Assembly (NCBI RefSeq): GCF_030012985.1
Contig: NZ_CP120233.1
Coordinates: 372,001-436,000 of the forward strand
From: Microbulbifer sp. VAAF005
GTDB lineage: Bacteria > Pseudomonadota > Gammaproteobacteria > Pseudomonadales > Cellvibrionaceae
Direction of reading: 5' to 3'
Length of the DNA stretch: 64,000 bases
How positions within the stretch are numbered: position 1 is the stretch's first letter; each line of letters opens with the position of its first letter. Under the pieces are notes generated by a model. It was not told where the DNA came from. It saw nothing but the letters and a program-made list of their open reading frames with translations, and made no database searches. Shown one piece after another: positions 1 to 64,000 of the stretch. Both the position numbers and the translations under genes were made by a program.

Positions 1-90
1 TGAATTGCCTCCAAAATGCCGCAACAGTGCCTCAGCCATCAGTGAGCGGGCAGAGTCCCCGGCGCAAACAAACAGAACACGCCTTTTCAT
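1..90 (-). CDS. arsenate reductase / low-molecular-weight phosphatase family protein, 5' end only
   Basis: Reading the minus strand from an ATG at 90 gives 30 residues that start [16 protein letters not shown] and run off the window. The phosphate-binding loop C-x5-R of the LMW phosphatase/arsenate reductase fold is visible (Cys9 to Arg15), followed by the family's usual S-x-M-A-E-A. Family members either reduce arsenate with thioredoxin or dephosphorylate phosphotyrosine; the fragment cannot separate these. A 20-bp palindrome lies 30 bp upstream and could be an ArsR-type operator, which favours the arsenic role. The rest of the gene is outside the window. Confidence 0.7.
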
Positions 91-120
91 TGGAGGGCTC
101 CATTTGGCTTTTTAACAATT

Positions 121-140
121 ATATATGGAAAACCATATAT
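121..140. promoter_or_regulatory. 20-bp palindrome, possible ArsR-type operator
   Basis: ATATATGG and CCATATAT flank four A residues, so both arms match exactly. The site is 31 bp upstream of the arsenate-reductase-like start at 90. A+T-rich dyads of this size are typical of ArsR/SmtB operators. No regulator gene is in view, so the assignment is inference. Confidence 0.4.
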
Positions 141-150
141 TCATAGTCTT

Positions 151-177
151 AAAAATAGCCCACTGAACCAGCGGGCT
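151..177 (-). terminator. rho-independent terminator of xthA
   Basis: On the minus strand AGCCCGCTG pairs with CAGTGGGCT (nine pairs, one G-T) around a three-base loop, followed by ATTTTTAAG. It lies 12 bp past the xthA stop codon. Confidence 0.7.
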
Positions 178-188
178 GTAACCTGTGC

Positions 189-1004
189 TTATAGCTTAAA
201 CTCGGCCCATACAGGCGCGTGGTCTGATGGGCGTTCCATAGCTCGAATATCGTAGTCCACGCCAGTCCCGACACATTTTTCCAGAAGAGGGTTGGTGGCT
301 AGAATCAAGTCGATACGCAGGCCGCGTTTGGGCTCGCGATCGAACCCACGGCTGCGGTAGTCGAACCAGCTGAATACATCGTCTGTTTCTGGGTTTTGTG
401 CGCGGAAGGTGTCGGTGAGCCCCCAGCCTTCAATTTTTTGAAGCCACTCGCGTTCTTCTGGAAGGAAGCTGCATTTGCCATCGCGCAGCCAGCGCTTGCG
501 ATTGGGTTCACCAATACCAATATCCTGGTCGCTGGGTGAAATATTCATATCGCCGATAACCAATACAGGCGCTTCCGGCTTACACGTGGTTTGCAGGTAG
601 GTATCCAGGTCGGCGTAATACTTTTGCTTTGCCGGAAATTTAACCGGGTGCTCGCGATTTTCACCTTGCGGGAAATAGCCATTAATAACCGTGAGGGGCT
701 CAGGACCGCCGATATCAAACTTGCCGGCAACCATACGGCGCTGGGCGTCGCTGGCATCGGTTGGGAAACCGTATTCGCGATCAATAAAGGGCAGGCGTGA
801 GAGCAGGGCAACGCCGTAGTGTGTTTTTTGGCCAAAATAAATCAGCTCATAGCCCAGGTCTTTTATCGCATCTACTGGAAAATCTTCGTCGGTGACTTTG
901 GTTTCCTGTAGGCCGATGATATCGGGCTGATGGTTGTCTACCAGGGCCTGCATCTGGTGCAGGCGAGTGCGAATACTATTGACGTTAAAGGAAACAACCT
1001 TCAT
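189..1004 (-). CDS. xthA: exodeoxyribonuclease III (AP endonuclease)
   Basis: Exonuclease III removes abasic sites and 3' blocking groups in base-excision repair and degrades duplex DNA 3' to 5'. From ATG at 1004 the product is 271 residues, close to the 268 of the E. coli enzyme. EEP-fold motifs are in order: [13 protein letters not shown] at the N-terminus, LQETK with the metal-binding Glu, the GDMNISP segment, and [10 protein letters not shown] with the catalytic His at the C-terminus. A longer reading from TTG at 1016 adds four residues. GGGGGAAGAG just before 1004 supports the internal ATG. The gene follows prc after a terminator that ends only about 20 bp upstream. Confidence 0.95.
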
Positions 1005-1024
1005 CTCTTCCCCCAAAATAAAAA

Positions 1025-1044
1025 AGGTCGGGCTAGCCCGACCT
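1025..1044 (-). terminator. terminator of prc, perfect 20-bp palindrome
   Basis: AGGTCGGGCT is followed directly by its reverse complement AGCCCGACCT. On the minus strand the stem is followed by TTTTTTATTTTG, so it terminates prc. It sits immediately upstream of the xthA ribosome-binding site. Confidence 0.8.
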
Positions 1045-1095
1045 AAGAGTTAGTTCGCGGACCGGGCGCACGCCGCGCCCAGTGCCTATCAGTAT

Positions 1096-3195
1096 TTAGA
1101 AGTTAGCAACTTGGGGCGGGGCCTTGCTGGCCTTATCGGCCAGGCCGATAAAGTCCGCCATTATATAGCCCGCTTCATTCAAAATTGGATCTTTTTCCAA
1201 CTTGATCTCTACAGGACCACCAATGTTAGCCACCTCTTCAGATTCGCTTTCTTCGTATGCCTCAAAGTTCTCGTAGGGTTCAAGGCCTTTAGCTTTGCGG
1301 CGACGGTTTTCCATATCCAGCAATCGCTGATTAACGGACTTGCGCTCATTCTCTCTAGTTGACTCGTTGAGAGAGACATACTTCTTGTCAGCCCGCTCGG
1401 CGTCGAACTTGAACTGATCGCGCAGGAAAACAAAATCTGGATCTGTTTCCGTGCGCTTGTTGTGCTTGGTAATCAAGTTCGGGATCAGCATCTTCAAGTT
1501 GAAATACTTCGCATGAGGCACAGCGTGGATACGGTCCCAGGGCAGGGCAGTATCGTAAGCACTCTCACCCACATTTTCGGCATCAATCAACTGTGGCATA
1601 TCGATGTCCGGCTTCACACCCGCATGCTGTGTGCTATCTCCGGAAACCCGGTAGAACTTGGACTGGGTAATTTTCAACTGGCCTTCCTTCAGGGGAGCCA
1701 TAGTTTGCACAGTACCCTTACCAAATGATTGGTTGCCTACTACCAGGCCGCGGTTGTAATCCTGGATTGCACCGGCAAAAATCTCGGATGCAGAGGCCGA
1801 CAAACGATTAATCAATACCATCAGCGGCCCGCGGTACATGGCGCGGGAGCGCGAGCGATTGTGGCGGGAAATCTGCTCGTTGGCATGACGGATCTGCACA
1901 ACAGGGCCCTGATCAATAAACAAGTCTGTGAGCATGGTGGCTTCTTGCAGTGAACCACCGCCATTGTTGCGAAGATCCAGAATAATACCGTCAACCTTTT
2001 CCTCTTTAAGCTCACTCAGCAGACGGGCAACGTCTCGCGTGGTGCTCTTATAGTTGGGGTCGCGGCGGCGATAGGCATCGAAGTCGATATAGAAGGTCGG
2101 CAGGTTAATCACACCGATCTTGTAACTCTTGCTGCCATCAGAGAATTCAAATACTGCCTTCTTGGCCGCCTGATCTTCAAGCTTAACTTTGCTGCGCTTG
2201 ATCAAGATAGTCTTGTGAGTACCGTCGCCACCAGTGGGGATGGTCTCCAGGCGAACATAAGTACCGGCCTTGCCGCGAATCAAGTCGACAACATCATCCA
2301 GGCGCCAGCCTACGACATCGACCATTTCGCCTTCTTTATCCTGGCCAACACCCACGATTTTATCGTTGGGCTTGATCTTGCCAGTGCGATCGGCTGGACC
2401 ACCGTGTACCAGGCGAGCAACTTTGGTGTATTCCTCGTCTGCCTGCAGCACAGCACCGATACCCTCCAAGGAGAGGGACATGCTCATATTAAAGTTTTCC
2501 AATGAGCGCGGTGACAGGTAGTTGCTGTGTGGATCGTAGAGACGAGTCAGTGAGTTCATATAGAGCTCAAATACGTCGTCGCTCTTCTGCTGCTCGAGGC
2601 GCTTCTTTTGACCTTTGTAACGGCGTACGAGAAGGTCTTGGATTTCCTCATCGGTTTTACCGGTAAGGCGAAGGTTCAGGATGCTGCTCTTTAAGCGCTT
2701 ACGCCAAAGCTCATCTGCAGCGCTGATCGAGTTGGGCCACTGGCTTTCCTCCCGATCCAGCTCAAGGGTCTCTTCCCGAGAAAAGTCATAGGCGGGCAGG
2801 CCTTTCTCTAGTTGGGACAGGATGTTATCTAGCCGGTCGCCCATACGCAGGCGGAAACGGTTATAGATACTGAACCCAGCGGTGACATCACCAGCGCGAA
2901 GCTGGTCATCCATCTCCGCTTCCCACGCGCGGAATTCGTCGATATCAGAGGCGAGGAAGTAACTTTTAGTGGGGTCGAGTGCATCGATATACTCGTTCCA
3001 CAAGTTCTCGGACATTTCGTCGCCGATTTTGATTTTGTTGTAGTGCAGCATTTCAAGTTTGCTGACTATCTCTTGTGCAGTACCACCTTGACCCTCTTCG
3101 GGGGCTATTCGCTCTGGCTCTGCCAGAACACTTGTGGAAAGAAGGCCAATGACCAAGAAGCCGGAAAAGTAAGCGGCGATCCGATTGGTAAGCAT
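1096..3195 (-). CDS. prc: carboxy-terminal processing (tail-specific) protease Prc
   Basis: A 699-residue periplasmic S41 serine protease that trims or degrades proteins from the C-terminus, including cell-wall hydrolases and penicillin-binding proteins in studied species. Residues 1-25 are a signal peptide ending SVLA. An N-terminal helical domain is followed by a PDZ domain (about 240-335) and the protease core. The Ser-Lys dyad fits Ser468 (within RLSASASEIF) and Lys493 (FGKGTVQ), with Asp479 between; the spacing matches E. coli S430/D441/K455. DLRNNGGGSLQEA at about 407-419 is the conserved substrate-strand motif. The ATG at 3195 is the only sensible start given the signal peptide. Full length and intact. 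Confidence 0.96.
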   Translation of the reverse strand: MLTNRIAAYFSGFLVIGLLSTSVLAEPERIAPEEGQGGTAQEIVSKLEMLHYNKIKIGDEMSENLWNEYIDALDPTKSYFLASDIDEFRAWEAEMDDQLRAGDVTAGFSIYNRFRLRMGDRLDNILSQLEKGLPAYDFSREETLELDREESQWPNSISAADELWRKRLKSSILNLRLTGKTDEEIQDLLVRRYKGQKKRLEQQKSDDVFELYMNSLTRLYDPHSNYLSPRSLENFNMSMSLSLEGIGAVLQADEEYTKVARLVHGGPADRTGKIKPNDKIVGVGQDKEGEMVDVVGWRLDDVVDLIRGKAGTYVRLETIPTGGDGTHKTILIKRSKVKLEDQAAKKAVFEFSDGSKSYKIGVINLPTFYIDFDAYRRRDPNYKSTTRDVARLLSELKEEKVDGIILDLRNNGGGSLQEATMLTDLFIDQGPVVQIRHANEQISRHNRSRSRAMYRGPLMVLINRLSASASEIFAGAIQDYNRGLVVGNQSFGKGTVQTMAPLKEGQLKITQSKFYRVSGDSTQHAGVKPDIDMPQLIDAENVGESAYDTALPWDRIHAVPHAKYFNLKMLIPNLITKHNKRTETDPDFVFLRDQFKFDAERADKKYVSLNESTRENERKSVNQRLLDMENRRRKAKGLEPYENFEAYEESESEEVANIGGPVEIKLEKDPILNEAGYIMADFIGLADKASKAPPQVANF

Positions 3196-3672
3196 AGGGA
3201 GTCTCTTTATACGTCCTACTTCATAGGCGTCCGGCCCTTATGGCTCGGCGACCTATAGCTTAGGACAAGTATAAAGGCTGAAAGCTCCAAAGGGCATGAA
3301 ATACCTCTAATCAGAGATGGATCTTTTTCTTTAACACTGTATTTAGCAAAATAGCTTTCCTATTGAGTGTGAAATTGAGGCATTTTTTCTCGTTTTGAAG
3401 GCTTGAGTATGTATGGTCATCATAACTATTGTGTAACTGCAACTGTAAAAAAGCGTTAAAAACAATCACTTTGACTAATAGGTCAGCACCACTTTGGTGA
3501 CTTTGAAGGCTTTTAGGGTCATGAAGTTGCACCAGTTACCACTTTATTAATTCGAGTGAGCGCTCCTCGTCTAAAAGTGTTGCTCCAATAATCTCTGTGA
3601 CCGCAAAAATGGCGTTTTAATTTTGGAGCAATAGGCGAATATCGGGCGAGTGCCAGTAGTTGTATCTGCGAG
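3196..3672. other. intergenic region upstream of prc and the SDR remnant
   Basis: 477 bp with no convincing intact gene. The last ~90 bp may hold the decayed N-terminus of the following SDR: in one frame a short run reads RVPVVVSAS, like the SDR strand that binds the cofactor ribose, but it is not in frame with the rest. Confidence 0.4.
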
Positions 3673-4281
3673 TTGTGTTTTTACCACTTGGTCGAAACAG
3701 TGGTAGCAAGGATCTCTCCTATGAAATTTGATCTTTCACGTGAAGAAACCATTCAAAACGCTGCAAAGGTTGCCGGTGATGTCAATCTGGTTGTCTCTAA
3801 TGCGGGCGTAGTGAAGCTATCGACACCCTTGGACGATGATGCTGTGGATAGCTTCAAGTATCAAATGGAGGGCAATGTTTACCCACTGATAAACCTGGCC
3901 AAAGCGTTTGGCCCTGTTTTGAAATCTAATGGTGGGGGTGTCTTTGTTCAAATGAACTCACTGGCATCCATCAAAAATTTTCTCCCATTTACTGGTTACT
4001 CCGGCTCAAAGGCGGCTGCCTATGCAGTAACTCAGGGTTTGAGGGAGGCCTGGGTCGAGCAGGGGACTCAAGTTATCAGTGTTATTGCTGGTCCAATCAA
4101 GACGGATATGGCCGACTCCGCAGGCATGGGAGAGGGAGCCCCTCCAGCGAGCATCGTCTTCGATGGCATTATGAAGGCACTAACAACGGGTGATTTTTTT
4201 GTTTATCCAGATGAGATGGCTCAAGAGGTCGCAAAAATTTACGCTCCCTTTGCCAAGAGCGTACTTGAGATCGAAAGCTAA
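3673..4281 (+). pseudogene. short-chain dehydrogenase/reductase, 5'-truncated
   Basis: The reading frame holds the middle and C-terminal part of a classical SDR: the NNAG-equivalent VVSNAGV, the catalytic Ser in MNSLASIK, the Tyr/Lys pair in TGYSGSKAA, and the post-catalytic AGPIKTDMA. The N-terminal TGxxxGxG nucleotide-binding turn is missing, and the region upstream shows no intact version of it. Residues before the internal ATG at 3721 (LVETVVARISPMKFDLS) still look SDR-like, so the truncation lies further upstream and the displayed start is probably not natural. Without the Rossmann turn the product should not bind NAD(P). A thioredoxin-fold gene follows 26 bp downstream. Confidence 0.6.
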
Positions 4282-4307
4282 CTTAGAACCCAGGAGAGGA
4301 TCGGGCA

Positions 4308-4865
4308 ATGTTACTAGATACACCAGTATGTGATTTCGGATGGAAAGCCCCAGACTTTACTTTGAAAGACCCTGGCGGCAAGAGCTTTCGAATGTCGGAC
4401 CATCTGGGAAGCAAGGGGCTGTTGATTGCATTTATCTGCAATCACTGCCCCTATGTTCAGGCGATTGCAAATCGTTTAGCTGAGGATGTGCGAGAACTAC
4501 AAGGGCTGGGCATTAATGTTCTGGCCGTTATGTCAAACGATTATCGCGATTACCAGATTGACAGTCCTCCTTATATGGCGAAGTTTGCCCGAGACCATGG
4601 GTTTACTTTCCCCTATTTGGTTGATGAAGATCAGTCCGTAGGGAGAGCTTACCAGGCGGTATGTACACCAGACTTCTTCGGGCTGAATAAGGATGGAGAG
4701 CTCCAATATCGAGGCAGAATCGATGATGCGGGAATGGGAAACCCGGCAGGCCGAACCAGGGAGCTGGTCAATGCAATGAAGTTGATCGCAGAGACTGAGG
4801 CAGGGCCGGAAAAGCAGCAGCCAAGTATGGGGTGCTCTATTAAATGGAGTGGTAACCATAACTGA
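4308..4865 (+). CDS. thioredoxin-fold (AhpC/TSA-like) protein
   Basis: A 185-residue protein of the redoxin family. APDFTLKDPGGKSFRMSDH near residue 17 is the usual N-terminal strand of AhpC/TlpA-like proteins. The active-site segment FICNHCPYVQAI carries a C-x2-C motif (CNHC), typical of the thioredoxin family proteins annotated beside alkyl-hydroperoxide genes. No signal peptide is visible, so it is likely cytosolic. AGGAGAGGATC upstream of the ATG is a good ribosome-binding site. Its redox partner is not evident here. Confidence 0.8.
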   Translation: MLLDTPVCDFGWKAPDFTLKDPGGKSFRMSDHLGSKGLLIAFICNHCPYVQAIANRLAEDVRELQGLGINVLAVMSNDYRDYQIDSPPYMAKFARDHGFTFPYLVDEDQSVGRAYQAVCTPDFFGLNKDGELQYRGRIDDAGMGNPAGRTRELVNAMKLIAETEAGPEKQQPSMGCSIKWSGNHN

Positions 4866-4997
4866 TATGGGTTGCTAGCTGACGGGAATGCTCTGGCGAA
4901 CATAAAGCACACAAAAATATAAGAAAATACATTAATATAATTAGTTAACCTATTGATTATAAAGAATTAATGAAAAGTTAATGTAGCTTGTTAAGTG

Positions 4998-5028
4998 GCG
5001 GGTGCCAGAAGTGTGACACCCGCTTTCT
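4998..5028. terminator. bidirectional terminator between convergent genes
   Basis: GCGGGTG pairs with CACCCGC across a 12-base loop, followed by TTTCTTATTT on the plus strand. It lies between the plus-strand thioredoxin-fold gene and the minus-strand lipocalin gene and can serve both. Confidence 0.65.
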
Positions 5029-5031
5029 TAT

Positions 5032-5568
5032 TTACTCAGTAAGCTGGCGGGTCATGATGATGTGGTCAATGTTGTAACCATGCTTTGTAACTGCCAGGTC
5101 TAGTAGATAGTCTGTAATAGCTTCATCCAGCTGGGGAGTGCGGCTTAACAGGTAGAGGCTGGAGCGGTCTGGATCACCAACGAGTGACCACTGATAGCCA
5201 GGATCTAGCTCTAGTATCCAGTAGTCGCCGGCAGCTTTACCCTCAAAGAAGGTGATAGCGAGTTTACTGTTCGTCTCATCAATGGGGACTCCAGTACCCT
5301 GAACACTGATCGGGAACCCATATTTTGGGTGTAAGATTCGACAAAAATTGAAAACGCTGATAGATCCATCATCATCGAGGCCGTAGTCCGCTGTTACCGC
5401 AGTACAAGCCGGCTGGAAAATTTGCGGTAGCCGGGCAATCTCATACCACTTGCCGAGATACTGATTCACATCGACATAGGGAACCGTTTCCAGTTCATCA
5501 TCTGCCAGAACGGCCTGGGTACTGAGTGCAAACAGTACAATCCCTATACCTCTCAATAAACTCTTCAT
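5032..5568 (-). CDS. bacterial lipocalin (Blc-type), secreted
   Basis: A 178-residue lipocalin. Lipocalins are beta-barrels that bind lipids such as lysophospholipids or fatty acids; Blc-type ones sit at the outer membrane. The first 22 residues form a signal peptide ending AVLA. The lipocalin GxW motif is present as YLGKWYEIARLPQIFQ near residue 37, and YWILELDPGYQWSLVG and YLLSRTPQLD match the second and third conserved regions. There is no lipobox cysteine after the signal, so unlike E. coli Blc it is probably soluble in the periplasm rather than lipid-anchored. Confidence 0.9.
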   Translation of the reverse strand: MKSLLRGIGIVLFALSTQAVLADDELETVPYVDVNQYLGKWYEIARLPQIFQPACTAVTADYGLDDDGSISVFNFCRILHPKYGFPISVQGTGVPIDETNSKLAITFFEGKAAGDYWILELDPGYQWSLVGDPDRSSLYLLSRTPQLDEAITDYLLDLAVTKHGYNIDHIIMTRQLTE

Positions 5569-5785
5569 TTCCTCGCTCCTTGTGTTCGCAGTTTTTTAGG
5601 TCGCCAGCTTCATAGCTAAGCGACAATCTCTTTACGGGGATATAACTGGAACGGATTAACCAAGTTCTGTGTTTAATCTGAATTTCAAAAAAGTGTCACC
5701 TAGGTGAATGAGCTGAGGTCCTAGAAGTTGACAGAAGGCCAGCCTTTGCTAAGTGGTGATAGATAGGATTTGTTTGAGGCTGACC

Positions 5786-7045
5786 ATGGCTAAAACGGTA
5801 GACGTAGACGTCCTGGTATTAGGGGGCGGAATTCAAGCGATTTCATTGTTGCGAGAGCTATCAACAGATTATTCTGTGCTGGCAATAGACCAGGGGTTAG
5901 ACGATGCCGAGTCATTACACTTTCATGGCTATTTCTCCTCAGGCTGGAATGCGGCACACCCAAGTGCGGCAAAAGCTTACTTAAAGGCCGCACAGTTTTG
6001 GCGCACACAACTGGAGAGCGATGGTGTTGATAGCCACATAACAGATTTTTATGCCGCGCTTCCCCGAGAATTTTTAGATACTGTCGAGCCCAACTGGATT
6101 GCGGCGGGTATTCCAGTGGAAGAGGTGCCGATTCCAGCTCCACTGGTAACAACTAGCTTGCCGTCGCATCAGTGCTATCGATTTGCTGATGACCTTATGT
6201 TTGACGGCGCTGAAGCCTATCGACGTTTTAGTGCTCCTGTTAGCGAGAAGTTGGTGAAAGGGAGTATCCGAAAATTCGACAAAGATAGTGGTGGCGTGAC
6301 TGAGGTCTCTGCCGATATCGGTGGTAGTTCCCACCAAATAAAACCCCAGTTGGTTCTCTCAGCATGCGGGGCGGGCAATGCAGCAATACTCGAAAGTCTT
6401 GGAGTGCCAGCTCAAGGTGTGCGGGATAGCCAAGTTGTTCGGCCCCTACATATGTTGCTGGCTAAGGGTGCTAATACCCCTCCAATCTCAGCCTTCCTGA
6501 TGGACATGGTAGTGGCATATCACCCGCTGGAAAGTGGAGAGGGACTTTGGATTCTCACCCTCAATCCAGAGCACCCCAGATTTCGCTCTGGTGTGGTTGA
6601 CATGAGGGTGGCCCCGCCCATAGAGAGGGCGTTAATCCGGGATACCCTGGATAGATTGGCAAATTGTATGACCGGGTTTGAGGATTGGGCAGCCGGCTGC
6701 CATTGGGGTGTTTACGCAGGTTGGAAAACTGACGCTCCAGGGCCGGATGGGGATGCTCTTGTGCAGTTAAACTATCCGCGTCCATACCACATCCACAGCT
6801 TTGATATAGCCAATTTCTTGGCGGTTTGGCCGAATCACTGGGGTCTCGCCGTGGAAGCTGCAAAGGAGGCCGGGAAATGGGTTCGCTCAAAAGCTAAGCC
6901 TCGGCATCCTCAACCTAAAGCGATAGGTAGCTTGCTGTCGCAGTCAGTTGGTCATCAAGCTATTTGTAATAAATGGCAAAGCGACGAGCTGAAGTGGCAC
7001 CCTTGGGCTGAGTTTGTCCAGAAAATGGGCCTGCCAATCAGGTGA
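5786..7045 (+). CDS. FAD-dependent oxidoreductase (DAO fold)
   Basis: A 419-residue protein starting MAKTVDVDVLVLGGG. The N-terminal dinucleotide-binding turn GGGIQAIS and following acidic strand (VLAIDQG) are those of glycine/D-amino-acid-oxidase-type flavoproteins; a second FAD-contacting strand is seen near LVLSACGAGNAA. The substrate cannot be told from the sequence. ATG at 5786 is preferred over a start at 5753 because the flavin-binding strand begins directly after it. It precedes the sugar locus by 250 bp and the LacI-type operator lies downstream, so it may be independent of that locus. Confidence 0.75.
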   Translation: MAKTVDVDVLVLGGGIQAISLLRELSTDYSVLAIDQGLDDAESLHFHGYFSSGWNAAHPSAAKAYLKAAQFWRTQLESDGVDSHITDFYAALPREFLDTVEPNWIAAGIPVEEVPIPAPLVTTSLPSHQCYRFADDLMFDGAEAYRRFSAPVSEKLVKGSIRKFDKDSGGVTEVSADIGGSSHQIKPQLVLSACGAGNAAILESLGVPAQGVRDSQVVRPLHMLLAKGANTPPISAFLMDMVVAYHPLESGEGLWILTLNPEHPRFRSGVVDMRVAPPIERALIRDTLDRLANCMTGFEDWAAGCHWGVYAGWKTDAPGPDGDALVQLNYPRPYHIHSFDIANFLAVWPNHWGLAVEAAKEAGKWVRSKAKPRHPQPKAIGSLLSQSVGHQAICNKWQSDELKWHPWAEFVQKMGLPIR

Positions 7046-7150
7046 TTTGCTTAGTATTTCAGCGTTGAGCCATCAGTCTATGAGTCCAATAAGGCGATAT
7101 TAACAACGTATTTCGCTTGCAAAGACATTTTTTTCTGTATCTTAAATTGA

Positions 7151-7168
7151 AATGTAACCGGTTACATT
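7151..7168. promoter_or_regulatory. LacI-type operator, copy 1 (perfect 18-bp palindrome)
   Basis: AATGTAACCGGTTACATT is a perfect dyad with the central CG typical of LacI-family operators. It lies about 130 bp upstream of the Gfo/Idh/MocA gene. Two further copies of the same core precede the GMC oxidoreductase gene, and a LacI regulator gene lies between them. Confidence 0.8.
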
Positions 7169-7297
7169 CTGTTTCAAACGGTGGAGTGCTACGAAAACCG
7201 CGATCTGGAAACAGCGTGTCCGCTTACAAAACACGGAAATAAAAATAAATAGGCTGTTTATTCAGCTGGTTCTTTGAGTGGCCCGAGGGGAAGGGGT

Positions 7298-8467
7298 TTG
7301 GTTAAAAAAATAAGAATGGGCATGGTTGGTGGTGGAGAGGGTGCTTTTATTGGTGCAATCCATCGGATGGCAGCAGCTCTCGACGGTGAGATAGAGCTAG
7401 TCGCCGGCTGCTTTAGTGGCGATTCCGAACGCAGTCGTAAAACTGGTGAAAAGCTGGGGCTTCACCCGGACCGGATTTACCAAAGCTATCAACAGATGTT
7501 CCAAGAGGAATCCCGTGGCAGCGCTGATGATCGAGTTGAATTTGTATCTGTAGTAACTCCCAACCACCTCCATTTACCCGTTTCTATTGCTGCGTTGCGG
7601 GCGGGATTCCATGTCCTCTCCGACAAGCCAGCCGCCTCCACTTTGGAAGAAACACTTGAGCTTAAAAAGGAAGTGGAGCAAAGCGGGCATCTTTATGGTT
7701 TGACCCACACTTATGCTGCTTACCCTCTGGTTATGCAAGCGAGAGCAATCCTGGGCAGGAGAGAGTTGGGGTCTATTCGACGAGTTACCGTTACCTATCC
7801 GCAGGGGTGGCTGGCTCTAGCCGGTGATTCCACGGGAAGTAAGCAGGCGAGTTGGCGAACAGATCCTGCACGTTCGGGAGAAAGTGGCTGCTTTGCGGAT
7901 ATAGGCACCCATGCTCATCATCTGGTGGAGTTTTTTACTGGCCAGCATATCTCTGAAGTCTGCGCAGACGTGCAAGCGGTAGTTGATGAAAGAGCGTTGG
8001 ATGATGATGGTGCAGCGCTATTTAAATTAGATCAGGGCGCCCGAGGAACACTTACAGCCAGTCAAGTCTGTGGAGGAGAGGGGAACAACCTGAATATCAG
8101 CGTTTACTGTGAAGACGGTTCGCTGTTTTGGGAGCAGGAAGCCCCAAACCAATTGCAAGTAAAGCGCAGGGGGCAGCCTGTGGCGATTTGGAAAGCCGGT
8201 GCGGATTGTGAGTATCTGGATGGAGACGTCAGGTCTTTCTGCCGGACACCTCAAGGACACCCGGAGGGCTATATAGAGGCCTTCGCCAATATCTATCGCG
8301 ATTTTGCTGGTCAAGTCCGAGGCCGCCGCGAGGGGGTAATTTCAAAGAACAGTCCTGCCGTTGGCAACATTGATGCAGGTGTTCGCGCGATGGCATTTGT
8401 GCGCGGTGTGCTGGAGAGCAGTCGCGCAAAATCCTCATGGGTTTCCCTGGCGCCTTATTGGAAGTGA
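7298..8467 (+). CDS. Gfo/Idh/MocA family sugar oxidoreductase
   Basis: An NAD(P)-dependent sugar dehydrogenase of about 389 residues. MGMVGGGEGAFIGAIHR near the N-terminus is the Rossmann turn; SDKPAASTLEET holds the conserved EKP-type lysine motif (here DKP); the C-terminal half is the substrate-binding sheet with GCFADIGTHAHHLVEF. GAGGGG lies 7 nt before a TTG at 7298, making LVKKIRMGMVGGG the likely N-terminus; an ATG at 7316 is possible. First gene after the LacI-type operator. In 3-keto-glycoside pathways such enzymes reduce or oxidise the sugar at C3, which would fit here. Confidence 0.85.
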   Translation: MVKKIRMGMVGGGEGAFIGAIHRMAAALDGEIELVAGCFSGDSERSRKTGEKLGLHPDRIYQSYQQMFQEESRGSADDRVEFVSVVTPNHLHLPVSIAALRAGFHVLSDKPAASTLEETLELKKEVEQSGHLYGLTHTYAAYPLVMQARAILGRRELGSIRRVTVTYPQGWLALAGDSTGSKQASWRTDPARSGESGCFADIGTHAHHLVEFFTGQHISEVCADVQAVVDERALDDDGAALFKLDQGARGTLTASQVCGGEGNNLNISVYCEDGSLFWEQEAPNQLQVKRRGQPVAIWKAGADCEYLDGDVRSFCRTPQGHPEGYIEAFANIYRDFAGQVRGRREGVISKNSPAVGNIDAGVRAMAFVRGVLESSRAKSSWVSLAPYWK

Positions 8468-8665
8468 GCGGCTAGGTCCAACCTCACAGAATTTAGGTAT
8501 CTCTGGCAGGGTGGGCGTCCGGCAGCTAGTACGGCACAGGGAGGTGCCGGTGTCGGTCTGCGGCCAGTTACCTTTTGAAGAATTTTCTCAAAAGGTGCAA
8601 ACCAATCGCTTGGAAAGGGTTGGTTGCAGAATTAATAAGTACAGCAGTAAAAAGGATAACAATAA

Positions 8666-9727
8666 ATGAAGGCACCCAGAATTCAGGGGCCCGGAATTTT
8701 TCTCGCCCAGTTTCTCCCATCGAGCGAACAGCCAGCTTCGCTTGAATCTATGGCTCGTTGGGCATCAGACCTGGGGTACAAAGGCATCCAGGTTCCCACT
8801 TGGGACAAGCGGATTTTCGATCTTGAGCTGGCCAGTAAAAGCCAAGCTTACTGTGATGATGTACTGGGGATCTGTGAGGAGGCTGGGGTACAGATTTCTG
8901 AATTGTCTACGCATTTGCAGGGGCAGTTGGTCGCAGCTCACCCAGCCTATAAGGAAATGCTGGATATTTTTTCTCCAGAGGCAGTACGCGGAAACTTGCA
9001 AGCCCGTGCAGAGTGGGCGAGCAATCAGTTAGTTCTTGCAGCTCGGGCCAGTGCCAACCTGAAGCTCAAATCCCATGCAACTTTCTCCGGCGCTTTACTC
9101 TGGCACACTTTTTATCCATGGCCCCAGCGCCCAGCGATGTTGGTTGAAGAAGGTTTTCGCGAACTGGCCCGTTTGTGGCGTCCGATATTGGATGCGTTTG
9201 ACAGCGCGGGGGTCGATGTCTGCTATGAACTGCACCCCGGTGAAGACCTGCATGATGGCTTGACCTTCGAGCGGTTTCTTTACGAGGTGGAAGATCACCC
9301 TAGAGCCAACATCTTGTATGACCCGAGCCATTTGCTCTTACAGCAAATGGATTACTTGGCCTTTATCGATATCTATCACGAGCGAATCAAGGCTTTCCAT
9401 GTGAAAGATGCGGAGTTTCATCCGAGTGGAAGGGCTGGAGTATACGGCGGTTACGCCCCCTGGATTGACCGCCCCGGTCGCTTTCGCTCCCTGGGGGATG
9501 GTCAGGTAGATTTTCGTGGGATTTTTAGCCGACTGACCCAGTACGGTTACGATCGCTGGGCGGTATTGGAATGGGAGTGTTGCATTAAGGATCAACAGCA
9601 GGGGGCCAGCGAGGGTGCGCCATTTATTCGGGAGCACCTGATAACCGTGGCTGACAAAGCTTTTGATGATTTTGCCGGTGCTGAAACAGATCGCGCTCGA
9701 AATCGTAGGATTTTAGGGCTCGAGTAG
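8666..9727 (+). CDS. sugar phosphate isomerase/epimerase-like TIM-barrel protein
   Basis: A 353-residue xylose-isomerase-like TIM barrel (AP_endonuc_2 fold). Metal-ligand strands can be seen: CYELHPGEDL, NILYDPSHLLLQ, AFHVKDAEFHPSGR and AVLEWECCIKD supply the Glu, Asp/His, His-x-Lys-Asp and Glu positions. No signal peptide, so it acts in the cytoplasm. Homologues in sugar loci isomerise or epimerise keto sugars. It follows the Gfo/Idh/MocA gene by about 200 bp and precedes the MFS carrier, so it probably belongs to the same transcript. Confidence 0.85.
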   Translation: MKAPRIQGPGIFLAQFLPSSEQPASLESMARWASDLGYKGIQVPTWDKRIFDLELASKSQAYCDDVLGICEEAGVQISELSTHLQGQLVAAHPAYKEMLDIFSPEAVRGNLQARAEWASNQLVLAARASANLKLKSHATFSGALLWHTFYPWPQRPAMLVEEGFRELARLWRPILDAFDSAGVDVCYELHPGEDLHDGLTFERFLYEVEDHPRANILYDPSHLLLQQMDYLAFIDIYHERIKAFHVKDAEFHPSGRAGVYGGYAPWIDRPGRFRSLGDGQVDFRGIFSRLTQYGYDRWAVLEWECCIKDQQQGASEGAPFIREHLITVADKAFDDFAGAETDRARNRRILGLE

Positions 9728-9806
9728 CTTAGCTTCCGAGTATGAATAATTGGAAGCCGATGTCAGTGAGTAATGAATAATAATAAATTATGCGGAGATT
9801 GGATTG

Positions 9807-11129
9807 ATGAGTACCCAAATTGAACCACTGGATAAGAAAATTTTCCTGGTGGGAAATCTCTCAATTTTTATGATTGGTCTTGGTTTAGCTGTTAGGGCAG
9901 TTATAGCCACTAACTTACAAGAAGATATTTACAATCATATCGATTTAGCGAACTCCACAGCTATGCTTGGTGAAGCTATTGGTATTACTTTTGCTGGATT
10001 CGCATTCACACTTCTATTTGGCAGTGCCCTAGTAGACTTAGTTGGCATTAAGAGAATGTTATTACTGTCTTCAATTGGCTATGTATTAGGTAGCCTATTA
10101 ATAATTTTTGCTTCAATGATACCCCCAAGTGCTGGTGTAGAGAATTTGGTATTAATTGGGTTGCTTCTTACTGGGTTAGGTTGGGGGGCCGTCGAAGCCG
10201 CCAGCAATCCAATGGTTGCTGCTGTCGACCCAGAGAATAAAACACACCGCTTAAATATATTGCATGCTTGGTGGCCAGCGGGAATGGTCGTTGGGGGGTT
10301 GCTTGGCCTGGCAATATCTAAATACGCGCTGCCTTGGCAACTCAACTTAGTTGTATTACTCATACCTGCCATAGTACTGGCACGACTAGTAATCACGACT
10401 AAGTTCCCAGTTACTGAGCGGGTTTCCACTGGGATCAGTTACGGAGAGATGTTTAGAGAAGTCTTTAAGCAGCCAATGTTTATTCTGCTTTGGGTTTGCA
10501 TGTGGCTGACAGCTGCATCGGAACTCGCTCCCATGCAATGGGTAGACCTGACACTCTCAAGAGTAGTGGGAATGAAAGGGATCTTATTATTGGTATATGT
10601 GAGCATGGTGATGTTTGTAATGCGCCATTTCGCCGGCCATCTTGCGAAGTTACTGTCGCCTGCAGGACTACTTTGGTCAAGCAGTCTACTTGCGGCAATA
10701 GGGCTTTATAGCCTGGGAATGGCAAGAACTCCAGTTACTGCATTCCTGGCGGCGACTGTTTGGGCTATCGGTGTTTGCTATATGTGGCCCACCATGCTCG
10801 CTACGGTATCCGAGCGTTTTGTACGCGGTGGCGCACTGTTTTTGGGGTTGCTGGGGTTTGCTGGGGGAATGTCTATTCAATTCGTACTGCCGAAACTTGG
10901 AGAAATTTTCGACAACGCCAAGATTGAGGCTGCCGGTGGTTTGGAAGCCTTTGAAAAGTTAACGGGCGATGAACTGGATGCTGTGTTGGCAACCGCCTCT
11001 ATCGAATCATTCCAGTCACTGGCCGTGGTTCCCCTTATCTTGCTGCCGATTTTTGCGTTTATCTGGTTTTGGGATCGCAGGCAGGCAGCGAGCAAAGTGC
11101 AAGGTGTCACTGCAGTAGGCAACCAGTAG
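9807..11129 (+). CDS. MFS sugar transporter
   Basis: A 440-residue integral membrane protein with about 12 hydrophobic helices and the MFS layout, including a charged turn (ALVDLVGIKRM) between helices 2 and 3 and a long central loop around residue 200. The ATG at 9807 follows GGAG at a suitable distance; the TTG one codon earlier is unlikely. It sits between the sugar isomerase and LacI genes, so it probably carries the mono- or disaccharide product made in the periplasm across the inner membrane. The exact substrate is inference. Confidence 0.85.
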   Translation: MSTQIEPLDKKIFLVGNLSIFMIGLGLAVRAVIATNLQEDIYNHIDLANSTAMLGEAIGITFAGFAFTLLFGSALVDLVGIKRMLLLSSIGYVLGSLLIIFASMIPPSAGVENLVLIGLLLTGLGWGAVEAASNPMVAAVDPENKTHRLNILHAWWPAGMVVGGLLGLAISKYALPWQLNLVVLLIPAIVLARLVITTKFPVTERVSTGISYGEMFREVFKQPMFILLWVCMWLTAASELAPMQWVDLTLSRVVGMKGILLLVYVSMVMFVMRHFAGHLAKLLSPAGLLWSSSLLAAIGLYSLGMARTPVTAFLAATVWAIGVCYMWPTMLATVSERFVRGGALFLGLLGFAGGMSIQFVLPKLGEIFDNAKIEAAGGLEAFEKLTGDELDAVLATASIESFQSLAVVPLILLPIFAFIWFWDRRQAASKVQGVTAVGNQ

Positions 11130-11185
11130 GCGTTTTCCATTTGTGCGAAAATAGTCGCCTACTAACAACAAAGTAACGGAAAAGT

Positions 11186-12193
11186 ATGTCAAACATTCGC
11201 GAAGTTGCACGTCGCTCCGGTGTTTCCGTCGCGACCGTGTCCAGAGCCCTGAAAGACCCGCAAATGGTTTCTCCGCGGACCAGGGAGCGGGTGCTGAAAG
11301 CGGTGGAAGAGGCCGGCTATCGGCCCAATATGTTGGCGAGAAACTTTAGTTCTGGTAAGTCATTTGCGGTGATGGTTCTGGTCCCAAATATCGCCAATCC
11401 ATTTTTTTCCAAAGTTATCCGAGGGATAGAAAAGGCAGCTCAAGACCAGGGTTACTCCGTATTGCTGGGAGATACCAAGGGCGAACCAGCTCATGAGCAG
11501 TTCTATGCGGGAATGGCGCTGACGAATCAGGCAGATGGGCTTATTCAACTGGATAGCCGCTACCCATTTGCAGAGAAAGATGCAGCTTTAGCAGCGTCAA
11601 TTCCAATGGTAAATGCGTGTGAGCGCATTGCTGAAGACGACCGCTATCCGGTTGTTGAACTGGACAATTCCGGCGCAGCGCAAGCCATGGCTCGCCATTT
11701 GATCGAGCTGGGTCACCGCCGGATCGGCATAGTGACCGGCCCACTTAATAGTCCGATTGTGCGTGATCGCCTGGCCGGTTTTGAGGAGGAGATGCAACGG
11801 CACGGTCTCGAGTTGAATTCTGACCTGGTTGTAAACGGAGAATTCACTATGCCGTCTGGTGTGGAGGGTGCAAAAAAATTGCTCTCTTTAGCCAGTGCTC
11901 CTACCGCCATTTTTTGTATGAATGATGAAATGGCTATTGGTGCTGTTCATCAAGCGAAGGAAATGGGTTTGCAGGTGCCTGCGGATGTATCAGTGGCGGG
12001 CTTCGATAATATTGAGTTTTCGCAATTTACGGACCCGCCCCTGACAACAATTGACCAGCCCGCAGAGAAGCTGGGCAGATATGCGATGGAAACCTTGCGT
12101 CGCATTATTGACGGAAAACCGTTAAAAGCGAGTCGAACTATTTTGCCCTTTGATTTAGTGGCAAGGGGAAGTACTGCCCGCTATCAGGATTAA
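11186..12193 (+). CDS. LacI-family transcriptional regulator
   Basis: A 335-residue repressor-type regulator. The N-terminal helix-turn-helix IREVARRSGVSVATVSRAL and hinge helix (YRPNMLARNF) are classic LacI; the rest is a periplasmic-binding-protein-like sugar sensor (VLVPNIANPFFSKVIRGIE, GFDNIEFSQFTDPPLTTIDQP). It is probably the regulator that recognises the three AATGTAACCGGTTAC sites at 7151, 14125 and 14271, because these are the only such palindromes seen and they bracket it. The inducer is unknown, presumably a sugar of the pathway. Confidence 0.93.
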   Translation: MSNIREVARRSGVSVATVSRALKDPQMVSPRTRERVLKAVEEAGYRPNMLARNFSSGKSFAVMVLVPNIANPFFSKVIRGIEKAAQDQGYSVLLGDTKGEPAHEQFYAGMALTNQADGLIQLDSRYPFAEKDAALAASIPMVNACERIAEDDRYPVVELDNSGAAQAMARHLIELGHRRIGIVTGPLNSPIVRDRLAGFEEEMQRHGLELNSDLVVNGEFTMPSGVEGAKKLLSLASAPTAIFCMNDEMAIGAVHQAKEMGLQVPADVSVAGFDNIEFSQFTDPPLTTIDQPAEKLGRYAMETLRRIIDGKPLKASRTILPFDLVARGSTARYQD

Positions 12194-12263
12194 TAGAGTA
12201 CGGATGTAAAACCATCACGGCGAACTGATTAGATAAACACCAATTCATGTGGAGATAACAACG

Positions 12264-12974
12264 ATGAAAAAATTCACTGAGACAAAATTTTGCACGTCTA
12301 TACTGGCCTCAGCAGCACTACTAGTCACACTAGGGGGTTGTGAACGGATGCCGGAAAAGTCCGGTATACAAGCGGATAGAGACTGGCGGCACTTATTCGA
12401 CGGTAAAACGTTGCAGGGTTGGACCGGTGCCAATGGCTCCCATGTAGGAGAGGCTTGGCAGGTCGTTGATGGCAACCTGGTGCTCACTGCTGGTGGAGCC
12501 GGGGATATCGTCACTGCAGATAAGTTTTCTGATTTTGAGCTGGAACTGGAATGGAAGATCTCTGAAGGTGGCAACAGCGGCATTATTTATCGGGTAGCTG
12601 GTGGCAATGCACCAGTCTGGATGTCAGGTATGGAATACCAGGTACTTGATAACAGTGCTTTTCCCGAACTGGAAAAACTGAGCCACAGCGCAGGGTCAGT
12701 CTTCGACTTGTATGCACCCAGCGAAGATGAGGTAAAGCCGGCAGGAGAATTCAATAAAACGCGTATTCGAGTGGAGAATGGTCGGGTTGAACATTGGCTG
12801 AATGGAAGCATGATTGTCAGCTATGAACTCTGGTCTGAAGATTGGGATATACGTCTTGCCAACAGTAAGTTTTCCTCTTACCCCGATTTTGCCCGTAGTG
12901 AGAGCGGCTTTATTGCTTTACAAGACCACGGCGACAAAGTGTGGTACCGCAATATCAGAATTCGGGAGCTATAA
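12264..12974 (+). CDS. DUF1080 (3-keto-disaccharide hydrolase type) lipoprotein
   Basis: A 236-residue secreted protein. Residues 1-23 form a lipoprotein signal with lipobox LGGC. The body is a DUF1080 concanavalin-like beta-sandwich (LFDGKTLQGW, FELELEWKISEGGNSGIIYRV, FIALQDHGDKVWYRNIRIREL). Characterised family members split 3-keto-glycosides, using the keto group to ease cleavage of the glycosidic bond. ATG at 12264 with GGAG upstream is preferred to GTG at 12249. Next to the GMC dehydrogenase it would hydrolyse the oxidised glycoside in the periplasm. Confidence 0.85.
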   Translation: MKKFTETKFCTSILASAALLVTLGGCERMPEKSGIQADRDWRHLFDGKTLQGWTGANGSHVGEAWQVVDGNLVLTAGGAGDIVTADKFSDFELELEWKISEGGNSGIIYRVAGGNAPVWMSGMEYQVLDNSAFPELEKLSHSAGSVFDLYAPSEDEVKPAGEFNKTRIRVENGRVEHWLNGSMIVSYELWSEDWDIRLANSKFSSYPDFARSESGFIALQDHGDKVWYRNIRIREL

Positions 12975-12977
12975 ATC

Positions 12978-13196
12978 ATGGGTATTTCAGGCGTGGGTAT
13001 TTGGCAGGTACTTATTGTTCTTGTGTTAGCGGTTCTATTGTTTGGTAGTGGCAAGATCCGCCGTCTGGGAGAAGACCTTGGAGGAGCGATTAGTGGTTTC
13101 CGCCGCTCATTGCATCAAAGCGATAAGGATGGCACTAGAGAAGGTTCCCCAGGTAACTTGTCTGGCAATCTACTCCAAGCTGGGGAGCGGGAATGA
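12978..13196 (+). CDS. tatA: TatA/TatE-type twin-arginine translocase subunit
   Basis: A 72-residue protein with the TatA layout: a short N-terminus, one membrane helix (IWQVLIVLVLAVLLFG), a hinge (SGKIRRLGEDLGGAI) and an amphipathic helix (FRRSLHQS). TatA multimers form the Tat export pore for folded proteins. No tatB or tatC is nearby, so this is an accessory copy using TatC from elsewhere. It overlaps the next gene by four bases (ATGA), and that gene and the subunit-3 gene both encode Tat signals. The sugar locus therefore seems to carry its own export helper. Confidence 0.88.
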   Translation: MGISGVGIWQVLIVLVLAVLLFGSGKIRRLGEDLGGAISGFRRSLHQSDKDGTREGSPGNLSGNLLQAGERE

Positions 13197-14104
13197 AGCG
13201 TAGAACTTTGCTACAGGTTGGTGCCGGCTTTGCTGCAGCTGCTTTTACCGCCCCCTTGTTTGGTAATAGTGGGCGAATCATTACCAATACCCCGGGTGGC
13301 CCTGTGAAAATTTCCCTGGCCCAATGGTCCCTGCATCGGCAATTGCGAAGTGGCGCTCTCAAGGTATTGGATTTCCCTATTAAGGCAAGAAAGGCATTTG
13401 CAATTGACGCGGTAGAGTATGTCAATCAGTTTTTTGCTGATAAGGCCAGGGATCAGAATTTTCTTTCAGCGTTGAGAGTGCGTGCAATTGATCACGGGGT
13501 TAAAAGCCTTTTGATTATGGTTGATGCAGAAGGTGATCTTGGCAACCCAAATGCTAGCGAAAGACAACAAGCGGTAGAAAATCATTTCCAGTGGGTTGAA
13601 GCGGCCAAATATTTGGGTTGCCACTCTATCAGGGTGAATGCTGGCGGACAGGGTAGTAGCAGGGAGGTTAGTTCCGCTTGTAGAGATGGGCTGCGAGCTC
13701 TCTCAGAGTTTGCCTTGGATTTCGACATCAATATTGCGGTGGAAAACCACGGTGGTTATTCCTCAAACGGACTTTGGTTATCCCAGTTATTACAGTCAGT
13801 GGATATGCCGAACTGTGGAAGTTTGCCAGACTTTGGAAACTTTGGTGACTACGACCGCTACTTGGGAGTAGAGCAGTTGATGCCCTTTGCCCGCGGAATC
13901 AGCGCAAAGAGTTTTTCATTTGATAAGCGGGGAAATGAGACCAATACGGATTTTGCCCGGATGCTGCGGCTAATTCAAAAGGCGGGTTACAAGGGGTATA
14001 TCGGGATTGAGTATGAAGGCGCCGGCGATGAAGACTGGGGGATCAATGCAACGAAAGAGCTTTTGCTGCGCTTGTCGCGACAGGGTGAACTATATAGCGA
14101 GTAA
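13193..14104 (+). CDS. Tat-exported sugar isomerase/epimerase-like TIM-barrel protein
   Basis: A 303-residue protein with a twin-arginine signal at the start (MKRRTLLQVGAGFAAAAF), followed by a xylose-isomerase-like barrel. Visible metal-site strands are IAVENHGGYSS, GSLPDFGNF, ISAKSFSFD and GYIGIEYEGAGDED. It is the periplasmic counterpart of the cytoplasmic barrel at 8666. Translation is coupled to tatA by the ATGA overlap. In keto-glycoside loci such proteins accompany DUF1080 hydrolases; whether it isomerises a keto sugar or helps hydrolysis cannot be settled from sequence. Confidence 0.87.
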   Translation: MKRRTLLQVGAGFAAAAFTAPLFGNSGRIITNTPGGPVKISLAQWSLHRQLRSGALKVLDFPIKARKAFAIDAVEYVNQFFADKARDQNFLSALRVRAIDHGVKSLLIMVDAEGDLGNPNASERQQAVENHFQWVEAAKYLGCHSIRVNAGGQGSSREVSSACRDGLRALSEFALDFDINIAVENHGGYSSNGLWLSQLLQSVDMPNCGSLPDFGNFGDYDRYLGVEQLMPFARGISAKSFSFDKRGNETNTDFARMLRLIQKAGYKGYIGIEYEGAGDEDWGINATKELLLRLSRQGELYSE

Positions 14105-14124
14105 GTAATAATTATTTGATTAAA

Positions 14125-14141
14125 AATGTAACCGGTTACTT
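14125..14141. promoter_or_regulatory. LacI-type operator, copy 2
   Basis: AATGTAACCGGTTACTT matches the palindrome at 7151 except for the outer bases of the right arm. It lies 216 bp upstream of the GMC oxidoreductase start and 130 bp before copy 3, so looping between the two is possible. Confidence 0.75.
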
Positions 14142-14270
14142 GCGTTTTTTGATCATAATATTTATGAATTTCTAGGCTAGTTAAAAATGCTCATAAGAAT
14201 TAGTATTTTTGGTTAAAAAAACATAAGTTAGACATTAGATGTAACGGATAGATAAAAAATTTTGACAGAA

Positions 14271-14288
14271 AATGTAACCGGTTACAGA
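14271..14288. promoter_or_regulatory. LacI-type operator, copy 3
   Basis: AATGTAACCGGTTACAGA carries the same 15-base core as copies 1 and 2. It is 69 bp upstream of the GMC oxidoreductase start, so it could block that promoter directly. A lone half-site, GATGTAACGGAT, lies at about 14238-14249. Confidence 0.78.
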
Positions 14289-14356
14289 TTTATCTTATAA
14301 GTTAATTAAAATTAAACGAGTAAAACAAAAATAATTGATGAAGTAGGAGAGAGGCG

Positions 14357-16153
14357 ATGCCGAATGATGACTTCGAGAAGAAAGAGTATGACGCACTGAT
14401 TGTTGGATCTGGTGCTGGCGGCGGTATGGCTGCCTATGTACTAGCCACTGCAGGGCTCAAGGTTCTATTGCTGGAGGCGGGGAGATCCTATGACCCAGTC
14501 AAGGAAACCCCGATGTTTAATCTCCCAAAAGATGCGCCTTTGCGTGGGGGTAGCACACCGGAAAAGCCGTTCGGTTTCTATGATGCAACGGTTGACGGGG
14601 GTTGGCAGGTACCTGGTGAACCTTACACTCAGGGCTCTAGGGAAAGAGGCCGCCGTTTTGACTGGTGGCGTGCCCGTATGCTGGGTGGTCGCACGAACCA
14701 CTGGGGACGGATTTCCCTGCGAATGGGTGAGTATGATTTTAAACCCTATTCAAGGGACGGACTCGGTTTTGACTGGCCGATCAGTTATAACGATCTCGCC
14801 CCGTACTACGATAAAACCGAGATGCTCATTGGTGTCTATGGCACCAACGAGGGGTTAGAGAATACTCCCGACTCTTCTGCGGGTGTGTTGCTGCCGCCCC
14901 CGAAGCCCCGTGCCTATGAACTCCTGGCCAAAAAAGCGTGCGATAGACTGGGGATCCCTGTAATTCCCTCTCACCTGGCTATTCTCAGTGAGCGTCTGGA
15001 TCACGAAAATATTCCGCAGAAATTATTCCCAAACAATAAATTGGCTCAGGACGTCACCCGGGAATCAATGAAATCTCGCGCAGCCTGTTTTTGGGCTACG
15101 CCCTGTGGGCGCGGTTGCTCAATTAAGGCGAATTTCCAGTCCACGACTGTACTACTGCCACCGGCATTAGCGACGGGCAACCTGGATATCATTACTGATG
15201 CCATGGTGCGTGAAGTTACCGTTGACAAAAAAGGTAAGGCTAACGGGGTTATCTATATTGATAAAGATACCCGTCAGGAAAGATTTGCCAGTGCCCGCGC
15301 TGTGGTTGTTGCAGCCAGTGCGGCTGAAACTTCGCGCATTCTCCTTAATTCCAAAAGCACTTTATTCCCCGATGGTATCGCCAATGGCAGCGGTGCCGTA
15401 GGGAAATACCTGATGGATACGGTGGGAGCTGGTATCGGCGGGCAGATTCCCGCTTTGGAAAGTATGCCTGCCCACAACGAGGACGGCGCATCGGCGATGC
15501 ACATGTATATGCCCTGGTGGTTGTACAAGGAACAATTACGTGGTGACCTGGATTTTGCCCGTGGTTACCACATTGAATTCGGCGGTGGTCGCAGTATGCC
15601 GGGCGCAGGTGCTTTCGGCGGTATGGGTGATTTTACCAGTGGCGCTTATGGCAAAGACTTGAAGGAAGCCTGCCGGCGTTACTACGGCTCCTTTGTGTGG
15701 TTTGACGGTCGCGGGGAAATGATTCCCAATGAGGACAGCTACTGTGAAATTGATAAGGACCAGGTAGACCAGTGGGGCATCCCGGTGTTGAAGTTCCATT
15801 GGAAATGGAGTGACCAGGAATTGAACCAGGCCGCTCACATGCACAAAACCTTTGCTGAAATTATTGAAGGTATGGGCGGTAAGGTCACCTCTACCGTGCA
15901 AACCGACGGTGCCAAGGCAATTATCAACGGCGGTGCGATTATTCACGAAGTCGGCACCGCGCGCATGGGCTCAAATCCGAAAGATTCCGTGCTCAATCCT
16001 TACTGCCAGTCCTGGGAAGTACCGAATCTCTTCCTTACTGACGGCGCACCCTTTGTCTCCAATGCTGATAAGAATCCAACCCTGACCATTATGGCGCTGG
16101 CCTGGCGCACCTGCGACTACATCGTGGACCAGTTCAAGAAGAGGAATATCTGA
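14357..16153 (+). CDS. GMC-family FAD sugar dehydrogenase, catalytic subunit
   Basis: A 598-residue glucose-methanol-choline oxidoreductase. The FAD turn is DALIVGSGAGGGMAAY; the second GMC region is ARMLGGRTNHWGR; C-terminal catalytic positions are His in IIHEVGTARMG and Asn in NADKNPTLTIMAL. It lacks a signal peptide, while the next gene encodes a subunit-3-type Tat lipoprotein, so export as a folded pair is expected, as in gluconate, fructose and glucoside-3-dehydrogenase complexes. With the DUF1080 and isomerase neighbours, 3-oxidation of glycosides is the likely reaction. No cytochrome c subunit follows. Confidence 0.88.
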   Translation: MPNDDFEKKEYDALIVGSGAGGGMAAYVLATAGLKVLLLEAGRSYDPVKETPMFNLPKDAPLRGGSTPEKPFGFYDATVDGGWQVPGEPYTQGSRERGRRFDWWRARMLGGRTNHWGRISLRMGEYDFKPYSRDGLGFDWPISYNDLAPYYDKTEMLIGVYGTNEGLENTPDSSAGVLLPPPKPRAYELLAKKACDRLGIPVIPSHLAILSERLDHENIPQKLFPNNKLAQDVTRESMKSRAACFWATPCGRGCSIKANFQSTTVLLPPALATGNLDIITDAMVREVTVDKKGKANGVIYIDKDTRQERFASARAVVVAASAAETSRILLNSKSTLFPDGIANGSGAVGKYLMDTVGAGIGGQIPALESMPAHNEDGASAMHMYMPWWLYKEQLRGDLDFARGYHIEFGGGRSMPGAGAFGGMGDFTSGAYGKDLKEACRRYYGSFVWFDGRGEMIPNEDSYCEIDKDQVDQWGIPVLKFHWKWSDQELNQAAHMHKTFAEIIEGMGGKVTSTVQTDGAKAIINGGAIIHEVGTARMGSNPKDSVLNPYCQSWEVPNLFLTDGAPFVSNADKNPTLTIMALAWRTCDYIVDQFKKRNI

Positions 16154-16154
16154 T

Positions 16155-16850
16155 ATGAGCGAGGAAAAAACCAACCTGGGTCGGCGCAACGCCCTGCGTT
16201 TGATTGCTACCACCGCTGCTGCAGTTCCAGTCATTGGCTGTTCTGAGAAAGTAGCGCAAAAAGTTGTAGTGAAAGAGGAGGTGCCAGCGGCTGAACCGGT
16301 AGTAAAGAACCTGGATGCCCCGAAGCAGACTCTGGCCAGGGGCACGGCGACAGATCCGGACCTGCTTAATCCCGTGGTGCCTTGGGAGATGCAGCTTGAA
16401 ACGAGTGAGTTAGCGGTCTTGGCAGCACTTTGCGACGTCATTATTCCCGCAGATGAAACTTCTCCGAGTGCCTCTTCAGTAGGGGCCTATCACTACATCA
16501 ACGAATATGTCAGCGCCCCATATTCCAATAATAAAGCGGATCTTGTCACGATTCGGGGAGGGGTTGTTTGGCTGGAGGGTGAGTCCAAGCGCAGATTTGG
16601 AGGTTCCTTTGTCGATCTGAATGAACCTCAAAAAGTAGCCATCTGTGAGGATATCAAGTGGACTCGCACGGCAAAGCCAGAGTTTCAGGCTGGTGCTCGT
16701 TTCTTTGCCAAAGTTCGAGTTCTCGTGTCCACCGCTTTCTATACCACCGAGGAAGGTATGGCAGATATCGGTTATGTGGGTAACCGACCAATGGCGAGTT
16801 TCCCTGGAGCACCCCCTGAAGTCCTCAAGCGACTTGGCTTGGATAGCTAA
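16155..16850 (+). CDS. gluconate 2-dehydrogenase subunit 3 family Tat lipoprotein
   Basis: A 231-residue partner of the GMC enzyme, starting one base after its stop codon. The N-terminus has a twin-arginine motif (GRRNALRLIATTAAA) followed by a lipobox-like VIGC, so it is probably Tat-exported and lipid-anchored. The body matches the subunit-3 family (LAALCDVIIPADETSPSASSVGAYHYIN). In known complexes this subunit carries the flavoprotein through Tat and stabilises it. The nearby tatA suits this role. Confidence 0.87.
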   Translation: MSEEKTNLGRRNALRLIATTAAAVPVIGCSEKVAQKVVVKEEVPAAEPVVKNLDAPKQTLARGTATDPDLLNPVVPWEMQLETSELAVLAALCDVIIPADETSPSASSVGAYHYINEYVSAPYSNNKADLVTIRGGVVWLEGESKRRFGGSFVDLNEPQKVAICEDIKWTRTAKPEFQAGARFFAKVRVLVSTAFYTTEEGMADIGYVGNRPMASFPGAPPEVLKRLGLDS

Positions 16851-16934
16851 AGACGCTTTTTGCTATAGCGCTATACGCACATATAAAAATATCGAGACAG
16901 AACTGGATCGATAAGAGTAGGGCATATTCCGGTG

Positions 16935-16961
16935 GCCCGGTGAATGATATGCCGGGCTTTT
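16935..16961 (+). terminator. terminator after the dehydrogenase genes
   Basis: GCCCGG pairs with CCGGGC across an 11-base loop and is followed by TTTTAGGG. It separates the dehydrogenase genes from the TonB-dependent receptor gene 49 bp downstream, which may rely on read-through or a short promoter. Confidence 0.65.
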
Positions 16962-17009
16962 AGGGTGAACGGAAAGCTAGGAAAAAATAATAAAAGAGAA
17001 ATTTGAGCA

Positions 17010-19766
17010 ATGAGAGAGATACCCTTAAATACAAATCGCCAGCTAGATCTATTGAGGACGTCTGTAAGTGTTCTAGTGTTGTGCAGTGTTGTTGGTATGG
17101 CAAATGCCCAGAGCACCAGTGAATCTGATACAGAGAGTCTGGTGCTAGAGGAAGTAGAGGTATTGGGTATTCGCCGGAGCATGGAGAAAAATCTCGATGT
17201 AAAGCGTTTTTCCAATGCGGTGGTAGACTCAATCACCGCTGAAGATATGGGTAAATTTCCCGATAAGAATGTTGCAGACTCTTTGCAGAGGGTTCCGGGA
17301 GTATCCATCGTTCGAAGCGGCGGCGAGGGTGCCGAGGTAAGTATCCGAGGAACTGCACCTGAGCTCACTTTTACCCAGCTAAATGGAAACTATATAGCCA
17401 CTCCCGGCGATGATCCATCCCGATCATTTTCCTACGCATTGCTACCTTCAGCGATGATCTCCCGAGCGGATGTGTATAAAAGTCCAGAAGCAAAACTGGA
17501 TGAAGGTGGGATAGGTGGTACTGTAATTTTACACACCCGCAAGCCACTGGACCTGGATTCCGGGGAGGGCATGTTATCCATTGAGAGTACTTATGCTGAT
17601 GTTACTGAGGAGTACGAACCTCAGTACACCGGTTTTTACTCATGGAAAAATGATCAGGAAACCTTTGGTGTATTGTTTGGATACTCAAAGCAGGATCGTC
17701 AGAACCGGGTAATTAGCACCTCGGTAGAAAACTGGGGTTGGCAGGGAGATGAGTCCCCCCAGGCTGGCGTAGAGGCCAGGGGGCCGATGGTGGATATCGA
17801 CGGTAATGAATACCGGGATTTCTATGCGCCGCGAGCCGTTGTCGGTAGTGTATTGGAAGAGGAGCGGACCCGGGATGGCATGCAGCTAAGTGCCCAATGG
17901 CGTCCGGTAGAACAGCTGGAATTTGGTGTCAATTATTTCCGCTTTGAGCTGGGCGGCAACTCAGAGAATTATCGTATCGTATTTCCTGAGTGGAACTACG
18001 GGGATGCAATAGCGCCGGGCAGTCTCAAGTTTGATGAAGATGGTGATACTCTTCTCGGCATTGGTATGCTCGATCGGGGCCAGGCAGAGTTACAGTCTCC
18101 ACAGGTAGCTGGTGACTACACTCGAGCGGAATATGTTTCGGATACGCTGGATTTCAATATCAGTTACGAGGGAGATGGGTATAGTGCTCGTCTGGTAGTC
18201 GGTAATACCAGTGCAGAGGGCGGCCCCTCTGAGAAATTGTTTGCATCAGTCAATTCCCGTTATGGCACTGCAACCGATTGGAGCTGGGATCTCAGCAGTG
18301 GCACTGCCGAAATTGATACCAGTGCAGATCTGGGAGATCCCAACACTTATCCTTTATATGACTGGTTCTCATCCCATTGGACCAGCAGCGAGGACGATGA
18401 GAGTTACTACCAGCTGGACGTTTCCATCGATATGGATTATGCCTGGCTTACCTCCCTGGATGTTGGGGTTAAGTACCGGGACCATGAGATAAACCGCCGC
18501 ATCACCAAACAATCCTGGGATGATGATAATCCTCCCTGTCCAACGATTAACTGGGGTGATGTTGATGGAGCTTGTTACCCCTGGTGGCCAAGTGATTCAT
18601 TCCACACTGACCCCGATGGTGTGCCCGACACAATCGATATCCTTTCAAACGGCCCTCTCGATAATATTATCGGCGGTGTGAATGTGCCAAATTTCGCTTA
18701 TCTGGAGTCTGATAAGTTAAAAGAGTTTCTATACGCAACCTATGGTGACCCTACGGTAATCGTCGAGAAAAATCAGGTTTACCGGGTTGGTGAGGAAATT
18801 ACGGCTGCTTATGTACAGCAGAATTTTGCCTTGGCAGTCCTGCGCGGAAACTTTGGCATTCGAGCAGTCCAGACCAAGCAGTATGCGAGCACCTACGACA
18901 ATATTGATGGGGTCTTACAGGACGAACCCAATATACGTGACAGCAGCAATACTGATATTTTACCTAGTGCTAATATCGCTTGGGATATCTCAGATGAAAT
19001 GGTTATGCGCGCAGCTCTCGCTAGAGTCGTAGCGAGAGTGGAATACGATAATCTCGGGGGTTCTGAAGTGATCCACGCTCCTTTGCCCGGCTCAACAGTC
19101 AGTCAAGGGTATGCAGGCAATTCTGAATTGGAGCCTTATAAAGCTGATCAGTTTGATTTGGGTCTGGAGTGGTATTTCGATGATGCCTCTGCTGCAGGAC
19201 TGACCTTGTTCAGAAAGGATATTGCTTCGTTTGTAATCAACGGCAGTTCCATGGTGACAAGGGATGTCGATGGTGTTACCCGGACAGTGTCTATGTCTAT
19301 GCCGGTTAATGGCACTGATGCTACCGCGCAAGGTGTAGAGCTGTTTGTTCAGTATGCCTTTGATAATGGCTTTGGAGTCTATGCAAACTATACCTTCACA
19401 GATACGGAGCTAGCTGAGATTGACTCTGAAGGTATCAAATCCAAAACAGAAATTGCCGGCACTTCGAAGGAACAGTACAACCTGTCCCTCTACTATGAAA
19501 ATACCGACTTTAGCATTCGCGCTTCTTACAATTATCGGAGTGACTATGCAGACGGATTCCACAATGGCATGAACACTTTCACTGATGAATACGATCAGTT
19601 GGATGTTAATGCATCTTATCGTTTGATGGATAACCTGACGTTGACCGCCTCAATAATCAACCTTACCGAAGAGAAGGTGGATAGATATTGGGGTGAGGAA
19701 AACAGGGTCTGGGGCTCCTCATATTCAGGCCGACGAGCTTATATGGGGCTGACTTATAGTTTCTAA
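17010..19766 (+). CDS. TonB-dependent outer-membrane receptor
   Basis: A 918-residue outer-membrane receptor. A signal peptide (about 1-34, ending ANAQ) is followed by a plug domain (NAVVDSITAEDMGKFPDKNVADSLQRVPGVSI, given here as its position about 70-100) and a 22-strand-type barrel ending RRAYMGLTYSF with the terminal Phe used by the BAM machinery. The FPDKNVADSLQRVPG motif is typical of the proteobacterial TonB receptors that import oligosaccharides. Its place behind the dehydrogenase genes suggests it brings the glycoside substrate into the periplasm. No TonB or ExbBD genes are nearby. Confidence 0.92.
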   Translation: MREIPLNTNRQLDLLRTSVSVLVLCSVVGMANAQSTSESDTESLVLEEVEVLGIRRSMEKNLDVKRFSNAVVDSITAEDMGKFPDKNVADSLQRVPGVSIVRSGGEGAEVSIRGTAPELTFTQLNGNYIATPGDDPSRSFSYALLPSAMISRADVYKSPEAKLDEGGIGGTVILHTRKPLDLDSGEGMLSIESTYADVTEEYEPQYTGFYSWKNDQETFGVLFGYSKQDRQNRVISTSVENWGWQGDESPQAGVEARGPMVDIDGNEYRDFYAPRAVVGSVLEEERTRDGMQLSAQWRPVEQLEFGVNYFRFELGGNSENYRIVFPEWNYGDAIAPGSLKFDEDGDTLLGIGMLDRGQAELQSPQVAGDYTRAEYVSDTLDFNISYEGDGYSARLVVGNTSAEGGPSEKLFASVNSRYGTATDWSWDLSSGTAEIDTSADLGDPNTYPLYDWFSSHWTSSEDDESYYQLDVSIDMDYAWLTSLDVGVKYRDHEINRRITKQSWDDDNPPCPTINWGDVDGACYPWWPSDSFHTDPDGVPDTIDILSNGPLDNIIGGVNVPNFAYLESDKLKEFLYATYGDPTVIVEKNQVYRVGEEITAAYVQQNFALAVLRGNFGIRAVQTKQYASTYDNIDGVLQDEPNIRDSSNTDILPSANIAWDISDEMVMRAALARVVARVEYDNLGGSEVIHAPLPGSTVSQGYAGNSELEPYKADQFDLGLEWYFDDASAAGLTLFRKDIASFVINGSSMVTRDVDGVTRTVSMSMPVNGTDATAQGVELFVQYAFDNGFGVYANYTFTDTELAEIDSEGIKSKTEIAGTSKEQYNLSLYYENTDFSIRASYNYRSDYADGFHNGMNTFTDEYDQLDVNASYRLMDNLTLTASIINLTEEKVDRYWGEENRVWGSSYSGRRAYMGLTYSF

Positions 19767-19786
19767 CCTCATTGCCGCCCAGTCAC

Positions 19787-19808
19787 GCGGACACAGGGAC
19801 GTGTCCGC
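19787..19808 (+). terminator. terminator of the TonB receptor gene
   Basis: GCGGACAC and GTGTCCGC form a perfect eight-pair stem around AGGGAC, 20 bp past the stop codon. A T-rich stretch (CTTTCTGAAAATTTTTAATTT) follows. Confidence 0.7.
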
Positions 19809-19971
19809 ACCTTTCTGAAAATTTTTAATTTCATATCAGCGTACTCAGTTTAGGCGCAATTGAGTATTTTATTAGCTCTCATATATCAATTCGATCTAGG
19901 AAATGTGTGCATTTTATACTAGTACTCAAGTGGAGGAGTAATTTAAAGTAGTTTGAATGGAGGGATTTATC

Positions 19972-20046
19972 ATGTTTAAAGTATATATAGAAGACACAGC
20001 ACCCTATGCTCTGGGAGTTGCTGTCGCAGTCTACACTACCTGTTAA
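19972..20046 (+). CDS. 24-residue small peptide, candidate modified-peptide precursor
   Basis: A 24-residue ORF opens MFKVYIEDTAPY, continues with a Gly/Ala/Val-rich stretch, and ends AVYTTC directly before TAA. GGAGGG lies seven bases before the ATG, a near-ideal ribosome-binding site and better than that of the next gene. A TATACT box at 19915-19920 could be its -10 element. The C-terminal Thr-Thr-Cys supplies residues that heterocycle-forming or oxidising enzymes use, and the next gene encodes a SagB-type dehydrogenase, the azoline oxidase of thiazole/oxazole peptides. No YcaO cyclodehydratase is in view. Precursor status is inference from size, ending and neighbour. Confidence 0.5.
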   Translation: MFKVYIEDTAPYALGVAVAVYTTC

Positions 20047-20066
20047 TAGAAGGTAGTTATTTTGAA

Positions 20067-20103
20067 AAGTGAGATGGCTCTTAAATATAGGGACGTCTCA
20101 CTT
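20067..20103 (+). other. hairpin between the small ORF and the SagB-type gene
   Basis: AAGTGAGATG pairs with CGTCTCACTT (ten pairs, one G-T) around a 17-base loop. No T-run follows, so partial termination or mRNA protection is more likely than full termination. Such stems let a short precursor gene be expressed above its enzyme. Confidence 0.5.
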
Positions 20104-20187
20104 GAGGGTAGTAAAAATTAATTTAGATTTCAGAGATTCTGCCTTTCTAGTTTTCTTACCAATATTACTAAATATGATGGTTAAGCG

Positions 20188-21288
20188 ATGAAGAAAGGTT
20201 CCGCTTTATTAGATAGTTTCTTTCTCTATTTCAGTGAAAATGAAGTCATCTTGTGGGATGTTGTTCATCACGATCAGTGGGCTTTGGATAAAGAAACCCT
20301 CATAAATATTCTGGATAAATTTTATTCCGATGTGCAGACAGGAGAAACTAAGGCAGCAGATTTTCTTCAAAGTAATGGGGCCTTCATCAGTGGTGATCTA
20401 GCCCGGAAACAATGGGGTTGGGATGTACTATCCTGGTTTTACCATTATGGCACCAAGCTTTCGTTACCGCCCTCAACTGAGGACAAAGAAGGGGACAGTG
20501 AAGATCCCAGGGTATCTTGGGTAGGGCAGTATGTTGACTACTGTAAACAGGTGCCGGAAAAGGCTAAAGGCAAGTACAATTATCCAGAAGTGGATATTCC
20601 ACTGAATAGCTTTCCTATCACCAATCAGCTGGAATCTGTGTTTGGGACTCGTTTTTCTTCACGAAAATTTGTACCGGGAGCTACTTTAAAGCGAGAGCTT
20701 TTGGAAAAGATTCTCTTTCACTGTGTCAAATTCCGTACTTCTCCGTTTGTTGAAAAGTTTTATAAGGCCCACTCAGACAAAATAAATTATTTTGGGTATT
20801 TTCGCAGCAGCCCTGCTGGCGGCGCCTTACAAGCTACAGATATATACCTGATAGTGCACTCGGTACAGGGGATTGATCCCGGTATTTACCTCTATAATCC
20901 GATTGATCATGGATTAACCAAAGTCGGCGATGCTGTTAGCCATGATAAGATACGTCGTTTGTTGGTAGGTCAACCCTATGCCGAGGGTGCCGCAGTTAAT
21001 ATTTGCTTTGTCTGCAAATTTAATCGGTTCTGGTCTAAGTATCGTCATTCTCGTATCTATCGGATGGCTTACCTTGAAGCGGGTCATTTATCTGAGAATA
21101 TATTTCTCTACGCTCATTCCCTAAAACAAGACGTGTTTATAGCCGGCGCTTTTTATGATGAAGAGTTTGAGAGTCTATTGAAGCTGGATAAGGATAGCGC
21201 CATGGTCTTTTTTATGGCTATTGGGGAAGGAGAGCATGCCTGTTTCCCGGTAGAGTACTTGCCTTCTGATTCAACAAAATTGGATTAA
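20188..21288 (+). CDS. SagB-type FMN-dependent dehydrogenase (nitroreductase fold)
   Basis: A 366-residue protein of the SagB/ThcOx branch of nitroreductases, which oxidise azolines to azoles in thiazole/oxazole-modified peptides. Markers: WFYHYGTKL near 83-91 (SagB N-terminal block), RFSSRKF at 155-161 (FMN phosphate-binding RxSxRxF), SPAGGALQATDIYLIV at about 208-223, GIYLYNPIDHGLTKVG, and LEAGHLSENIFLYAHSL near the C-terminus (the EAG-x5-N/I block). It stands alone: no YcaO, no E1-like protein, no transporter. The 24-residue ORF 142 bp upstream is its only plausible peptide partner. The ribosome-binding site is weak (TTAAGCG). Confidence 0.82.
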   Translation: MKKGSALLDSFFLYFSENEVILWDVVHHDQWALDKETLINILDKFYSDVQTGETKAADFLQSNGAFISGDLARKQWGWDVLSWFYHYGTKLSLPPSTEDKEGDSEDPRVSWVGQYVDYCKQVPEKAKGKYNYPEVDIPLNSFPITNQLESVFGTRFSSRKFVPGATLKRELLEKILFHCVKFRTSPFVEKFYKAHSDKINYFGYFRSSPAGGALQATDIYLIVHSVQGIDPGIYLYNPIDHGLTKVGDAVSHDKIRRLLVGQPYAEGAAVNICFVCKFNRFWSKYRHSRIYRMAYLEAGHLSENIFLYAHSLKQDVFIAGAFYDEEFESLLKLDKDSAMVFFMAIGEGEHACFPVEYLPSDSTKLD

Positions 21289-21467
21289 TGAGTAATAGTT
21301 AAATGTTTTGCCTGAAAAAAGAACTTTGACATTGCGGTAATCGATGATTTTAGGGCCAAAATAACCAGTTTGGGATTTCCAATGAGCATAAAAGAGAAAA
21401 GGTACTTATGGTGAGGTGAAAACTGCAAAGCAGTATGCCCCACCGAAATAGATAAGGATAAGGTGCG

Positions 21468-22130
21468 TTAGTGCAGGGTGTTGACCAACCGTGAACTTAA
21501 GCGCATGGTGGGGGAGAAGCGGATCATATCGATTAGAGAGTCGATATAGCGTTCACCGAGTTCGCCGATATCTTCAATTCTTGAGGATAAGAGCCAAGTT
21601 TCAATCACACCGAACAGGCCACCGTGTAACATCTGCATCGCGAGGTCTGTATCAAGATCTTCGGGCAGTTGGCGCTCGGATACTGCGAGGGCAATCAGTT
21701 GTGCCATTCGCTCAAGCCCGCGGGTGCGCCCTTGCTTCATACGCAAGTGGGCTTCATTGTTCTCGGTAACCTTTTCTTCACAGGGATGGAAGATAATCTC
21801 AAGTACCTGCTGCCACTCTGGGTTACAAGCAATTTCCTGAAACAGCCACACCCAGCGGGTTCGCAGTGTACCGAGGGGATTGGCGTTGAGTTGCTCGCCG
21901 GCGTTATTACAAAGTTGTTCGCCGGGTAGTACCATGCGTTCTGTCAGAGCGAGTAGCAAACCGGTTTTGCTGTGAAAGTGGTCGGCAACAGCACCGCAAC
22001 TAACTCCAGCCAGCTTTGCAACTTCAGAAAGGGAAGGGCGACACACTCCATACTCATGAAACACATTGAGCGCGGCGTTTAATATACGCTCACGGGTGGT
22101 TAAAATTTGCTCATCTCTGCGTTTGGTCAT
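21468..22130 (-). CDS. TetR-family regulator of the RND efflux operon
   Basis: A 220-residue TetR-type repressor. The helix-turn-helix is at about 12-60 (TRERILNAALNVFHEYGV, then LSEVAKLAGVSCGAVADHF). The C-terminal half resembles AcrR/TtgR ligand domains, including a segment like LQMLHGGLFGVIETWLL. It is transcribed away from the RND adaptor gene with 272 bp between the starts, the usual layout for a local efflux repressor released by a toxic compound. The ligand is unknown. Confidence 0.88.
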   Translation of the reverse strand: MTKRRDEQILTTRERILNAALNVFHEYGVCRPSLSEVAKLAGVSCGAVADHFHSKTGLLLALTERMVLPGEQLCNNAGEQLNANPLGTLRTRWVWLFQEIACNPEWQQVLEIIFHPCEEKVTENNEAHLRMKQGRTRGLERMAQLIALAVSERQLPEDLDTDLAMQMLHGGLFGVIETWLLSSRIEDIGELGERYIDSLIDMIRFSPTMRLSSRLVNTLH

Positions 22131-22293
22131 GGGGAACTGCAGCTTCTTTAATCAATTATTAGTTTCACTCTGACTCATTTTTACAGCAATTAACCGCAAA
22201 CGGACAAAGGGACTTTCTGTGCAAATCCTTGAATATACTGGGTGAAAGTGCATGTTAGATGAAAATTGCACGATTATGAACAGTTGAACATGT

Positions 22294-22303
22294 TTCGTAC
22301 GAA
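22294..22303. promoter_or_regulatory. palindrome in the tetR-efflux intergenic region
   Basis: TTCGTACGAA is a perfect ten-base dyad, overlapping AACATGTT at 22288-22295. It lies between the divergent regulator and adaptor genes, about 100 bp before the adaptor start, a suitable place for a TetR operator. Short palindromes occur by chance, so this is tentative. Confidence 0.3.
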
Positions 22304-22402
22304 CCCATAAAATGCCACGCTACTTTAATTGGATTTCCCTGTCACTTAAAAATTCCGCTAGCTGCCAACTTTTTGTCTGTGCAGTCAGGTTTAGAGGTAG
22401 TC

Positions 22403-23587
22403 ATGTTAAAAGCCCGAGCCCTCACCAGTCTTTTGGTCGCTTCCGCATTGTTGGCGGGATGTAACGAGGAAGCTTCGGCTCCACCGGGAATGGTCCCCCA
22501 AGTGACCGTAGTCACACTTCAGCCTGAATCAGTCACCCTTACCAGGGAGCTTCCGGGGAGGACTTCACCGTTTAAAGTGGCCGAGGTTCGCCCGCAGGTT
22601 AATGGCATCATAAAACGCCAATTGTTCCGTGAAGGTGGCCAAGTCAGTGCAAATCAGCCGCTTTACCAGCTAGATGACGCTCTCTACCGTGCTGACGTTG
22701 ATAGTGCCAAAGCAAATTTTCAAGGTGCAAAGGCGGCTATGAACATCGCTCGCCTCAAAGCCGAGCGTACCGCGAACCTGGTAGGTAATGGTGCCGTTAG
22801 CACGCAGGAAAATGATGCTGCAGAAGCCGATCTTCAGGAGGCCCGAGCCGATGTAGCCGCAGCTCAGGCGGAGCTGCACAGGGCGGAAATCCAGTTGGAA
22901 TATGCGCGGGTTACCTCTCCGATTACTGGCCGAATTGGCAAGTCAACAGTTACTCAAGGCGCTCTGGTAACGGCCAATCAGGCCGGAACTTTGGCTACAG
23001 TGCAGCAGCTAGATCCTATCTATGTTGAGGTTACCCAGTCGGCAGCTGAGCTTGTTAGCCTCCGCCGAGCACTTCAAGCGGGCACACTGGCCGACGCCAC
23101 TCATCTACCTGTGACAATCCTATTAGAAGATGGCAGCGAATTTGAGCACCAGGGCAAGCTGGAGTTTGCCGAGGCCAGTGTCGATCCCTCAACTGGCAGC
23201 GTGTTGTTGCGAGTAGTTGTCCCAAACCCGGATACCATGCTGTTGCCGGGTATGTATGTGCGCGCAATTGTCGGTAGTGGTGTACGTGAAGACGCAATTC
23301 TGGTACCTCAGCAGGGAATCGCGCGGGACCCAAAGGGCAACACCTCAGCCATGGTTGTTAATGAGGAAAATGTGGTTGCCCAGCGATCTGTGCGGGTTAG
23401 TCGTACGATTGGCAATCGCTGGCTAGTGGAAGATGGGCTCGAGGCCGGGGACAGGGTCGTAGTTGCCGGACTGCAGAAAATTCGCCCAGGAGCCCCGGTA
23501 CAGGCCAGCGAGCGCGAAAATGAGCAGCTGCCGGCGGCTGAAGGCGATCAACAGGCTGGCGAAGCGCCTGCACAGCAGGGGTCTTAA
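22403..23587 (+). CDS. RND efflux periplasmic adaptor (AcrA/MexA type) lipoprotein
   Basis: A 394-residue membrane-fusion protein. [20 protein letters not shown] is a lipoprotein signal with lipobox LAGC. Then come the beta-barrel and lipoyl halves ([32 protein letters not shown]), a helical hairpin (about 100-165), and [15 protein letters not shown]. It bridges the inner-membrane pump to an outer-membrane channel. ATG at 22403 with TTAGAGGT upstream is preferred over a TTG at 22373. It ends 11 bp before the pump gene. No TolC-type gene follows, so a channel encoded elsewhere is probably used. Confidence 0.93.
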
Positions 23588-23598
23588 GGGTAGGGGTT

Positions 23599-26500
23599 AT
23601 GGCAAGTTCTTTTATCAATCGGCCCATCTTTGCCTGGGTGCTGGCAATTATCACGATACTGGCAGGTGTGTTGTCTATCGGCGAGCTGGCAGTTGAGCGC
23701 TATCCAAATATTGCGCCACCGTCGATCAATATTGAGGCAAATTATCCGGGCGCTTCCGCCAAGGTGGTTGAGGATTCGGTTACTCAAATCCTTGAACGCA
23801 ACATGAAGGGCCTCGATGGTCTCCTTTATATGTCCGCCACCAGTCAATCCAACGGTGGCGTTTCAATCTCTTTAACTTTCGAGAATGGAACTGACCCGGA
23901 TACGGCCCAGGTCCAGGTGCAAAACAAAGTGCAACTGGCGATGCCGCTGCTGCCACAGGAGGTCCAGGTACAAGGAGTAAATGTTAGTAAGTCTCGAGGT
24001 GGCTTCCTAATGGTTGCCGGCTTTGTGTCTGAAGACGGCAGCATGAACCGCAATGATATTGCTGACTATATCAATTCGGCCATTGTTGACCCGATCAGCC
24101 GGGTGCCAGGTGTGGGCAATGTGCAGGTATTTGGTTCCAAGTACGCGATGCGGATTTGGCTCGATCCCAATAAGCTCACCACCTATGAACTTACTCCTGA
24201 TGATGTTACCGACGCAGTGCGGGCCCAAAATGCACAAGTTACGGTCGGAAGCCTCGGTGCTGCTCCCTCTATTCCAGGACAACAACTAAATGCGGCAATT
24301 ACTTCCCAGGAACGTTTGCAAACCCCTGAGGAGTTCCGGGATATTATCGTCAGAGCCAATGACGACGGCTCGCTCTTGCACCTCGGCGATATAGCTCGGG
24401 TCGAACTAGGTGCGGAGAATTATGAGTTTATTTCCCGTTACAATCGCCAGCCCGCAACCGGCATTGCAATTAACTTGGCGACTGGGGCCAATGCCCTGGA
24501 AACTGCTGAGGGGGTGAAAGCCAAGTTGAAGGAGCTGGAGGCTTACTTTCCCCGTGGCCTGACCTCAGTAGTACCGTTTGACACGACACCGTTCGTTGAG
24601 GCCTCTATTAAGGGTGTCATCACCACCCTGATTGAAGCGATCGTCCTGGTATTCCTGGTGATGTATCTGTTTCTCCAGAACTTCCGCGCCACGTTGATTC
24701 CGACGATTGCAGTACCCGTGGTACTGATGGGCACTTTTGCCGTGCTCGCTTCGCTGGGATTCTCGGTCAATATGCTCACAATGTTTGCCATGGTGCTGGC
24801 CATTGGTCTGCTTGTGGATGACGCCATTGTGGTGGTGGAGAATGTCGAGCGGGTGATGCGGGAGGAAGGACTCTCCCCTAAAGAAGCGACTAAGAAGTCG
24901 ATGCACCAGATTACTGCGGCACTAATTGGCATTGGCGTAGTTTTGTCGGCAGTGTTTGTGCCTATGGCATTTATGGATGGCGCCACCGGCGTGATCTACC
25001 GTCAGTTCTCCGCCACGATTGTTGCCGCTATGGCGTTGTCAGTGTTGGTGGCGATTATCCTGACACCAGCGCTTTGTGCGACCTTGCTGAAGCCAATATC
25101 CAAAGGGAAGGGGCATGGGGAGAAGGGCTTTTTTGGCTGGTTCAATCGCAACTTTGATCGAGGTAGCCAGCGCTATCAAGGTGGAGTGCGAGGTATTTTG
25201 AAGCGCAGCGGTCGTTTCATGCTGTTGTTTGTTGCGCTTTCCGCAGTCATGGCCTTCCTATTCCTACGGTTGCCCAGTTCGTTCCTGCCGGATGAGGATC
25301 AGGGTGTGCTGTTCTCCATGGTGCAGGCGCCGGTGGGGGCAACCCAGGAGCGCACTATGAACTCTATCCGAAAAGTAGAGGACCAGTTCCTGAACAATGA
25401 GCAGGGTATCGTGAAATCAGTATTCTCGGTACAGGGGTTCAGCTTTGCCGGCAGCGGGCAAAATACCGGTATTGCTTTTGTAAATTTGGAAGATTGGTCC
25501 CAGCGTGAAGAAGAGTCTCAGAGCGCTGGGTCTGTCGCCATGCGCGCGATGGGTGCCTTGATGCAAATTAAAGATGCGATGGCTTTCGCTTTTGCACCTC
25601 CGCCACTCCCCGAGCTGGGTTCTTCTGGTGGTTTCAACTTCTATCTTCAGGATAATGGCAGTTTGGGCCATGAGGCATTAACTGCAGCCAGGAACCAGTT
25701 TCTGGGAATGGCCGGGCAGAGTGAATTTTTGGCTAATGTTCGCCCCAATGGCCAAGAGGATACCCCGCAATTCCGTGTAAAAATTGATAATGCAAAAGCA
25801 GCTGCGCTTGGCTTGTCTATCGACGATATAAACAGCGCCTTGAGTACAGCATGGGGCGGCTCATACATTGATGATTTTATCGATCGCGGGCGGGTGAAAC
25901 GGGTGTATATGCAGGCTGATGCTCCCTTTAGGATGGTCCCGGAAGACTTCCAATTGTGGTCAGTGCGTAACGATAAGGGCGATATGGTACCGCTATCATC
26001 CTTTGCCAGTTTTGGCTGGGAGTACGGTTCCCCCCGCTTGGAGCGCTATAACGGCGTTCCCTCAATGCAGGTTAATGGGCAGGCTGCACCCGGAGTCAGC
26101 TCTGGTGAAGCAATGGAAGAGGTTGAGCGCCTAGTGGCGCAGCTACCCGCAGGTATTGGTTTGGAGTGGAGTGGTCTCTCATATCAAGAGCGCTCTGCTG
26201 GAGCACAAACCCCATTGCTGTATACCTTGTCCCTTTTGATTGTGTTCTTGTGTTTGGCTGCTCTCTATGAAAGCTGGACAGTGCCGACAGCAGTACTATT
26301 GATGGCTCCTTTGGGAATCCTGGGTGCGGTACTGGCCAATAGCCTAAGGGGCATGGAGCGCGACATTTACTTCCAAGTCGCGATGCTGACTACAGTGGGG
26401 CTAACCAGTAAAAATGCCATCCTGATTGTGGAGTTTGCCAAACAGAACCTGGAAGACGGTATGGAGTTGGTGGATGCCACGATGCGAGCTGTACGGGACA

Positions 26501-26802
26501 GGTTACGCCCGATTTTAATGACATCTCTCGCTTTTGGTTTGGGGGTGTTGCCCTTAGCCATAGCAACCGGAGCTGGCTCAGGTGCCCAAAGGGCAATCGG
26601 TACCGGTGTGTTCGGCGGCATGATTGTTGGAACTCTACTGGGAATCTTCTTTATCCCACTGTTCTTTGTTGTGGTGCAGCGGTTGTTTGGCAAGAGAGTG
26701 CATAAGCAGGAAGTGGAGCAGGCTAAACAAGACGGCTCTTCAGAAAAAAAGAGAGAGCAGAAGCGGCTGAAGCGCTTTAACAGAGCTTTAACTATAAAGT
26801 AA
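23599..26802 (+). CDS. RND multidrug efflux pump (AcrB/MexB type)
   Basis: A 1067-residue hydrophobe/amphiphile efflux-1 pump. It has 12 membrane helices in two halves with large periplasmic loops. The proton-relay Asp pair is seen in [18 protein letters not shown] (about 400-417). N-terminal [19 protein letters not shown] and the late [19 protein letters not shown] are family signatures. It exports drugs, solvents or bile-like compounds using the proton gradient. Cotranscribed with the adaptor and probably repressed by the divergent TetR protein. Confidence 0.95.
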
Positions 26803-26806
26803 ATAA

Positions 26807-26838
26807 AGCCAGGCCAGGTTAATGGGCCTGGCTTTTTA
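26807..26838 (+). terminator. terminator of the RND efflux operon
   Basis: AGCCAGGCC pairs with GGCCTGGCT (nine pairs) around a nine-base loop, followed by TTTTTACTTT. It starts four bases after the pump stop codon. Confidence 0.9.
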
Positions 26839-27191
26839 CTTTCTGGCCCCCCATAAGCCACAAGATCCCTGAATAGGATGCTACTGCGAGTCTCAAGATA
26901 CAAAGTGAACCTCTTTAGTTCCAGCTCCGCCAACATGTCATCGTTTTAAATTATTCGCTGAAGTAATGAAGCATTAGCAATGATTTAAATCAAGAAGCCG
27001 AATAGTGTTTGGAGTCAAAATGCTAATCCCAGGCAAGGTGAGTAGCTATCCATACATGATTGAGCCTCACTTCCAAGCTAGATAGAGTGCAGTATAGAAG
27101 CCTGATATGGGCGTTCATAGATTATTACTTCTATGGGGCCACCGATATTGCATAAATGTTTTTAGCAGATAATTTAAAGTGAAGAGTCGGG
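26839..27191. other. intergenic, no gene recognised
   Basis: 353 bp between the efflux terminator and an unknown gene. No ORF with a ribosome-binding site, tRNA-like fold or clear repeat was seen. It marks the switch to the A+T-richer accessory stretch. Confidence 0.4.
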
Positions 27192-27560
27192 ATGGATTTA
27201 AAAGTTAAAGAAGGTCAAGTGTGGAAATATGATAATCGAGAGGGCGAGGAGAATTCGCGGGTTATCATATTAAAAATTGAAGAGTCTAAGGACGATTCAA
27301 TGGTGGTACATGCTCAGATTTCAGGCATTAAAATTTATAACCCTAATAGTGGAGAGGTCATTGAGGAAATTACTCATATGCCGTTTTCAATTGAGGCACT
27401 AGGGGCGAGTTTAAATGAGCTGATGGGGGAGTCTGAGATACCTGATTTTGAGGAGGGCTATGATTCGTGGAAGAGAGAATATGATAACGGTAAAGCGGGT
27501 GTGTTCACTATTTCTATAGGAGAGGCTGTGAAGTATATGGATGATGCGGTGAACAGCTAA
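27192..27560 (+). CDS. hypothetical protein, intact copy of a duplicated gene
   Basis: A 122-residue acidic soluble protein of unknown function, with no signal peptide or membrane helix. It begins MDLKVKEGQVWKYDNREGE and has a conserved-looking core THMPFSIEALGASLNELMG and a C-terminal half rich in acidic and aromatic residues (FEEGYDSWKREY). A diverged copy of residues 30-122 lies at 31146-31430. Small acidic duplicated proteins among decayed IS elements often turn out to be immunity proteins, but nothing here proves that. GAAGAG lies seven bases before the ATG. Confidence 0.6.
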   Translation: MDLKVKEGQVWKYDNREGEENSRVIILKIEESKDDSMVVHAQISGIKIYNPNSGEVIEEITHMPFSIEALGASLNELMGESEIPDFEEGYDSWKREYDNGKAGVFTISIGEAVKYMDDAVNS

Positions 27561-27628
27561 ATAATAGATTTGCTACCACATTTCAGCGACAAATGGTGAG
27601 TATTCAAAACTCTGTGTCAGCCATAGCC

Positions 27629-28710
27629 TCAGAGGCTGATGTATTTCTCCAAACGATCGGGGAAGTGGATCGTTAGCTGTGACAGCGTCAGATTCCAGTT
27701 TTGAATTGGGTGCGTCCGGCGCTCGGAGGCTTTTAGTATGCCGGCGTACAGAAGCTTCAGTAAGCTATTCTCATTGGCGAAGTCTCCCTTGTTTTTGGTC
27801 AGCTTGTGGAATTGCCTGTGGACGGCTTCCACTGCATTTGTCGTATAGATCGGTGTGCGGATAGATTCCGGGTACTTAAAGTGGGTAGAGAGAATTGTCC
27901 ATTTACTGCCCCACGACTTTATCACCATTGGATATTTTTCTTCCCACCGAGCTTCCAGCTTATCTAAAGCGCTCTCGGCGGTATAGAGCGTTGCCGCTTT
28001 GTAGATGCACTTAATATCAGCTATAAAGGTCTTCTGATTTTTTGAAGCTATATACTTCAGCGAGTTTCGGGTCTGGTGAATGATGCAGTGCTGGATCTCG
28101 GTATTTGGGCAGATGATCTCTATGGCCTCGGGAAAGCCCTGGATGCCATCAGGATATCTTTGACCCCACGGTTATGGAGGTCAGTTAGGACGTTCAGCCA
28201 ATGGCGGGCGCCTTCTTGGTCGGATAAATAGAGTTCCAACAATTCATTCTTGCATTCGATATTGAGACCAAGAATCGTGTAAATGGCCTTGCTAGCATAA
28301 CGACCATTTTCCTTGATCATATAATGAAAAGCGTCGAGCTAGACGATAGGGTAAATAGCCTCCAGATCACGCTCACACCAGGCTTTAAGCCCAGGCACAG
28401 CTTGTTTGTAACTGTGTTGTTGGCACCGTTGGAAAGCTCCATTCCACAGATATCGGCAATATGTGTACGAATGTTCTGGTAGCTGTTACCCAAGGCAAAC
28501 AGGGCAGTGATTTTGCGCTCCAGTTCGTCGGTAAGCTGGGCTTGATGCTTCACGATTTGAGACTCAAAAGAACTAGCACGGTCCAGTGGCGTCTGCAGTT
28601 CGAAGCTACCGGCGGGACTTTTCATGGTTTTTGAGGTGGTACCATTCTTGCGGTTGGGCTTGTCCCCGCTGGCGAGGTGCTCCTCCAATTCCGCCTGCAT
28701 GGCCGCCATG
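27629..28710 (-). pseudogene. IS256-family (mutator) transposase, decayed
   Basis: Three frames together give most of an IS256-type transposase. Fragment one runs from about 28700 (AAMQAELEEHLASGDKPNRKN) to NNTVTNKL; a frameshift follows near 28400; a TAG near 28340 replaces the Trp expected in PIVWLDAFHY; fragment two (MIKENGRYASKAIYTILGL) runs to GVKDILMA; another frameshift near 28145; fragment three (DGIQGFPEAIE to FPDRLEKYISL) is open to the stop at 27629. With two frameshifts and a nonsense codon no active enzyme is expected. No terminal repeats were identified. Confidence 0.85.
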
Positions 28711-28962
28711 GTTTGATCCCCGTGGTAGATCTTTCTCATTACCTTTAAAGCCAGATTCTGCGAACCTGTTTCGCCATCTAGCAATTTTATGGGCACTAAA
28801 GGGCAAGCGTTCAGTAATTTCTCTGTTCGATAAATCTTCATCGCCAATCAATACAATTGACAGGCGCTCTTTGATTCCCGCTGGAGTCTTACCACTGCGA
28901 CAGAGACGTTGAAACTCTTTACGTTCCTCTTCAGTGAGGGCTATTGTTACGGGGGTGGACAT
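28711..28962 (-). pseudogene. IS630-family transposase, N-terminal fragment
   Basis: From ATG at 28962 about 80 residues match the helix-turn-helix region of IS630-type transposases: TIALTEEERKEFQRLCRSGK, LSNREITERLPFSAHKIARW, FAESGFKGNEKDLPRG. The frame then enters IS256-type sequence, so the rest of the IS630 gene is missing. The IS256 piece probably landed in, or recombined with, this gene. Junction near 28700-28715 by eye. Confidence 0.75.
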
Positions 28963-29802
28963 TGTCTGTATACCAAAAGCAGCAGTTGGGTCACAAATTA
29001 TATTTAAATAGTTTGTTCGTTACACCACTACTAGTTAAGTAGAGACCGCTGATCAAACTACCTGAGAAACATCCTCCATACCTCGAAACCAAGCATGCGC
29101 TAAAACTGAGGTCTTTCCAGCAAGTGCTCAGTGGAGGGTAAGGTGAAGGATGGTCTTTCTTTCGTAACCTGATAGCAAAATCCATAAGATAGCTTCAAAA
29201 CATACTCAGTTATCAATAGGTTTCAGACCTACTTTTCTACATTGTAGCTGGGGAAGGCAAGGCTCAATCAATTTATGAGGCAACTTATAGTTCTTAGTTA
29301 GTTTGAGCGTAAGCCTGTTCACATTTAATTTTTTACATTCTGTGAATACAGGAAAGAAATCAATTCCAAGTGGTGAAGTTTCGTATGTTGGTGGAGACTT
29401 TAGCAATTCTTGATGGCGGTATGGCCACTATTTCAATGAACAACCATAATATCCATACTTATTTTTTGAGTTTTAATAGGTATATTTTGTAGAGAGGAAT
29501 CTACAGTATGACTTTAGTATCGCTCCTTTTTTTTCGGTTTTGAAATGTGCATGGAAAATTCCTTAATTGATAAATTTAATGCTCTAACCCATATTGTGAG
29601 ATGTTTATCCTAATGTGTTTGTTATGTCAGGTGTGGATGATTATGTTGTTGTTCGGAAAGCAGGTTTGCGGCTATTAATAGCGGGCGGGGTGATGCCCTT
29701 ACGGATTTTACCATTGATCTGAATTTATTAATCTGTAAGTATTGAATACAGCTAGACCCGGATAGGGAATTTTAACTAACCTTTTAATTGATAGAGATTT
29801 TT
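28963..29802. other. 840-bp A+T-rich stretch, no gene recognised
   Basis: Between the IS630 fragment and the Stv-like gene. A 66-residue minus-strand frame at 29206-29406 and a 32-codon plus-strand frame from about 29624 were read, but neither has a ribosome-binding site and a recognisable family. Probably decayed DNA. Confidence 0.4.
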
Positions 29803-30363
29803 ATGAAAACTCGTGAATTCGGAAACGTAATAATACATAAAAAAGATAACTCGACTGGGGGAGAGGCCATTCTTTATGCGCATGGTTCATTTGATAAAGG
29901 CTCCAAAGTTGTGGCGCTGCCAGGAAAAGTAGCAATGTACTTTTACTCCTTTCATGGCTCTGCTTCTACTGATCATGCAGTTAAAAGTTTGACTAAAACG
30001 GGTAAGCCTGCCGACGAGGATAACGAGAATGAGTTAGTCACATTTAGCGAAGCTAAAAAATTTCTGAGAATGGGGTCTGGAAAAGCGATTTCTATTGCTG
30101 GCTGCGGTGCAGAGGTTCGCAACTACAATCTTTCGTATAACGAAAAAGGCGGTCCACATCTGGATAATATCAAAACCGCTTGGGAAGGTGGACTTCATGC
30201 CCACGATCTGATTTTAGTGAAAGAGGGTGCCAACATTAAATTGGCTGATGTTTTCAAGGTTATCACTGAAAACAAGTTAAAATACACTAGGATACATTTC
30301 ACTGCTTGTCGGTCACCTAGCCGAGGGAATGATTTTGACCAGCAGAAGCCTTACCCGTACTAA
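29803..30363 (+). CDS. Stv-like (putative adhesin/effector) protein with possible His-Cys dyad
   Basis: A 186-residue soluble protein without signal peptide. The pattern of a hydrophobic strand, YAHGSFDKG (residues 25-33), then MYFYSFHGSAS with His51, and a late strand IHFTACRSP with Cys169 recalls the Stv-type domain family and, more loosely, caspase-fold cysteine peptidases where His-Gly and Cys ends of strands form the dyad. The family assignment is tentative and enzymatic activity is inference. ATG at 29803 follows AGAG by six bases; a TTG at 29788 is less likely. IS remnants lie on both sides, which suggests horizontal gain. Confidence 0.5.
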   Translation: MKTREFGNVIIHKKDNSTGGEAILYAHGSFDKGSKVVALPGKVAMYFYSFHGSASTDHAVKSLTKTGKPADEDNENELVTFSEAKKFLRMGSGKAISIAGCGAEVRNYNLSYNEKGGPHLDNIKTAWEGGLHAHDLILVKEGANIKLADVFKVITENKLKYTRIHFTACRSPSRGNDFDQQKPYPY

Positions 30364-30401
30364 CTTATAGAATTTCCGCTCATACCCTAATTCTATGGGG
30401 T

Positions 30402-30599
30402 ATGAGTATTAATGGCGCTTTACCGAGGGCAGTCCCAAGCCTTTTACACTACTTTGGTGACATGGAAGATCCTAGGCTTGGTCGACGTAGGCAGCACGCC
30501 CGACCCGATATTTTACTTATCATGTTTTGCGGTGTCATTTGTGGTGCGAAAATCTGTAGAGATTTGTTGACTTCGCAGAGTCGAAGAAGGGTTATCTAA
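30402..30599 (+). pseudogene. ISAs1-family transposase, N-terminal fragment
   Basis: A 65-codon frame containing LLHYFGDMEDPRLGRRRQHARPDILLIMFCGVICGA in shortened form (residues 14-49), which matches the N-terminal associated domain of ISAs1/H-repeat transposases (EDPR, then a hydrophobic LL-x-V-L-C-A segment). The DDE domain is absent; the frame ends after RRRVI. A remnant only. Confidence 0.72.
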
Positions 30600-30760
30600 A
30601 AAGATTCACACCGCTAAATAACGGAACGTCCTCAAAAAACACTTTTAACCGGGATGTTTCGTAAGCGATTAAGCAAGCCCACCTAAAACACCCATCAACT
30701 TTTCTCTACTCTCCTGTTTTTTAACGATCAGGAATTCTCAATGAGCACCCAGAGCGCTAG

Positions 30761-31108
30761 CTAGATTGCCAACATAAGTGACAGACGCTTACCCACTAGA
30801 AATTCCAGCGGGCTCCAATAATTTAACATCATTCTAGGTCGGGCATTAATACGATACACTGCATCGTCAATTTGCCTGTTCGGTAAATTGCTAATCTCTA
30901 TCCCTTTCGGAAAAAAACGCCTCATCAGTCCATTGGTAATTTCGCTTAAATCACGCTCCCATGAGTGATACGGTTTGGCAAAATATATATTGCAGCCTAG
31001 TTTCCGCACGGTCGACTGACGCCCCGCGAATTCACCTCCGTTGTTGTAAGTTATGGTTTTACACACGGCCTGATAGTACTTTAGCGCCTGCGTGATTGCA
31101 CGGCCCAC
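30761..31108 (-). pseudogene. IS30-family transposase, C-terminal fragment
   Basis: 115 codons match the last part of the IS30 integrase core: TITYNNGGEFA, LGCNIYFAKPYHSWERDLSEITNGLMRRFFPKG (as parts), and INARPRMMLNYWSPLEFL. The catalytic Asp of the usual T-x-D-N-G-x-E-F motif is Asn here, and the N-terminal half is missing, so it is inactive. Its upstream end abuts the truncated gene copy at 31146. Confidence 0.8.
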
Positions 31109-31145
31109 TGTCTTCTTACTCTTATTTGATATTCTGCGAGTAAAA

Positions 31146-31430
31146 ATGGAAGAGTTTAAGAACGATTCAATGGTAGTGCATGTTCAGATTTCAGGTATAA
31201 AGATTAATAACCCTATTAGTGGAGAGGTCTTTGAGGAAATTACTCATATGCCGTTTCTAATTGAGGCGCCAGGGGTAAGCATATCTGAACTGATGGGGGA
31301 GTCTGAGATACCTGATTATGAGGAATGCTATAATTCATGGAAGCGTGAATATATTAATGGCAATGCCGGCGTGTTCACTATTTCTATTGGTGAGTCAGTG
31401 AAGTATATGGATGATGCGGTGAACAGCTAA
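31146..31430 (+). pseudogene. 5'-truncated second copy of the hypothetical gene at 27192
   Basis: From MEEFKNDSMVV to YMDDAVNS the 94 codons align without gaps to residues 29-122 of the protein at 27192, with about a dozen and a half substitutions and the identical C-terminal end. The first ~28 codons are replaced by IS30-type sequence, so the copy lost its start and promoter. It may still be translated from the internal ATG, but no ribosome-binding site is evident. Confidence 0.7.
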
Positions 31431-31910
31431 ACAATAGTGTTTTTACCACATCTGAAAAACAAATACTCTTTTGCGTGATCACCGCCTCAAACTTAGAGTC
31501 CCTAATTAGAGTTGCAGGGATTCGACGCATTGAGTTGTATTAAGAAGGGGGTTTTCTGTGTTTTTATTACAAGCCCGCAAACTCTAATGATTCAGTTGGC
31601 AAAAAGTAGTGCCTGGGTGGATTGCTTATGCTTAGCTATATAGCCATATAATATATTATGGAATCAAGGTACAGCTAAATAGATTAGAGCCGCTATTGAA
31701 ACTACTCAATCTGAGTAGGGCGTGGCTCGCTAAGGCAGTCAATATGTTTTGAGTTCCTTGAGAATGTAATTGGTACATTGGTACTCTGAAAATATTCGTT
31801 CTGGGAAACCGTTTCTTGATACAATCGTTTCGTATTCAAGGTCAAATGGAATTGCTTATTTCAAATAATCTTAGATTTGGAGTGAGCGGGGTAGTAGCGG
31901 GAGAATATCG
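31431..31910. other. 480-bp A+T-rich intergenic region
   Basis: No ORF or RNA gene was recognised. The last 20 bases hold a possible ribosome-binding site (GCGGGAGAATATCG) for the methyltransferase. Confidence 0.4.
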
Positions 31911-32663
31911 ATGTTTATTGCTGACTCTGACAAAGAGTGGGAAAAATTTGGCAAAGATGATGCTTATTATGGTGTTCTAACCGAGGAAAAATTTAGGAAG
32001 GAAAACTTAACAGATAGTGTAAAGGAGGATTTCTTTAAAACGGGACAAAGCCATGTCCATAATACACTCACAAAAGTGAAACAGCATGTAGATGATGCTT
32101 TGGTCGTCAAGAGAGCGCTTGATTTTGGCTGTGGAGTTGGAAGAGTAGCGATCCCTTTAGCGTATATTGCTGAAGATGTTACAGGAGTTGATATTTCTGA
32201 CTCGATGCTTATGGAGGCTAAAAGAAATAGTCGCGAGCAGGGCTTAAGTAATATTGAATTCGTGAAAGCTGATGAGAGCCTCTCTCTAGTTCAAGGGAAG
32301 TTTAACTTCATCCACTCCTTTATCGTGTTTCAACATATCCCTGTTAAAAAAGGGCAAAGACTATTTAGTCTTCTGCTTGATAAATTAGAATCGGGTGGAA
32401 TTTGTGTTGCCCATTTTTCATACACTAAAACTTCAAAATTAAAAAGATTGACTTCATTTCTGAGCAGTGCTGTGCCTTTTGTAGGAAATATTCTTAACCT
32501 TCTTAAAGGCGAGCCTTTTATGGCTCCTAGAATGCAAATGAATAACTATGATTTAAACAAGTTGCTTTCCCAAGTTCAAAGGGAAGCTATGTCACATTGC
32601 TATTTGGATTTTACAGATCATGGCGGTGCACTTGGGGTAACACTCTATTTTAAGAAGCTCTAA
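31911..32663 (+). CDS. class I SAM-dependent methyltransferase
   Basis: A 250-residue soluble protein. The SAM-binding motif I is ALDFGCGVGRVAIPLA (about 67-82), motif II is DVTGVDISDSMLMEAKRN, and a motif IV-like strand is FNFIHSFIVFQHIP. The N-terminus (WEKFGKDDAYYGVLTEEKF) is typical of methyltransferases acting on small molecules or lipids rather than on rRNA. Low-GC codon use agrees with the surrounding accessory stretch, so the gene was probably acquired. Substrate unknown. Confidence 0.88.
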   Translation: MFIADSDKEWEKFGKDDAYYGVLTEEKFRKENLTDSVKEDFFKTGQSHVHNTLTKVKQHVDDALVVKRALDFGCGVGRVAIPLAYIAEDVTGVDISDSMLMEAKRNSREQGLSNIEFVKADESLSLVQGKFNFIHSFIVFQHIPVKKGQRLFSLLLDKLESGGICVAHFSYTKTSKLKRLTSFLSSAVPFVGNILNLLKGEPFMAPRMQMNNYDLNKLLSQVQREAMSHCYLDFTDHGGALGVTLYFKKL

Positions 32664-32721
32664 ATGAGATTTGATATATGTAGGATGGGTTAAACAATAA
32701 TCTGTCCATTTTTTTAAATAG

Positions 32722-32745
32722 AGGGGGAGAGTTAGTTTCCCCCTT
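32722..32745. terminator. hairpin between convergent methyltransferase and azoR genes
   Basis: AGGGGG pairs with CCCCCT around a roughly 11-base loop. T-runs on either side are short, so it is a weak terminator candidate for both genes. Confidence 0.4.
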
Positions 32746-32781
32746 CAGGTACTCACATAAGAACTTGGTTATCTCCGAATC

Positions 32782-33375
32782 TCACACAAGTTCAGCAATA
32801 CGCTTCTTCGCAGCTGCCAGCGCCTTCTCTTTTGCTTCATCACCCTTTGCCAGACCTTCGGCATAAACAAACTCCACATCAGTAATACCAATAAACCCAA
32901 GGAACTGTCGAAGATAATTACTTTGGGGATGATCGTCTCCATAAATACCACCCCGTGAAATAAAGACGACGGCCTTTTTGTTCCTTAATAAGCCCTCAGG
33001 GCCGTTTTCGGTATATCGGAATGTTACCCCGGCACGCGCAATAAAATCGAAGTAGGTGTGCAAGTTAGATGGGATGTTGAAGTTATACATCGGGATACCT
33101 AGCACCAGCATATCTGCCGATGATATTTCCTCGATCAGTTTGTCCGAAAGTTCTGCAATTTCACTTTGCTTGTTTGAACGGCTATCAGCTGGCGTATTGT
33201 GGGCTTGAAAGTGCTCCAGGCTCAGATGAGGTACAGGCTCGGATACCAAGTCACGATGGATGATTTCATCTTCCGGGTTCTTAGCCTTCCAGCTCGCTAT
33301 GAAATTGTCCGTAAGTTGAGATGACTGGCCGTTCTCTCGAAAGAGGCTGGACTTGATGTTGAGTACCTTTGCCAT
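32782..33375 (-). CDS. azoR: FMN-dependent NADH-azoreductase
   Basis: A 197-residue flavodoxin-fold quinone/azo reductase. MAKVLNIKSSLFRENGQSS is the FMN phosphate-binding start; PMYNFNIPSNLHTYFDFIARAGVTFRY is the family signature (shown at about 96-122); SRGGIYGD follows. It reduces quinones and azo compounds with NADH and helps against thiol or quinone stress. ATG at 33375 with GAGGAAG upstream is preferred over a longer start at 33423. The divergent LysR gene 101 bp away probably controls it. Confidence 0.93.
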   Translation of the reverse strand: MAKVLNIKSSLFRENGQSSQLTDNFIASWKAKNPEDEIIHRDLVSEPVPHLSLEHFQAHNTPADSRSNKQSEIAELSDKLIEEISSADMLVLGIPMYNFNIPSNLHTYFDFIARAGVTFRYTENGPEGLLRNKKAVVFISRGGIYGDDHPQSNYLRQFLGFIGITDVEFVYAEGLAKGDEAKEKALAAAKKRIAELV

Positions 33376-33476
33376 GACTGCTTCCTCGTAACTAACTTTG
33401 TATGAAGCTATTGAAACATTCATTAAGTTGATTAAAAATTAGAATTATTTGCTTATTTACATCGAAAAATTCGATC

Positions 33477-34409
33477 ATGAAACAACAGTTGGCGCAATTA
33501 TCAAACCCAAAGATCACTCTTGAGCAGTGGCGTTGCTTGATAGCGGTAGTTGAAGGGGGAGGGTATGCAAAGGCCGCCGAGCTTCTGCACAAGAGTCAGT
33601 CGTCGGTAAGCTATTCGGTGCAGAAGTTGGAATCACTACTGGCTGTAGCAGTTTTCACTATTAGCGGGCGCAAGGCGATTCTGACTCCCGCTGGTGAGAT
33701 GCTCTACCGTCACGCAAAGCAATTACTGGAGGATGCTTCTGCATTGGAGCAGGCCGCCAGCCGGGCCTCGGCTGGATGGGAGTCCCAGATTGCGATTTCC
33801 GTGGAGGTGCTGTTCCCAATTTGGTTGTTGCTGGATTGCCTTGCACTTTTTGGCGAAGAGAGCCCCCAGACTCGTATTGAAGTGCATGAGATGGTGATTA
33901 GTGGAACTTTAGAAGCCTTGAATGAGGGAAGGGTTGATTTTGCAATAAGCCCCAGAATTCCCCTGGGCTACAACGGTGAATTACTGCCAGCTCCTGCACG
34001 TCTAATCCCGGTAGCCCATCCCAAGCACCCCCTGCATGAGCTGGACCGCCCGCTAACTATGAATGACCTACGCAATCATCGTCACCTGGTGGTTCGGGAT
34101 ACGAACCCCCAGAGTGGTAGTAAAACGCTCACGGTTGAAGTGGCTAAGCGGTGGACTCTAAGTAGTATGTCTTCTTTGATTGGCGCCGCTTGCAAAGGCT
34201 ACGGTTTTTCATGGCTACCAGAAGACAAAATTCTGAATGAACTCGCTGAAGGAAGCTTGAAGCCCTTGCCCCTCCAGGGAGGAAGTAAAAGGGAGGTCCC
34301 TATGTACCTGATCCTCCCTAACCGGGACGATATCGGTCCCGGCGCACGGAGATTGGCGGCTATTATCAAGGACCGTTTGAAGGGTTTAACTCCCCTGGAG
34401 GCTTCTTAG
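33477..34409 (+). CDS. LysR-family regulator, divergent from azoR
   Basis: A 310-residue LysR-type regulator. The winged helix is at about 14-73 (LEQWRCLIAVVEGGGYAKAAELLHKSQSSVSYSVQKLE, given by position), followed by the two-lobed effector domain (VDFAISPRIPLGYNGELL). Divergent placement from azoR suggests that azoR is its target and that it senses quinones or related electrophiles, by analogy with other azoR/LysR pairs. This is inference. Confidence 0.9.
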   Translation: MKQQLAQLSNPKITLEQWRCLIAVVEGGGYAKAAELLHKSQSSVSYSVQKLESLLAVAVFTISGRKAILTPAGEMLYRHAKQLLEDASALEQAASRASAGWESQIAISVEVLFPIWLLLDCLALFGEESPQTRIEVHEMVISGTLEALNEGRVDFAISPRIPLGYNGELLPAPARLIPVAHPKHPLHELDRPLTMNDLRNHRHLVVRDTNPQSGSKTLTVEVAKRWTLSSMSSLIGAACKGYGFSWLPEDKILNELAEGSLKPLPLQGGSKREVPMYLILPNRDDIGPGARRLAAIIKDRLKGLTPLEAS

Positions 34410-34454
34410 CTAAGTCGTGAACTGGTTAGTAGGGACAGTTTGAACCTAATTCGC

Positions 34455-35335
34455 TTACTCATTATTCAACAAGCCAATTTCGTGAGCGGTCTCGACGATT
34501 GGCTGGTACATTGAGTTATCGGCTTTGATAAACCCTTTGCGGGGAAATGCGGCAAGTAGTTTAGGGTCCCGCATATTCAAAATCGCCTGCTGGACCTTGT
34601 CTAAGAAGCCGTTGCCCCAGGTTTCATCGACATCCCCCCGAATTGTCCAGTTGTAATCTGGATATCCTGGGGTTTTCCAGATCACTTGCACTTTGCTTTC
34701 ATCCACTTTGCCGGCTTTCTTTTCATTTTCCCACACCTTGTGATTTAGGGCGCCAACCTGATACTTCCCAGATTGCACAAGATCCAGGGTATTGGAGTGG
34801 TCACCTCCAAAGCCCACACGGCTGAACACCTCGGCAGGGGGCTTACCAAACGCTTTTCGAATAAAGTATTCCGGCATTAGACGTCCAGAAGTGGAGTGCT
34901 CTGAGCCAAAAGTAAATGTCATACCTTCAATACCAGGGGGAAGTCTTTTGAGGGAGTGAGTTCTGTACTTTTATTCGCAATAAAATAGGAGGTGAAATTT
35001 TGATCTCCTTCTCCCTGGGCAATGGCCTTAGCGCCAGGCTCTGCAATACGGGCCTGTACTCCAGTAAATCCGCCAAACCAGGCCAATTGGACCTTGTTAT
35101 TTTTAAAGGCTTCAACCGTATCCCTGTAGGACTTCACCGGTAAGTATTTAACTTCAACCCCAAGCGTGTCGGACAAATACTGTGCAACTTTGCCAAAGCG
35201 TTTTTGTAAGCGCTCCGGGTCCTGGTCTGGAATGGCAGTGAAAACAAAAGGTTTTGGGTTTTCTTGAGATGATACGAAGGGTACGCCGCACAGTATAACG
35301 AGGCTTAGAATAGACACGGTTAAACGCTTTAACAT
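34455..35335 (-). pseudogene. PhnD/selenate-type ABC binding protein, one-base frameshift
   Basis: Two frames make one periplasmic binding protein. The first (35335 down to 34919) has a signal peptide ending VSSQ, then FVFTAIPDQDPERLQKRFGKVA and VQLAWFGGFTGVQARI. The second carries GMTFTFGSEHSTSGRLMPEYF and NYKVW-like NHKVWENEKKAG. The break is at a run of five C (minus strand; G at 34936-34940): one more C would give DFPPGIEGMTFTF and restore the frame. The family binds phosphonate, phosphite or selenate-type anions. No permease or ATPase gene is next to it. Sequencing error, phase variation or true inactivation are all possible. Confidence 0.85.
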
Positions 35336-35528
35336 TCTTTTGGTCCTCTGCGGATCAGTAGTTCAAAATTTGTAGGATAAAACTAAAAGTTTAACTATAG
35401 GCGTTATATATAGATCAGAAAACCTGACTAAATTACATCTTCTTTATTTGGGTTAATAAAAGCGAGATGGCCTTATAATTTTGTGCGCAATATCTGGCTT
35501 GTTAATATATTTGGCAGATATTTGTTTG

Positions 35529-35798
35529 TTAAGGAGCCTCTGAATAACTCCGTGATACCTCTGGCATGCAGAGCGGTTCACAATCAAGGCGCGGCTTCGC
35601 AGGAATGTCTAGACCTTTCAAGAAGTCGCAACGCGGAGTGTGAATCGCTCTGCAAGCCCCGAAGGGCGGGCCTTGAAGGCCACAGCTGCTGCGTGGCAGC
35701 TCTTGCAAAGGACTAGGCCATTCGCGGCGAGCTGCGCCTAACATCTGCAGCCTTCAAGACCCGCAGAGGCATTATGGAGTTATTCAGAGGCTCCTTAA
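35529..35798. repeat. 270-bp MITE-like element with long terminal inverted repeats
   Basis: The first 23 bases (TTAAGGAGCCTCTGAATAAC and on) recur exactly, inverted, at the right end, and similarity continues for about 36 bases with three mismatches. Both ends start with TTAA, which may be target-site sequence. A second inverted repeat inside (TGCAGAGCGGTTCACA at about 35567, its partner at about 35640) adds structure. No transposase is encoded. These are the traits of a non-autonomous miniature element moved by a full-length IS elsewhere. Confidence 0.8.
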
Positions 35799-36140
35799 AT
35801 ACTCTGTAGGTCTTAATTATTACAGGGGTTCCTTCTTTGTTGAATAGCTTTTGTACGAAATATACTTATTCTTCGAACTGCTAATAGTAGACTTACGCGT
35901 TCATTAAGCTGGCCTAGCTCATATAAGGGCATCGGTCCGAAAGAGGTTTGAATGTCCATCCTCAGTGTTTCGAGGAGTACCCCATAAACCTGCCTCCTGA
36001 AAGATAAGCCTCGCCTCAGCATGAATTGCCCCGTAAGCCAGAGGAGTCACGAACTTGCTTAGAGGTTCTTCAGACTCTAGAGAGTTCCTTTGGTGTAAAA
36101 TAGGCAGTTTAAGCCGGTAATTGCGGAGTTGACAGAGTAA
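35799..36140. other. intergenic region before the alpha/beta hydrolase
   Basis: 342 bp. Two overlapping minus-strand frames of 69 and 93 codons exist but match no family I recognise and lack ribosome-binding sites. GGAGTTGACAG precedes the next start. Confidence 0.4.
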
Positions 36141-36968
36141 ATGAGTGAGTATGATGATCAGTTTAATCTGCGTAAGCGGCACCCATTTGGTAGAGCCCAT
36201 CTGCTAATCAATGGGCTACAAAGCTATTTGGCCACGCAAACCCTGAGAAACTCGCTGGATATCAGCTACGGAGATAGCTCCGGTGAGAAAGTAGATATAT
36301 TTCCTGCTAAATCCCCCAGTGCACCGGTATTTGTATTCATCCACGGAGGGTACTTCCGGGCGCTAGATAAAAAGCAATACCGGTATATTGCCAAGCCCTT
36401 TGTAGAGGCCGGGTGTACAGTTGCTTTGGTCAACTATGATTTGGCGCCCGCCGTCAGTGTTAAAGAAATTATTGAGCAAAATATAAAGGCATTCTTATGG
36501 ATATATAAAAATATCGATCGCTGGAATGGCAATCCCAATAATATTGTGATCTGCGGTCACTCTGTTGGGGCATTCCTTGTGGCTAAAATTTTAGAATCTG
36601 AGTGGACACCTGAAGTCCGGAGCTCAATTAGTGGCGCTATTATGTTAAGCGGGCTGTATGACTTAACAAAGATGAGGCAGTCTTATCTCAATGAATCTCT
36701 ACGTTTAACAGAAGATGATGTTACAAATTTGAGTCCCATTTTTGGTGATATAAGATGTTTCACTAAAGCGATTGTTGCAGTAGGTGATGATGAGACTGCG
36801 GAATTTATTGATCAGTCAAAAAGATACTGTGGGAAGCTACAGCAAACGAACAGCCCATACGAATATATACTTTTGAAAAATAGAAACCACTATACCGTAT
36901 CGCGTATGTTAAGTAGTAGAAATAATGACCTAATGAATAAGATACTGGATATTTGCGGTGTGAATTGA
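36141..36968 (+). CDS. alpha/beta hydrolase (kynurenine-formamidase-like esterase)
   Basis: A 275-residue cytosolic hydrolase. FVFIHGGYFRALDKKQY has the oxyanion HGG motif in the form used by bacterial arylformamidase-like esterases; ICGHSVGAF is the nucleophile elbow with the catalytic Ser; the Asp region is VAVGDDETAEF and the catalytic His is probably in KNRNHYTVSR. No kynurenine-pathway neighbours are present, so the substrate stays open. Confidence 0.8.
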   Translation: MSEYDDQFNLRKRHPFGRAHLLINGLQSYLATQTLRNSLDISYGDSSGEKVDIFPAKSPSAPVFVFIHGGYFRALDKKQYRYIAKPFVEAGCTVALVNYDLAPAVSVKEIIEQNIKAFLWIYKNIDRWNGNPNNIVICGHSVGAFLVAKILESEWTPEVRSSISGAIMLSGLYDLTKMRQSYLNESLRLTEDDVTNLSPIFGDIRCFTKAIVAVGDDETAEFIDQSKRYCGKLQQTNSPYEYILLKNRNHYTVSRMLSSRNNDLMNKILDICGVN

Positions 36969-37096
36969 GAGAGGGGGATACGACTTAGCGCTCAATTTAT
37001 ATAGTTTTGAACATAAGTTGGGATTACCAGCTTAAAATCGGGGAGCCTCTTAAGTCCTGTAGGATATTACTGAATTATGCCGAGACTCCCTGACTA

Positions 37097-37594
37097 TCAA
37101 TTAGCTTTACTTTCTCCAGTAAGAGATTGTAGGTAGGAGCAGCAATAGCCGGCGAGGATGCCTAGAGCGGTCACTATTGTCAGCCCAATCACTCCAGATA
37201 GAACGTTGGCTGGATAGGCTGCAAAGAAAGTGATTAACCCTAAAAACCAGGCAATGATATTACCTACAAGTGGCAGTCCTCTAAGTGATACCACCACAAA
37301 TGCAACGGAAAACACTATAATCGCGAAGGCAATATTGCCCATCATTGGTAGCAATAGGGCATTAACTATAGCTGCTGTCATCCCCATCAATATTCCCAGA
37401 GCAACACAAATCCCACTGGAGATTGCGCTGAAGGCAGAGCCTGGCTGTGAAAAGAAAGCAACCCAGCCAACAAACATAGCCCAGGGTGGTAGTTCTAACA
37501 TAGAGCAAGTGAATGCTGCTGCACTGGCAATAGTTGCAGCGATAAGGGTATCCCTGATGTATTTAGCCGACGGTACTTGGGCTTGATCGACCAT
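37097..37594 (-). CDS. DUF1097 family inner-membrane protein
   Basis: A 165-residue protein with about five hydrophobic helices and few charged residues, matching DUF1097 (YcdZ-like): LPPWAMFVGWVAFFSQPG near residue 35 and a C-terminal GLTIVTALGILAGYCCSYL. The family's role is unknown. It lies on the minus strand downstream of the SDR gene with a 77-bp gap, so the two may be cotranscribed. Confidence 0.78.
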   Translation of the reverse strand: MVDQAQVPSAKYIRDTLIAATIASAAAFTCSMLELPPWAMFVGWVAFFSQPGSAFSAISSGICVALGILMGMTAAIVNALLLPMMGNIAFAIIVFSVAFVVVSLRGLPLVGNIIAWFLGLITFFAAYPANVLSGVIGLTIVTALGILAGYCCSYLQSLTGESKAN

Positions 37595-37671
37595 TGGTTT
37601 TTAGTCCTCTTTCCAACTGGTATAACGATCAGTTGGAGATTGTTAAGTTGAAGCGGGCATTGGCTGTGAAG

Positions 37672-38400
37672 CTAGATAATTCCACCGTTGGCTCGTATAA
37701 CTTGGCCGTTGATCCAGCCACCTTGCTCACTGACTAAAAAGGCAACGGTATTCGCAATATCTTCAGGCCTTCCCAATCGCTCAAGTGGCGACATTTTGGC
37801 AAGAGTTCCCACCATTTCATCAGTCTTTCCGGATAGGAAGAGCTCGGTAGCCGTAGGCCCTGGGGCGACGGCATTCACGGTGATATCTCTCCCTCGCAAT
37901 TCCTTGGCGACTACCTGGGTCAGAGCTTCAACAGCTGCCTTGGTCGCCGCATATACGCTGTAAGTCGGCATACACAAATCGACGACACTCGAGGATAAGT
38001 TGACAATCCGGCCACCTTCTTGAAGCCTTGCGGTGGCTTCACGCATGACATTGAAGGTGCCCTTAAGATTCACAGCTACCTGACGATCGAAATCAGCTTC
38101 TTCATATTCTGCCAGAGGGGCTAGTTTCATAATGCCCGCATTATTAATGACAGTATTGATTCCGCCAAAGGTGACTTCTGCCGAGTTGAATAGGCGTGAA
38201 ACCGCCTGTTGATCACTGATATCGGCTTGGGCAGTAACCGCCTTGCCACCCTCGGTTTCAATGCGGTTTACCAACTTTTCGGCAGCTGAAATATTACTTT
38301 CAAAGTTCACCAGAATGGTAAAGCCATCCTTTGCCAGGCGAGAGGCGATCGCCGCGCCTATGCCACGGGAAGCTCCTGTTACCAGTGCCACTTTCCCCAT
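37672..38400 (-). CDS. short-chain dehydrogenase/reductase (FabG-like)
   Basis: A 242-residue classical SDR. MGKVALVTGASRGIGAAIA is the cofactor turn, NNAGI the structural motif, LSSSVVD holds the catalytic Ser, YSVYAATKAAVE the Tyr and Lys, and NAVAPGPTATELF the post-catalytic loop. It reduces keto or oxidises hydroxy groups with NAD(P). ATG at 38400 with GGAG eight bases upstream gives the standard family length; starts at 38463 or 38481 would add unusual N-terminal residues. Divergent from a LysR gene. Confidence 0.9.
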   Translation of the reverse strand: MGKVALVTGASRGIGAAIASRLAKDGFTILVNFESNISAAEKLVNRIETEGGKAVTAQADISDQQAVSRLFNSAEVTFGGINTVINNAGIMKLAPLAEYEEADFDRQVAVNLKGTFNVMREATARLQEGGRIVNLSSSVVDLCMPTYSVYAATKAAVEALTQVVAKELRGRDITVNAVAPGPTATELFLSGKTDEMVGTLAKMSPLERLGRPEDIANTVAFLVSEQGGWINGQVIRANGGII

Positions 38401-38539
38401 AATGATCTCCGTAGTGATTACTGGAGCCGCCCTTGCAGCTCCCTGATTTGGCTGTATTTCCATACTATTCGTGTTATTCATGTAGATAATCCGGCTAAAA
38501 TGGAATCTATTGTTCCAAATAAACAAACAATAGGGCGAT

Positions 38540-39430
38540 ATGGATAAGCTGGATGCGATGCGCTTGTACGTGCGGATTGTGGAGCGGGGCAGTTTTACAG
38601 CCGCTTCTACTGACCTTGGGATTCCGAGGTCGACATCGACTCAGGTGATCAACCGGCTAGAGAAACGGCTGGGAGTCAGGTTGTTGCAGCGATCGACTCG
38701 CAAGGTCAGGGCAACACTGGATGGGGAACTGTATTATCAGCGCTGTATTTCAATACTTGCGGACGTAGAGGAGGCAGAAGGGGCATTTACAGGTTTATTG
38801 CCAAGCGGTGAGGTGCGGGTAGATGTACAAGGAACTATTGCCCGTCATTTTGTTATGCCGCAACTCCCCAAATTTTTTGCCCAGTATCCTGACATTTCTT
38901 TGGTAATGAGTGAGGGGGATCGATGGGTGGACTTAGTCCAAGAAGGGGTCGACTGTGCTATTCGCTATGGACACTTGGCGGATAGTGAGCTGATTGCCAG
39001 GCGTTTAACCATGCTGGAACGGCTTACATGCGCATCGCCGCAATACCTGGAACACTACGGCCACCCAAGCTCTTTGGAGCAACTGAATGGTCACCGTGTT
39101 GTAGCGCTTCGCTCTATAACGACTGGGAAGTCTACGCCGCTCTCTTTTTGTCTTGGCGATAGGGTAGAGACGTTGCAAGTTTCGGCGCAATTGACGGTAA
39201 CCGGGACAGAGAGTTACTTGGATGGCGTTAAGCGGGGGCTCGGATTAGCTCAGTTTCCAAAGTTTCATGTAGAAAAAGAGTTGGATGCTGGAAATTTAGT
39301 TGAAATATTACCCAATTTTCGCCCGCCCAGCGAGCCGGTATCGGTTGTGTTCACCCAGAATCGCTTTTTATCTCCCAGGGTTAGAGCATTTATTGAGTGG
39401 TTAAGTAAAATATTTTCAGTTTCCATTTAA
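38540..39430 (+). CDS. LysR-family regulator, divergent from the SDR gene
   Basis: A 296-residue LysR-type regulator. The winged helix covers about residues 1-60 (MDKLDAMRLYVRIVERGSF, then a recognition helix ending STQVINRLEKRLG); the effector domain has the VDCAIRYGHLADSELIARRL strand set typical of the CrgA/DsdC-like group. The starts of this gene and the SDR are 139 bp apart, so the SDR is the likely target. Confidence 0.9.
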   Translation: MDKLDAMRLYVRIVERGSFTAASTDLGIPRSTSTQVINRLEKRLGVRLLQRSTRKVRATLDGELYYQRCISILADVEEAEGAFTGLLPSGEVRVDVQGTIARHFVMPQLPKFFAQYPDISLVMSEGDRWVDLVQEGVDCAIRYGHLADSELIARRLTMLERLTCASPQYLEHYGHPSSLEQLNGHRVVALRSITTGKSTPLSFCLGDRVETLQVSAQLTVTGTESYLDGVKRGLGLAQFPKFHVEKELDAGNLVEILPNFRPPSEPVSVVFTQNRFLSPRVRAFIEWLSKIFSVSI

Positions 39431-39701
39431 AGGATTGTGATTAAGCTCCCATTTGAATTTAATTTTCCAAAAAGTTATCTGCTCTTCAGATAGTAACTTG
39501 TCAAAAATTTGCGAAGTTAAATTATTGGTAGGCGTAAGAATATTTTTTTAGTTAAAAATCATATAGAGTAGCCGCGCACTGCGGATTTCAATAAATATTT
39601 CTATTCAGCCTTTGAAAGGCTGCATTAACAGATTTATTTTTATCTTTAGTGCGGATCTTTCTAAATTGATTTTCCGAGAAGCAGATACAGGGAGTATGTC
39701 T

Positions 39702-40898
39702 GTGAAAAGCTTTAAAATTTTTGCGCCTTTCGTGTTGCTATTTTCTACATTTGGCGCTCATTCAGAAGAAAATGTGCATGTTGTTTTTGAATCTTCCATG
39801 AGTGAAAGTAGATCAAATCTAATATCAAATAGAACTAAAAAAAGTTTAAATAACAAGATTTTTAGCTTGAAGCCCGGTAGTACCCTTGAGGTTCCCAGTG
39901 AGCTCGGCAAGCAACGGTTTACCTTGCAAAATATTCGCTCAACAAAAAATAGGGCTTCACTATCTGCATTTTCTGAGGATGGAAAAGGGTTTATCACCTT
40001 AGCCGAGAACAACGGTAGAATTGTTGGCTCAATACAATCTGAAGGTAGGCTCTACAAAGTGAGACCTGCCGGAAACGGTGCGGTTACAATCGCTGAGGTT
40101 CCAGACAATTCACTTGTCGACCATGATAGTAACTACTTTGAAGAAATGGATTTTACTTCCAAGGTTGGTGCGCTAAACACAACCTCAGGAATTGCGACTA
40201 CTGACTCTGGTGGAAAAATAACCGTTATAGTTGCTTATACCGATGCCTTTGAGGCAGACGCCGGTGATGTACCCGCCTACATGGACTTATTGGAAGAGGA
40301 AACCAATGTTTCATTTGCCAATAGTGAAGTCAATACCTCGGTAGAAATTGTTCACGCTTATAAAACCAGCTATGCAGAGAGCGGCAGCTTCTATGTTGAT
40401 CGCGAGTACTTTTCGAATGACGCATATTCAGAAACCAAAGAGCTATACGAACTCAGAGATTTATATAGTGCAGATGTAATGATTGTTTTAACCGGCAATG
40501 ATTTGTACAGCGGATCATGTGGACTGGCTAAGACGATCTACGCATCGGAATCAACAGCCTTTGCTTTCGCAAGGGAAGGGTGTGCAACGGGGTACTTCAG
40601 CTTTGCCCATGAAATTGGCCACCTGCTGGGAGCCCGACATATTATCTACAGTGATTCGAATATGGAGCCGTTTGAATATGGCCACGGCTACTGCAATACC
40701 ACTCCTTCAACTTGGAGGAGTGTGATGGCCTACAATTGCCCATCGGATCGAGGCGGCCCCAGAATTCAGCAGTGGTCCAACCCGGATATCACAATAGATG
40801 GAGACCCTACAGGCACCTCCAACCTAGAGGATAATGCGCGGGTTATCCGTGAGCGCGCCTGGGAGGTTGCCAACTTCCGGGTTGATGGGGAAAGTTAA
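39702..40898 (+). CDS. secreted metzincin zinc metalloprotease
   Basis: A protein of about 398 residues with signal peptide (MKSFKIFAPFVLLFSTFGAHS). The zinc-binding motif is FAHEIGHLLGARH, the extended HExxHxxGxxH of metzincins, followed about 50 residues later by the Met-turn VMAYNCP. An N-terminal region of about 180 residues may be a propeptide. No C-terminal secretion or PPC domain is seen. AGGGAG ends seven bases before GTG at 39702, but only one base before ATG at 39696, so GTG is preferred. Likely an extracellular or periplasmic peptidase. Confidence 0.85.
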   Translation: MKSFKIFAPFVLLFSTFGAHSEENVHVVFESSMSESRSNLISNRTKKSLNNKIFSLKPGSTLEVPSELGKQRFTLQNIRSTKNRASLSAFSEDGKGFITLAENNGRIVGSIQSEGRLYKVRPAGNGAVTIAEVPDNSLVDHDSNYFEEMDFTSKVGALNTTSGIATTDSGGKITVIVAYTDAFEADAGDVPAYMDLLEEETNVSFANSEVNTSVEIVHAYKTSYAESGSFYVDREYFSNDAYSETKELYELRDLYSADVMIVLTGNDLYSGSCGLAKTIYASESTAFAFAREGCATGYFSFAHEIGHLLGARHIIYSDSNMEPFEYGHGYCNTTPSTWRSVMAYNCPSDRGGPRIQQWSNPDITIDGDPTGTSNLEDNARVIRERAWEVANFRVDGES

Positions 40899-40915
40899 CG
40901 GCAAATTCATACAAT

Positions 40916-40946
40916 AGCCGCTAGTTATGCAGAACTGCTAGCGGCT
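40916..40946. terminator. hairpin between the protease and MscS genes
   Basis: AGCCGCTAG and CTAGCGGCT form a perfect nine-pair stem with a 13-base loop between two convergent genes. The following T-run is poor, so it may act as a weak bidirectional terminator. Confidence 0.55.
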
Positions 40947-40977
40947 TCAATCGGCGATACCTTTTAATACGACTGCG

Positions 40978-41823
40978 TTAAGCTTTAGACCCCACGTCCT
41001 TGGTCTTCTCGAACCAAAAGTTATAGAAGTCTTCAGTCACCAACTGTTCGATATTGGTGGCTTCCTCTCGGGGGCAAAATACGGTTACCGTGGTTACATC
41101 GTGGCCGAGCTCATTGGTCGTGATACAGACTTTGGCATCCGGTCCCGAGAGCTCAACGCCCATGCGGTTCTCAATCAGGTTGCAGTAGCGTTCGGCAACT
41201 TCACGGAAGGACTCGCAGTGTTCTTTAAGTCGCTCAGAGATAAACTTCTTGGCTTCAAATGGATTCATTCCTTTGCTTTCCCGGGTAATCGAAAAGGTAT
41301 GCTCGATATACCGGCGCATAAAGTTCAGGTTCTTTACTGGTTGGGTAAAGAAGGCATTGTTAGGGATGTACAGAGTTGTTCCTGTATAGCCGTTGCCCAA
41401 ACCGTGAGGATCGATTTCTAAAAGGGTGGTGCTTAGCCAGTCACTATCGGTGACTTCACCAAATTGATTGCCGACTTTAATCCAGTCTCCCACAGTAAAC
41501 GAGCGCATGTTTGCCTGATACAAGCCACCAACGAGGCACTGCACCCCCTCTCTAAGTGCCAATACAATTGCCACAGAGAAAGCGGCAATGGATAGGGCAA
41601 AGTCCCGGAGTTCGCTTACCCAAATTGCCATCAGGCCAACAACCAACAACAAGTTGCCAAGGTTATGTACGGTATTTATACGGCGGCGCTTATCCGCTTT
41701 TTGCCAACTACTTCGTGCTATTACTAGCGTGAGCAGACCACGTAATAACATCACTACTGAGATCAGGCATATAGTGATAAATAATTTGCTATCCAGGATA
41801 TGCGCTAAGAACTCTGGTTTCAT
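40978..41823 (-). CDS. small-conductance mechanosensitive channel (MscS family)
   Basis: About 281 residues with roughly three N-terminal membrane helices, then the MscS pore helix and beta domain: AFSVAIVLALREGVQCLVGGLYQANMRSFTVGDWIKVGNQFGEV (by position, about 90-132), with the family's F-x-V-G-D-x-I. MscS channels release solutes on hypo-osmotic shock. That suits an organism that accumulates betaine and ectoine. ATG at 41823 was chosen; a GTG six codons upstream is possible and neither has a strong ribosome-binding site. Confidence 0.87.
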   Translation of the reverse strand: MKPEFLAHILDSKLFITICLISVVMLLRGLLTLVIARSSWQKADKRRRINTVHNLGNLLLVVGLMAIWVSELRDFALSIAAFSVAIVLALREGVQCLVGGLYQANMRSFTVGDWIKVGNQFGEVTDSDWLSTTLLEIDPHGLGNGYTGTTLYIPNNAFFTQPVKNLNFMRRYIEHTFSITRESKGMNPFEAKKFISERLKEHCESFREVAERYCNLIENRMGVELSGPDAKVCITTNELGHDVTTVTVFCPREEATNIEQLVTEDFYNFWFEKTKDVGSKA

Positions 41824-42063
41824 TCGGGACAGGGACCTCACAGGAATTACTGGACCACCAATTCATATGGCAACGCCTAGCACCCCTTTATGGAGGTAAG
41901 AGTGCTATGCCGGTCAGGTGGGTGTTAATGGGAGCAAAGAAGGCGGGAATTTATCCCTGGTGCTACACCTTGTAAATAGGATTTTGTAAATACGGATAGA
42001 CTTAGCCAAACAGCAACAAATTTAGGCTGCTTAGCTCTATAAAGTTAAAAATGCAGGATGTTT

Positions 42064-42813
42064 CTATCGATAATCAGGGTTAGGAAAGTCGGGCTTACAG
42101 CCGGCATCCCAGGCGGAGCGCTGGTTGCCGTGGGCGGGAATGCCCCCAGCTTCTTTTATCATTCGCGCCATATGCATCAGGTTCCAGGTCATAAAGGTGG
42201 TGTTGCGATTGGTAAAGTCGTTTTGTGGACCACCGGAACCGGGGTCAAGATACGAGGGGCCGGGGCCAGCTTCTCCCACCCATGCCGCATCTGCCTGGGG
42301 AGGGATAACATAGCCAAGGTGTTGCAGAGAGTAGAGAATATTCATGGCGCAGTGCTTTGCGCCATCTTCATTGCCGGTGATAAGGCAACCGCCCACCCGG
42401 CCATAGTATGCGTACTGGCCTTTGGAGTTCAGGTCAGCTGAGTTCGCATAGAGCCTTTCTATAGTTTGGGTACAGATAGAGGATTTCTCTCCCAACCAGA
42501 TCGGCGTGGTAATAACCAGGATATCTGCGTCTTCAACCCGGTGATAGAGCAGTGGCCACTCATCAGTGTCCCAGCCATGCTCTGTCATATCCGGGTAAAC
42601 ACCAAAAGCGATATCGTGATCAACGGGGCGTAATACCTCAACTGAGACTTTGTTTCGCTCCATGATTTCTCTGGATATGCGAATTAGGCCGTCTGTATGG
42701 GAGAGTTCAGGTGTTGGCTTTAGTGTGCAGTTGAGGAATAGCGCCTTGAGGTCGGAGAAGTCCGACGCGCTAGACTTGCAGTCTTCAATTTGCTTCTGAT
42801 TTAACGTCGTCAT
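42064..42813 (-). CDS. flavodoxin-fold NAD(P)H-dependent oxidoreductase
   Basis: A 249-residue protein. LKALFLNCTLKPTPELSHTDGL is the FMN-binding start of NADPH-dependent FMN reductase-like proteins, DADILVITTPIWLGEKSS is the second FMN strand, and GGCLITGNEDGAKHCAMNILYSL the third. It probably reduces quinones or flavins. AAGGAGG lies eight bases before the ATG at 42813, which fixes the start. The C-terminal tail after residue 215 has an unusual extension ending NPDYR. Confidence 0.82.
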   Translation of the reverse strand: MTTLNQKQIEDCKSSASDFSDLKALFLNCTLKPTPELSHTDGLIRISREIMERNKVSVEVLRPVDHDIAFGVYPDMTEHGWDTDEWPLLYHRVEDADILVITTPIWLGEKSSICTQTIERLYANSADLNSKGQYAYYGRVGGCLITGNEDGAKHCAMNILYSLQHLGYVIPPQADAAWVGEAGPGPSYLDPGSGGPQNDFTNRNTTFMTWNLMHMARMIKEAGGIPAHGNQRSAWDAGCKPDFPNPDYR

Positions 42814-43067
42814 TTTGGGCCTCCTTGCCACCACTTAGATAATAGCCTGAGTTCTAGTCCCGTGATTTTAAAGAGGGGCGGGTTGAACTTCATCAAAATA
42901 GATCTGCGACACATTGTTAGTCTGCACAACTTGTGGGTATCAGACTTCGACTTATTCATCCAGGATCCGCTGGGGATCGTTACTATTGGCGTGATTCGGC
43001 TTGCCTCGGGATTATCTAACCGTAAAGCTGCGCCTATATTTGACTGACTACCATCTTGGAAGTCACC

Positions 43068-43658
43068 ATGAAAATAATCAATCAGCTATCACTTCTGTTG
43101 CTCTCATTGCTTCTGACTCTTATTGCTACTCACGCCAATGCCCAATCGGAAGCCAAAGATTCCCTGGAAGGGGTCTGGTGTGCGATTGAAGGTGAGTCGT
43201 TTATTTTTTACGAGCATAGCTCAGACGCCTTTACCTTAGAAAAGGGGCAGATTTGCCGAACTTTTAAGGTCCTCAAACAAACGGGGGTGGGCGGTGGCGG
43301 TCGCTATCTTGAGGTAACGAAGAAACCGAATGTTAAACACCAGCTGACTGCTGTTGAAGAGACGGTGAATGAGGCCACTATTGCCAAGGATATCGGTATC
43401 TTTGCCTATATGAAGAGTGGTAATAGAATCGAGTTGGTAGCTGTTGATGTATCCGATGAGAGCGTTACAAATTTGACTTTAGATGGCAGTGGCACTATGC
43501 GCGGCTTTATTGAAGAGGTTACAGCTGATCATTCTGCAGGGCAGGGTCATGAAGCTCACGTTGGGGTTCTGTTCTTTCGGAGGTCATCCTCATCGATACC
43601 CGAGACCTTTGATCGGGATTGGGAATCAATCTTCAATGAGACCCATAGCAAGCAGTAA
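43068..43658 (+). CDS. secreted hypothetical protein
   Basis: A 196-residue protein with signal peptide (MKIINQLSLLLLSLLLTLIA, cleavage probably after THANA). The mature part starts SLEGVWCAIEGESFIFYEHSS, a lipocalin- or DUF-like opening of small periplasmic beta proteins, but no family is recognised with confidence. GGAAG six bases before ATG 43068 sets the start. No operon partner. Confidence 0.6.
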   Translation: MKIINQLSLLLLSLLLTLIATHANAQSEAKDSLEGVWCAIEGESFIFYEHSSDAFTLEKGQICRTFKVLKQTGVGGGGRYLEVTKKPNVKHQLTAVEETVNEATIAKDIGIFAYMKSGNRIELVAVDVSDESVTNLTLDGSGTMRGFIEEVTADHSAGQGHEAHVGVLFFRRSSSSIPETFDRDWESIFNETHSKQ

Positions 43659-44024
43659 AGGTGCTGGTGTTATCGTCGGTTTTGTAGCCCAGTATATTCA
43701 TTTGCCATAATCATCAGGCAATAATGATGCTCGTATCGCTTACTAATTAGCCAACACCGACGTTTCCAGCCCCAGGCGAACCTTTTCAGTTTGCCTTTCT
43801 CTTGAGGTATCGCTGATTTTGTTCGTATGAAGCAAGCAGGGGGAGTGCTGCACCCAGAGAGGCTCAAGCCCATGCTGGGTGGTGTTTATAATCTAGGTGC
43901 AGGTGATGGCATGTTAAGCTTGGTGTATAGAACACTTAGCAAGTTTATCAACTATCGCTACTTTATAGACGAAAGCGCACTCCCAGCAAGACTGCCGCTT
44001 GTAGGAGCTTTGTGGGGTACAAAT

Positions 44025-44498
44025 ATGAAATATGGTCTAACTCTATCTTTACTGATTTTGGCGGTGCCGAAGGCACTGGCTTGTGATTACCCACCGCCAA
44101 CAATTATTCCACCTACAACGCCTTACGGTGAATTTCAATATATTTATCCGGAAACTGGCTTAAACTACAAAGATATTGCTAATGATAAAAACTTGGCGGT
44201 GGTTAAGATTTTAGAGGTGTCAGGTGATCAAGCTAATCCTGATGTAGTAATTGTTCAGTTATTACATGGCTGGGGATATCAAAGTGGCCGTTACATGAAG
44301 TTTGTTAACCCGGGCTTATCATGTGTCAGCAATAAAGTGGCGAAAATCGGGTGGTATGCTGCTCTAATAGATCGCGATGACATAGCTTTACTGGCCCCCT
44401 ATAAAAAGGTTGAGAAATACCTGCGAGAGCGCGGTAAGCCTGAATATGTGTACTCTGCAATTGGCCTGCGGTTTAGGGAGGCATATCCAGCCAATTAA
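44025..44498 (+). CDS. secreted hypothetical protein
   Basis: A 157-residue protein starting MKYGLTLSLLILAVPKALAC, a signal peptide whose cleavage leaves Cys near the N-terminus; the -3 to +1 residues (ALAC) could also be a lipobox. The mature part is Pro-rich at first (PPPTIIPPTTPYGEF) and has no recognised domain. The longer in-frame start at 43827 would put this signal in the middle of the protein, so ATG 44025 with TGGGGT upstream is used. First gene of an accessory stretch of small unknown genes. Confidence 0.6.
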   Translation: MKYGLTLSLLILAVPKALACDYPPPTIIPPTTPYGEFQYIYPETGLNYKDIANDKNLAVVKILEVSGDQANPDVVIVQLLHGWGYQSGRYMKFVNPGLSCVSNKVAKIGWYAALIDRDDIALLAPYKKVEKYLRERGKPEYVYSAIGLRFREAYPAN

Positions 44499-44883
44499 CT
44501 GCAGTAGAGCACTTTAAGTTTGCTTAGATCGGCTGTTATGGGAGCATTATAAGTATCAAGAGTGAGTCACTCTAAAGAACAATTAGTCTTCCAAATAATA
44601 GGGCTTATTTTATCACTTTTATAGTTACAGTTTCTGATGTAGCAATTTTACTCGATACTGGCGTGACTATAGAAATTACTCAATTCAGAGTAAGTAGCGG
44701 GGTCAGCGGTGGTGGTGCAAATATCAATCACCTGCCAGCAGAGCTTTGGCTCAGCCCTCTGGCCTGCCTTGCTCGTTTGGGATGGCTTTTAATCTCTATA
44801 GAAAAGTAAAACCACTAAGAGGTTTATGATAAATGTGTGAAAAACAATCCATTACATGTATTTTCGGGCTTCCTGGTATTTAA
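44499..44883. other. 385-bp intergenic, no gene recognised
   Basis: No ORF with a ribosome-binding site. The A+T-rich DNA and several direct short repeats of GGTGGTG-type sequence near 44710 did not point to any element. Confidence 0.35.
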
Positions 44884-45243
44884 ATGAAGCGTACAGCATT
44901 TTACTTTGCTTTGATGTGTTTGCCCCAAGAGCTGGAAGCACTTCAAGAGTGGATACCTAGCAAGGATTACATTGTAACGCCCAAGTTGGCTATGGCAGTT
45001 GATAGGGCTCGCCAATTTTACTACAAACAAGTTAGTCACAAGAAAGCTGCGGAGCAAATAGTGTACAATGCCCGCTCAACGGATCAAAGGTATATTGTAG
45101 AGCTGCTCCCGATATATGTATTACCTGAAGGGGAGAGGTTTGTATCAGTTGATGGTGAAAATTGTGTGTATTTGACTAAAGAATATAAGGTAATGGATTA
45201 TCGACAATGCGTCGCAGTCTGGCCAGATTCGCTTGAAAAATAA
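44884..45243 (+). CDS. hypothetical protein
   Basis: A 119-residue protein without signal peptide or membrane segment, with two blocks: a basic helical part (VDRARQFYYKQVSHKKAAEQIVYN, about 40-62) and a beta-rich end with two Cys (GENCVYLTKEYKVMDYRQCVAVW). No family recognised. The ribosome-binding site is poor, so translation is uncertain. It lies 78 bp before the interrupted small membrane gene. Confidence 0.45.
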   Translation: MKRTAFYFALMCLPQELEALQEWIPSKDYIVTPKLAMAVDRARQFYYKQVSHKKAAEQIVYNARSTDQRYIVELLPIYVLPEGERFVSVDGENCVYLTKEYKVMDYRQCVAVWPDSLEK

Positions 45244-45462
45244 CATTAAGGTTTCGTGGGGGCGAGCTTGTTACACGGATAGAAATAATCGCCGTCTTAC
45301 AAGAATATCAAGAGATTAGTTGTGAAATTGACCCCAGAAGAGAGAGCTGTTGTAGCTCAATGCATTGCTGAAGATCCGAGTCTGAAGCGAACTTTGATTG
45401 CATACTGGCCTTATATATTTCCGCTTTGTGCGGCAGCAATCTATGGGATAGTAAAGAAAGAC

Positions 45463-45488
45463 TGATCCTACCCACCAACGACGGACAC
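45463..45488. repeat. left terminal inverted repeat of the IS3-family element
   Basis: 26 bases beginning TGATCCTACCCACCAAC. They match the right repeat in inverted orientation except at positions 13 and 18. Confidence 0.9.
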
Positions 45489-45524
45489 TCTCTTAAGCGA
45501 TAAACTACGCAGCAGAGGTGCTCT

Positions 45525-45824
45525 ATGACAAGATCAAATAAACCAACCAAAACCACTCGTAAACAGTACTCAGAGGAATATAGAAAGGATGCCCTAGCAC
45601 TTGCGCTCAAAGTTGGGGTAAGCGTTGCCGCTAAACAGCTTGGGTTACATCCTTCTCAGATTTACGGATGGCGAAGCAAGGCTAAGTTACATCAGAGCCG
45701 AGGGGATGCCGAGAGAGAGCTGGCCACAGAGAATGCTCGCCTTAAGCGGCAGCTGGCTGAGCAGGCAGAGGAGCTAGCGATCTTAAAAAAGGCCGCAGCG
45801 TACTTTGCAAAGAGCCTGAAATGA
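45525..45824 (+). CDS. IS3-family transposase OrfA
   Basis: A 99-residue protein with a helix-turn-helix ([40 protein letters not shown], as parts) and a C-terminal leucine-zipper helix ([21 protein letters not shown]). It binds the IS ends. An A-AAA-AAG slippery heptamer at 45785-45791 in the OrfA frame is followed by open -1 frame into orfB, so OrfAB fusion transposase can be made by programmed frameshifting. The stop also overlaps the orfB ATG by four bases. Confidence 0.93.
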
Positions 45825-46687
45825 GGTACGCCTTCATGCAAAAGCACAGGCATGAATTCAGCATCAAAGCGATGGCCAAGGTATTGAACGTATCTCGCAG
45901 TGGGTTTTACGACTGGGTGTCAAGATCGGCCGGCCAATCCAGGTACCAGCAGTACCGAATGCAGCTCGATAGCTTGGTACAGCAGCGCTTTATAGCCAGT
46001 AAAGAACGTAGTGGCTCTCCTCGCCTGACGAAGGAATTGGCCAGTGAGGGGAGTAAATATAATCAAAAAACAATTGCTGCCAGCATGCGTCGACAGGGCC
46101 TACGGGCTAAAGCCGCCAAGAGATATAAAGCCACAACCTATTCAAAACATGGTCTGCCAGTAGCTCCAAATCTGCTCGAGCAGAACTTCAATGCTGAAGG
46201 GCCGAATCAGAAATGGGCTGGGGATATAACCTACCTGCGAACGGAAGAAGGTTGGTTATATCTGGCTGTAGTGATAGACCTATATAGTCGGCTAGTTATT
46301 GGTTGGGCGATGTCAGAAACGATGACAGCTACATTGGTCTGTGACGCTCTTCAAATGGCTTTATGGCGACGTAAGAAACCTACGAATGTTATCGTGCATA
46401 CTGACAGGGGAAGCCAGTATTGCTCTAAAGATTATCAATCTTTGATTACAGCTTATGGTCTGCGGTGCAGCATGAGCGCCAAAGGTAATTGCTATGATAA
46501 CGCTTGTGCAGAAACATTCTTTCACTCACTTAAGGTAGAAGCAATCCATGGTAACCGCTTTCCCACAAGGTGCCTCATGCGAGAGACCGTATTTGAGTAT
46601 ATAGAGATAGACTACAATCGAAATCGCTTACACAGCGCCAATGGCTATCTCAGCCCTGAGGCGTTTGAGGAACAACTAGTCGCTTAG
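45821..46687 (+). CDS. IS3-family transposase OrfB (DDE integrase core)
   Basis: A 288-residue catalytic subunit. A helical N-terminal domain ([20 protein letters not shown]) precedes the rve core. The DDE triad is intact: Asp in WAGDITYL, Asp in [10 protein letters not shown], and Glu in [12 protein letters not shown]. The C-terminal [17 protein letters not shown] is the family's usual ending. Expected to be active alone or as the OrfAB fusion. Confidence 0.95.
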
Positions 46688-46691
46688 TGGT

Positions 46692-46717
46692 GTGTCCGTG
46701 GTTGATGGGTAGGATCA
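46692..46717. repeat. right terminal inverted repeat of the IS3-family element
   Basis: 26 bases ending GGTTGATGGGTAGGATCA, inverted relative to the left end, followed by the GAC target duplication. Confidence 0.9.
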
Positions 46718-46893
46718 GACTATCTTTTAATTGGAATCGCATTCTTCTTTCTTGTTTGTGAAGTCTTGTGGTTTTTGAATGAAACATCTAAGTCTGCAAA
46801 ACACCTGAAAGCGGCGCTAATAAAGTATGATTTATCTAATCGTACGAAGAGCGTAGGGTAAGTTAGTATTACAAATGTAAAAGTTATTCATTT

Positions 46894-47109
46894 ATGAGAG
46901 ATAACAAAAGTTATCAGTGCTTTTTGTGCGGGAAGCATATTGAAAATCAAGGGGGACTTGATCCTTGTGCAGTAGATCTTGTAGCCAATGTTGATCAGTC
47001 TACGGAAAAGCTAGATATACAACGATTTTTCTGTCACATCCGATGCTTTAAGTCTATCAACAAGCATGCTTCTATCTATAAGCCAAGATTTGAGACCGCC
47101 TTTAGTTGA
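46894..47109 (+). CDS. small putative zinc-binding protein
   Basis: A 71-residue protein with C-x2-C at the N-terminus (CFLCGKHI) and FFCHIRCFKSI near the C-terminus, a spacing that fits one four-cysteine zinc site. Such small proteins occur in accessory loci, often as immunity-like partners, but no partner is clear here. It follows the interrupted membrane gene by 32 bp, so the two may once have formed an operon. The ribosome-binding site is weak. Confidence 0.55.
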   Translation: MRDNKSYQCFLCGKHIENQGGLDPCAVDLVANVDQSTEKLDIQRFFCHIRCFKSINKHASIYKPRFETAFS

Positions 47110-47219
47110 GGGCAATAATCAATCAAGAGGGTTTACAATTGCGCTAGACAGCTTGCACCTTAGCTCACTGAATACGAGCCAGGGGTTATTGAGGCGTTTT
47201 AGATTTCCAGGGGTCGCGA

Positions 47220-47675
47220 ATGAACGTAGTAGAAGGTGATTTGATCAAAATGGCACTTGAGGGCCATTTTGATGTAATTGTTCATGGGTGTAATTGCCAG
47301 TGCCAAATGGGAAAGGGGATAGCCTTAACTATCAAGAAGCTTTTCCCTGAAGCCTACGCAGCAGACTTGGGTACAGAAAAAGGCTCACGACTTAAACTGG
47401 GTACGTATTCAAGTGCTTACATATCACAGTTAGAGGCCAGCTTTACGGTCGTCAATGCTTACACTCAGTTTCACTGGAGAGGTAAGGGGGTAATGGCGGA
47501 TTATGAGGCTATACGCAGTGTATTCACCAAAGTTAAGAAAGATTTTCCGGGAAAGAGGATTGGGTATCCTCTAATAGGTGCGGGGCTTGCCGGTGGAGAT
47601 TGGGAGGTAATTTCCAGCATCATAGAAAATGAACTTGAAGGCGAAAATCACACACTTGTTAAGTTTGTGCCGTAA
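47220..47675 (+). CDS. macro-domain protein (ADP-ribose binding)
   Basis: A 151-residue stand-alone macro domain. MNVVEGDLIKMALEGHFDVIVHGCNCQCQMGKGIA (by position, 1-35) holds the first strand, the ADP-ribose-binding N-C-N and the G-x-G-I-A loop; IGYPLIGAGLAGGDWEVI is the phosphate loop. Macro domains bind or hydrolyse ADP-ribose, including removal of ADP-ribosyl groups placed by toxins such as DarT. No DarT-like gene is adjacent. GGGGTCGCG precedes the ATG. Confidence 0.88.
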   Translation: MNVVEGDLIKMALEGHFDVIVHGCNCQCQMGKGIALTIKKLFPEAYAADLGTEKGSRLKLGTYSSAYISQLEASFTVVNAYTQFHWRGKGVMADYEAIRSVFTKVKKDFPGKRIGYPLIGAGLAGGDWEVISSIIENELEGENHTLVKFVP

Positions 47676-47762
47676 CAAGCACCCAGCAGCCAGGCTGAAT
47701 ACTTCCGCACATATACTGCCCGCCTGAAAGGCGGGACTTGCCAGCAGGTCAATAACAACTTC

Positions 47763-48773
47763 TTAAGATAGTAGTTCCGACATCTTCTTCATCAAGATAG
47801 CTGAGGCGTTGTCGGTAAACTGTTGCCCCTCCTCAATATACTCCCAGACAGTGGCATCACTCTTCCACCCACCTTGCTTCTTGATCAGCTCAAAGCCAAC
47901 TTTTTCTCGCGCAGCAGAAGTAGACAGGCCTCGGCGAAAGCTGTGGCTGCTGAGTTCGGCAACAAAGTCAAAACCGCAGGCTTCCCCGAGATTTTTCAGT
48001 AGATCGTTGATAGCTGTGGGGTTTAACTGTCGACTTTGCACCGTATCCCAGCGATTGACTGACCGAAATGCTGGCCCAGTTCTAATGCCACTAACGTCTA
48101 GCCAGGACTTAAGTGCTCGTGCGGGGCAGATTTCAGGGGTGCCGTAGGGAAGGGCGCGCATCATTCCCTGGCCGCTTTGATCCGTCTTTGATTTGGGTAG
48201 GCGAATGATCAAGCCTTCCTCCTCCCATATCAGGTCTTCTACCTGGATAGCCACCAACTCACTGCGCCGGAAGGCGCCGAAGAAACCTACCAGCACCAAC
48301 GCCAAGTCACGGGCCTTCTTCTTGGAATCTGGTTGAGAGCGCAACTGTCGGGTGAGGGCCGCAATGTGTTCGAGGCTCAGCGCCTTGGCTTTTTGCTTGG
48401 GCTTTCCGTGGGTGCGGCGAATACCGCGCATGGTTTTCTGCACCAGCGGTTCAGCGACTGGGTTGGCAATGCCTTGATAAAGGTGCCACTGGCCTATGGC
48501 GGTTAGGTGCAAATCCAGGGTGCGTGGGTTCAATTGCTCGGCCCGACTTAATAGATAGCTAACCAGTGAATGGCTATCGGCGGGGAGTCGGCCTCCCCAT
48601 TTCTCGAACTGGCGAATGGCAGACCGATAGGCTTTGCGAGTGCTGTCTGAAGTCGCTGCTCGCAGGTACTTCTGAATGTCATCCTCAGTCAGAAGTACTC
48701 CAGCCCCGTTAGATGTACTGCTGAGCGGGGATTGAGGTTGGATTTTGGTTGAGGTTAGAGGCTGTTTTTTCAT
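47763..48773 (-). CDS. tyrosine recombinase, TnpS-like (cointegrate resolution type)
   Basis: A 336-residue phage-integrase-family recombinase. A SAM-like N-terminal domain (about 30-125) precedes the catalytic domain. Visible catalytic positions are Arg169 (FRRSEL), His277-x-x-Arg280 (SSHSFRRG), Trp313 (GGWKSD) and the nucleophile Tyr322 (VWEYIEEG). It is divergent from a KfrA/TnpT-like coiled-coil gene, with a 32-bp core-site-like dyad between them, the arrangement of TnpS/TnpT in Tn4651-type transposons. No Tn3-type transposase is in the window. Confidence 0.85.
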   Translation of the reverse strand: MKKQPLTSTKIQPQSPLSSTSNGAGVLLTEDDIQKYLRAATSDSTRKAYRSAIRQFEKWGGRLPADSHSLVSYLLSRAEQLNPRTLDLHLTAIGQWHLYQGIANPVAEPLVQKTMRGIRRTHGKPKQKAKALSLEHIAALTRQLRSQPDSKKKARDLALVLVGFFGAFRRSELVAIQVEDLIWEEEGLIIRLPKSKTDQSGQGMMRALPYGTPEICPARALKSWLDVSGIRTGPAFRSVNRWDTVQSRQLNPTAINDLLKNLGEACGFDFVAELSSHSFRRGLSTSAAREKVGFELIKKQGGWKSDATVWEYIEEGQQFTDNASAILMKKMSELLS

Positions 48774-48842
48774 GAATTTTGTGTCACCTGAAAAGCACCA
48801 TTTGTACTGAGAGTACGTTAAATGGGGGCTTTCTTACTTTTA

Positions 48843-48874
48843 TAACCTTCGATAAGAATCATTATCGAAGGTTA
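48843..48874. other. 32-bp inverted repeat, candidate recombination core site
   Basis: TAACCTTCGATAA, a six-base spacer GAATCA, then TTATCGAAGGTTA: 13-base arms match perfectly. Arm and spacer lengths resemble dif/loxP-type crossover sites of tyrosine recombinases. It lies in the 192-bp region between the divergent recombinase and KfrA/TnpT-like genes, where resolution sites are expected. A second, smaller dyad (GTATTGTTACGTAATAC, about 48914-48930) could bind the accessory protein. Confidence 0.75.
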
Positions 48875-48965
48875 GTTAGGTTAATTCAAGAGTTGGTTTA
48901 TTTTTGAATATTATGTATTGTTACGTAATACGCAATTTGGTACAAAATAATCTGAGGAAAGATTA

Positions 48966-50024
48966 ATGGCGCGCACAGGGGTCACCTATCTGGACATTTT
49001 TGAAGCAGCAAAAGCGATTAAGGCCCGGGGCGAGGAGCCGACAGTTGATAGAGTGCGCGCTCATCTGGGGACTGGGAGTAAAAGTACAATTGCGCCGCTT
49101 CTAAAGCGTTGGAAAAACGAGAGTTCCAGCAGCACTGATATCAGCGGCTTGCCTAAAGATTTGGTGGAGGCACTGAAAGGGCTTCATCAGCGTATCCAGG
49201 GCGATGCGGACCAAAGAGTGGAGCAGGTTCAGCAGGAATTTGAAGCTAAAGATCTGGAGATAACAGAGAGACTAAATGAAGCTCAAGAGGCCAGTAGCAA
49301 GCAAACCGCATTGATTCGCGAGCTGGAGCAGAAGCTTTCAGCTTCTGAAGGTGAGAAGCGCCGCCTCAAAGTTACCCTGGGTGAAACTCAGTCAGAACTG
49401 GAAAAAAGTGAGTTTCAATTGGAGCAGGCCTCGGTTCGAGTTGAGGAGCAGAAGGCCTCAATTGAAGAGATGAAGCAGGAGAATCGCGATGTGCGCGAGC
49501 ACTTTGAACACTTCCAGCAACGAACGGCTACAGACCGGCAGCACGAGCGAGATCAGTTTCGATCTTCCAGTGAGCAACTTAAGGGGCAGGTGGTCTCACT
49601 TACGGAGCAGCTTGGGCTGGCGGAACAGAGGATTTCAGAACAGGATCTCCTGTATAAACAGGGGCAGGCATTAATTACTGAGCTCAATCGGGAAAAGCAG
49701 GAGTTGCGTGAAAATATAGGCGCCGCTCAGACCGAAGCGGCAAACTACAAGCGACAGGCTGAAGAGCAGGCAGCAAGCGCTGAACTCCAATCTTCTGAAA
49801 TTACACGATTACAGGATGAGGTTACCCGCCTCCAGAGCAGCGGTGTAGGACAAGCGAAAGAGATTCAGCTCCAGCAAGTATCTTTGGAAAGACTGGAAGC
49901 GGAACTGGGTGCTACAAAAGACCGGATAGAGACCTTGTCAGACGAGAATCGTATCCTTCTACAGGAGAAGGCAATGCTGCAAGGACAGTTTGCTCAACTG
50001 GAAAAATCCTTGGGTAAGCAGTAG
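48966..50024 (+). CDS. KfrA-like coiled-coil DNA-binding protein, TnpT-like
   Basis: A 352-residue protein. The first ~55 residues match the KfrA_N DNA-binding domain (GVTYLDIFEAAKAIKARGEEPTVDRVRAHLGTGSKSTIAPLLKRW, by position 5-49). The remainder, about 75-350, is a long Glu/Gln/Arg-rich coiled coil. KfrA-type proteins bind their own promoter region; TnpT, of the same build, assists TnpS in resolving Tn4651-type cointegrates. Placement next to the recombinase and core site supports the TnpT role; a free-standing KfrA regulator is the alternative. Confidence 0.85.
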   Translation: MARTGVTYLDIFEAAKAIKARGEEPTVDRVRAHLGTGSKSTIAPLLKRWKNESSSSTDISGLPKDLVEALKGLHQRIQGDADQRVEQVQQEFEAKDLEITERLNEAQEASSKQTALIRELEQKLSASEGEKRRLKVTLGETQSELEKSEFQLEQASVRVEEQKASIEEMKQENRDVREHFEHFQQRTATDRQHERDQFRSSSEQLKGQVVSLTEQLGLAEQRISEQDLLYKQGQALITELNREKQELRENIGAAQTEAANYKRQAEEQAASAELQSSEITRLQDEVTRLQSSGVGQAKEIQLQQVSLERLEAELGATKDRIETLSDENRILLQEKAMLQGQFAQLEKSLGKQ

Positions 50025-50040
50025 TTCAGAACCCGGCAAG

Positions 50041-50072
50041 CTGGGGCGGTCGTCAGTTGATAGCCCCAGTTC
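50041..50072 (+). terminator. terminator after the KfrA/TnpT-like gene
   Basis: CTGGGGC pairs with GCCCCAG around a 15-base loop, 17 bp past the stop codon, with a short T-rich tail (TTCAATTGGTT). Confidence 0.5.
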
Positions 50073-50091
50073 AATTGGTTGTCGCACCTAA

Positions 50092-50108
50092 ACAGATGTG
50101 ACATCTGT
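50092..50108. promoter_or_regulatory. 17-bp palindrome upstream of the first BCCT gene
   Basis: ACAGATGT and ACATCTGT flank a single G. It lies 180 bp before the BCCT start at 50289. It could be an operator; the paralogous BCCT gene at 53213 lacks a copy. Confidence 0.35.
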
Positions 50109-50288
50109 CAAATTGAAATACTTTGACTAGCTGGTACTATTAAAGATAAGTAAGAGCAAATTTAGCTGTAGTTGATCTACCTATCCTTATATAAGTCCTA
50201 CTCACTAACACCGCATAATAAAGTTCCTTATATAAAGTCCCCCTTGCTTTTATTTGCCGCGGTTCACAAGGCATTTGGGAGGCAAGTG

Positions 50289-51983
50289 TTGTCCAATCAT
50301 TTCAGAGAAATCATCGATAAACCCACGTTTTTTGGTTCGCTGGCGCTGCTGTTGGCAGTGACAATCCCACTGGTGCTGTTCCCCGAAGTTGGTGCCGCCT
50401 GGGTTTTAGCCGCTAAAGGTTTCGTTACTGACAAGCTGGGGGTTTTCTATCTGGCACTGGGTGTCGGGGCAATTCTCTTTATGGTCTATATCGTGTTTAG
50501 CGATATCGGCCAGATCAAGCTGGGGACGCCTGAAGAGGACGCAGAGTTCTCCACCATATCCTGGGCTTCAATGCTTTTTTGTGCCGGCATCGGCGCATCG
50601 ATTCTCTATTGGTCCATGGTCGAGTGGATCTACTATTACCAAACCCCACCTTTCCAGGTTGAAGGAGGTACACCCGAAGCTGCGCGCTGGGCTGTTGCCT
50701 ACGGTATTTTTCACTGGGGCCCGCTGGCGTGGTCCATCTACCTGATTCCCGCTCTGCCAATTGCCTACTTCTACTACGTTAGAAATCACAGCGTGCTGAA
50801 AATTAGCGAGGCACTGATGCCCGTTTTGGGGGAGCAGCGTGCCCAAGGTGGGATTGGTAAGTTGATCGACGTGCTGTTTATCTTTGGCATGTTGGGCGGT
50901 GGCGCTACGACCCTGGGAATAGCCGCGCCGCTGATCACTCAGGGGGCTCATGAACTCTTGGGCGTGCCCACCGGGCTGGGAACCCAGGTTGTAGTGCTGA
51001 TGATATGTACGGCAATCTTCGGCTATAGCGCTTTTGTTGGACTTAAGAAGGGTATCCGCGCACTTTCCAACCTGAATATGTGGCTGTCTATTGTGCTGCT
51101 ACTGTTTGTTTTCCTGGTTGGCCCCACCTTATTTATGTTGAACACTGGCTTGGATGCCCTGGGTCGTGTCCTGGATAACATCTTCCATATGGCCGCCTGG
51201 ACTGAGCCATTTGCAGAGTTTGAACAGTTCCCCGACACCCATTTCCCCCAAGACTGGACCATCTTCTATTGGGCGTGGTGGTTGGTTTTCGCTCCCAGTG
51301 TCGGCTTGTTTATTGCGCGTATCTCGCGGGGGAGAACCATTAAGACCATGGTGGTCGGCTCCATTTTTTATGGCACCTTAGGCTGTTTCCTGTTCTTTAT
51401 GGTGTTGGGGAATTACGGCGTCTACTTACAGTTTTCCGGTGAGCTGGATGTGGTTGGGATGCTAAATGAGCAGGGCGCAACTGCCGCAATTTTTGCCACA
51501 CTCAAGACACTTCCCGGCAGTAAACTGGTGATTCTGGTATATACGGTACTCGCCCTCATCTTTACTGCAACTACATTCGATTCCATCTCATACATTCTTG
51601 CTGCTGTTGTGCAGAAAGAGGTCGATGAAGAGCCGGCTAGATGGAACCGCCTGTTCTGGGCATTTGCGCTTTCACTGATGCCGATAACGCTGCTGTTTTT
51701 GGGCGGCCTGGATACGCTGCAAACTGCCAGCGTGATTGGTGGAGTGCCGCTTTTGGTTGTCGCATTGTTGCTGTGCATATCGATTGTGAAAGCCGCTCAC
51801 TATGACCTGCGCTACCAGCCGAGCTACGAAGAGAAGGAAATCTATATTGAAGAGTTTCCAGAGGATGATCCCTGGACAGAAGAGGGCAACTGGGAGGTTC
51901 CAGCCCAGGCAGAGCACGGCGTATCCCACGATGACAAACCCCATATAGAGGGCGATCCTGGAAGCCATCCATCTCGACTTTAA
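50289..51983 (+). CDS. BCCT-family compatible-solute transporter
   Basis: A 564-residue betaine/choline/carnitine-type carrier with about 12 membrane helices. Family signatures are GIGASILYWSMVEWIYYY (substrate-contacting helix), FHWGPLAWSIYLIPALP, and FYWAWWLVFAPSVGLFIARISRGRT (by position about 315-340). It has an acidic C-terminal tail. TTG at 50289 with GGGAGG six bases upstream is used, because it aligns residue for residue with the TTG start of the paralogue at 53213; the ORF extends further upstream without support. Substrate probably betaine, choline or carnitine. Confidence 0.9.
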   Translation: MSNHFREIIDKPTFFGSLALLLAVTIPLVLFPEVGAAWVLAAKGFVTDKLGVFYLALGVGAILFMVYIVFSDIGQIKLGTPEEDAEFSTISWASMLFCAGIGASILYWSMVEWIYYYQTPPFQVEGGTPEAARWAVAYGIFHWGPLAWSIYLIPALPIAYFYYVRNHSVLKISEALMPVLGEQRAQGGIGKLIDVLFIFGMLGGGATTLGIAAPLITQGAHELLGVPTGLGTQVVVLMICTAIFGYSAFVGLKKGIRALSNLNMWLSIVLLLFVFLVGPTLFMLNTGLDALGRVLDNIFHMAAWTEPFAEFEQFPDTHFPQDWTIFYWAWWLVFAPSVGLFIARISRGRTIKTMVVGSIFYGTLGCFLFFMVLGNYGVYLQFSGELDVVGMLNEQGATAAIFATLKTLPGSKLVILVYTVLALIFTATTFDSISYILAAVVQKEVDEEPARWNRLFWAFALSLMPITLLFLGGLDTLQTASVIGGVPLLVVALLLCISIVKAAHYDLRYQPSYEEKEIYIEEFPEDDPWTEEGNWEVPAQAEHGVSHDDKPHIEGDPGSHPSRL

Positions 51984-52013
51984 TAGTTGGGCAGCAGGAG
52001 GAGGCCGAAGCCT

Positions 52014-52925
52014 TCACTCCTGCTCTCCATCAAATTCTGATACCACTTTATCGACACAATGTTTTCTGAGGTGAGCAGCACTTTTTATCGAGTTGCTCTC
52101 CTCAAAACAGCGATTCAATTGCTGGGTATATCGGTTAAATAGTTGTTTTGCACTCTCCTTTGGCAAAGTTACAAGGCGGTTAATGAACTGACGGGAGCCA
52201 ACCTGGAAGTGCATATAATCAATCGGGACATTCCAGTCTCCACCCCAGACAGCGAAGCCATGCCTGGCAAAGATTGTGGTTACATCTTCAGACATCCCCA
52301 TGCGGGTTGGCTTTCCCGGACGAAACTTTGCCCGGTTTAAATATCCTTCTGTTGCATCCTTAGGGATTACTTTGGCCCGAGTGTGTTTATCAATATACAG
52401 GTAGGGGTTTTGTAGGGGGTTAATATCAATAGCGACACCATAAGCGTGCTCAGACCATCTGCTTCCGCCAGTAATAGGCCGGGAATCAAAAGCCAGCGTG
52501 TTGTTTCGATCATCTGCCATTCGCTCTTGCAGAGTAAAATATTCGACAGGAATGGCTGACTGTATTGGAAAGCGAGATCGGTAGATCTCGCCAAATAGAG
52601 ACAGGACGTTCTCGGCAACGATATCAAGTACAACAACAGCGCCCCTGCGGTATAGATCAGCTTCGATGCCAACATTATCCTGAGCAGGGGGATCTAAGAG
52701 AGGCGTATAGTTGAAGACGACTCTTTTCAGCCTTTCACAGCCAATAGGGGAGTTGTTCAGAAGAACCTGCCGGAGCTTCATCAGCTCACAGTCTTCTTGG
52801 GAAATGTCGTAAATCCCTATCTTTGGTTCAGGTTCAAAATCATTAACATTGATATTCCTATCCTGGTCCTTGGTGCATGCAAATAGCGCCAGGCCCGCAA
52901 TGGCGGCGATAGCCTTCTTATACAT
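52014..52925 (-). CDS. M15-family peptidase lipoprotein (D-Ala-D-Ala carboxypeptidase-like)
   Basis: A 303-residue lipoprotein. MYKKAIAAIAGLALFACTKD contains a lipobox (LFAC). The zinc-binding M15 pattern is present: SEHAYGVAIDINPLQNPY (S-x-H-x2-G-x-A-x-D, the first His and Asp ligands) and WGGDWNVPIDYMHFQVG (catalytic Glu replaced by the aspartate-rich form, second His ligand in MHFQ). Such enzymes trim peptidoglycan stem peptides. ATG at 52925 with GAGAAG upstream is preferred over the longer frame to 52994. It lies between two BCCT genes on the opposite strand. Confidence 0.85.
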   Translation of the reverse strand: MYKKAIAAIAGLALFACTKDQDRNINVNDFEPEPKIGIYDISQEDCELMKLRQVLLNNSPIGCERLKRVVFNYTPLLDPPAQDNVGIEADLYRRGAVVVLDIVAENVLSLFGEIYRSRFPIQSAIPVEYFTLQERMADDRNNTLAFDSRPITGGSRWSEHAYGVAIDINPLQNPYLYIDKHTRAKVIPKDATEGYLNRAKFRPGKPTRMGMSEDVTTIFARHGFAVWGGDWNVPIDYMHFQVGSRQFINRLVTLPKESAKQLFNRYTQQLNRCFEESNSIKSAAHLRKHCVDKVVSEFDGEQE

Positions 52926-53212
52926 ATCGCTTCTCGGTATTCCTTTGGGAAAGCCCCGTTTCAAATAGTATTTGAGTATGCACACCCTGTTCACACTTGA
53001 ATTGCATTTGGCCTGTTAAATCAGCACTCAAAAGGATGCTAATCACGTCATGCCAGCGGTTGGTAAATGGCAGTGCAGTGCTCGCCGTAAAGATTGGCGT
53101 CTTTAGTTTCAGCAGCTTTGCTCCGGCTGGTCAAAAAATAGCCAGACTGTAATTGATTTAGCTCCCAACTCCTTCCCGTTTTGTAGGAACAACTTTTCAG
53201 AAGGAACCCTCG

Positions 53213-54853
53213 TTGAATAAGGGAACAAAGGATCTCATAGACAAGCCCACCTTTTGGGGCTCTTTTGCATTGCTACTAGTGGCGACAGTGCCCTTAATCC
53301 TCTTTCCCGAGGCGGGTTCTTTATGGTTATTGGCAGCTAAAGATCTGGTGACAGAGAAGTTGGGGGTCTTTTATCTCCTACTAGGCCTAGGTGCGATGTT
53401 ATTTGTGCTGTATATCGCCTTTAGTGATATTGGCAGGATAAAGTTAGGAGGGGGGAAAGAGGGCCCCGAATTCTCAACTCTATCCTGGGCTGCCATGTTG
53501 TTTTCTTCCGGTATTGGCGCCTCTATTTTGTATTGGTCGATGGTTGAATGGATCTACTATTACCAACAGCCGCCGTTCCAGGTTCAAGCAAGCTCAGCTG
53601 AAGCTGCGCGATGGGCAGTTTCCTACGGTATCTTTCACTGGGGACCGCTGGCTTGGTCTATCTATCTGATCCCCGCACTGCCAATTGCCTATTACTACTA
53701 TGTGCGTAAACGCAAGGTTCTAAAGTTAAGCCAAGCGCTCGCGCCAGTATTGGGTGATCGAAGCGTGGGCGGGCCCATAGGTAAGCTTATCGATACTTCC
53801 CTGGTATTTGGCATGTTAGGGGGCGCGGCTACACGGCTTGGTATTGCGGCGCCGCTGATTACTTTGGGATTGCATAAGCTATTTGGGGTTCCTACTGGGG
53901 TGGGATTTCAGGTTGGGACACTGATATTTTGTGCGCTATTGTTTGGTTACTGTGCTCTTGTCGGCGTAAAGCGCGGCCTTAGTGTCCTATCAAACTTTAC
54001 AATTTTTCTCTCACTCGTCTTGCTGCTCTTCGTGTTTATCGCGGGACCAACACTATTTATGCTCAATAGTGGGTTGGATTCCCTGGGTAGAGCGCTGCAT
54101 AACTTCTTGCAAATGGCCACTTGGACTGAGTCCTTCTCTCATTTTAAACAGTTCCCCAATACTCGCTTCCCCCAGGACTGGACCGTCTTCTATTGGGCTT
54201 GGTGGTTGGTTTTTGCTCCGAGTATTGGCTTATTTATTGCGCGTATCTCCGGAGGGCGGACTATCAAGGCGATGATTCTTGGGGCACTATTTTTTGGAAC
54301 TTTTGGCTGCTTCTTGTTTTTTATGGTGCTAGGCAACTACGGCGTTTACTTGCATTTTTCGGGCGAGCTGGACATGGTGCAAATACTGAATCAGCAGGGG
54401 GCCAATACCGTGATCTTTGCCGTTTTGGATAAGTTGCCGGCGAGCCAGTTAGTTGTGCTGCTCTATACGCTGATCGCACTGGTTTTTACGGTCATTACTT
54501 TTGACTCCATATCTCATATTCTTGCCGCAGTTGTGCAGAAAGAGGTTCATGGCGAGCCGCTTCGGTGGAATCGAATTTTCTGGGCCTTCGCGCTGGCAGT
54601 AATGCCTATTACTTTGTTGCTTATTGGCGGACTGGAATCATTGCAGGCGGCAAGCATTATCGCTGGTGTCCCTTTGCTGCTAATTGCCCTCTTGCTTTGT
54701 ATCTCAATGGTTAAAGTTGCCCGGCATGATTTGAGTTTGCACCCAATTATCCTTGAAAGGGAAATTGTTTTGGAAGGGGTAGCTGAGGAAAGTGCCTGGA
54801 GTGGAAATGCTGAATCAGGGCAAGTAGTGATGAAATCTGCAAAAAAAGATTAG
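53213..54853 (+). CDS. BCCT-family compatible-solute transporter, paralogue
   Basis: A 546-residue carrier closely related to the one at 50289: the two align end to end through the membrane part, with identical blocks such as GIGASILYWSMVEWIYYYQ and FHWGPLAWSIYLIPALPIAYY (partial), and differ mainly in the cytoplasmic tail, which is shorter here and ends KSAKKD. The start is a TTG with GAAGGAACC upstream. Duplication followed by divergence is clear; differences in substrate or regulation are not visible. Confidence 0.9.
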   Translation: MNKGTKDLIDKPTFWGSFALLLVATVPLILFPEAGSLWLLAAKDLVTEKLGVFYLLLGLGAMLFVLYIAFSDIGRIKLGGGKEGPEFSTLSWAAMLFSSGIGASILYWSMVEWIYYYQQPPFQVQASSAEAARWAVSYGIFHWGPLAWSIYLIPALPIAYYYYVRKRKVLKLSQALAPVLGDRSVGGPIGKLIDTSLVFGMLGGAATRLGIAAPLITLGLHKLFGVPTGVGFQVGTLIFCALLFGYCALVGVKRGLSVLSNFTIFLSLVLLLFVFIAGPTLFMLNSGLDSLGRALHNFLQMATWTESFSHFKQFPNTRFPQDWTVFYWAWWLVFAPSIGLFIARISGGRTIKAMILGALFFGTFGCFLFFMVLGNYGVYLHFSGELDMVQILNQQGANTVIFAVLDKLPASQLVVLLYTLIALVFTVITFDSISHILAAVVQKEVHGEPLRWNRIFWAFALAVMPITLLLIGGLESLQAASIIAGVPLLLIALLLCISMVKVARHDLSLHPIILEREIVLEGVAEESAWSGNAESGQVVMKSAKKD

Positions 54854-54900
54854 CCGGGGAGGCAAAGAAGAAACACCCTAAGAGCAGGATAGTAAGATAT

Positions 54901-54924
54901 GCCGGGGCTATTTTAGGCCCCGGC
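54901..54924. terminator. bidirectional hairpin between the BCCT and porin genes
   Basis: GCCGGGGC and GCCCCGGC form a perfect eight-pair stem around TATTTTAG, between the convergent BCCT paralogue and porin genes. T-runs are short on both sides. Confidence 0.6.
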
Positions 54925-54936
54925 TGCACTTATAGT

Positions 54937-55647
54937 TTAAAGACTAAAAGTACGGGCAACAGAGAAGACAACTCGCTCGTCAGCCTCGCCCCAATCGAGA
55001 TTGGTATTCTCGGCGGCAATATTGAAATCAAAGCCTTCCAGGGAAGTCATATATTCCACTCTGTAGTGGTTGTACGATTTTTTAGTGTCCCAGTCCCAGT
55101 TGTCCAAATTAGTGGAGGTAGAACGGTCGACACTGAAGCGAACATTATGCCCCTCGGCAAACTCAAAGGTATGCGCCAGCATCATAATGTAGTGGCTGCC
55201 GCCGCCACCAAAATAATCCCAGCTGTACCATCCATTAGCTTCCGATTCGCCCAGGTTAGAGCTGTAGCCCAATTTGGCATAGGCTTCTGGATAATTGCCA
55301 TCATCAGAAGCGCTATCACCATGATAGGTATAGTAGGCGAGTCCTGTGTCCAGGCTCACTTTGTCGGTAAGCTGCATGAACTTACCTGCGTAAAAATCCC
55401 ACTCCAGGTTCGTATCGTTGTCGTCACCAAAGTCCACGTTGGAAGCCCAGGTGCCGATATACCAGCCGCTATCAAAACCGTAGTCCAGACTGGCTTGCAG
55501 TGCTGGGTCGTTTTGAGTCTGGCTGACGCCGTTAAAGGTGTAGTCAGTAGTCAGGTTAACAGTAGAAGACAGCTCCGCTTGGGATTGTTGGGCAAGCACC
55601 AGCAGGGAAGCACAGGTCAGTGCAGAAAGTTTCAAAGTTGATTTCAT
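54937..55647 (-). CDS. TorF-family putative porin
   Basis: A 236-residue outer-membrane protein. A signal peptide ends QQSQAEL near residue 24. The mature start LSSTVNLTTDYTFNGVSQTQNDPALQASLDYGF (by position 26-58) matches the gcw_chp/TorF family, and the protein ends with Phe-Ser-Leu after alternating beta-strand residues. It closes the betB-betA-BCCT run on the minus strand with a 62-bp gap, so it may help choline or betaine pass the outer membrane. That function is inference. Confidence 0.85.
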   Translation of the reverse strand: MKSTLKLSALTCASLLVLAQQSQAELSSTVNLTTDYTFNGVSQTQNDPALQASLDYGFDSGWYIGTWASNVDFGDDNDTNLEWDFYAGKFMQLTDKVSLDTGLAYYTYHGDSASDDGNYPEAYAKLGYSSNLGESEANGWYSWDYFGGGGSHYIMMLAHTFEFAEGHNVRFSVDRSTSTNLDNWDWDTKKSYNHYRVEYMTSLEGFDFNIAAENTNLDWGEADERVVFSVARTFSL

Positions 55648-55678
55648 TGTTCAATTACCACTTATTTATATTTTGTAG

Positions 55679-55700
55679 CCCCCGCCAAACCGGGCGGGGG
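55679..55700 (-). other. hairpin between the BCCT and porin genes of the bet run
   Basis: On the minus strand CCCCCGCC pairs with GGCGGGGG around a six-base loop. There is no T-run, so partial attenuation or mRNA stabilisation is more likely than termination. Confidence 0.5.
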
Positions 55701-55709
55701 TTTCAACAG

Positions 55710-56927
55710 TTAGCTCGCCAGTTCGATCTTGCTAAAGTCGATCTTGTTTTCTTTAGGCGAGGAGTCGATAGCTGCTACCGCCCTGAAGCGTTTCACCAGG
55801 ATGTAACCCAGGCAGCAGAAGAAAATGCCAATTACCAGGGCACCGATCCACTGGATTTGTAGGAAGTCGAGCTTGAACAACAGGGTGAGCAGGCTCATCG
55901 CTGCCAGGTTCAGCACGAAGTATTTCCACTTGCCCAGACGCGCAACAGTCATACCCAGGTTGTCGGTGTACAGGCGAATCAGGGAGTCCAGTGAGTTGAT
56001 CACGAAAGTAACACCCACAATGATCATGGCCAGGTTATAGAAGCCAGTAGTATCCAGGCCCTGGCTGGAATAGTAGTAAAGCACGGTGAACCACAGTGCG
56101 ATGGGGATGGATGGGAAGATCAGCATCGCCGCCAGCACTTGGTAAGTACGCAGACCGCCCACAAAGCGGGAGGTAAACTGGCCAATCATAATGCTCCACG
56201 CAAACCACCAGAACAGGTAGAACTCGTGGTAGTCATTCAGCGGCAGCACGAACTGGTGGATATTGCCGAAGTAACCGCCGAGCAGCGCAAAGGTGGAAGT
56301 GAAGTCGCCAACGCTACCGTTCTCACCGGTAAAGGCGCCTACCCACATTACCGCGATCAGGCCAATAAACATCCAGGTAGTCGCCAGACTGAGGAAGCGT
56401 ACATAGCGCAGGCTGGTGGATGAGTAGACCGCAGCGGCGATCACGGCAAATACGATCAGGTAGAAGGTACCAACAATGGTTTCACCATCGCCAACCTGTG
56501 GCAGATACCAGGGCAAGTTGCTAAGCAGCAGGTAGGCGGTAAACGCGCAGGTACCGATAATCACCACGTTGTTGATCAGCTTTACCAGGCCGATCTCAAA
56601 GAATTTAACTTTGGGCTCGATAATGCAGAAGTAAAAACAGGTGAGGAAGTAGAAACCCCAGATCAGGAAGGCCCAAAAACCAAACTCAATCGCGAGTGCG
56701 TTGGTGAAGCCATATTCTGGGTTTGCGGCTAGGTCTGCATAGCCACCGAACTCGGTGAGGGGGAACATGATCAGGCCTACATCGAGGCCGGAGGTGAAAA
56801 GGATCGCTATAAAAGTGAAGGTTTTGACCGGGGTCACCCCGACCATCTTCACATTTCCCCATTTAATCAGCGAGAAAATTATTGCCGTGAAGGTAAATAA
56901 TAATCCCGCAGAAAGCCAAGCTGTCAT
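55710..56927 (-). CDS. BCCT-like transporter of the bet operon (probable choline carrier)
   Basis: A 405-residue membrane protein with about 10 helices, shorter and more divergent than the two BCCT proteins at 50289 and 53213. The helix FYLFWWFAWSIMIGQFTSRFVGGLRTYQVL (by position about 230-259) is the BCCT signature W-x-x-A-W...G-x-F-x-S-R with the charged loop. It follows betA on the same strand, so it probably imports choline for oxidation. ATG at 56927 with CTGGAGACTC upstream is used. The usual N-terminal BCCT helices appear shortened. Confidence 0.8.
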   Translation of the reverse strand: MTAWLSAGLLFTFTAIIFSLIKWGNVKMVGVTPVKTFTFIAILFTSGLDVGLIMFPLTEFGGYADLAANPEYGFTNALAIEFGFWAFLIWGFYFLTCFYFCIIEPKVKFFEIGLVKLINNVVIIGTCAFTAYLLLSNLPWYLPQVGDGETIVGTFYLIVFAVIAAAVYSSTSLRYVRFLSLATTWMFIGLIAVMWVGAFTGENGSVGDFTSTFALLGGYFGNIHQFVLPLNDYHEFYLFWWFAWSIMIGQFTSRFVGGLRTYQVLAAMLIFPSIPIALWFTVLYYYSSQGLDTTGFYNLAMIIVGVTFVINSLDSLIRLYTDNLGMTVARLGKWKYFVLNLAAMSLLTLLFKLDFLQIQWIGALVIGIFFCCLGYILVKRFRAVAAIDSSPKENKIDFSKIELAS

Positions 56928-57050
56928 GCTGAGTCTCCAGCTAGTTATTGGTATGCCGGCGCCCCTCAAGGGCGTTGCTGTGCGAGATTTGAGTATCCCC
57001 GTCGCAGTTGAAGGGGGCAGTCAAATCTCTGCCAGAGCGCCGACGAAAAA

Positions 57051-58724
57051 TCAGCTAACTGAGCGCGCAGGGCGGCCAGGTCGCTGAGTGCTGGTAGCCT
57101 TGGTCGCTACCGGTGCCTCGGAGGGCGCCAATACTGGGTGCCCTAAAATCAGGTCAGCAGCCCGCTCCGCCACCATAATGGTGGGCGCATTCAGGTTGCC
57201 GTTGGGAATGGTCGGAAAGATGGAGGAATCTACAACTCTCAAGCCCTGCAATCCGTGTACACGGGTTTCCGGGTCTACCACTGCCATTGCATCAGTGCCC
57301 ATCTTGCAGGAGCAGGATGGGTGGTAAGCACTCTCGACGGATTCCCGTACGAAAGCGTCAATTTGTTCATCAGTCTGGATATCGGTGCCGGGCTGGATTT
57401 CATCGCCTCGGTATTCGTCGAAAGCTGGCTGATTGATAATCTCGCGAGTCAGTCGCACACAAGCACGGAAACCCTCGATGTCCTCTTTCTCCTGCAAATA
57501 GTTGAACAGGATTGAAGGGGATTGCTTGGGATCACTGCTCACTACTTTGACCCTGCCGCGACTCTTGGGCTTGTTGTGCCCAATATGCACCTGGAAGCCG
57601 TGGCCATCGAATGCTTCGCGGCCGTCATAGCGCATGGCTGCTGGCAGGAAGTGATATTGCAGGTCCGGCCACTCCACATTTTCTTTGGAGCGAATAAAAC
57701 CGCAGGACTCGAAATGGTTGGTGGCTCCGAGACCATCCTTCTTCAGTATCCAACGAGCGCCGATCAGGAATTTATTCCACGGATCGAGCTTGCCATTCAG
57801 GGAAATCGGTTGGTTGCAGCGGAACTGGAAATAGAACTCCAGATGGTCCTGCAAGTTTTGGCCGACGCCGGGGAGTTCGTGTTGGAGTTCGATACCGGCT
57901 TCTGCCAGAGTGTCTGGATCTCCGATTCCGGAGAGCTGAAGAAGGTGAGGGGAGCCGATGGGACCTGCGCTGAGGATGACCTCCTGCCGCGCCTTGAATT
58001 CCAGGGTCTTTCCCCTGCGTTCAAGTTTGATTCCGACTGCCCGTTTACCTTCCAGAATCACCTTATGCACAGTGGCGTGGGTCAATACCGTCAAATTGGG
58101 GCGCTGCATTGCCGGTTTTAGGTAAGCGTTGGCGGTAGACCAACGCTTACCATCTTTTACCGTCATATGCATGGGGCCAAAGCCCTCTTGCTGCTCACCA
58201 TTGTAATCTGCGGTGTAGTCGTAGCCAGCTTCCTTGCCAGCTTCGATAAAGGCTCCATAAAGGGGGTTGGCCATTTCATTGCCGTTATTGACCCCCAGTG
58301 GACCTTCGTCACCACGGTAATCGTCACCGCCGAAAGCCCAGGTCTCAGAGCGTTTAAAGTAGGGCAGGCAGTGGGCGTAATCCCAGCCTTCGGCGCCGTG
58401 CTGTGCCCACTCATCAAAGTCTTTAGCGTGCCCGCGCACGTAAACCATCCCGTTAATCGAGGAGGAACCACCGAGTACCTTGCCCCTGGGGCAGTGCATA
58501 CTGCGGTTATCCAAGTGGGGCTCCGGTTCAGTCGTAAACTGCCAGGCGTACTTCTCAGTATTCATGGGGATGGACAGCGCGGTGGGCATCTGGATAAAGA
58601 TGCTGCGATCGCTGCCACCGGTCTCTACCAGGAGGACTTTTTTATCTTCCTGGGCAGACAGGCGGTTGGCCAGAACGCAACCGGCAGAGCCGGCGCCGAC
58701 AATGATGTAGTCAAACTCACTCAT
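57051..58724 (-). CDS. betA: choline dehydrogenase
   Basis: A 557-residue GMC-family flavoprotein that oxidises choline to betaine aldehyde at the inner membrane. [23 protein letters not shown] is the FAD turn; [29 protein letters not shown] (by position about 79-107) and [16 protein letters not shown] are GMC signatures; the catalytic His is in [11 protein letters not shown] and the second active-site region is [17 protein letters not shown]. The stop of betB is 12 bp upstream, so the two are coupled. Length and motifs match BetA of other gammaproteobacteria. Confidence 0.94.
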
Positions 58725-58736
58725 ACAGGGTACCGC

Positions 58737-60200
58737 TTAAAATGGACTTTCCAGTGGTGCCAGGCCCACATATACCGCTTTTAGCTGGGTGTAGTGGTTC
58801 AGGGTCGCAAGTCCATTTTCGCGTCCGATTCCGGATAACTTGTATCCGCCCACCGGCATTTCTGCCGGGGAGGCGCCGTAGGCATTAATCCAGCAGATGC
58901 CCGCTTGCATCTGGTGGATCACACGGTGGGCGCGGGTGATATCACGGGTAAATACGCCGGCGGCAAGGCCCAAACGGGTATCGTTAGCGCGGCGGATCAC
59001 TTCGTCTTCGTCATCAAAAACCAGTACCGACATTACCGGGCCGAAGATCTCTTCGCGGCAGATGGTCATATCGTCATGACAGTCGGTGAATACGGTGGGA
59101 GCAACGAAGTAACCGTTAGGTGAATTTTCTGGTGAAAGGGTGTGACCGCCGCAGAACAGGGTCGCGCCTTCCTCTTTACCCTTGCTGATGTAGTCCATTA
59201 CCAGTTGCTGGTGCTTGGCAGAAATCAGGGCGCCGAAGTTGGTGTCTGGATTCATCGGATCACCGGCAATAATATTTTGCTCAACACGCTCTTTAAGGCG
59301 AGCGAGGAACTGATCGTGGATGCTACGGTGTACAAATACCCGGGTACCGTTGGTGCAGATTTCGCCCTGGGTGTAGAAGTTGCCCAGCATGGCAGCAGAA
59401 ACGGCTTGCTCCAGGTCGGCATCATCAAAGATCACCAGCGGGGACTTGCCTCCCAGCTCCATGGTGACTTCTTTCAGATTGGAAGCCGCTGCGGCCATCA
59501 CTTTCTTGCCGGTACCCACTTCGCCGGTAAAGGAAACCTTGGCGATATCCGGGTGGTTAGTCAGCCAGGCACCCACGGCGCCATCGCCCTGGATTACGTT
59601 GAAAACACCCGGGGGCATGCCCGCTTCAATAAAGATTTCAGCCAACTTTAAAGCACCTTTGGGGGTCTCTTCGGAAGGCTTGAAAATCATGGCGTTACCG
59701 CAGGCCAGGGCCGGGGCGGCTTTCCAGCAAGCGATTTGTAAGGGGTAGTTCCAGGCACCGATTCCGGCGCAGATGCCCAGGGGCTCGCGGCGGGTGTAGT
59801 AGAAGTCCTCACCAACTTGCTGCTGATTGCCTTCAATGCCTGCAGCCAGGCCGGCAAAGAATTCGATAGAGTCAGCCCCAGTCACCACGTCGACAACACT
59901 GGCTTCCTGCCAGGGCTTGCCGGTATCAGCCACTTCGATAGCTGCCAGTTCGTCGTTGCGCTCGCGCAACAGTGCTACTGCTTTCAGCAGGATGCGGCTG
60001 CGTTCGACCGGCATCATCGCTGACCACTGGGCAAAACCGCGCTTAGCGCTCTCGATGGTTTCTGTGAGTACCTTCTCGTCGGCAACCTCAACCTGATAGC
60101 TGACCTCGTTGGTCGCCGGGTTATATACATCAAAGCACTCGCCGCTCTCATTCGACAGGTAGCGGCCGTCTACAAAATTCCGTTGTTTGTCCAGTGACAT
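58737..60200 (-). CDS. betB: betaine-aldehyde dehydrogenase
   Basis: A 487-residue NAD(P)-dependent aldehyde dehydrogenase converting betaine aldehyde to glycine betaine. Markers are the Rossmann segment [30 protein letters not shown], the general-base Glu in [11 protein letters not shown], and the catalytic Cys in [14 protein letters not shown]. The BetB-typical [18 protein letters not shown] is at about 150-167. ATG at 60200 with GGAGAG upstream is preferred to a start four codons earlier. It is the first gene of the run; no betI repressor gene precedes it. Confidence 0.95.
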
Positions 60201-60212
60201 CTGTCTCTCCAT

Positions 60213-60729
60213 ACTGCTTTAACAGAGGGTCAGTCGGTTGTTCGTTGGCGATGGACTTGAAGGGCGCAATGGGCCGATCGTGAAGGTCCAGTCATCATAA
60301 AAAAGGGCCGGTCTGACGAAGACATTTGTCCCTAATCGTCAGATTCCAGCCCGGGCTCGATAGTCGTTGATCGAGCGATATGACACAAAATGTAACATAT
60401 TTTTAATTTGAACTCTAATTGTTAGCACTCAATGCAACAAAGCTGGCGGATTCGTAGGAGGATTTATTTTTCAGCGACTACAGAGTTAATCCGTATTTTC
60501 AAGGGTTAAAAGTGGGCTGGGTTGGGCCAAAAATCTCATTTGAACTCTATAAAAAGCACTGTATAAATTTTGCTCAACCTGGCTGTCTCGGGGTCAAGTC
60601 AGGTGCCCGAAGGGCGGGGGCTTCGGCCGGCAGGAGATAGAGTTTGTCGCTTTTGGGGGAGGAGGCTTTAGCTGGTGAAGGTCTGGCAGGTGGGGAGGCT
60701 CTACCTCCCCAGAATTACTTTGAGTGAAT
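60213..60729. other. 517-bp intergenic region upstream of betB
   Basis: No gene was recognised. A hairpin GGGGAGG/CCTCCCC at 60692-60710 may end the symporter transcript on the minus strand, though no T-run follows. TTTGAACTCTAA-like motifs at about 60407 and 60538 are direct repeats of unknown meaning. A bet promoter must lie in its first ~200 bp. Confidence 0.4.
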
Positions 60730-62148
60730 TTAACTGTTTGCTTCGCGTAAAGTGGAGGTTTGGCGGTTCAGGCTGGCCAGATATAGCACTGCTAACCCAG
60801 CTGCAATACCCGGCAATCCCTCATAGATCACGCCGTGATACCCCAGTAGCCGCCAGGTAATCGCTGCTGTAAAGCCGATAATCACTGCTGCGATAGAGGT
60901 TGCCTGGGATGGCTTGCCCCCAAAACACAGTACCAGGAGTAGGGGCCCAAATGCGCTGGCAAGTCCCGACCAAGCGAAAATTACCAGGCTGAACACACTT
61001 TGACTATTGCCGAGCGCCAACAGCAATGCGCCGCCGGTTATGGCAACTGTGATAAGCTTGAGAAACCAGGTTTTTTCAATCTTGTGCGGAAGAATATCGT
61101 GGGTAATGGCTGCGGAGCAGCTGAGAAGCAGGGAGTCTGCGGTGGACATGGTTGCGGCAAAGATACCAGCCAGGATCAGCCCAACAAAAACAGGGGGCAA
61201 CAAATCCATAGCCATGGTGGGAAGAGCAAGCTCCGCATCAAAGCTCCCTGTGTCGGCAATAAACACTCTGGATAGCAGGCCGACCCCGGTGGCCATACAA
61301 TAGAAAAGTATGAACCACAGATAGTACCAGGCCCTTGCCCGGTTCATCTTGCTGGAATCCTTCAGGGTCATAAATCGAACCATAACGTGGGGTTGTCCAA
61401 TCACAGACAATCCAGCAAACCCCCAACTGATCACAAAGAGTATCACCCCGCCCCAGCCCGCAAAGGCAAGTCCCTCGGGAAGCCAATGGGTAAAACCTTC
61501 GATAGCCTTCATTTGTATCGCCGCACTGGTGATACCACCCAAGTTGGCAAGGGCGACGGCTAGAAGTGCTGCCATAGCCCCCATCATAACGATGGATTGG
61601 GCCGCATCAGTCCAAATGGACGCGCGGATGCCGCCAGCTAAACAGTAGAGGCAAACAAGCACGGCTCCAACTACAGCACCGGACCAAAGGGGCCAATCCA
61701 GCAGTACGTGCAGGGCTTTGCTGCCGGCAACCATTTGGGCAGAGGCATACGTTAATAAAAACAGCAGGGAAATGATGCCGATCAGGCGCTGCAGGGCTGA
61801 GTACTTCTGTCCGTGCCAATTACTGAGAACACCTGCGTAGCTGACTTCACCACTTGAACTGGTAGCGGTCCTTAATCGCTTGTGTACATAGAGGGAAGCC
61901 AGAAAATCACCGGCAATCCACCCCACCATCAACCAGATGGAGGCCAACCCAGTGGTGTAGGTATAGCCGATAACCCCGATAAACATATAACCGCTATTGT
62001 TCGTTGCCACGGCAGACAACCCCACCAGCCAGGGGGAGACACCACTGCTGGCAAGGTAATAGTCGGCTTTGGTTTGACGGCTGAACATCGCAGAAGAGAG
62101 GCCGACCAGAGTGAACAAAAGTAAAAAACCAAGAAATGAATAGATCAT
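60730..62148 (-). CDS. sodium/solute symporter (SSS family, PutP-like)
   Basis: A 472-residue carrier with about 13 helices. The N-terminal FTLVGLSSAMFSRQTKADYYLASSGVSPWLVGLSAVATNNSGYMFIG (by position 15-61) and the mid-protein GGIRASIWTDAAQSIVM are PutP/SSS signatures; AGIFAATMSTADSLLLSCSAAITHDI holds the sodium-site Ser/Thr pattern. Proline or a related osmolyte is the likely substrate, in keeping with the surrounding solute genes. ATG at 62148 with AGGATTGCCG upstream is used over a TTG two codons earlier. Confidence 0.88.
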   Translation of the reverse strand: MIYSFLGFLLLFTLVGLSSAMFSRQTKADYYLASSGVSPWLVGLSAVATNNSGYMFIGVIGYTYTTGLASIWLMVGWIAGDFLASLYVHKRLRTATSSSGEVSYAGVLSNWHGQKYSALQRLIGIISLLFLLTYASAQMVAGSKALHVLLDWPLWSGAVVGAVLVCLYCLAGGIRASIWTDAAQSIVMMGAMAALLAVALANLGGITSAAIQMKAIEGFTHWLPEGLAFAGWGGVILFVISWGFAGLSVIGQPHVMVRFMTLKDSSKMNRARAWYYLWFILFYCMATGVGLLSRVFIADTGSFDAELALPTMAMDLLPPVFVGLILAGIFAATMSTADSLLLSCSAAITHDILPHKIEKTWFLKLITVAITGGALLLALGNSQSVFSLVIFAWSGLASAFGPLLLVLCFGGKPSQATSIAAVIIGFTAAITWRLLGYHGVIYEGLPGIAAGLAVLYLASLNRQTSTLREANS

Positions 62149-62215
62149 CGGCAATCCTATTATTTTTATCCCGTATTATTTTATGGGTTGGTCTTCAGAG
62201 GTTATCCGAATATTT

Positions 62216-63133
62216 CTAGCTCCCCTTGCCACCACTTTGCGGCGAGGGAGTATTGGCAATAACCTGGTCGAGTTCCTCAAATACTTCACTTTCCGCTAGA
62301 GGCTGTAAGGCACTATCAACCAGGATTTCATCGCGGTAGCTTTCCCGCCTTTTAATGGCTTCCGCCAGATAACGCAGCGCTTCATCAAATTGACCCATGG
62401 CAGTATGGGCGCATGCCAGTTGGTAGAAGGCATGGCTGTTATCTGGATCAATACCCAGGGCCTGGTGACAAAGATTGGCGGCCCACTGGGGTTCATTGAG
62501 CTCCAGCACTGCATCAGCTTTATAGGTAAGGGCTTCTACATCCTCGTGACGGAGGCGCAGAATCTCGTCGTAAATGGCAATTTTATTTGCCACTGAGGAT
62601 TCTTGTTGGGCGCGTAGCCACAGGGACTGTACTTCCTGGGTTAGCTCGATTTCCTCGCGGTTTTCTTCAATATGCTGTGTTTTCTGTTGAAGCTGCTTCT
62701 CTATAACTTCCAAGCGCTTTTCGTATTCCTGGACCAGCTTTGAGATTTCCTCATCGGCCAGGGAGTGCACCCGCTCTTTAATATCCTGGAATGACCGCCA
62801 ACCAACTAAAACCAAAATTGAAGTGGCGGCGGCTATCAAGTAGAAAAAGTAGGTAACCGTATCGGTTGCGTAGGCTACGGCTCGATCGACAGAGTTGTGT
62901 TCACGATCGACAATTTGCTGGATCAATTCTTGCTTGGCATTAGCCTGATCGATTCGCAGCTGCTTAATTTCGTCGAGCATATAGCGCTCGACGAAGGGTG
63001 TGTATAAGGGCTTCTCAAGGGTGTCGACCTCGCTTTGCGTACTGTCTTTTTTCTTTTCTTCCGCTTCCTGGGAAATAGAGGTGGCGGAAGTAAATAAAAA
63101 GAGCAGGGCACAAAGGCTCAGGATGCGAGGCAT
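62216..63133 (-). CDS. membrane-anchored TPR protein
   Basis: A 305-residue protein. A signal peptide (about 1-21) precedes a periplasmic helix region, a membrane helix at about 93-111 (TYFFYLIAAATSILVLVGW), a coiled coil (about 118-170, EKRLEVIEKQLQQKTQHIEENREE by position) and TPR units at about 195-265 (AFYQLACAHTAMGQFDEALRYLAEAIKR). It likely acts as a scaffold. Its start overlaps the 3' end of the aspartokinase gene by 16 bases, so the two are cotranscribed. No specific function is recognised. Confidence 0.75.
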   Translation of the reverse strand: MPRILSLCALLFLFTSATSISQEAEEKKKDSTQSEVDTLEKPLYTPFVERYMLDEIKQLRIDQANAKQELIQQIVDREHNSVDRAVAYATDTVTYFFYLIAAATSILVLVGWRSFQDIKERVHSLADEEISKLVQEYEKRLEVIEKQLQQKTQHIEENREEIELTQEVQSLWLRAQQESSVANKIAIYDEILRLRHEDVEALTYKADAVLELNEPQWAANLCHQALGIDPDNSHAFYQLACAHTAMGQFDEALRYLAEAIKRRESYRDEILVDSALQPLAESEVFEELDQVIANTPSPQSGGKGS

Positions 63134-64000
63134 ATCGCCGTCCCGTGATTGTAAATTTCTACCAGTGCCTCGTGTAGTGTCCGAACGGCTGCGTCATAGT
63201 CTGGCTCGTTAACGATGAACTGCATATCCACATGACGCAGGGACTGGTGCATGGCGAGCACGCGGATATTGCTTTTGGACATCGACTGCACCGCTTTGGC
63301 CAACACGCCGGGGATTTGCATATCGCTACCGATGGCTGAAACTATGGCGACTTTGCGCTGGTTCAGTTCGGCTTCGGGAAAATGCTCTTCCAATGCAGCC
63401 TGAATCCGCTTGATTGTTTTCAAGTTGGTGGAGAGGAAATGGGTAAGGGTATTGGCATTAGTGTCTTTGGAAATAATGTGGGCTTTGAAGCGCTTGATCA
63501 CCAGTAGCACTTCGCGATCATAATCGTGGATGCTGCCCGCCATATCCTGGTCAAACAACTCCAGGGCGTAAACCCCTTTACAGCCGGCAATAATTTCCAC
63601 TCGTGGAGAGTCGCTGATGTAATCACCAGTAATCAGGGTGCCGGCGTGCTCGGGCTCGAAGGTGTTTTTCACCCTGAGAGGGATATTTTGTTGGCGCAGC
63701 CCCTTAGCGGCTTTGGGGTGAATCGCTTCCATACCCAGGTTGGCCAACTGGTCGGCCACATCGTAATTGGTGCGGCCAATGGGTACTGCATTTCCCTCTC
63801 CCACCAGGCGAGGGTCTGCACTGCTCAGGTGGAACTCTTTGTGAATCACCGCCTCCTTTGCCCCGGTAAGGACGGCGAGACGACTGAAAGTCATCTCGCT
63901 GTAGCCCCGATCAAACGAGATCAGCAGGCCTTTATCGCTATGGGCATAGCCGGTAACAATGGGCAGCTGCCTGCTTAAGTCGATAGTGGCAAAGGCATCC
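63118..64000 (-). CDS. aspartate kinase, 3' part (ectoine-type)
   Basis: The frame runs off the window edge; about 294 C-terminal residues are visible. They begin DAFATIDLSRQLPIVTGY and include FDRGYSEMTFSRLAVLTGAKEAVIHKEFHLSSADPRLVG (by position at the start of the visible part), the end of the kinase domain of Ask_Ect proteins, which supply aspartyl phosphate for ectoine synthesis. Two ACT domains follow (VALVSAIGSDMQIPGVLA-like VAIVSAIGSDMQIPGVLAK and the second at the C-terminus). The ectABC genes would be upstream, outside the window. An ordinary lysC is the alternative. Confidence 0.82.
   Translation of the reverse strand, partial: DAFATIDLSRQLPIVTGYAHSDKGLLISFDRGYSEMTFSRLAVLTGAKEAVIHKEFHLSSADPRLVGEGNAVPIGRTNYDVADQLANLGMEAIHPKAAKGLRQQNIPLRVKNTFEPEHAGTLITGDYISDSPRVEIIAGCKGVYALELFDQDMAGSIHDYDREVLLVIKRFKAHIISKDTNANTLTHFLSTNLKTIKRIQAALEEHFPEAELNQRKVAIVSAIGSDMQIPGVLAKAVQSMSKSNIRVLAMHQSLRHVDMQFIVNEPDYDAAVRTLHEALVEIYNHGTAICLAS

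Follow-up and report, generated by a model that had tools for sequence, protein, structure and literature searches.

We describe a 24-codon open reading frame (ORF) that stands directly before a SagB-type flavin dehydrogenase gene in Microbulbifer sp. VAAF005. Comparison with relatives supports its placement in a conserved, apparently coding family of short ORFs found just 5' of one SagB subfamily and sharing the start MKx[IV]x[LIM]E. We regard the ORF as very probably a genuine precursor gene and have good confidence that its peptide is the substrate of the adjacent enzyme. On balance, we favor reading the pair as a minimal RiPP locus in which SagB acts directly on the peptide as an oxidase, a dehydroamino acid being one possible product; direct desaturation as the reaction itself is a tentative assignment. 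RiPPs with a nitroreductase and no YcaO are already known. The window, by which we mean the whole 64,000-nucleotide stretch analyzed, holds the following features.

19819 to 21498, no strand assigned: cassette, approximate extent; flanks syntenic in genomes G004 and G043, which have an asparaginase gene there instead
19959 to 19964, plus strand: Shine-Dalgarno (SD)-like GGAGGG of the short ORF, read from the sequence and also present in genome G010
19972 to 20046, plus strand: very probable precursor peptide ORF, 24 codons, MFKVYIEDTAPYALGVAVAVYTTC; family motif M..[IV].[LIM]E; G010 ortholog MKRVYIEDTAPYALGVAVAVYTTC
20067 to 20103, plus strand: hairpin between precursor and enzyme, from a computed fold; possible attenuator
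20188 to 21288, plus strand: SagB-type FMN dehydrogenase, 366 aa, from PF00881 and TIGR03605 matches, alignment and a structure model
Within SagB: N-terminal strand-strand-strand-helix domain at residues ~1-130; nitroreductase domain at ~140-350; Lys284-Tyr285

An earlier sequence-only reading of this DNA had described the ATG at 19972 with GGAGGG seven bases upstream, the 24 codons, a ten-pair hairpin and a stronger SD for the tiny ORF than for the enzyme. All are present in the sequence: the hairpin has a 10-bp outer stem, and against GGAGGG there is no strong SD before SagB. Started from another in-frame ATG, at 19957, the product would have 29 residues, but no SD stands close to that codon. 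Of a core rich in Cys, Ser and Thr, as in TOMM/LAP peptides, the window peptide shows only the terminal TTC. The window has 665 ATG-initiated ORFs of 16-70 codons when both strands and nested starts are counted; of these, the 19972 ORF alone carries the motif M..[IV].[LIM]E, which was picked after the ORFs of the relatives and of the window itself had been seen. A 91-nt segment spanning the hairpin folds at -18.6 kcal/mol (z -2.13), with 5 of 200 shuffles folding equally well. An Rfam search of 19600-21600 gave nothing above threshold and two sub-threshold matches.

The 366-residue enzyme carries the RFSSRKF and SPAGGALQ motifs that the same reading had pointed out. PF00881 (58.7 bits) is the sole Pfam domain detected in the protein, with no fused MNIO. 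The TIGR03605 score of 93.9 bits lies above the cut-off of 78.4 that serves as the SagB-type criterion of TOMM/LAP systems, and the protein is the one TIGR03605 match in its own genome (5.4 Mb, one contig). Its best NCBIfam match, over the catalytic half, is TIGR04511 ('putative peptide maturation dehydrogenase') at 105.1 bits, below the curated cut-off of 240; four other family members score 120-167. A protein scoring 505 bits to TIGR04511 (P0033) and two bearing its name (P0032 and P0035) branch outside the SagB-with-tiny-ORF family in our tree. Before the nitroreductase domain, the alignment shows the signature ILWDxxxHxQ ... WGWDxLSxxxHxGT as ILWDVVHHDQ and WGWDVLSWFYHYGT. Elements in the structure model run E11-16, E19-24, E29-33, H35-46, H55-62 and then H80-88, with block pLDDT values of 59-86; a leader-binding RRE domain is defined as bbb-aaa in PMC12710340. 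The best structural matches of the enzyme model were McbC, BmdC and ThcOx, and the AlbAB filament was also listed; no separate RRE structure was seen for the N-terminal part in this search, which barely probed that part. A single-sequence structure prediction (pLDDT 34.9) was of no use.

The family came into view through a plasmid-borne SagB of Maritalea myrionectae, 27.6% identical to the window SagB at 92% coverage. Just 5' of it lies the ORF MKKVTRTFPNKEKLASFVLDVNGVC, with AAGGAG before it and, by eye, a stem after it; this precursor is absent from the listed gene table, which is known to be incomplete, and illustrates how easily such short ORFs are missed by annotation. A search with the Maritalea enzyme yielded full-length relatives, and a contig scan with 13 aligned proteins gave 127 relatives, the best 80 of which were fetched. 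The family enzymes are SagB proteins of ~350 residues, among which the window enzyme groups with tree support of 88 and 89/66 (trees built from 30 or 27 of the 81 loci L010-L090 plus chosen proteins). The N-terminal signature is kept only partly in Bacteroidota and Maritalea-type members. A protein search with a 39-row alignment returned 18 proteins and few new full-length members. In a class sample of 369 genomes, seven matches were found at E<=1e-40, the window and six others; these six distant SagB-like loci align over the catalytic part and not over the first 70 or more profile positions, and the peptide motif is present in none of the six.

Upstream short ORFs differ by clade. They read MKSISLESKKIANLAFLVAPKAR and kin in Pseudomonas, MKKIALEPTLSYQSNDAYN and kin in Burkholderiales, Yersinia and Photorhabdus, and MKKVSKSFPEKANLAALVFDSNGIC in Allorhizobium. 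Pseudovibrio has two short ORFs upstream of SagB, and Chryseobacterium and kin (Bacteroidota) have two or more tandem precursor ORFs, such as MKPVTTSPIENDFFDINVICF. None of the five short peptides tried has an NCBIfam family. At one locus (L019, about 2642-2806), a single ORF contains a leader and the QSNDAY unit twice in frame, as in a fused double precursor. In Pseudovibrio axinellae (L043:1631-5242), genes with tRNA-synt_His and HisG domains precede SagB and its two short ORFs.

The association between the short ORF and SagB was counted in 83 loci (the 80 fetched, Maritalea, the window and G010), using ATG ORFs of 16-70 codons within 400 nt upstream. A motif ORF precedes SagB in 63 of the 83. 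Dinucleotide shuffles (20 sets) gave a mean of 0.05 such loci and a maximum of 1, and both the antisense strand and the 400 nt downstream gave 0. By reading, 10 of the non-motif loci have a candidate short ORF (L010, L013, L021, L022, L036, L043, L048, L054, L055 and L079) and no short ORF was seen in the other 10 (L011, L014, L015, L034, L039, L050, L061, L066, L074 and L078). The sequence-only reading had held that SagB loci of this type lacking a conserved upstream ORF would speak against it; no such ORF was seen in ten loci, but most members of the subfamily have one, and comparison supports the proposed two-gene peptide-modification locus without YcaO. Three of the alphaproteobacterial loci with no precursor ORF seen have a TPP riboswitch on the opposite strand just 5' of SagB (L034:1668-1779, L039:5740-5857 and L061:5725-5834).

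Codon-level comparisons indicate that the peptide is under purifying selection, in its own frame only, in two clades: pN/pS is 0.42 across 31 distinct Pseudomonas sequences and 0.18 across 17 QSNDAY sequences, against 1.2-2.5 in shifted frames. Among 41 ANL/ANW-type peptides, which include one from Cupriavidus (L031), E7 and A12 never vary and 40 have N13; among the 17 QSNDAY peptides, E7 and QSNDAY are invariant and Ser14 is kept. Because the motif selection itself dictates E7 and the start pattern, only the remaining conserved positions count as free evidence. In the genus itself, G010 is the one close relative, with a SagB 97% identical to that of the window and under strong purifying selection (pS 0.254, pN 0.012). 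DNA changes in the G010 peptide are confined to codons 2-3 and keep the frame, and no frame-breaking change of the kind that would have counted against the ORF was found. The synonymous-site comparison proposed earlier thus supports coding in the two other clades, the window and G010 peptides having too few changes for it.

A stem of at least 8 bp lies 3' of the peptide in 58 of the 63 motif loci, the sample for this test (mean z -1.96; z below -2 in 28 of 63). A strong-SD short ORF followed by a stem is also what would be expected if the ORF encoded the regulatory leader peptide of an attenuator controlling SagB, a reading that we consider very improbable. The start MKx[IV]x[LIM]E is conserved at the amino-acid level with synonymous change, the ORF occurs in tandem copies, no run of a single codon family was seen by eye in the motif peptides, and the window stem has no T run directly after it in the sequence. 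The tandem copies also bear on a further alternative, in which the peptide is a small subunit or activator of an oxidase whose substrate is a small molecule. A large and a small subunit work as a pair in cyclodipeptide oxidases, which belong to the same superfamily; the AlbAB filament is among the structural matches, and the AurF and carbamoyltransferase partners described below could act on a small molecule. We judge this highly unlikely. The tandem copies of Bacteroidota, which share a conserved core, and the internal repeat at L019 are a habit of precursors, and the kept start with strongly different C-terminal halves between clades is a leader/core pattern, as expected of a substrate.

Partner genes were assigned in the 80 fetched loci by clustering and a Pfam scan of one representative per family. 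AurF together with an MFS transporter occurs at 34 loci and an MFS of the same type alone at five; a carbamoyltransferase occurs at 16, 12 of them with an MFS; and an ABC transporter occurs at six, four of them with an aspartyl protease and LanB. Three loci have one other recognized gene, and 16 have none recognized. These counts are approximate because the gene caller was crude, missing or splitting SagB at several loci. The four Chryseobacterium loci with SagB, ABC transporter, aspartyl protease and LanB dehydratase (L048, L054, L055 and L079) possibly represent a combined lanthipeptide-like/SagB pathway. YcaO was found in 20 of 49 relatives' genomes and not found in 29; this covered 50 of the 80 fetched relatives, in assemblies of which several are MAGs and for which completeness is not given.

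The partners also bear on a carrier-peptide pathway, in which the peptide would be a scaffold on which one residue is oxidized and then released as a small molecule. The cores are very short, and AurF and carbamoyltransferase neighbors are typical of small-molecule pathways. The FVG (gvg) pathway likewise requires two tiny ORFs and has a carbamoyltransferase in its cluster (PMC8067088, PMC8064604); the gene table consulted contains no SagB, so we rejected it as the same system and treat it as an analogy only. The scanned neighbors in the window include no protease or ligase, and for the window we find this pathway distinctly unlikely.

The sequence-only reading had also suggested looking for a YcaO gene in the same genome. 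None was found there with PF02624 (0/1), in a search whose control was positive in 5 of 14 named genomes, and no cyclodehydratase is among the window neighbors scanned. An azoline route would then require that the terminal Thr-Thr-Cys be cyclized by an unrelated enzyme encoded elsewhere (e.g., an MNIO or an ATP-dependent enzyme) before SagB oxidizes the thiazoline to a thiazole. McbC, BmdC and ThcOx as top structural matches and the TIGR03605 score are consistent with this, as is the Cys that stands last or close to last in the window peptide and in peptides not fitting the strict motif (those of Maritalea, Allorhizobium, Chryseobacterium and kin). The genome has one MNIO (PF05114, 344.7 bits, G000:C1:2181259-2182038), at 2.18 Mb and thus about 1.8 Mb from the pair. 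The enzymes are homologous, yet a Cys occurs anywhere in only 6 of the 63 motif peptides and within the last four residues in only two, those of the window and G010; the earlier suggestion of the C-terminal Cys as target is not supported as a rule for the family. We consider this route unlikely. Cys, Ser and Thr are absent after residue 8 in 25 of the 41 ANL/ANW peptides (some are present in the other 16), and azoline oxidation therefore cannot be the general reaction of the family; it may still apply to the window peptide, which ends in TTC, and to the QSNDAY clade, where Ser14 is present.

We return to direct oxidation as the preferred reading. The 24-residue ORF would be the precursor and the adjacent SagB-type flavoenzyme the sole local modifying enzyme. 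The start MKx[IV]x[LIM]E may act as a recognition strand bound by the possibly RRE-like N-terminal domain, and the hairpin may lower expression of the enzyme relative to the peptide. The FMN domain would then take two hydrogens directly from at least one residue in the C-terminal half of the peptide, the likeliest chemistry being that a hydrophobic or aromatic residue undergoes alpha,beta-desaturation and becomes a dehydroamino acid, rather than azoline oxidation. Candidate targets, as a guess, are Tyr12, Leu14 or Tyr21. In Pseudomonas, Allorhizobium, Maritalea and Pseudovibrio, the mid-peptide Ala mostly follows L, F or W; Tyr12 is named because an alignment by eye, a weak basis, puts Tyr12-Ala13 at that position. 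In other clades, AurF-type, carbamoyltransferase or LanB neighbors probably tailor the product and MFS or ABC neighbors export it, and in the window leader removal and export would be left to other genes.

The pair resembles several known systems in part. BmdC, the bacillamide NRPS oxidase, and ThcOx, the cyanobactin oxidase, act on azoline substrates supplied by NRPS Cy domains or YcaO enzymes, but no Cy-domain or YcaO partner was found for the window SagB. AlbA cyclodipeptide oxidase and TyzC are also of the nitroreductase superfamily and carry out alpha,beta-desaturation of residues, the reaction proposed here. TOMM or linear azol(in)e-containing peptides of the streptolysin S and microcin B17 type likewise have a SagB/McbC-type flavin dehydrogenase and a short precursor gene upstream. 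In contrast to them, the window's own genome is without a YcaO cyclodehydratase, and the family precursors are ~20-31 residues long in most members, with a C-terminal part often free of Cys, Ser and Thr. In PMC12636437, the YcaO-free nitroreductase domain of PflD, from Pseudomonas pfl/pos clusters, makes Z-dehydroPhe in PflA, and the authors suggest that further YcaO-free nitroreductases of RiPP clusters may make other dehydroamino acids. The same 2025 preprint calls RiPP-cluster nitroreductases without YcaO or MNIO-fused rare and functionally uncharacterized. A nitroreductase domain in a RiPP pathway lacking YcaO is common to PflD, the Os17 cluster (PMC7726476) and, in the favored reading, the window, where the proposed direct oxidation would resemble that by PflD. 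In those Pseudomonas systems, however, the nitroreductase forms one protein with an MNIO (Os1351 measures 650 aa), the precursor of Os17 is 85 aa long, and HEXXH and GNAT partners are present; the window offers just a 24-aa precursor and a 366-aa enzyme whose N-terminal domain is possibly RRE-like. Os17 was accordingly rejected as the same system, its SagB and precursor both being different. A search of the open-licence literature, a scope outside which most subscription papers and preprints fall, gave no description of the peptide-SagB family.

The family offers many natural YcaO-free examples, down to one enzyme and one 24-residue peptide, a pair so small that its chemistry should be readable from a single co-expression experiment. 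Such pairs may represent an uncomplicated new way of making modified peptides. If direct desaturation is true, it would provide a compact means of introducing dehydroamino acids into peptides and assign a substrate to SagB-annotated genes that lack YcaO. More speculatively, we envisage a RiPP class across Pseudomonadota and Bacteroidota in which an RRE-headed SagB, the defining and sometimes sole enzyme, directly desaturates precursors of ~20-31 residues, with N-oxygenase, carbamoyltransferase or LanB tailoring added in particular clades; the window pair would show this class at its barest, gained as a two-gene cassette of 1.7 kb.

The enzyme has a match in 6 of 145 related genomes, comprising its own, G010 and four partial matches at 25-32%, and among 48 genomes of the genus only two, again its own and G010, contain a match to a degenerate DNA pattern for EDTAPYA. 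G004 and G043 are syntenic with the window up to ~19818 on the left (76.6-78.1% DNA identity) and from 21499 on the right (73.0-77.1%), and have an asparaginase gene (PF01112) at the cassette position. In 800-base steps, GC is 39-43% inside the cassette and 47-56% around it. The cassette consists of the peptide ORF, the hairpin and the enzyme, with no further ORF of at least 100 residues listed. By coordinates, G003 and G009 also have the asparaginase gene next to TetR; in G024, G030 and G042 it is located elsewhere, away from TetR; it has no match at E<=1e-60 in the window's own genome (G000) or G010. The matching stretch of G030 (L123) covers the right flank only. In G014, the asparaginase beside TetR is split into two pieces ~2.9 kb apart (G014:C1:2330150-2334008).

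Two neighbors were considered as parts of the system and rejected. The TonB receptor next door is taken as ancestral context because G004 and G043 keep its cluster in synteny although they lack the pair. The same applies to the AcrAB-type efflux genes (22373-26802), at least to their first part, which is reached by the flank matches. Five Bacteroidota loci (L021, L055, L074, L078 and L079) have a gene from a single TonB/OMP cluster near SagB, by chance or not. Further along the window, a protein without a Pfam match occurs as a diverged pair at 27192-27560 (122 residues) and 31092-31430 (112 residues), with a Stv-domain ORF between or near the copies (29788-30363). Minus-strand fragments at 28317-28962 and 30761-31108 look like pieces of a transposase or integrase, with a weak HTH_23 match only.
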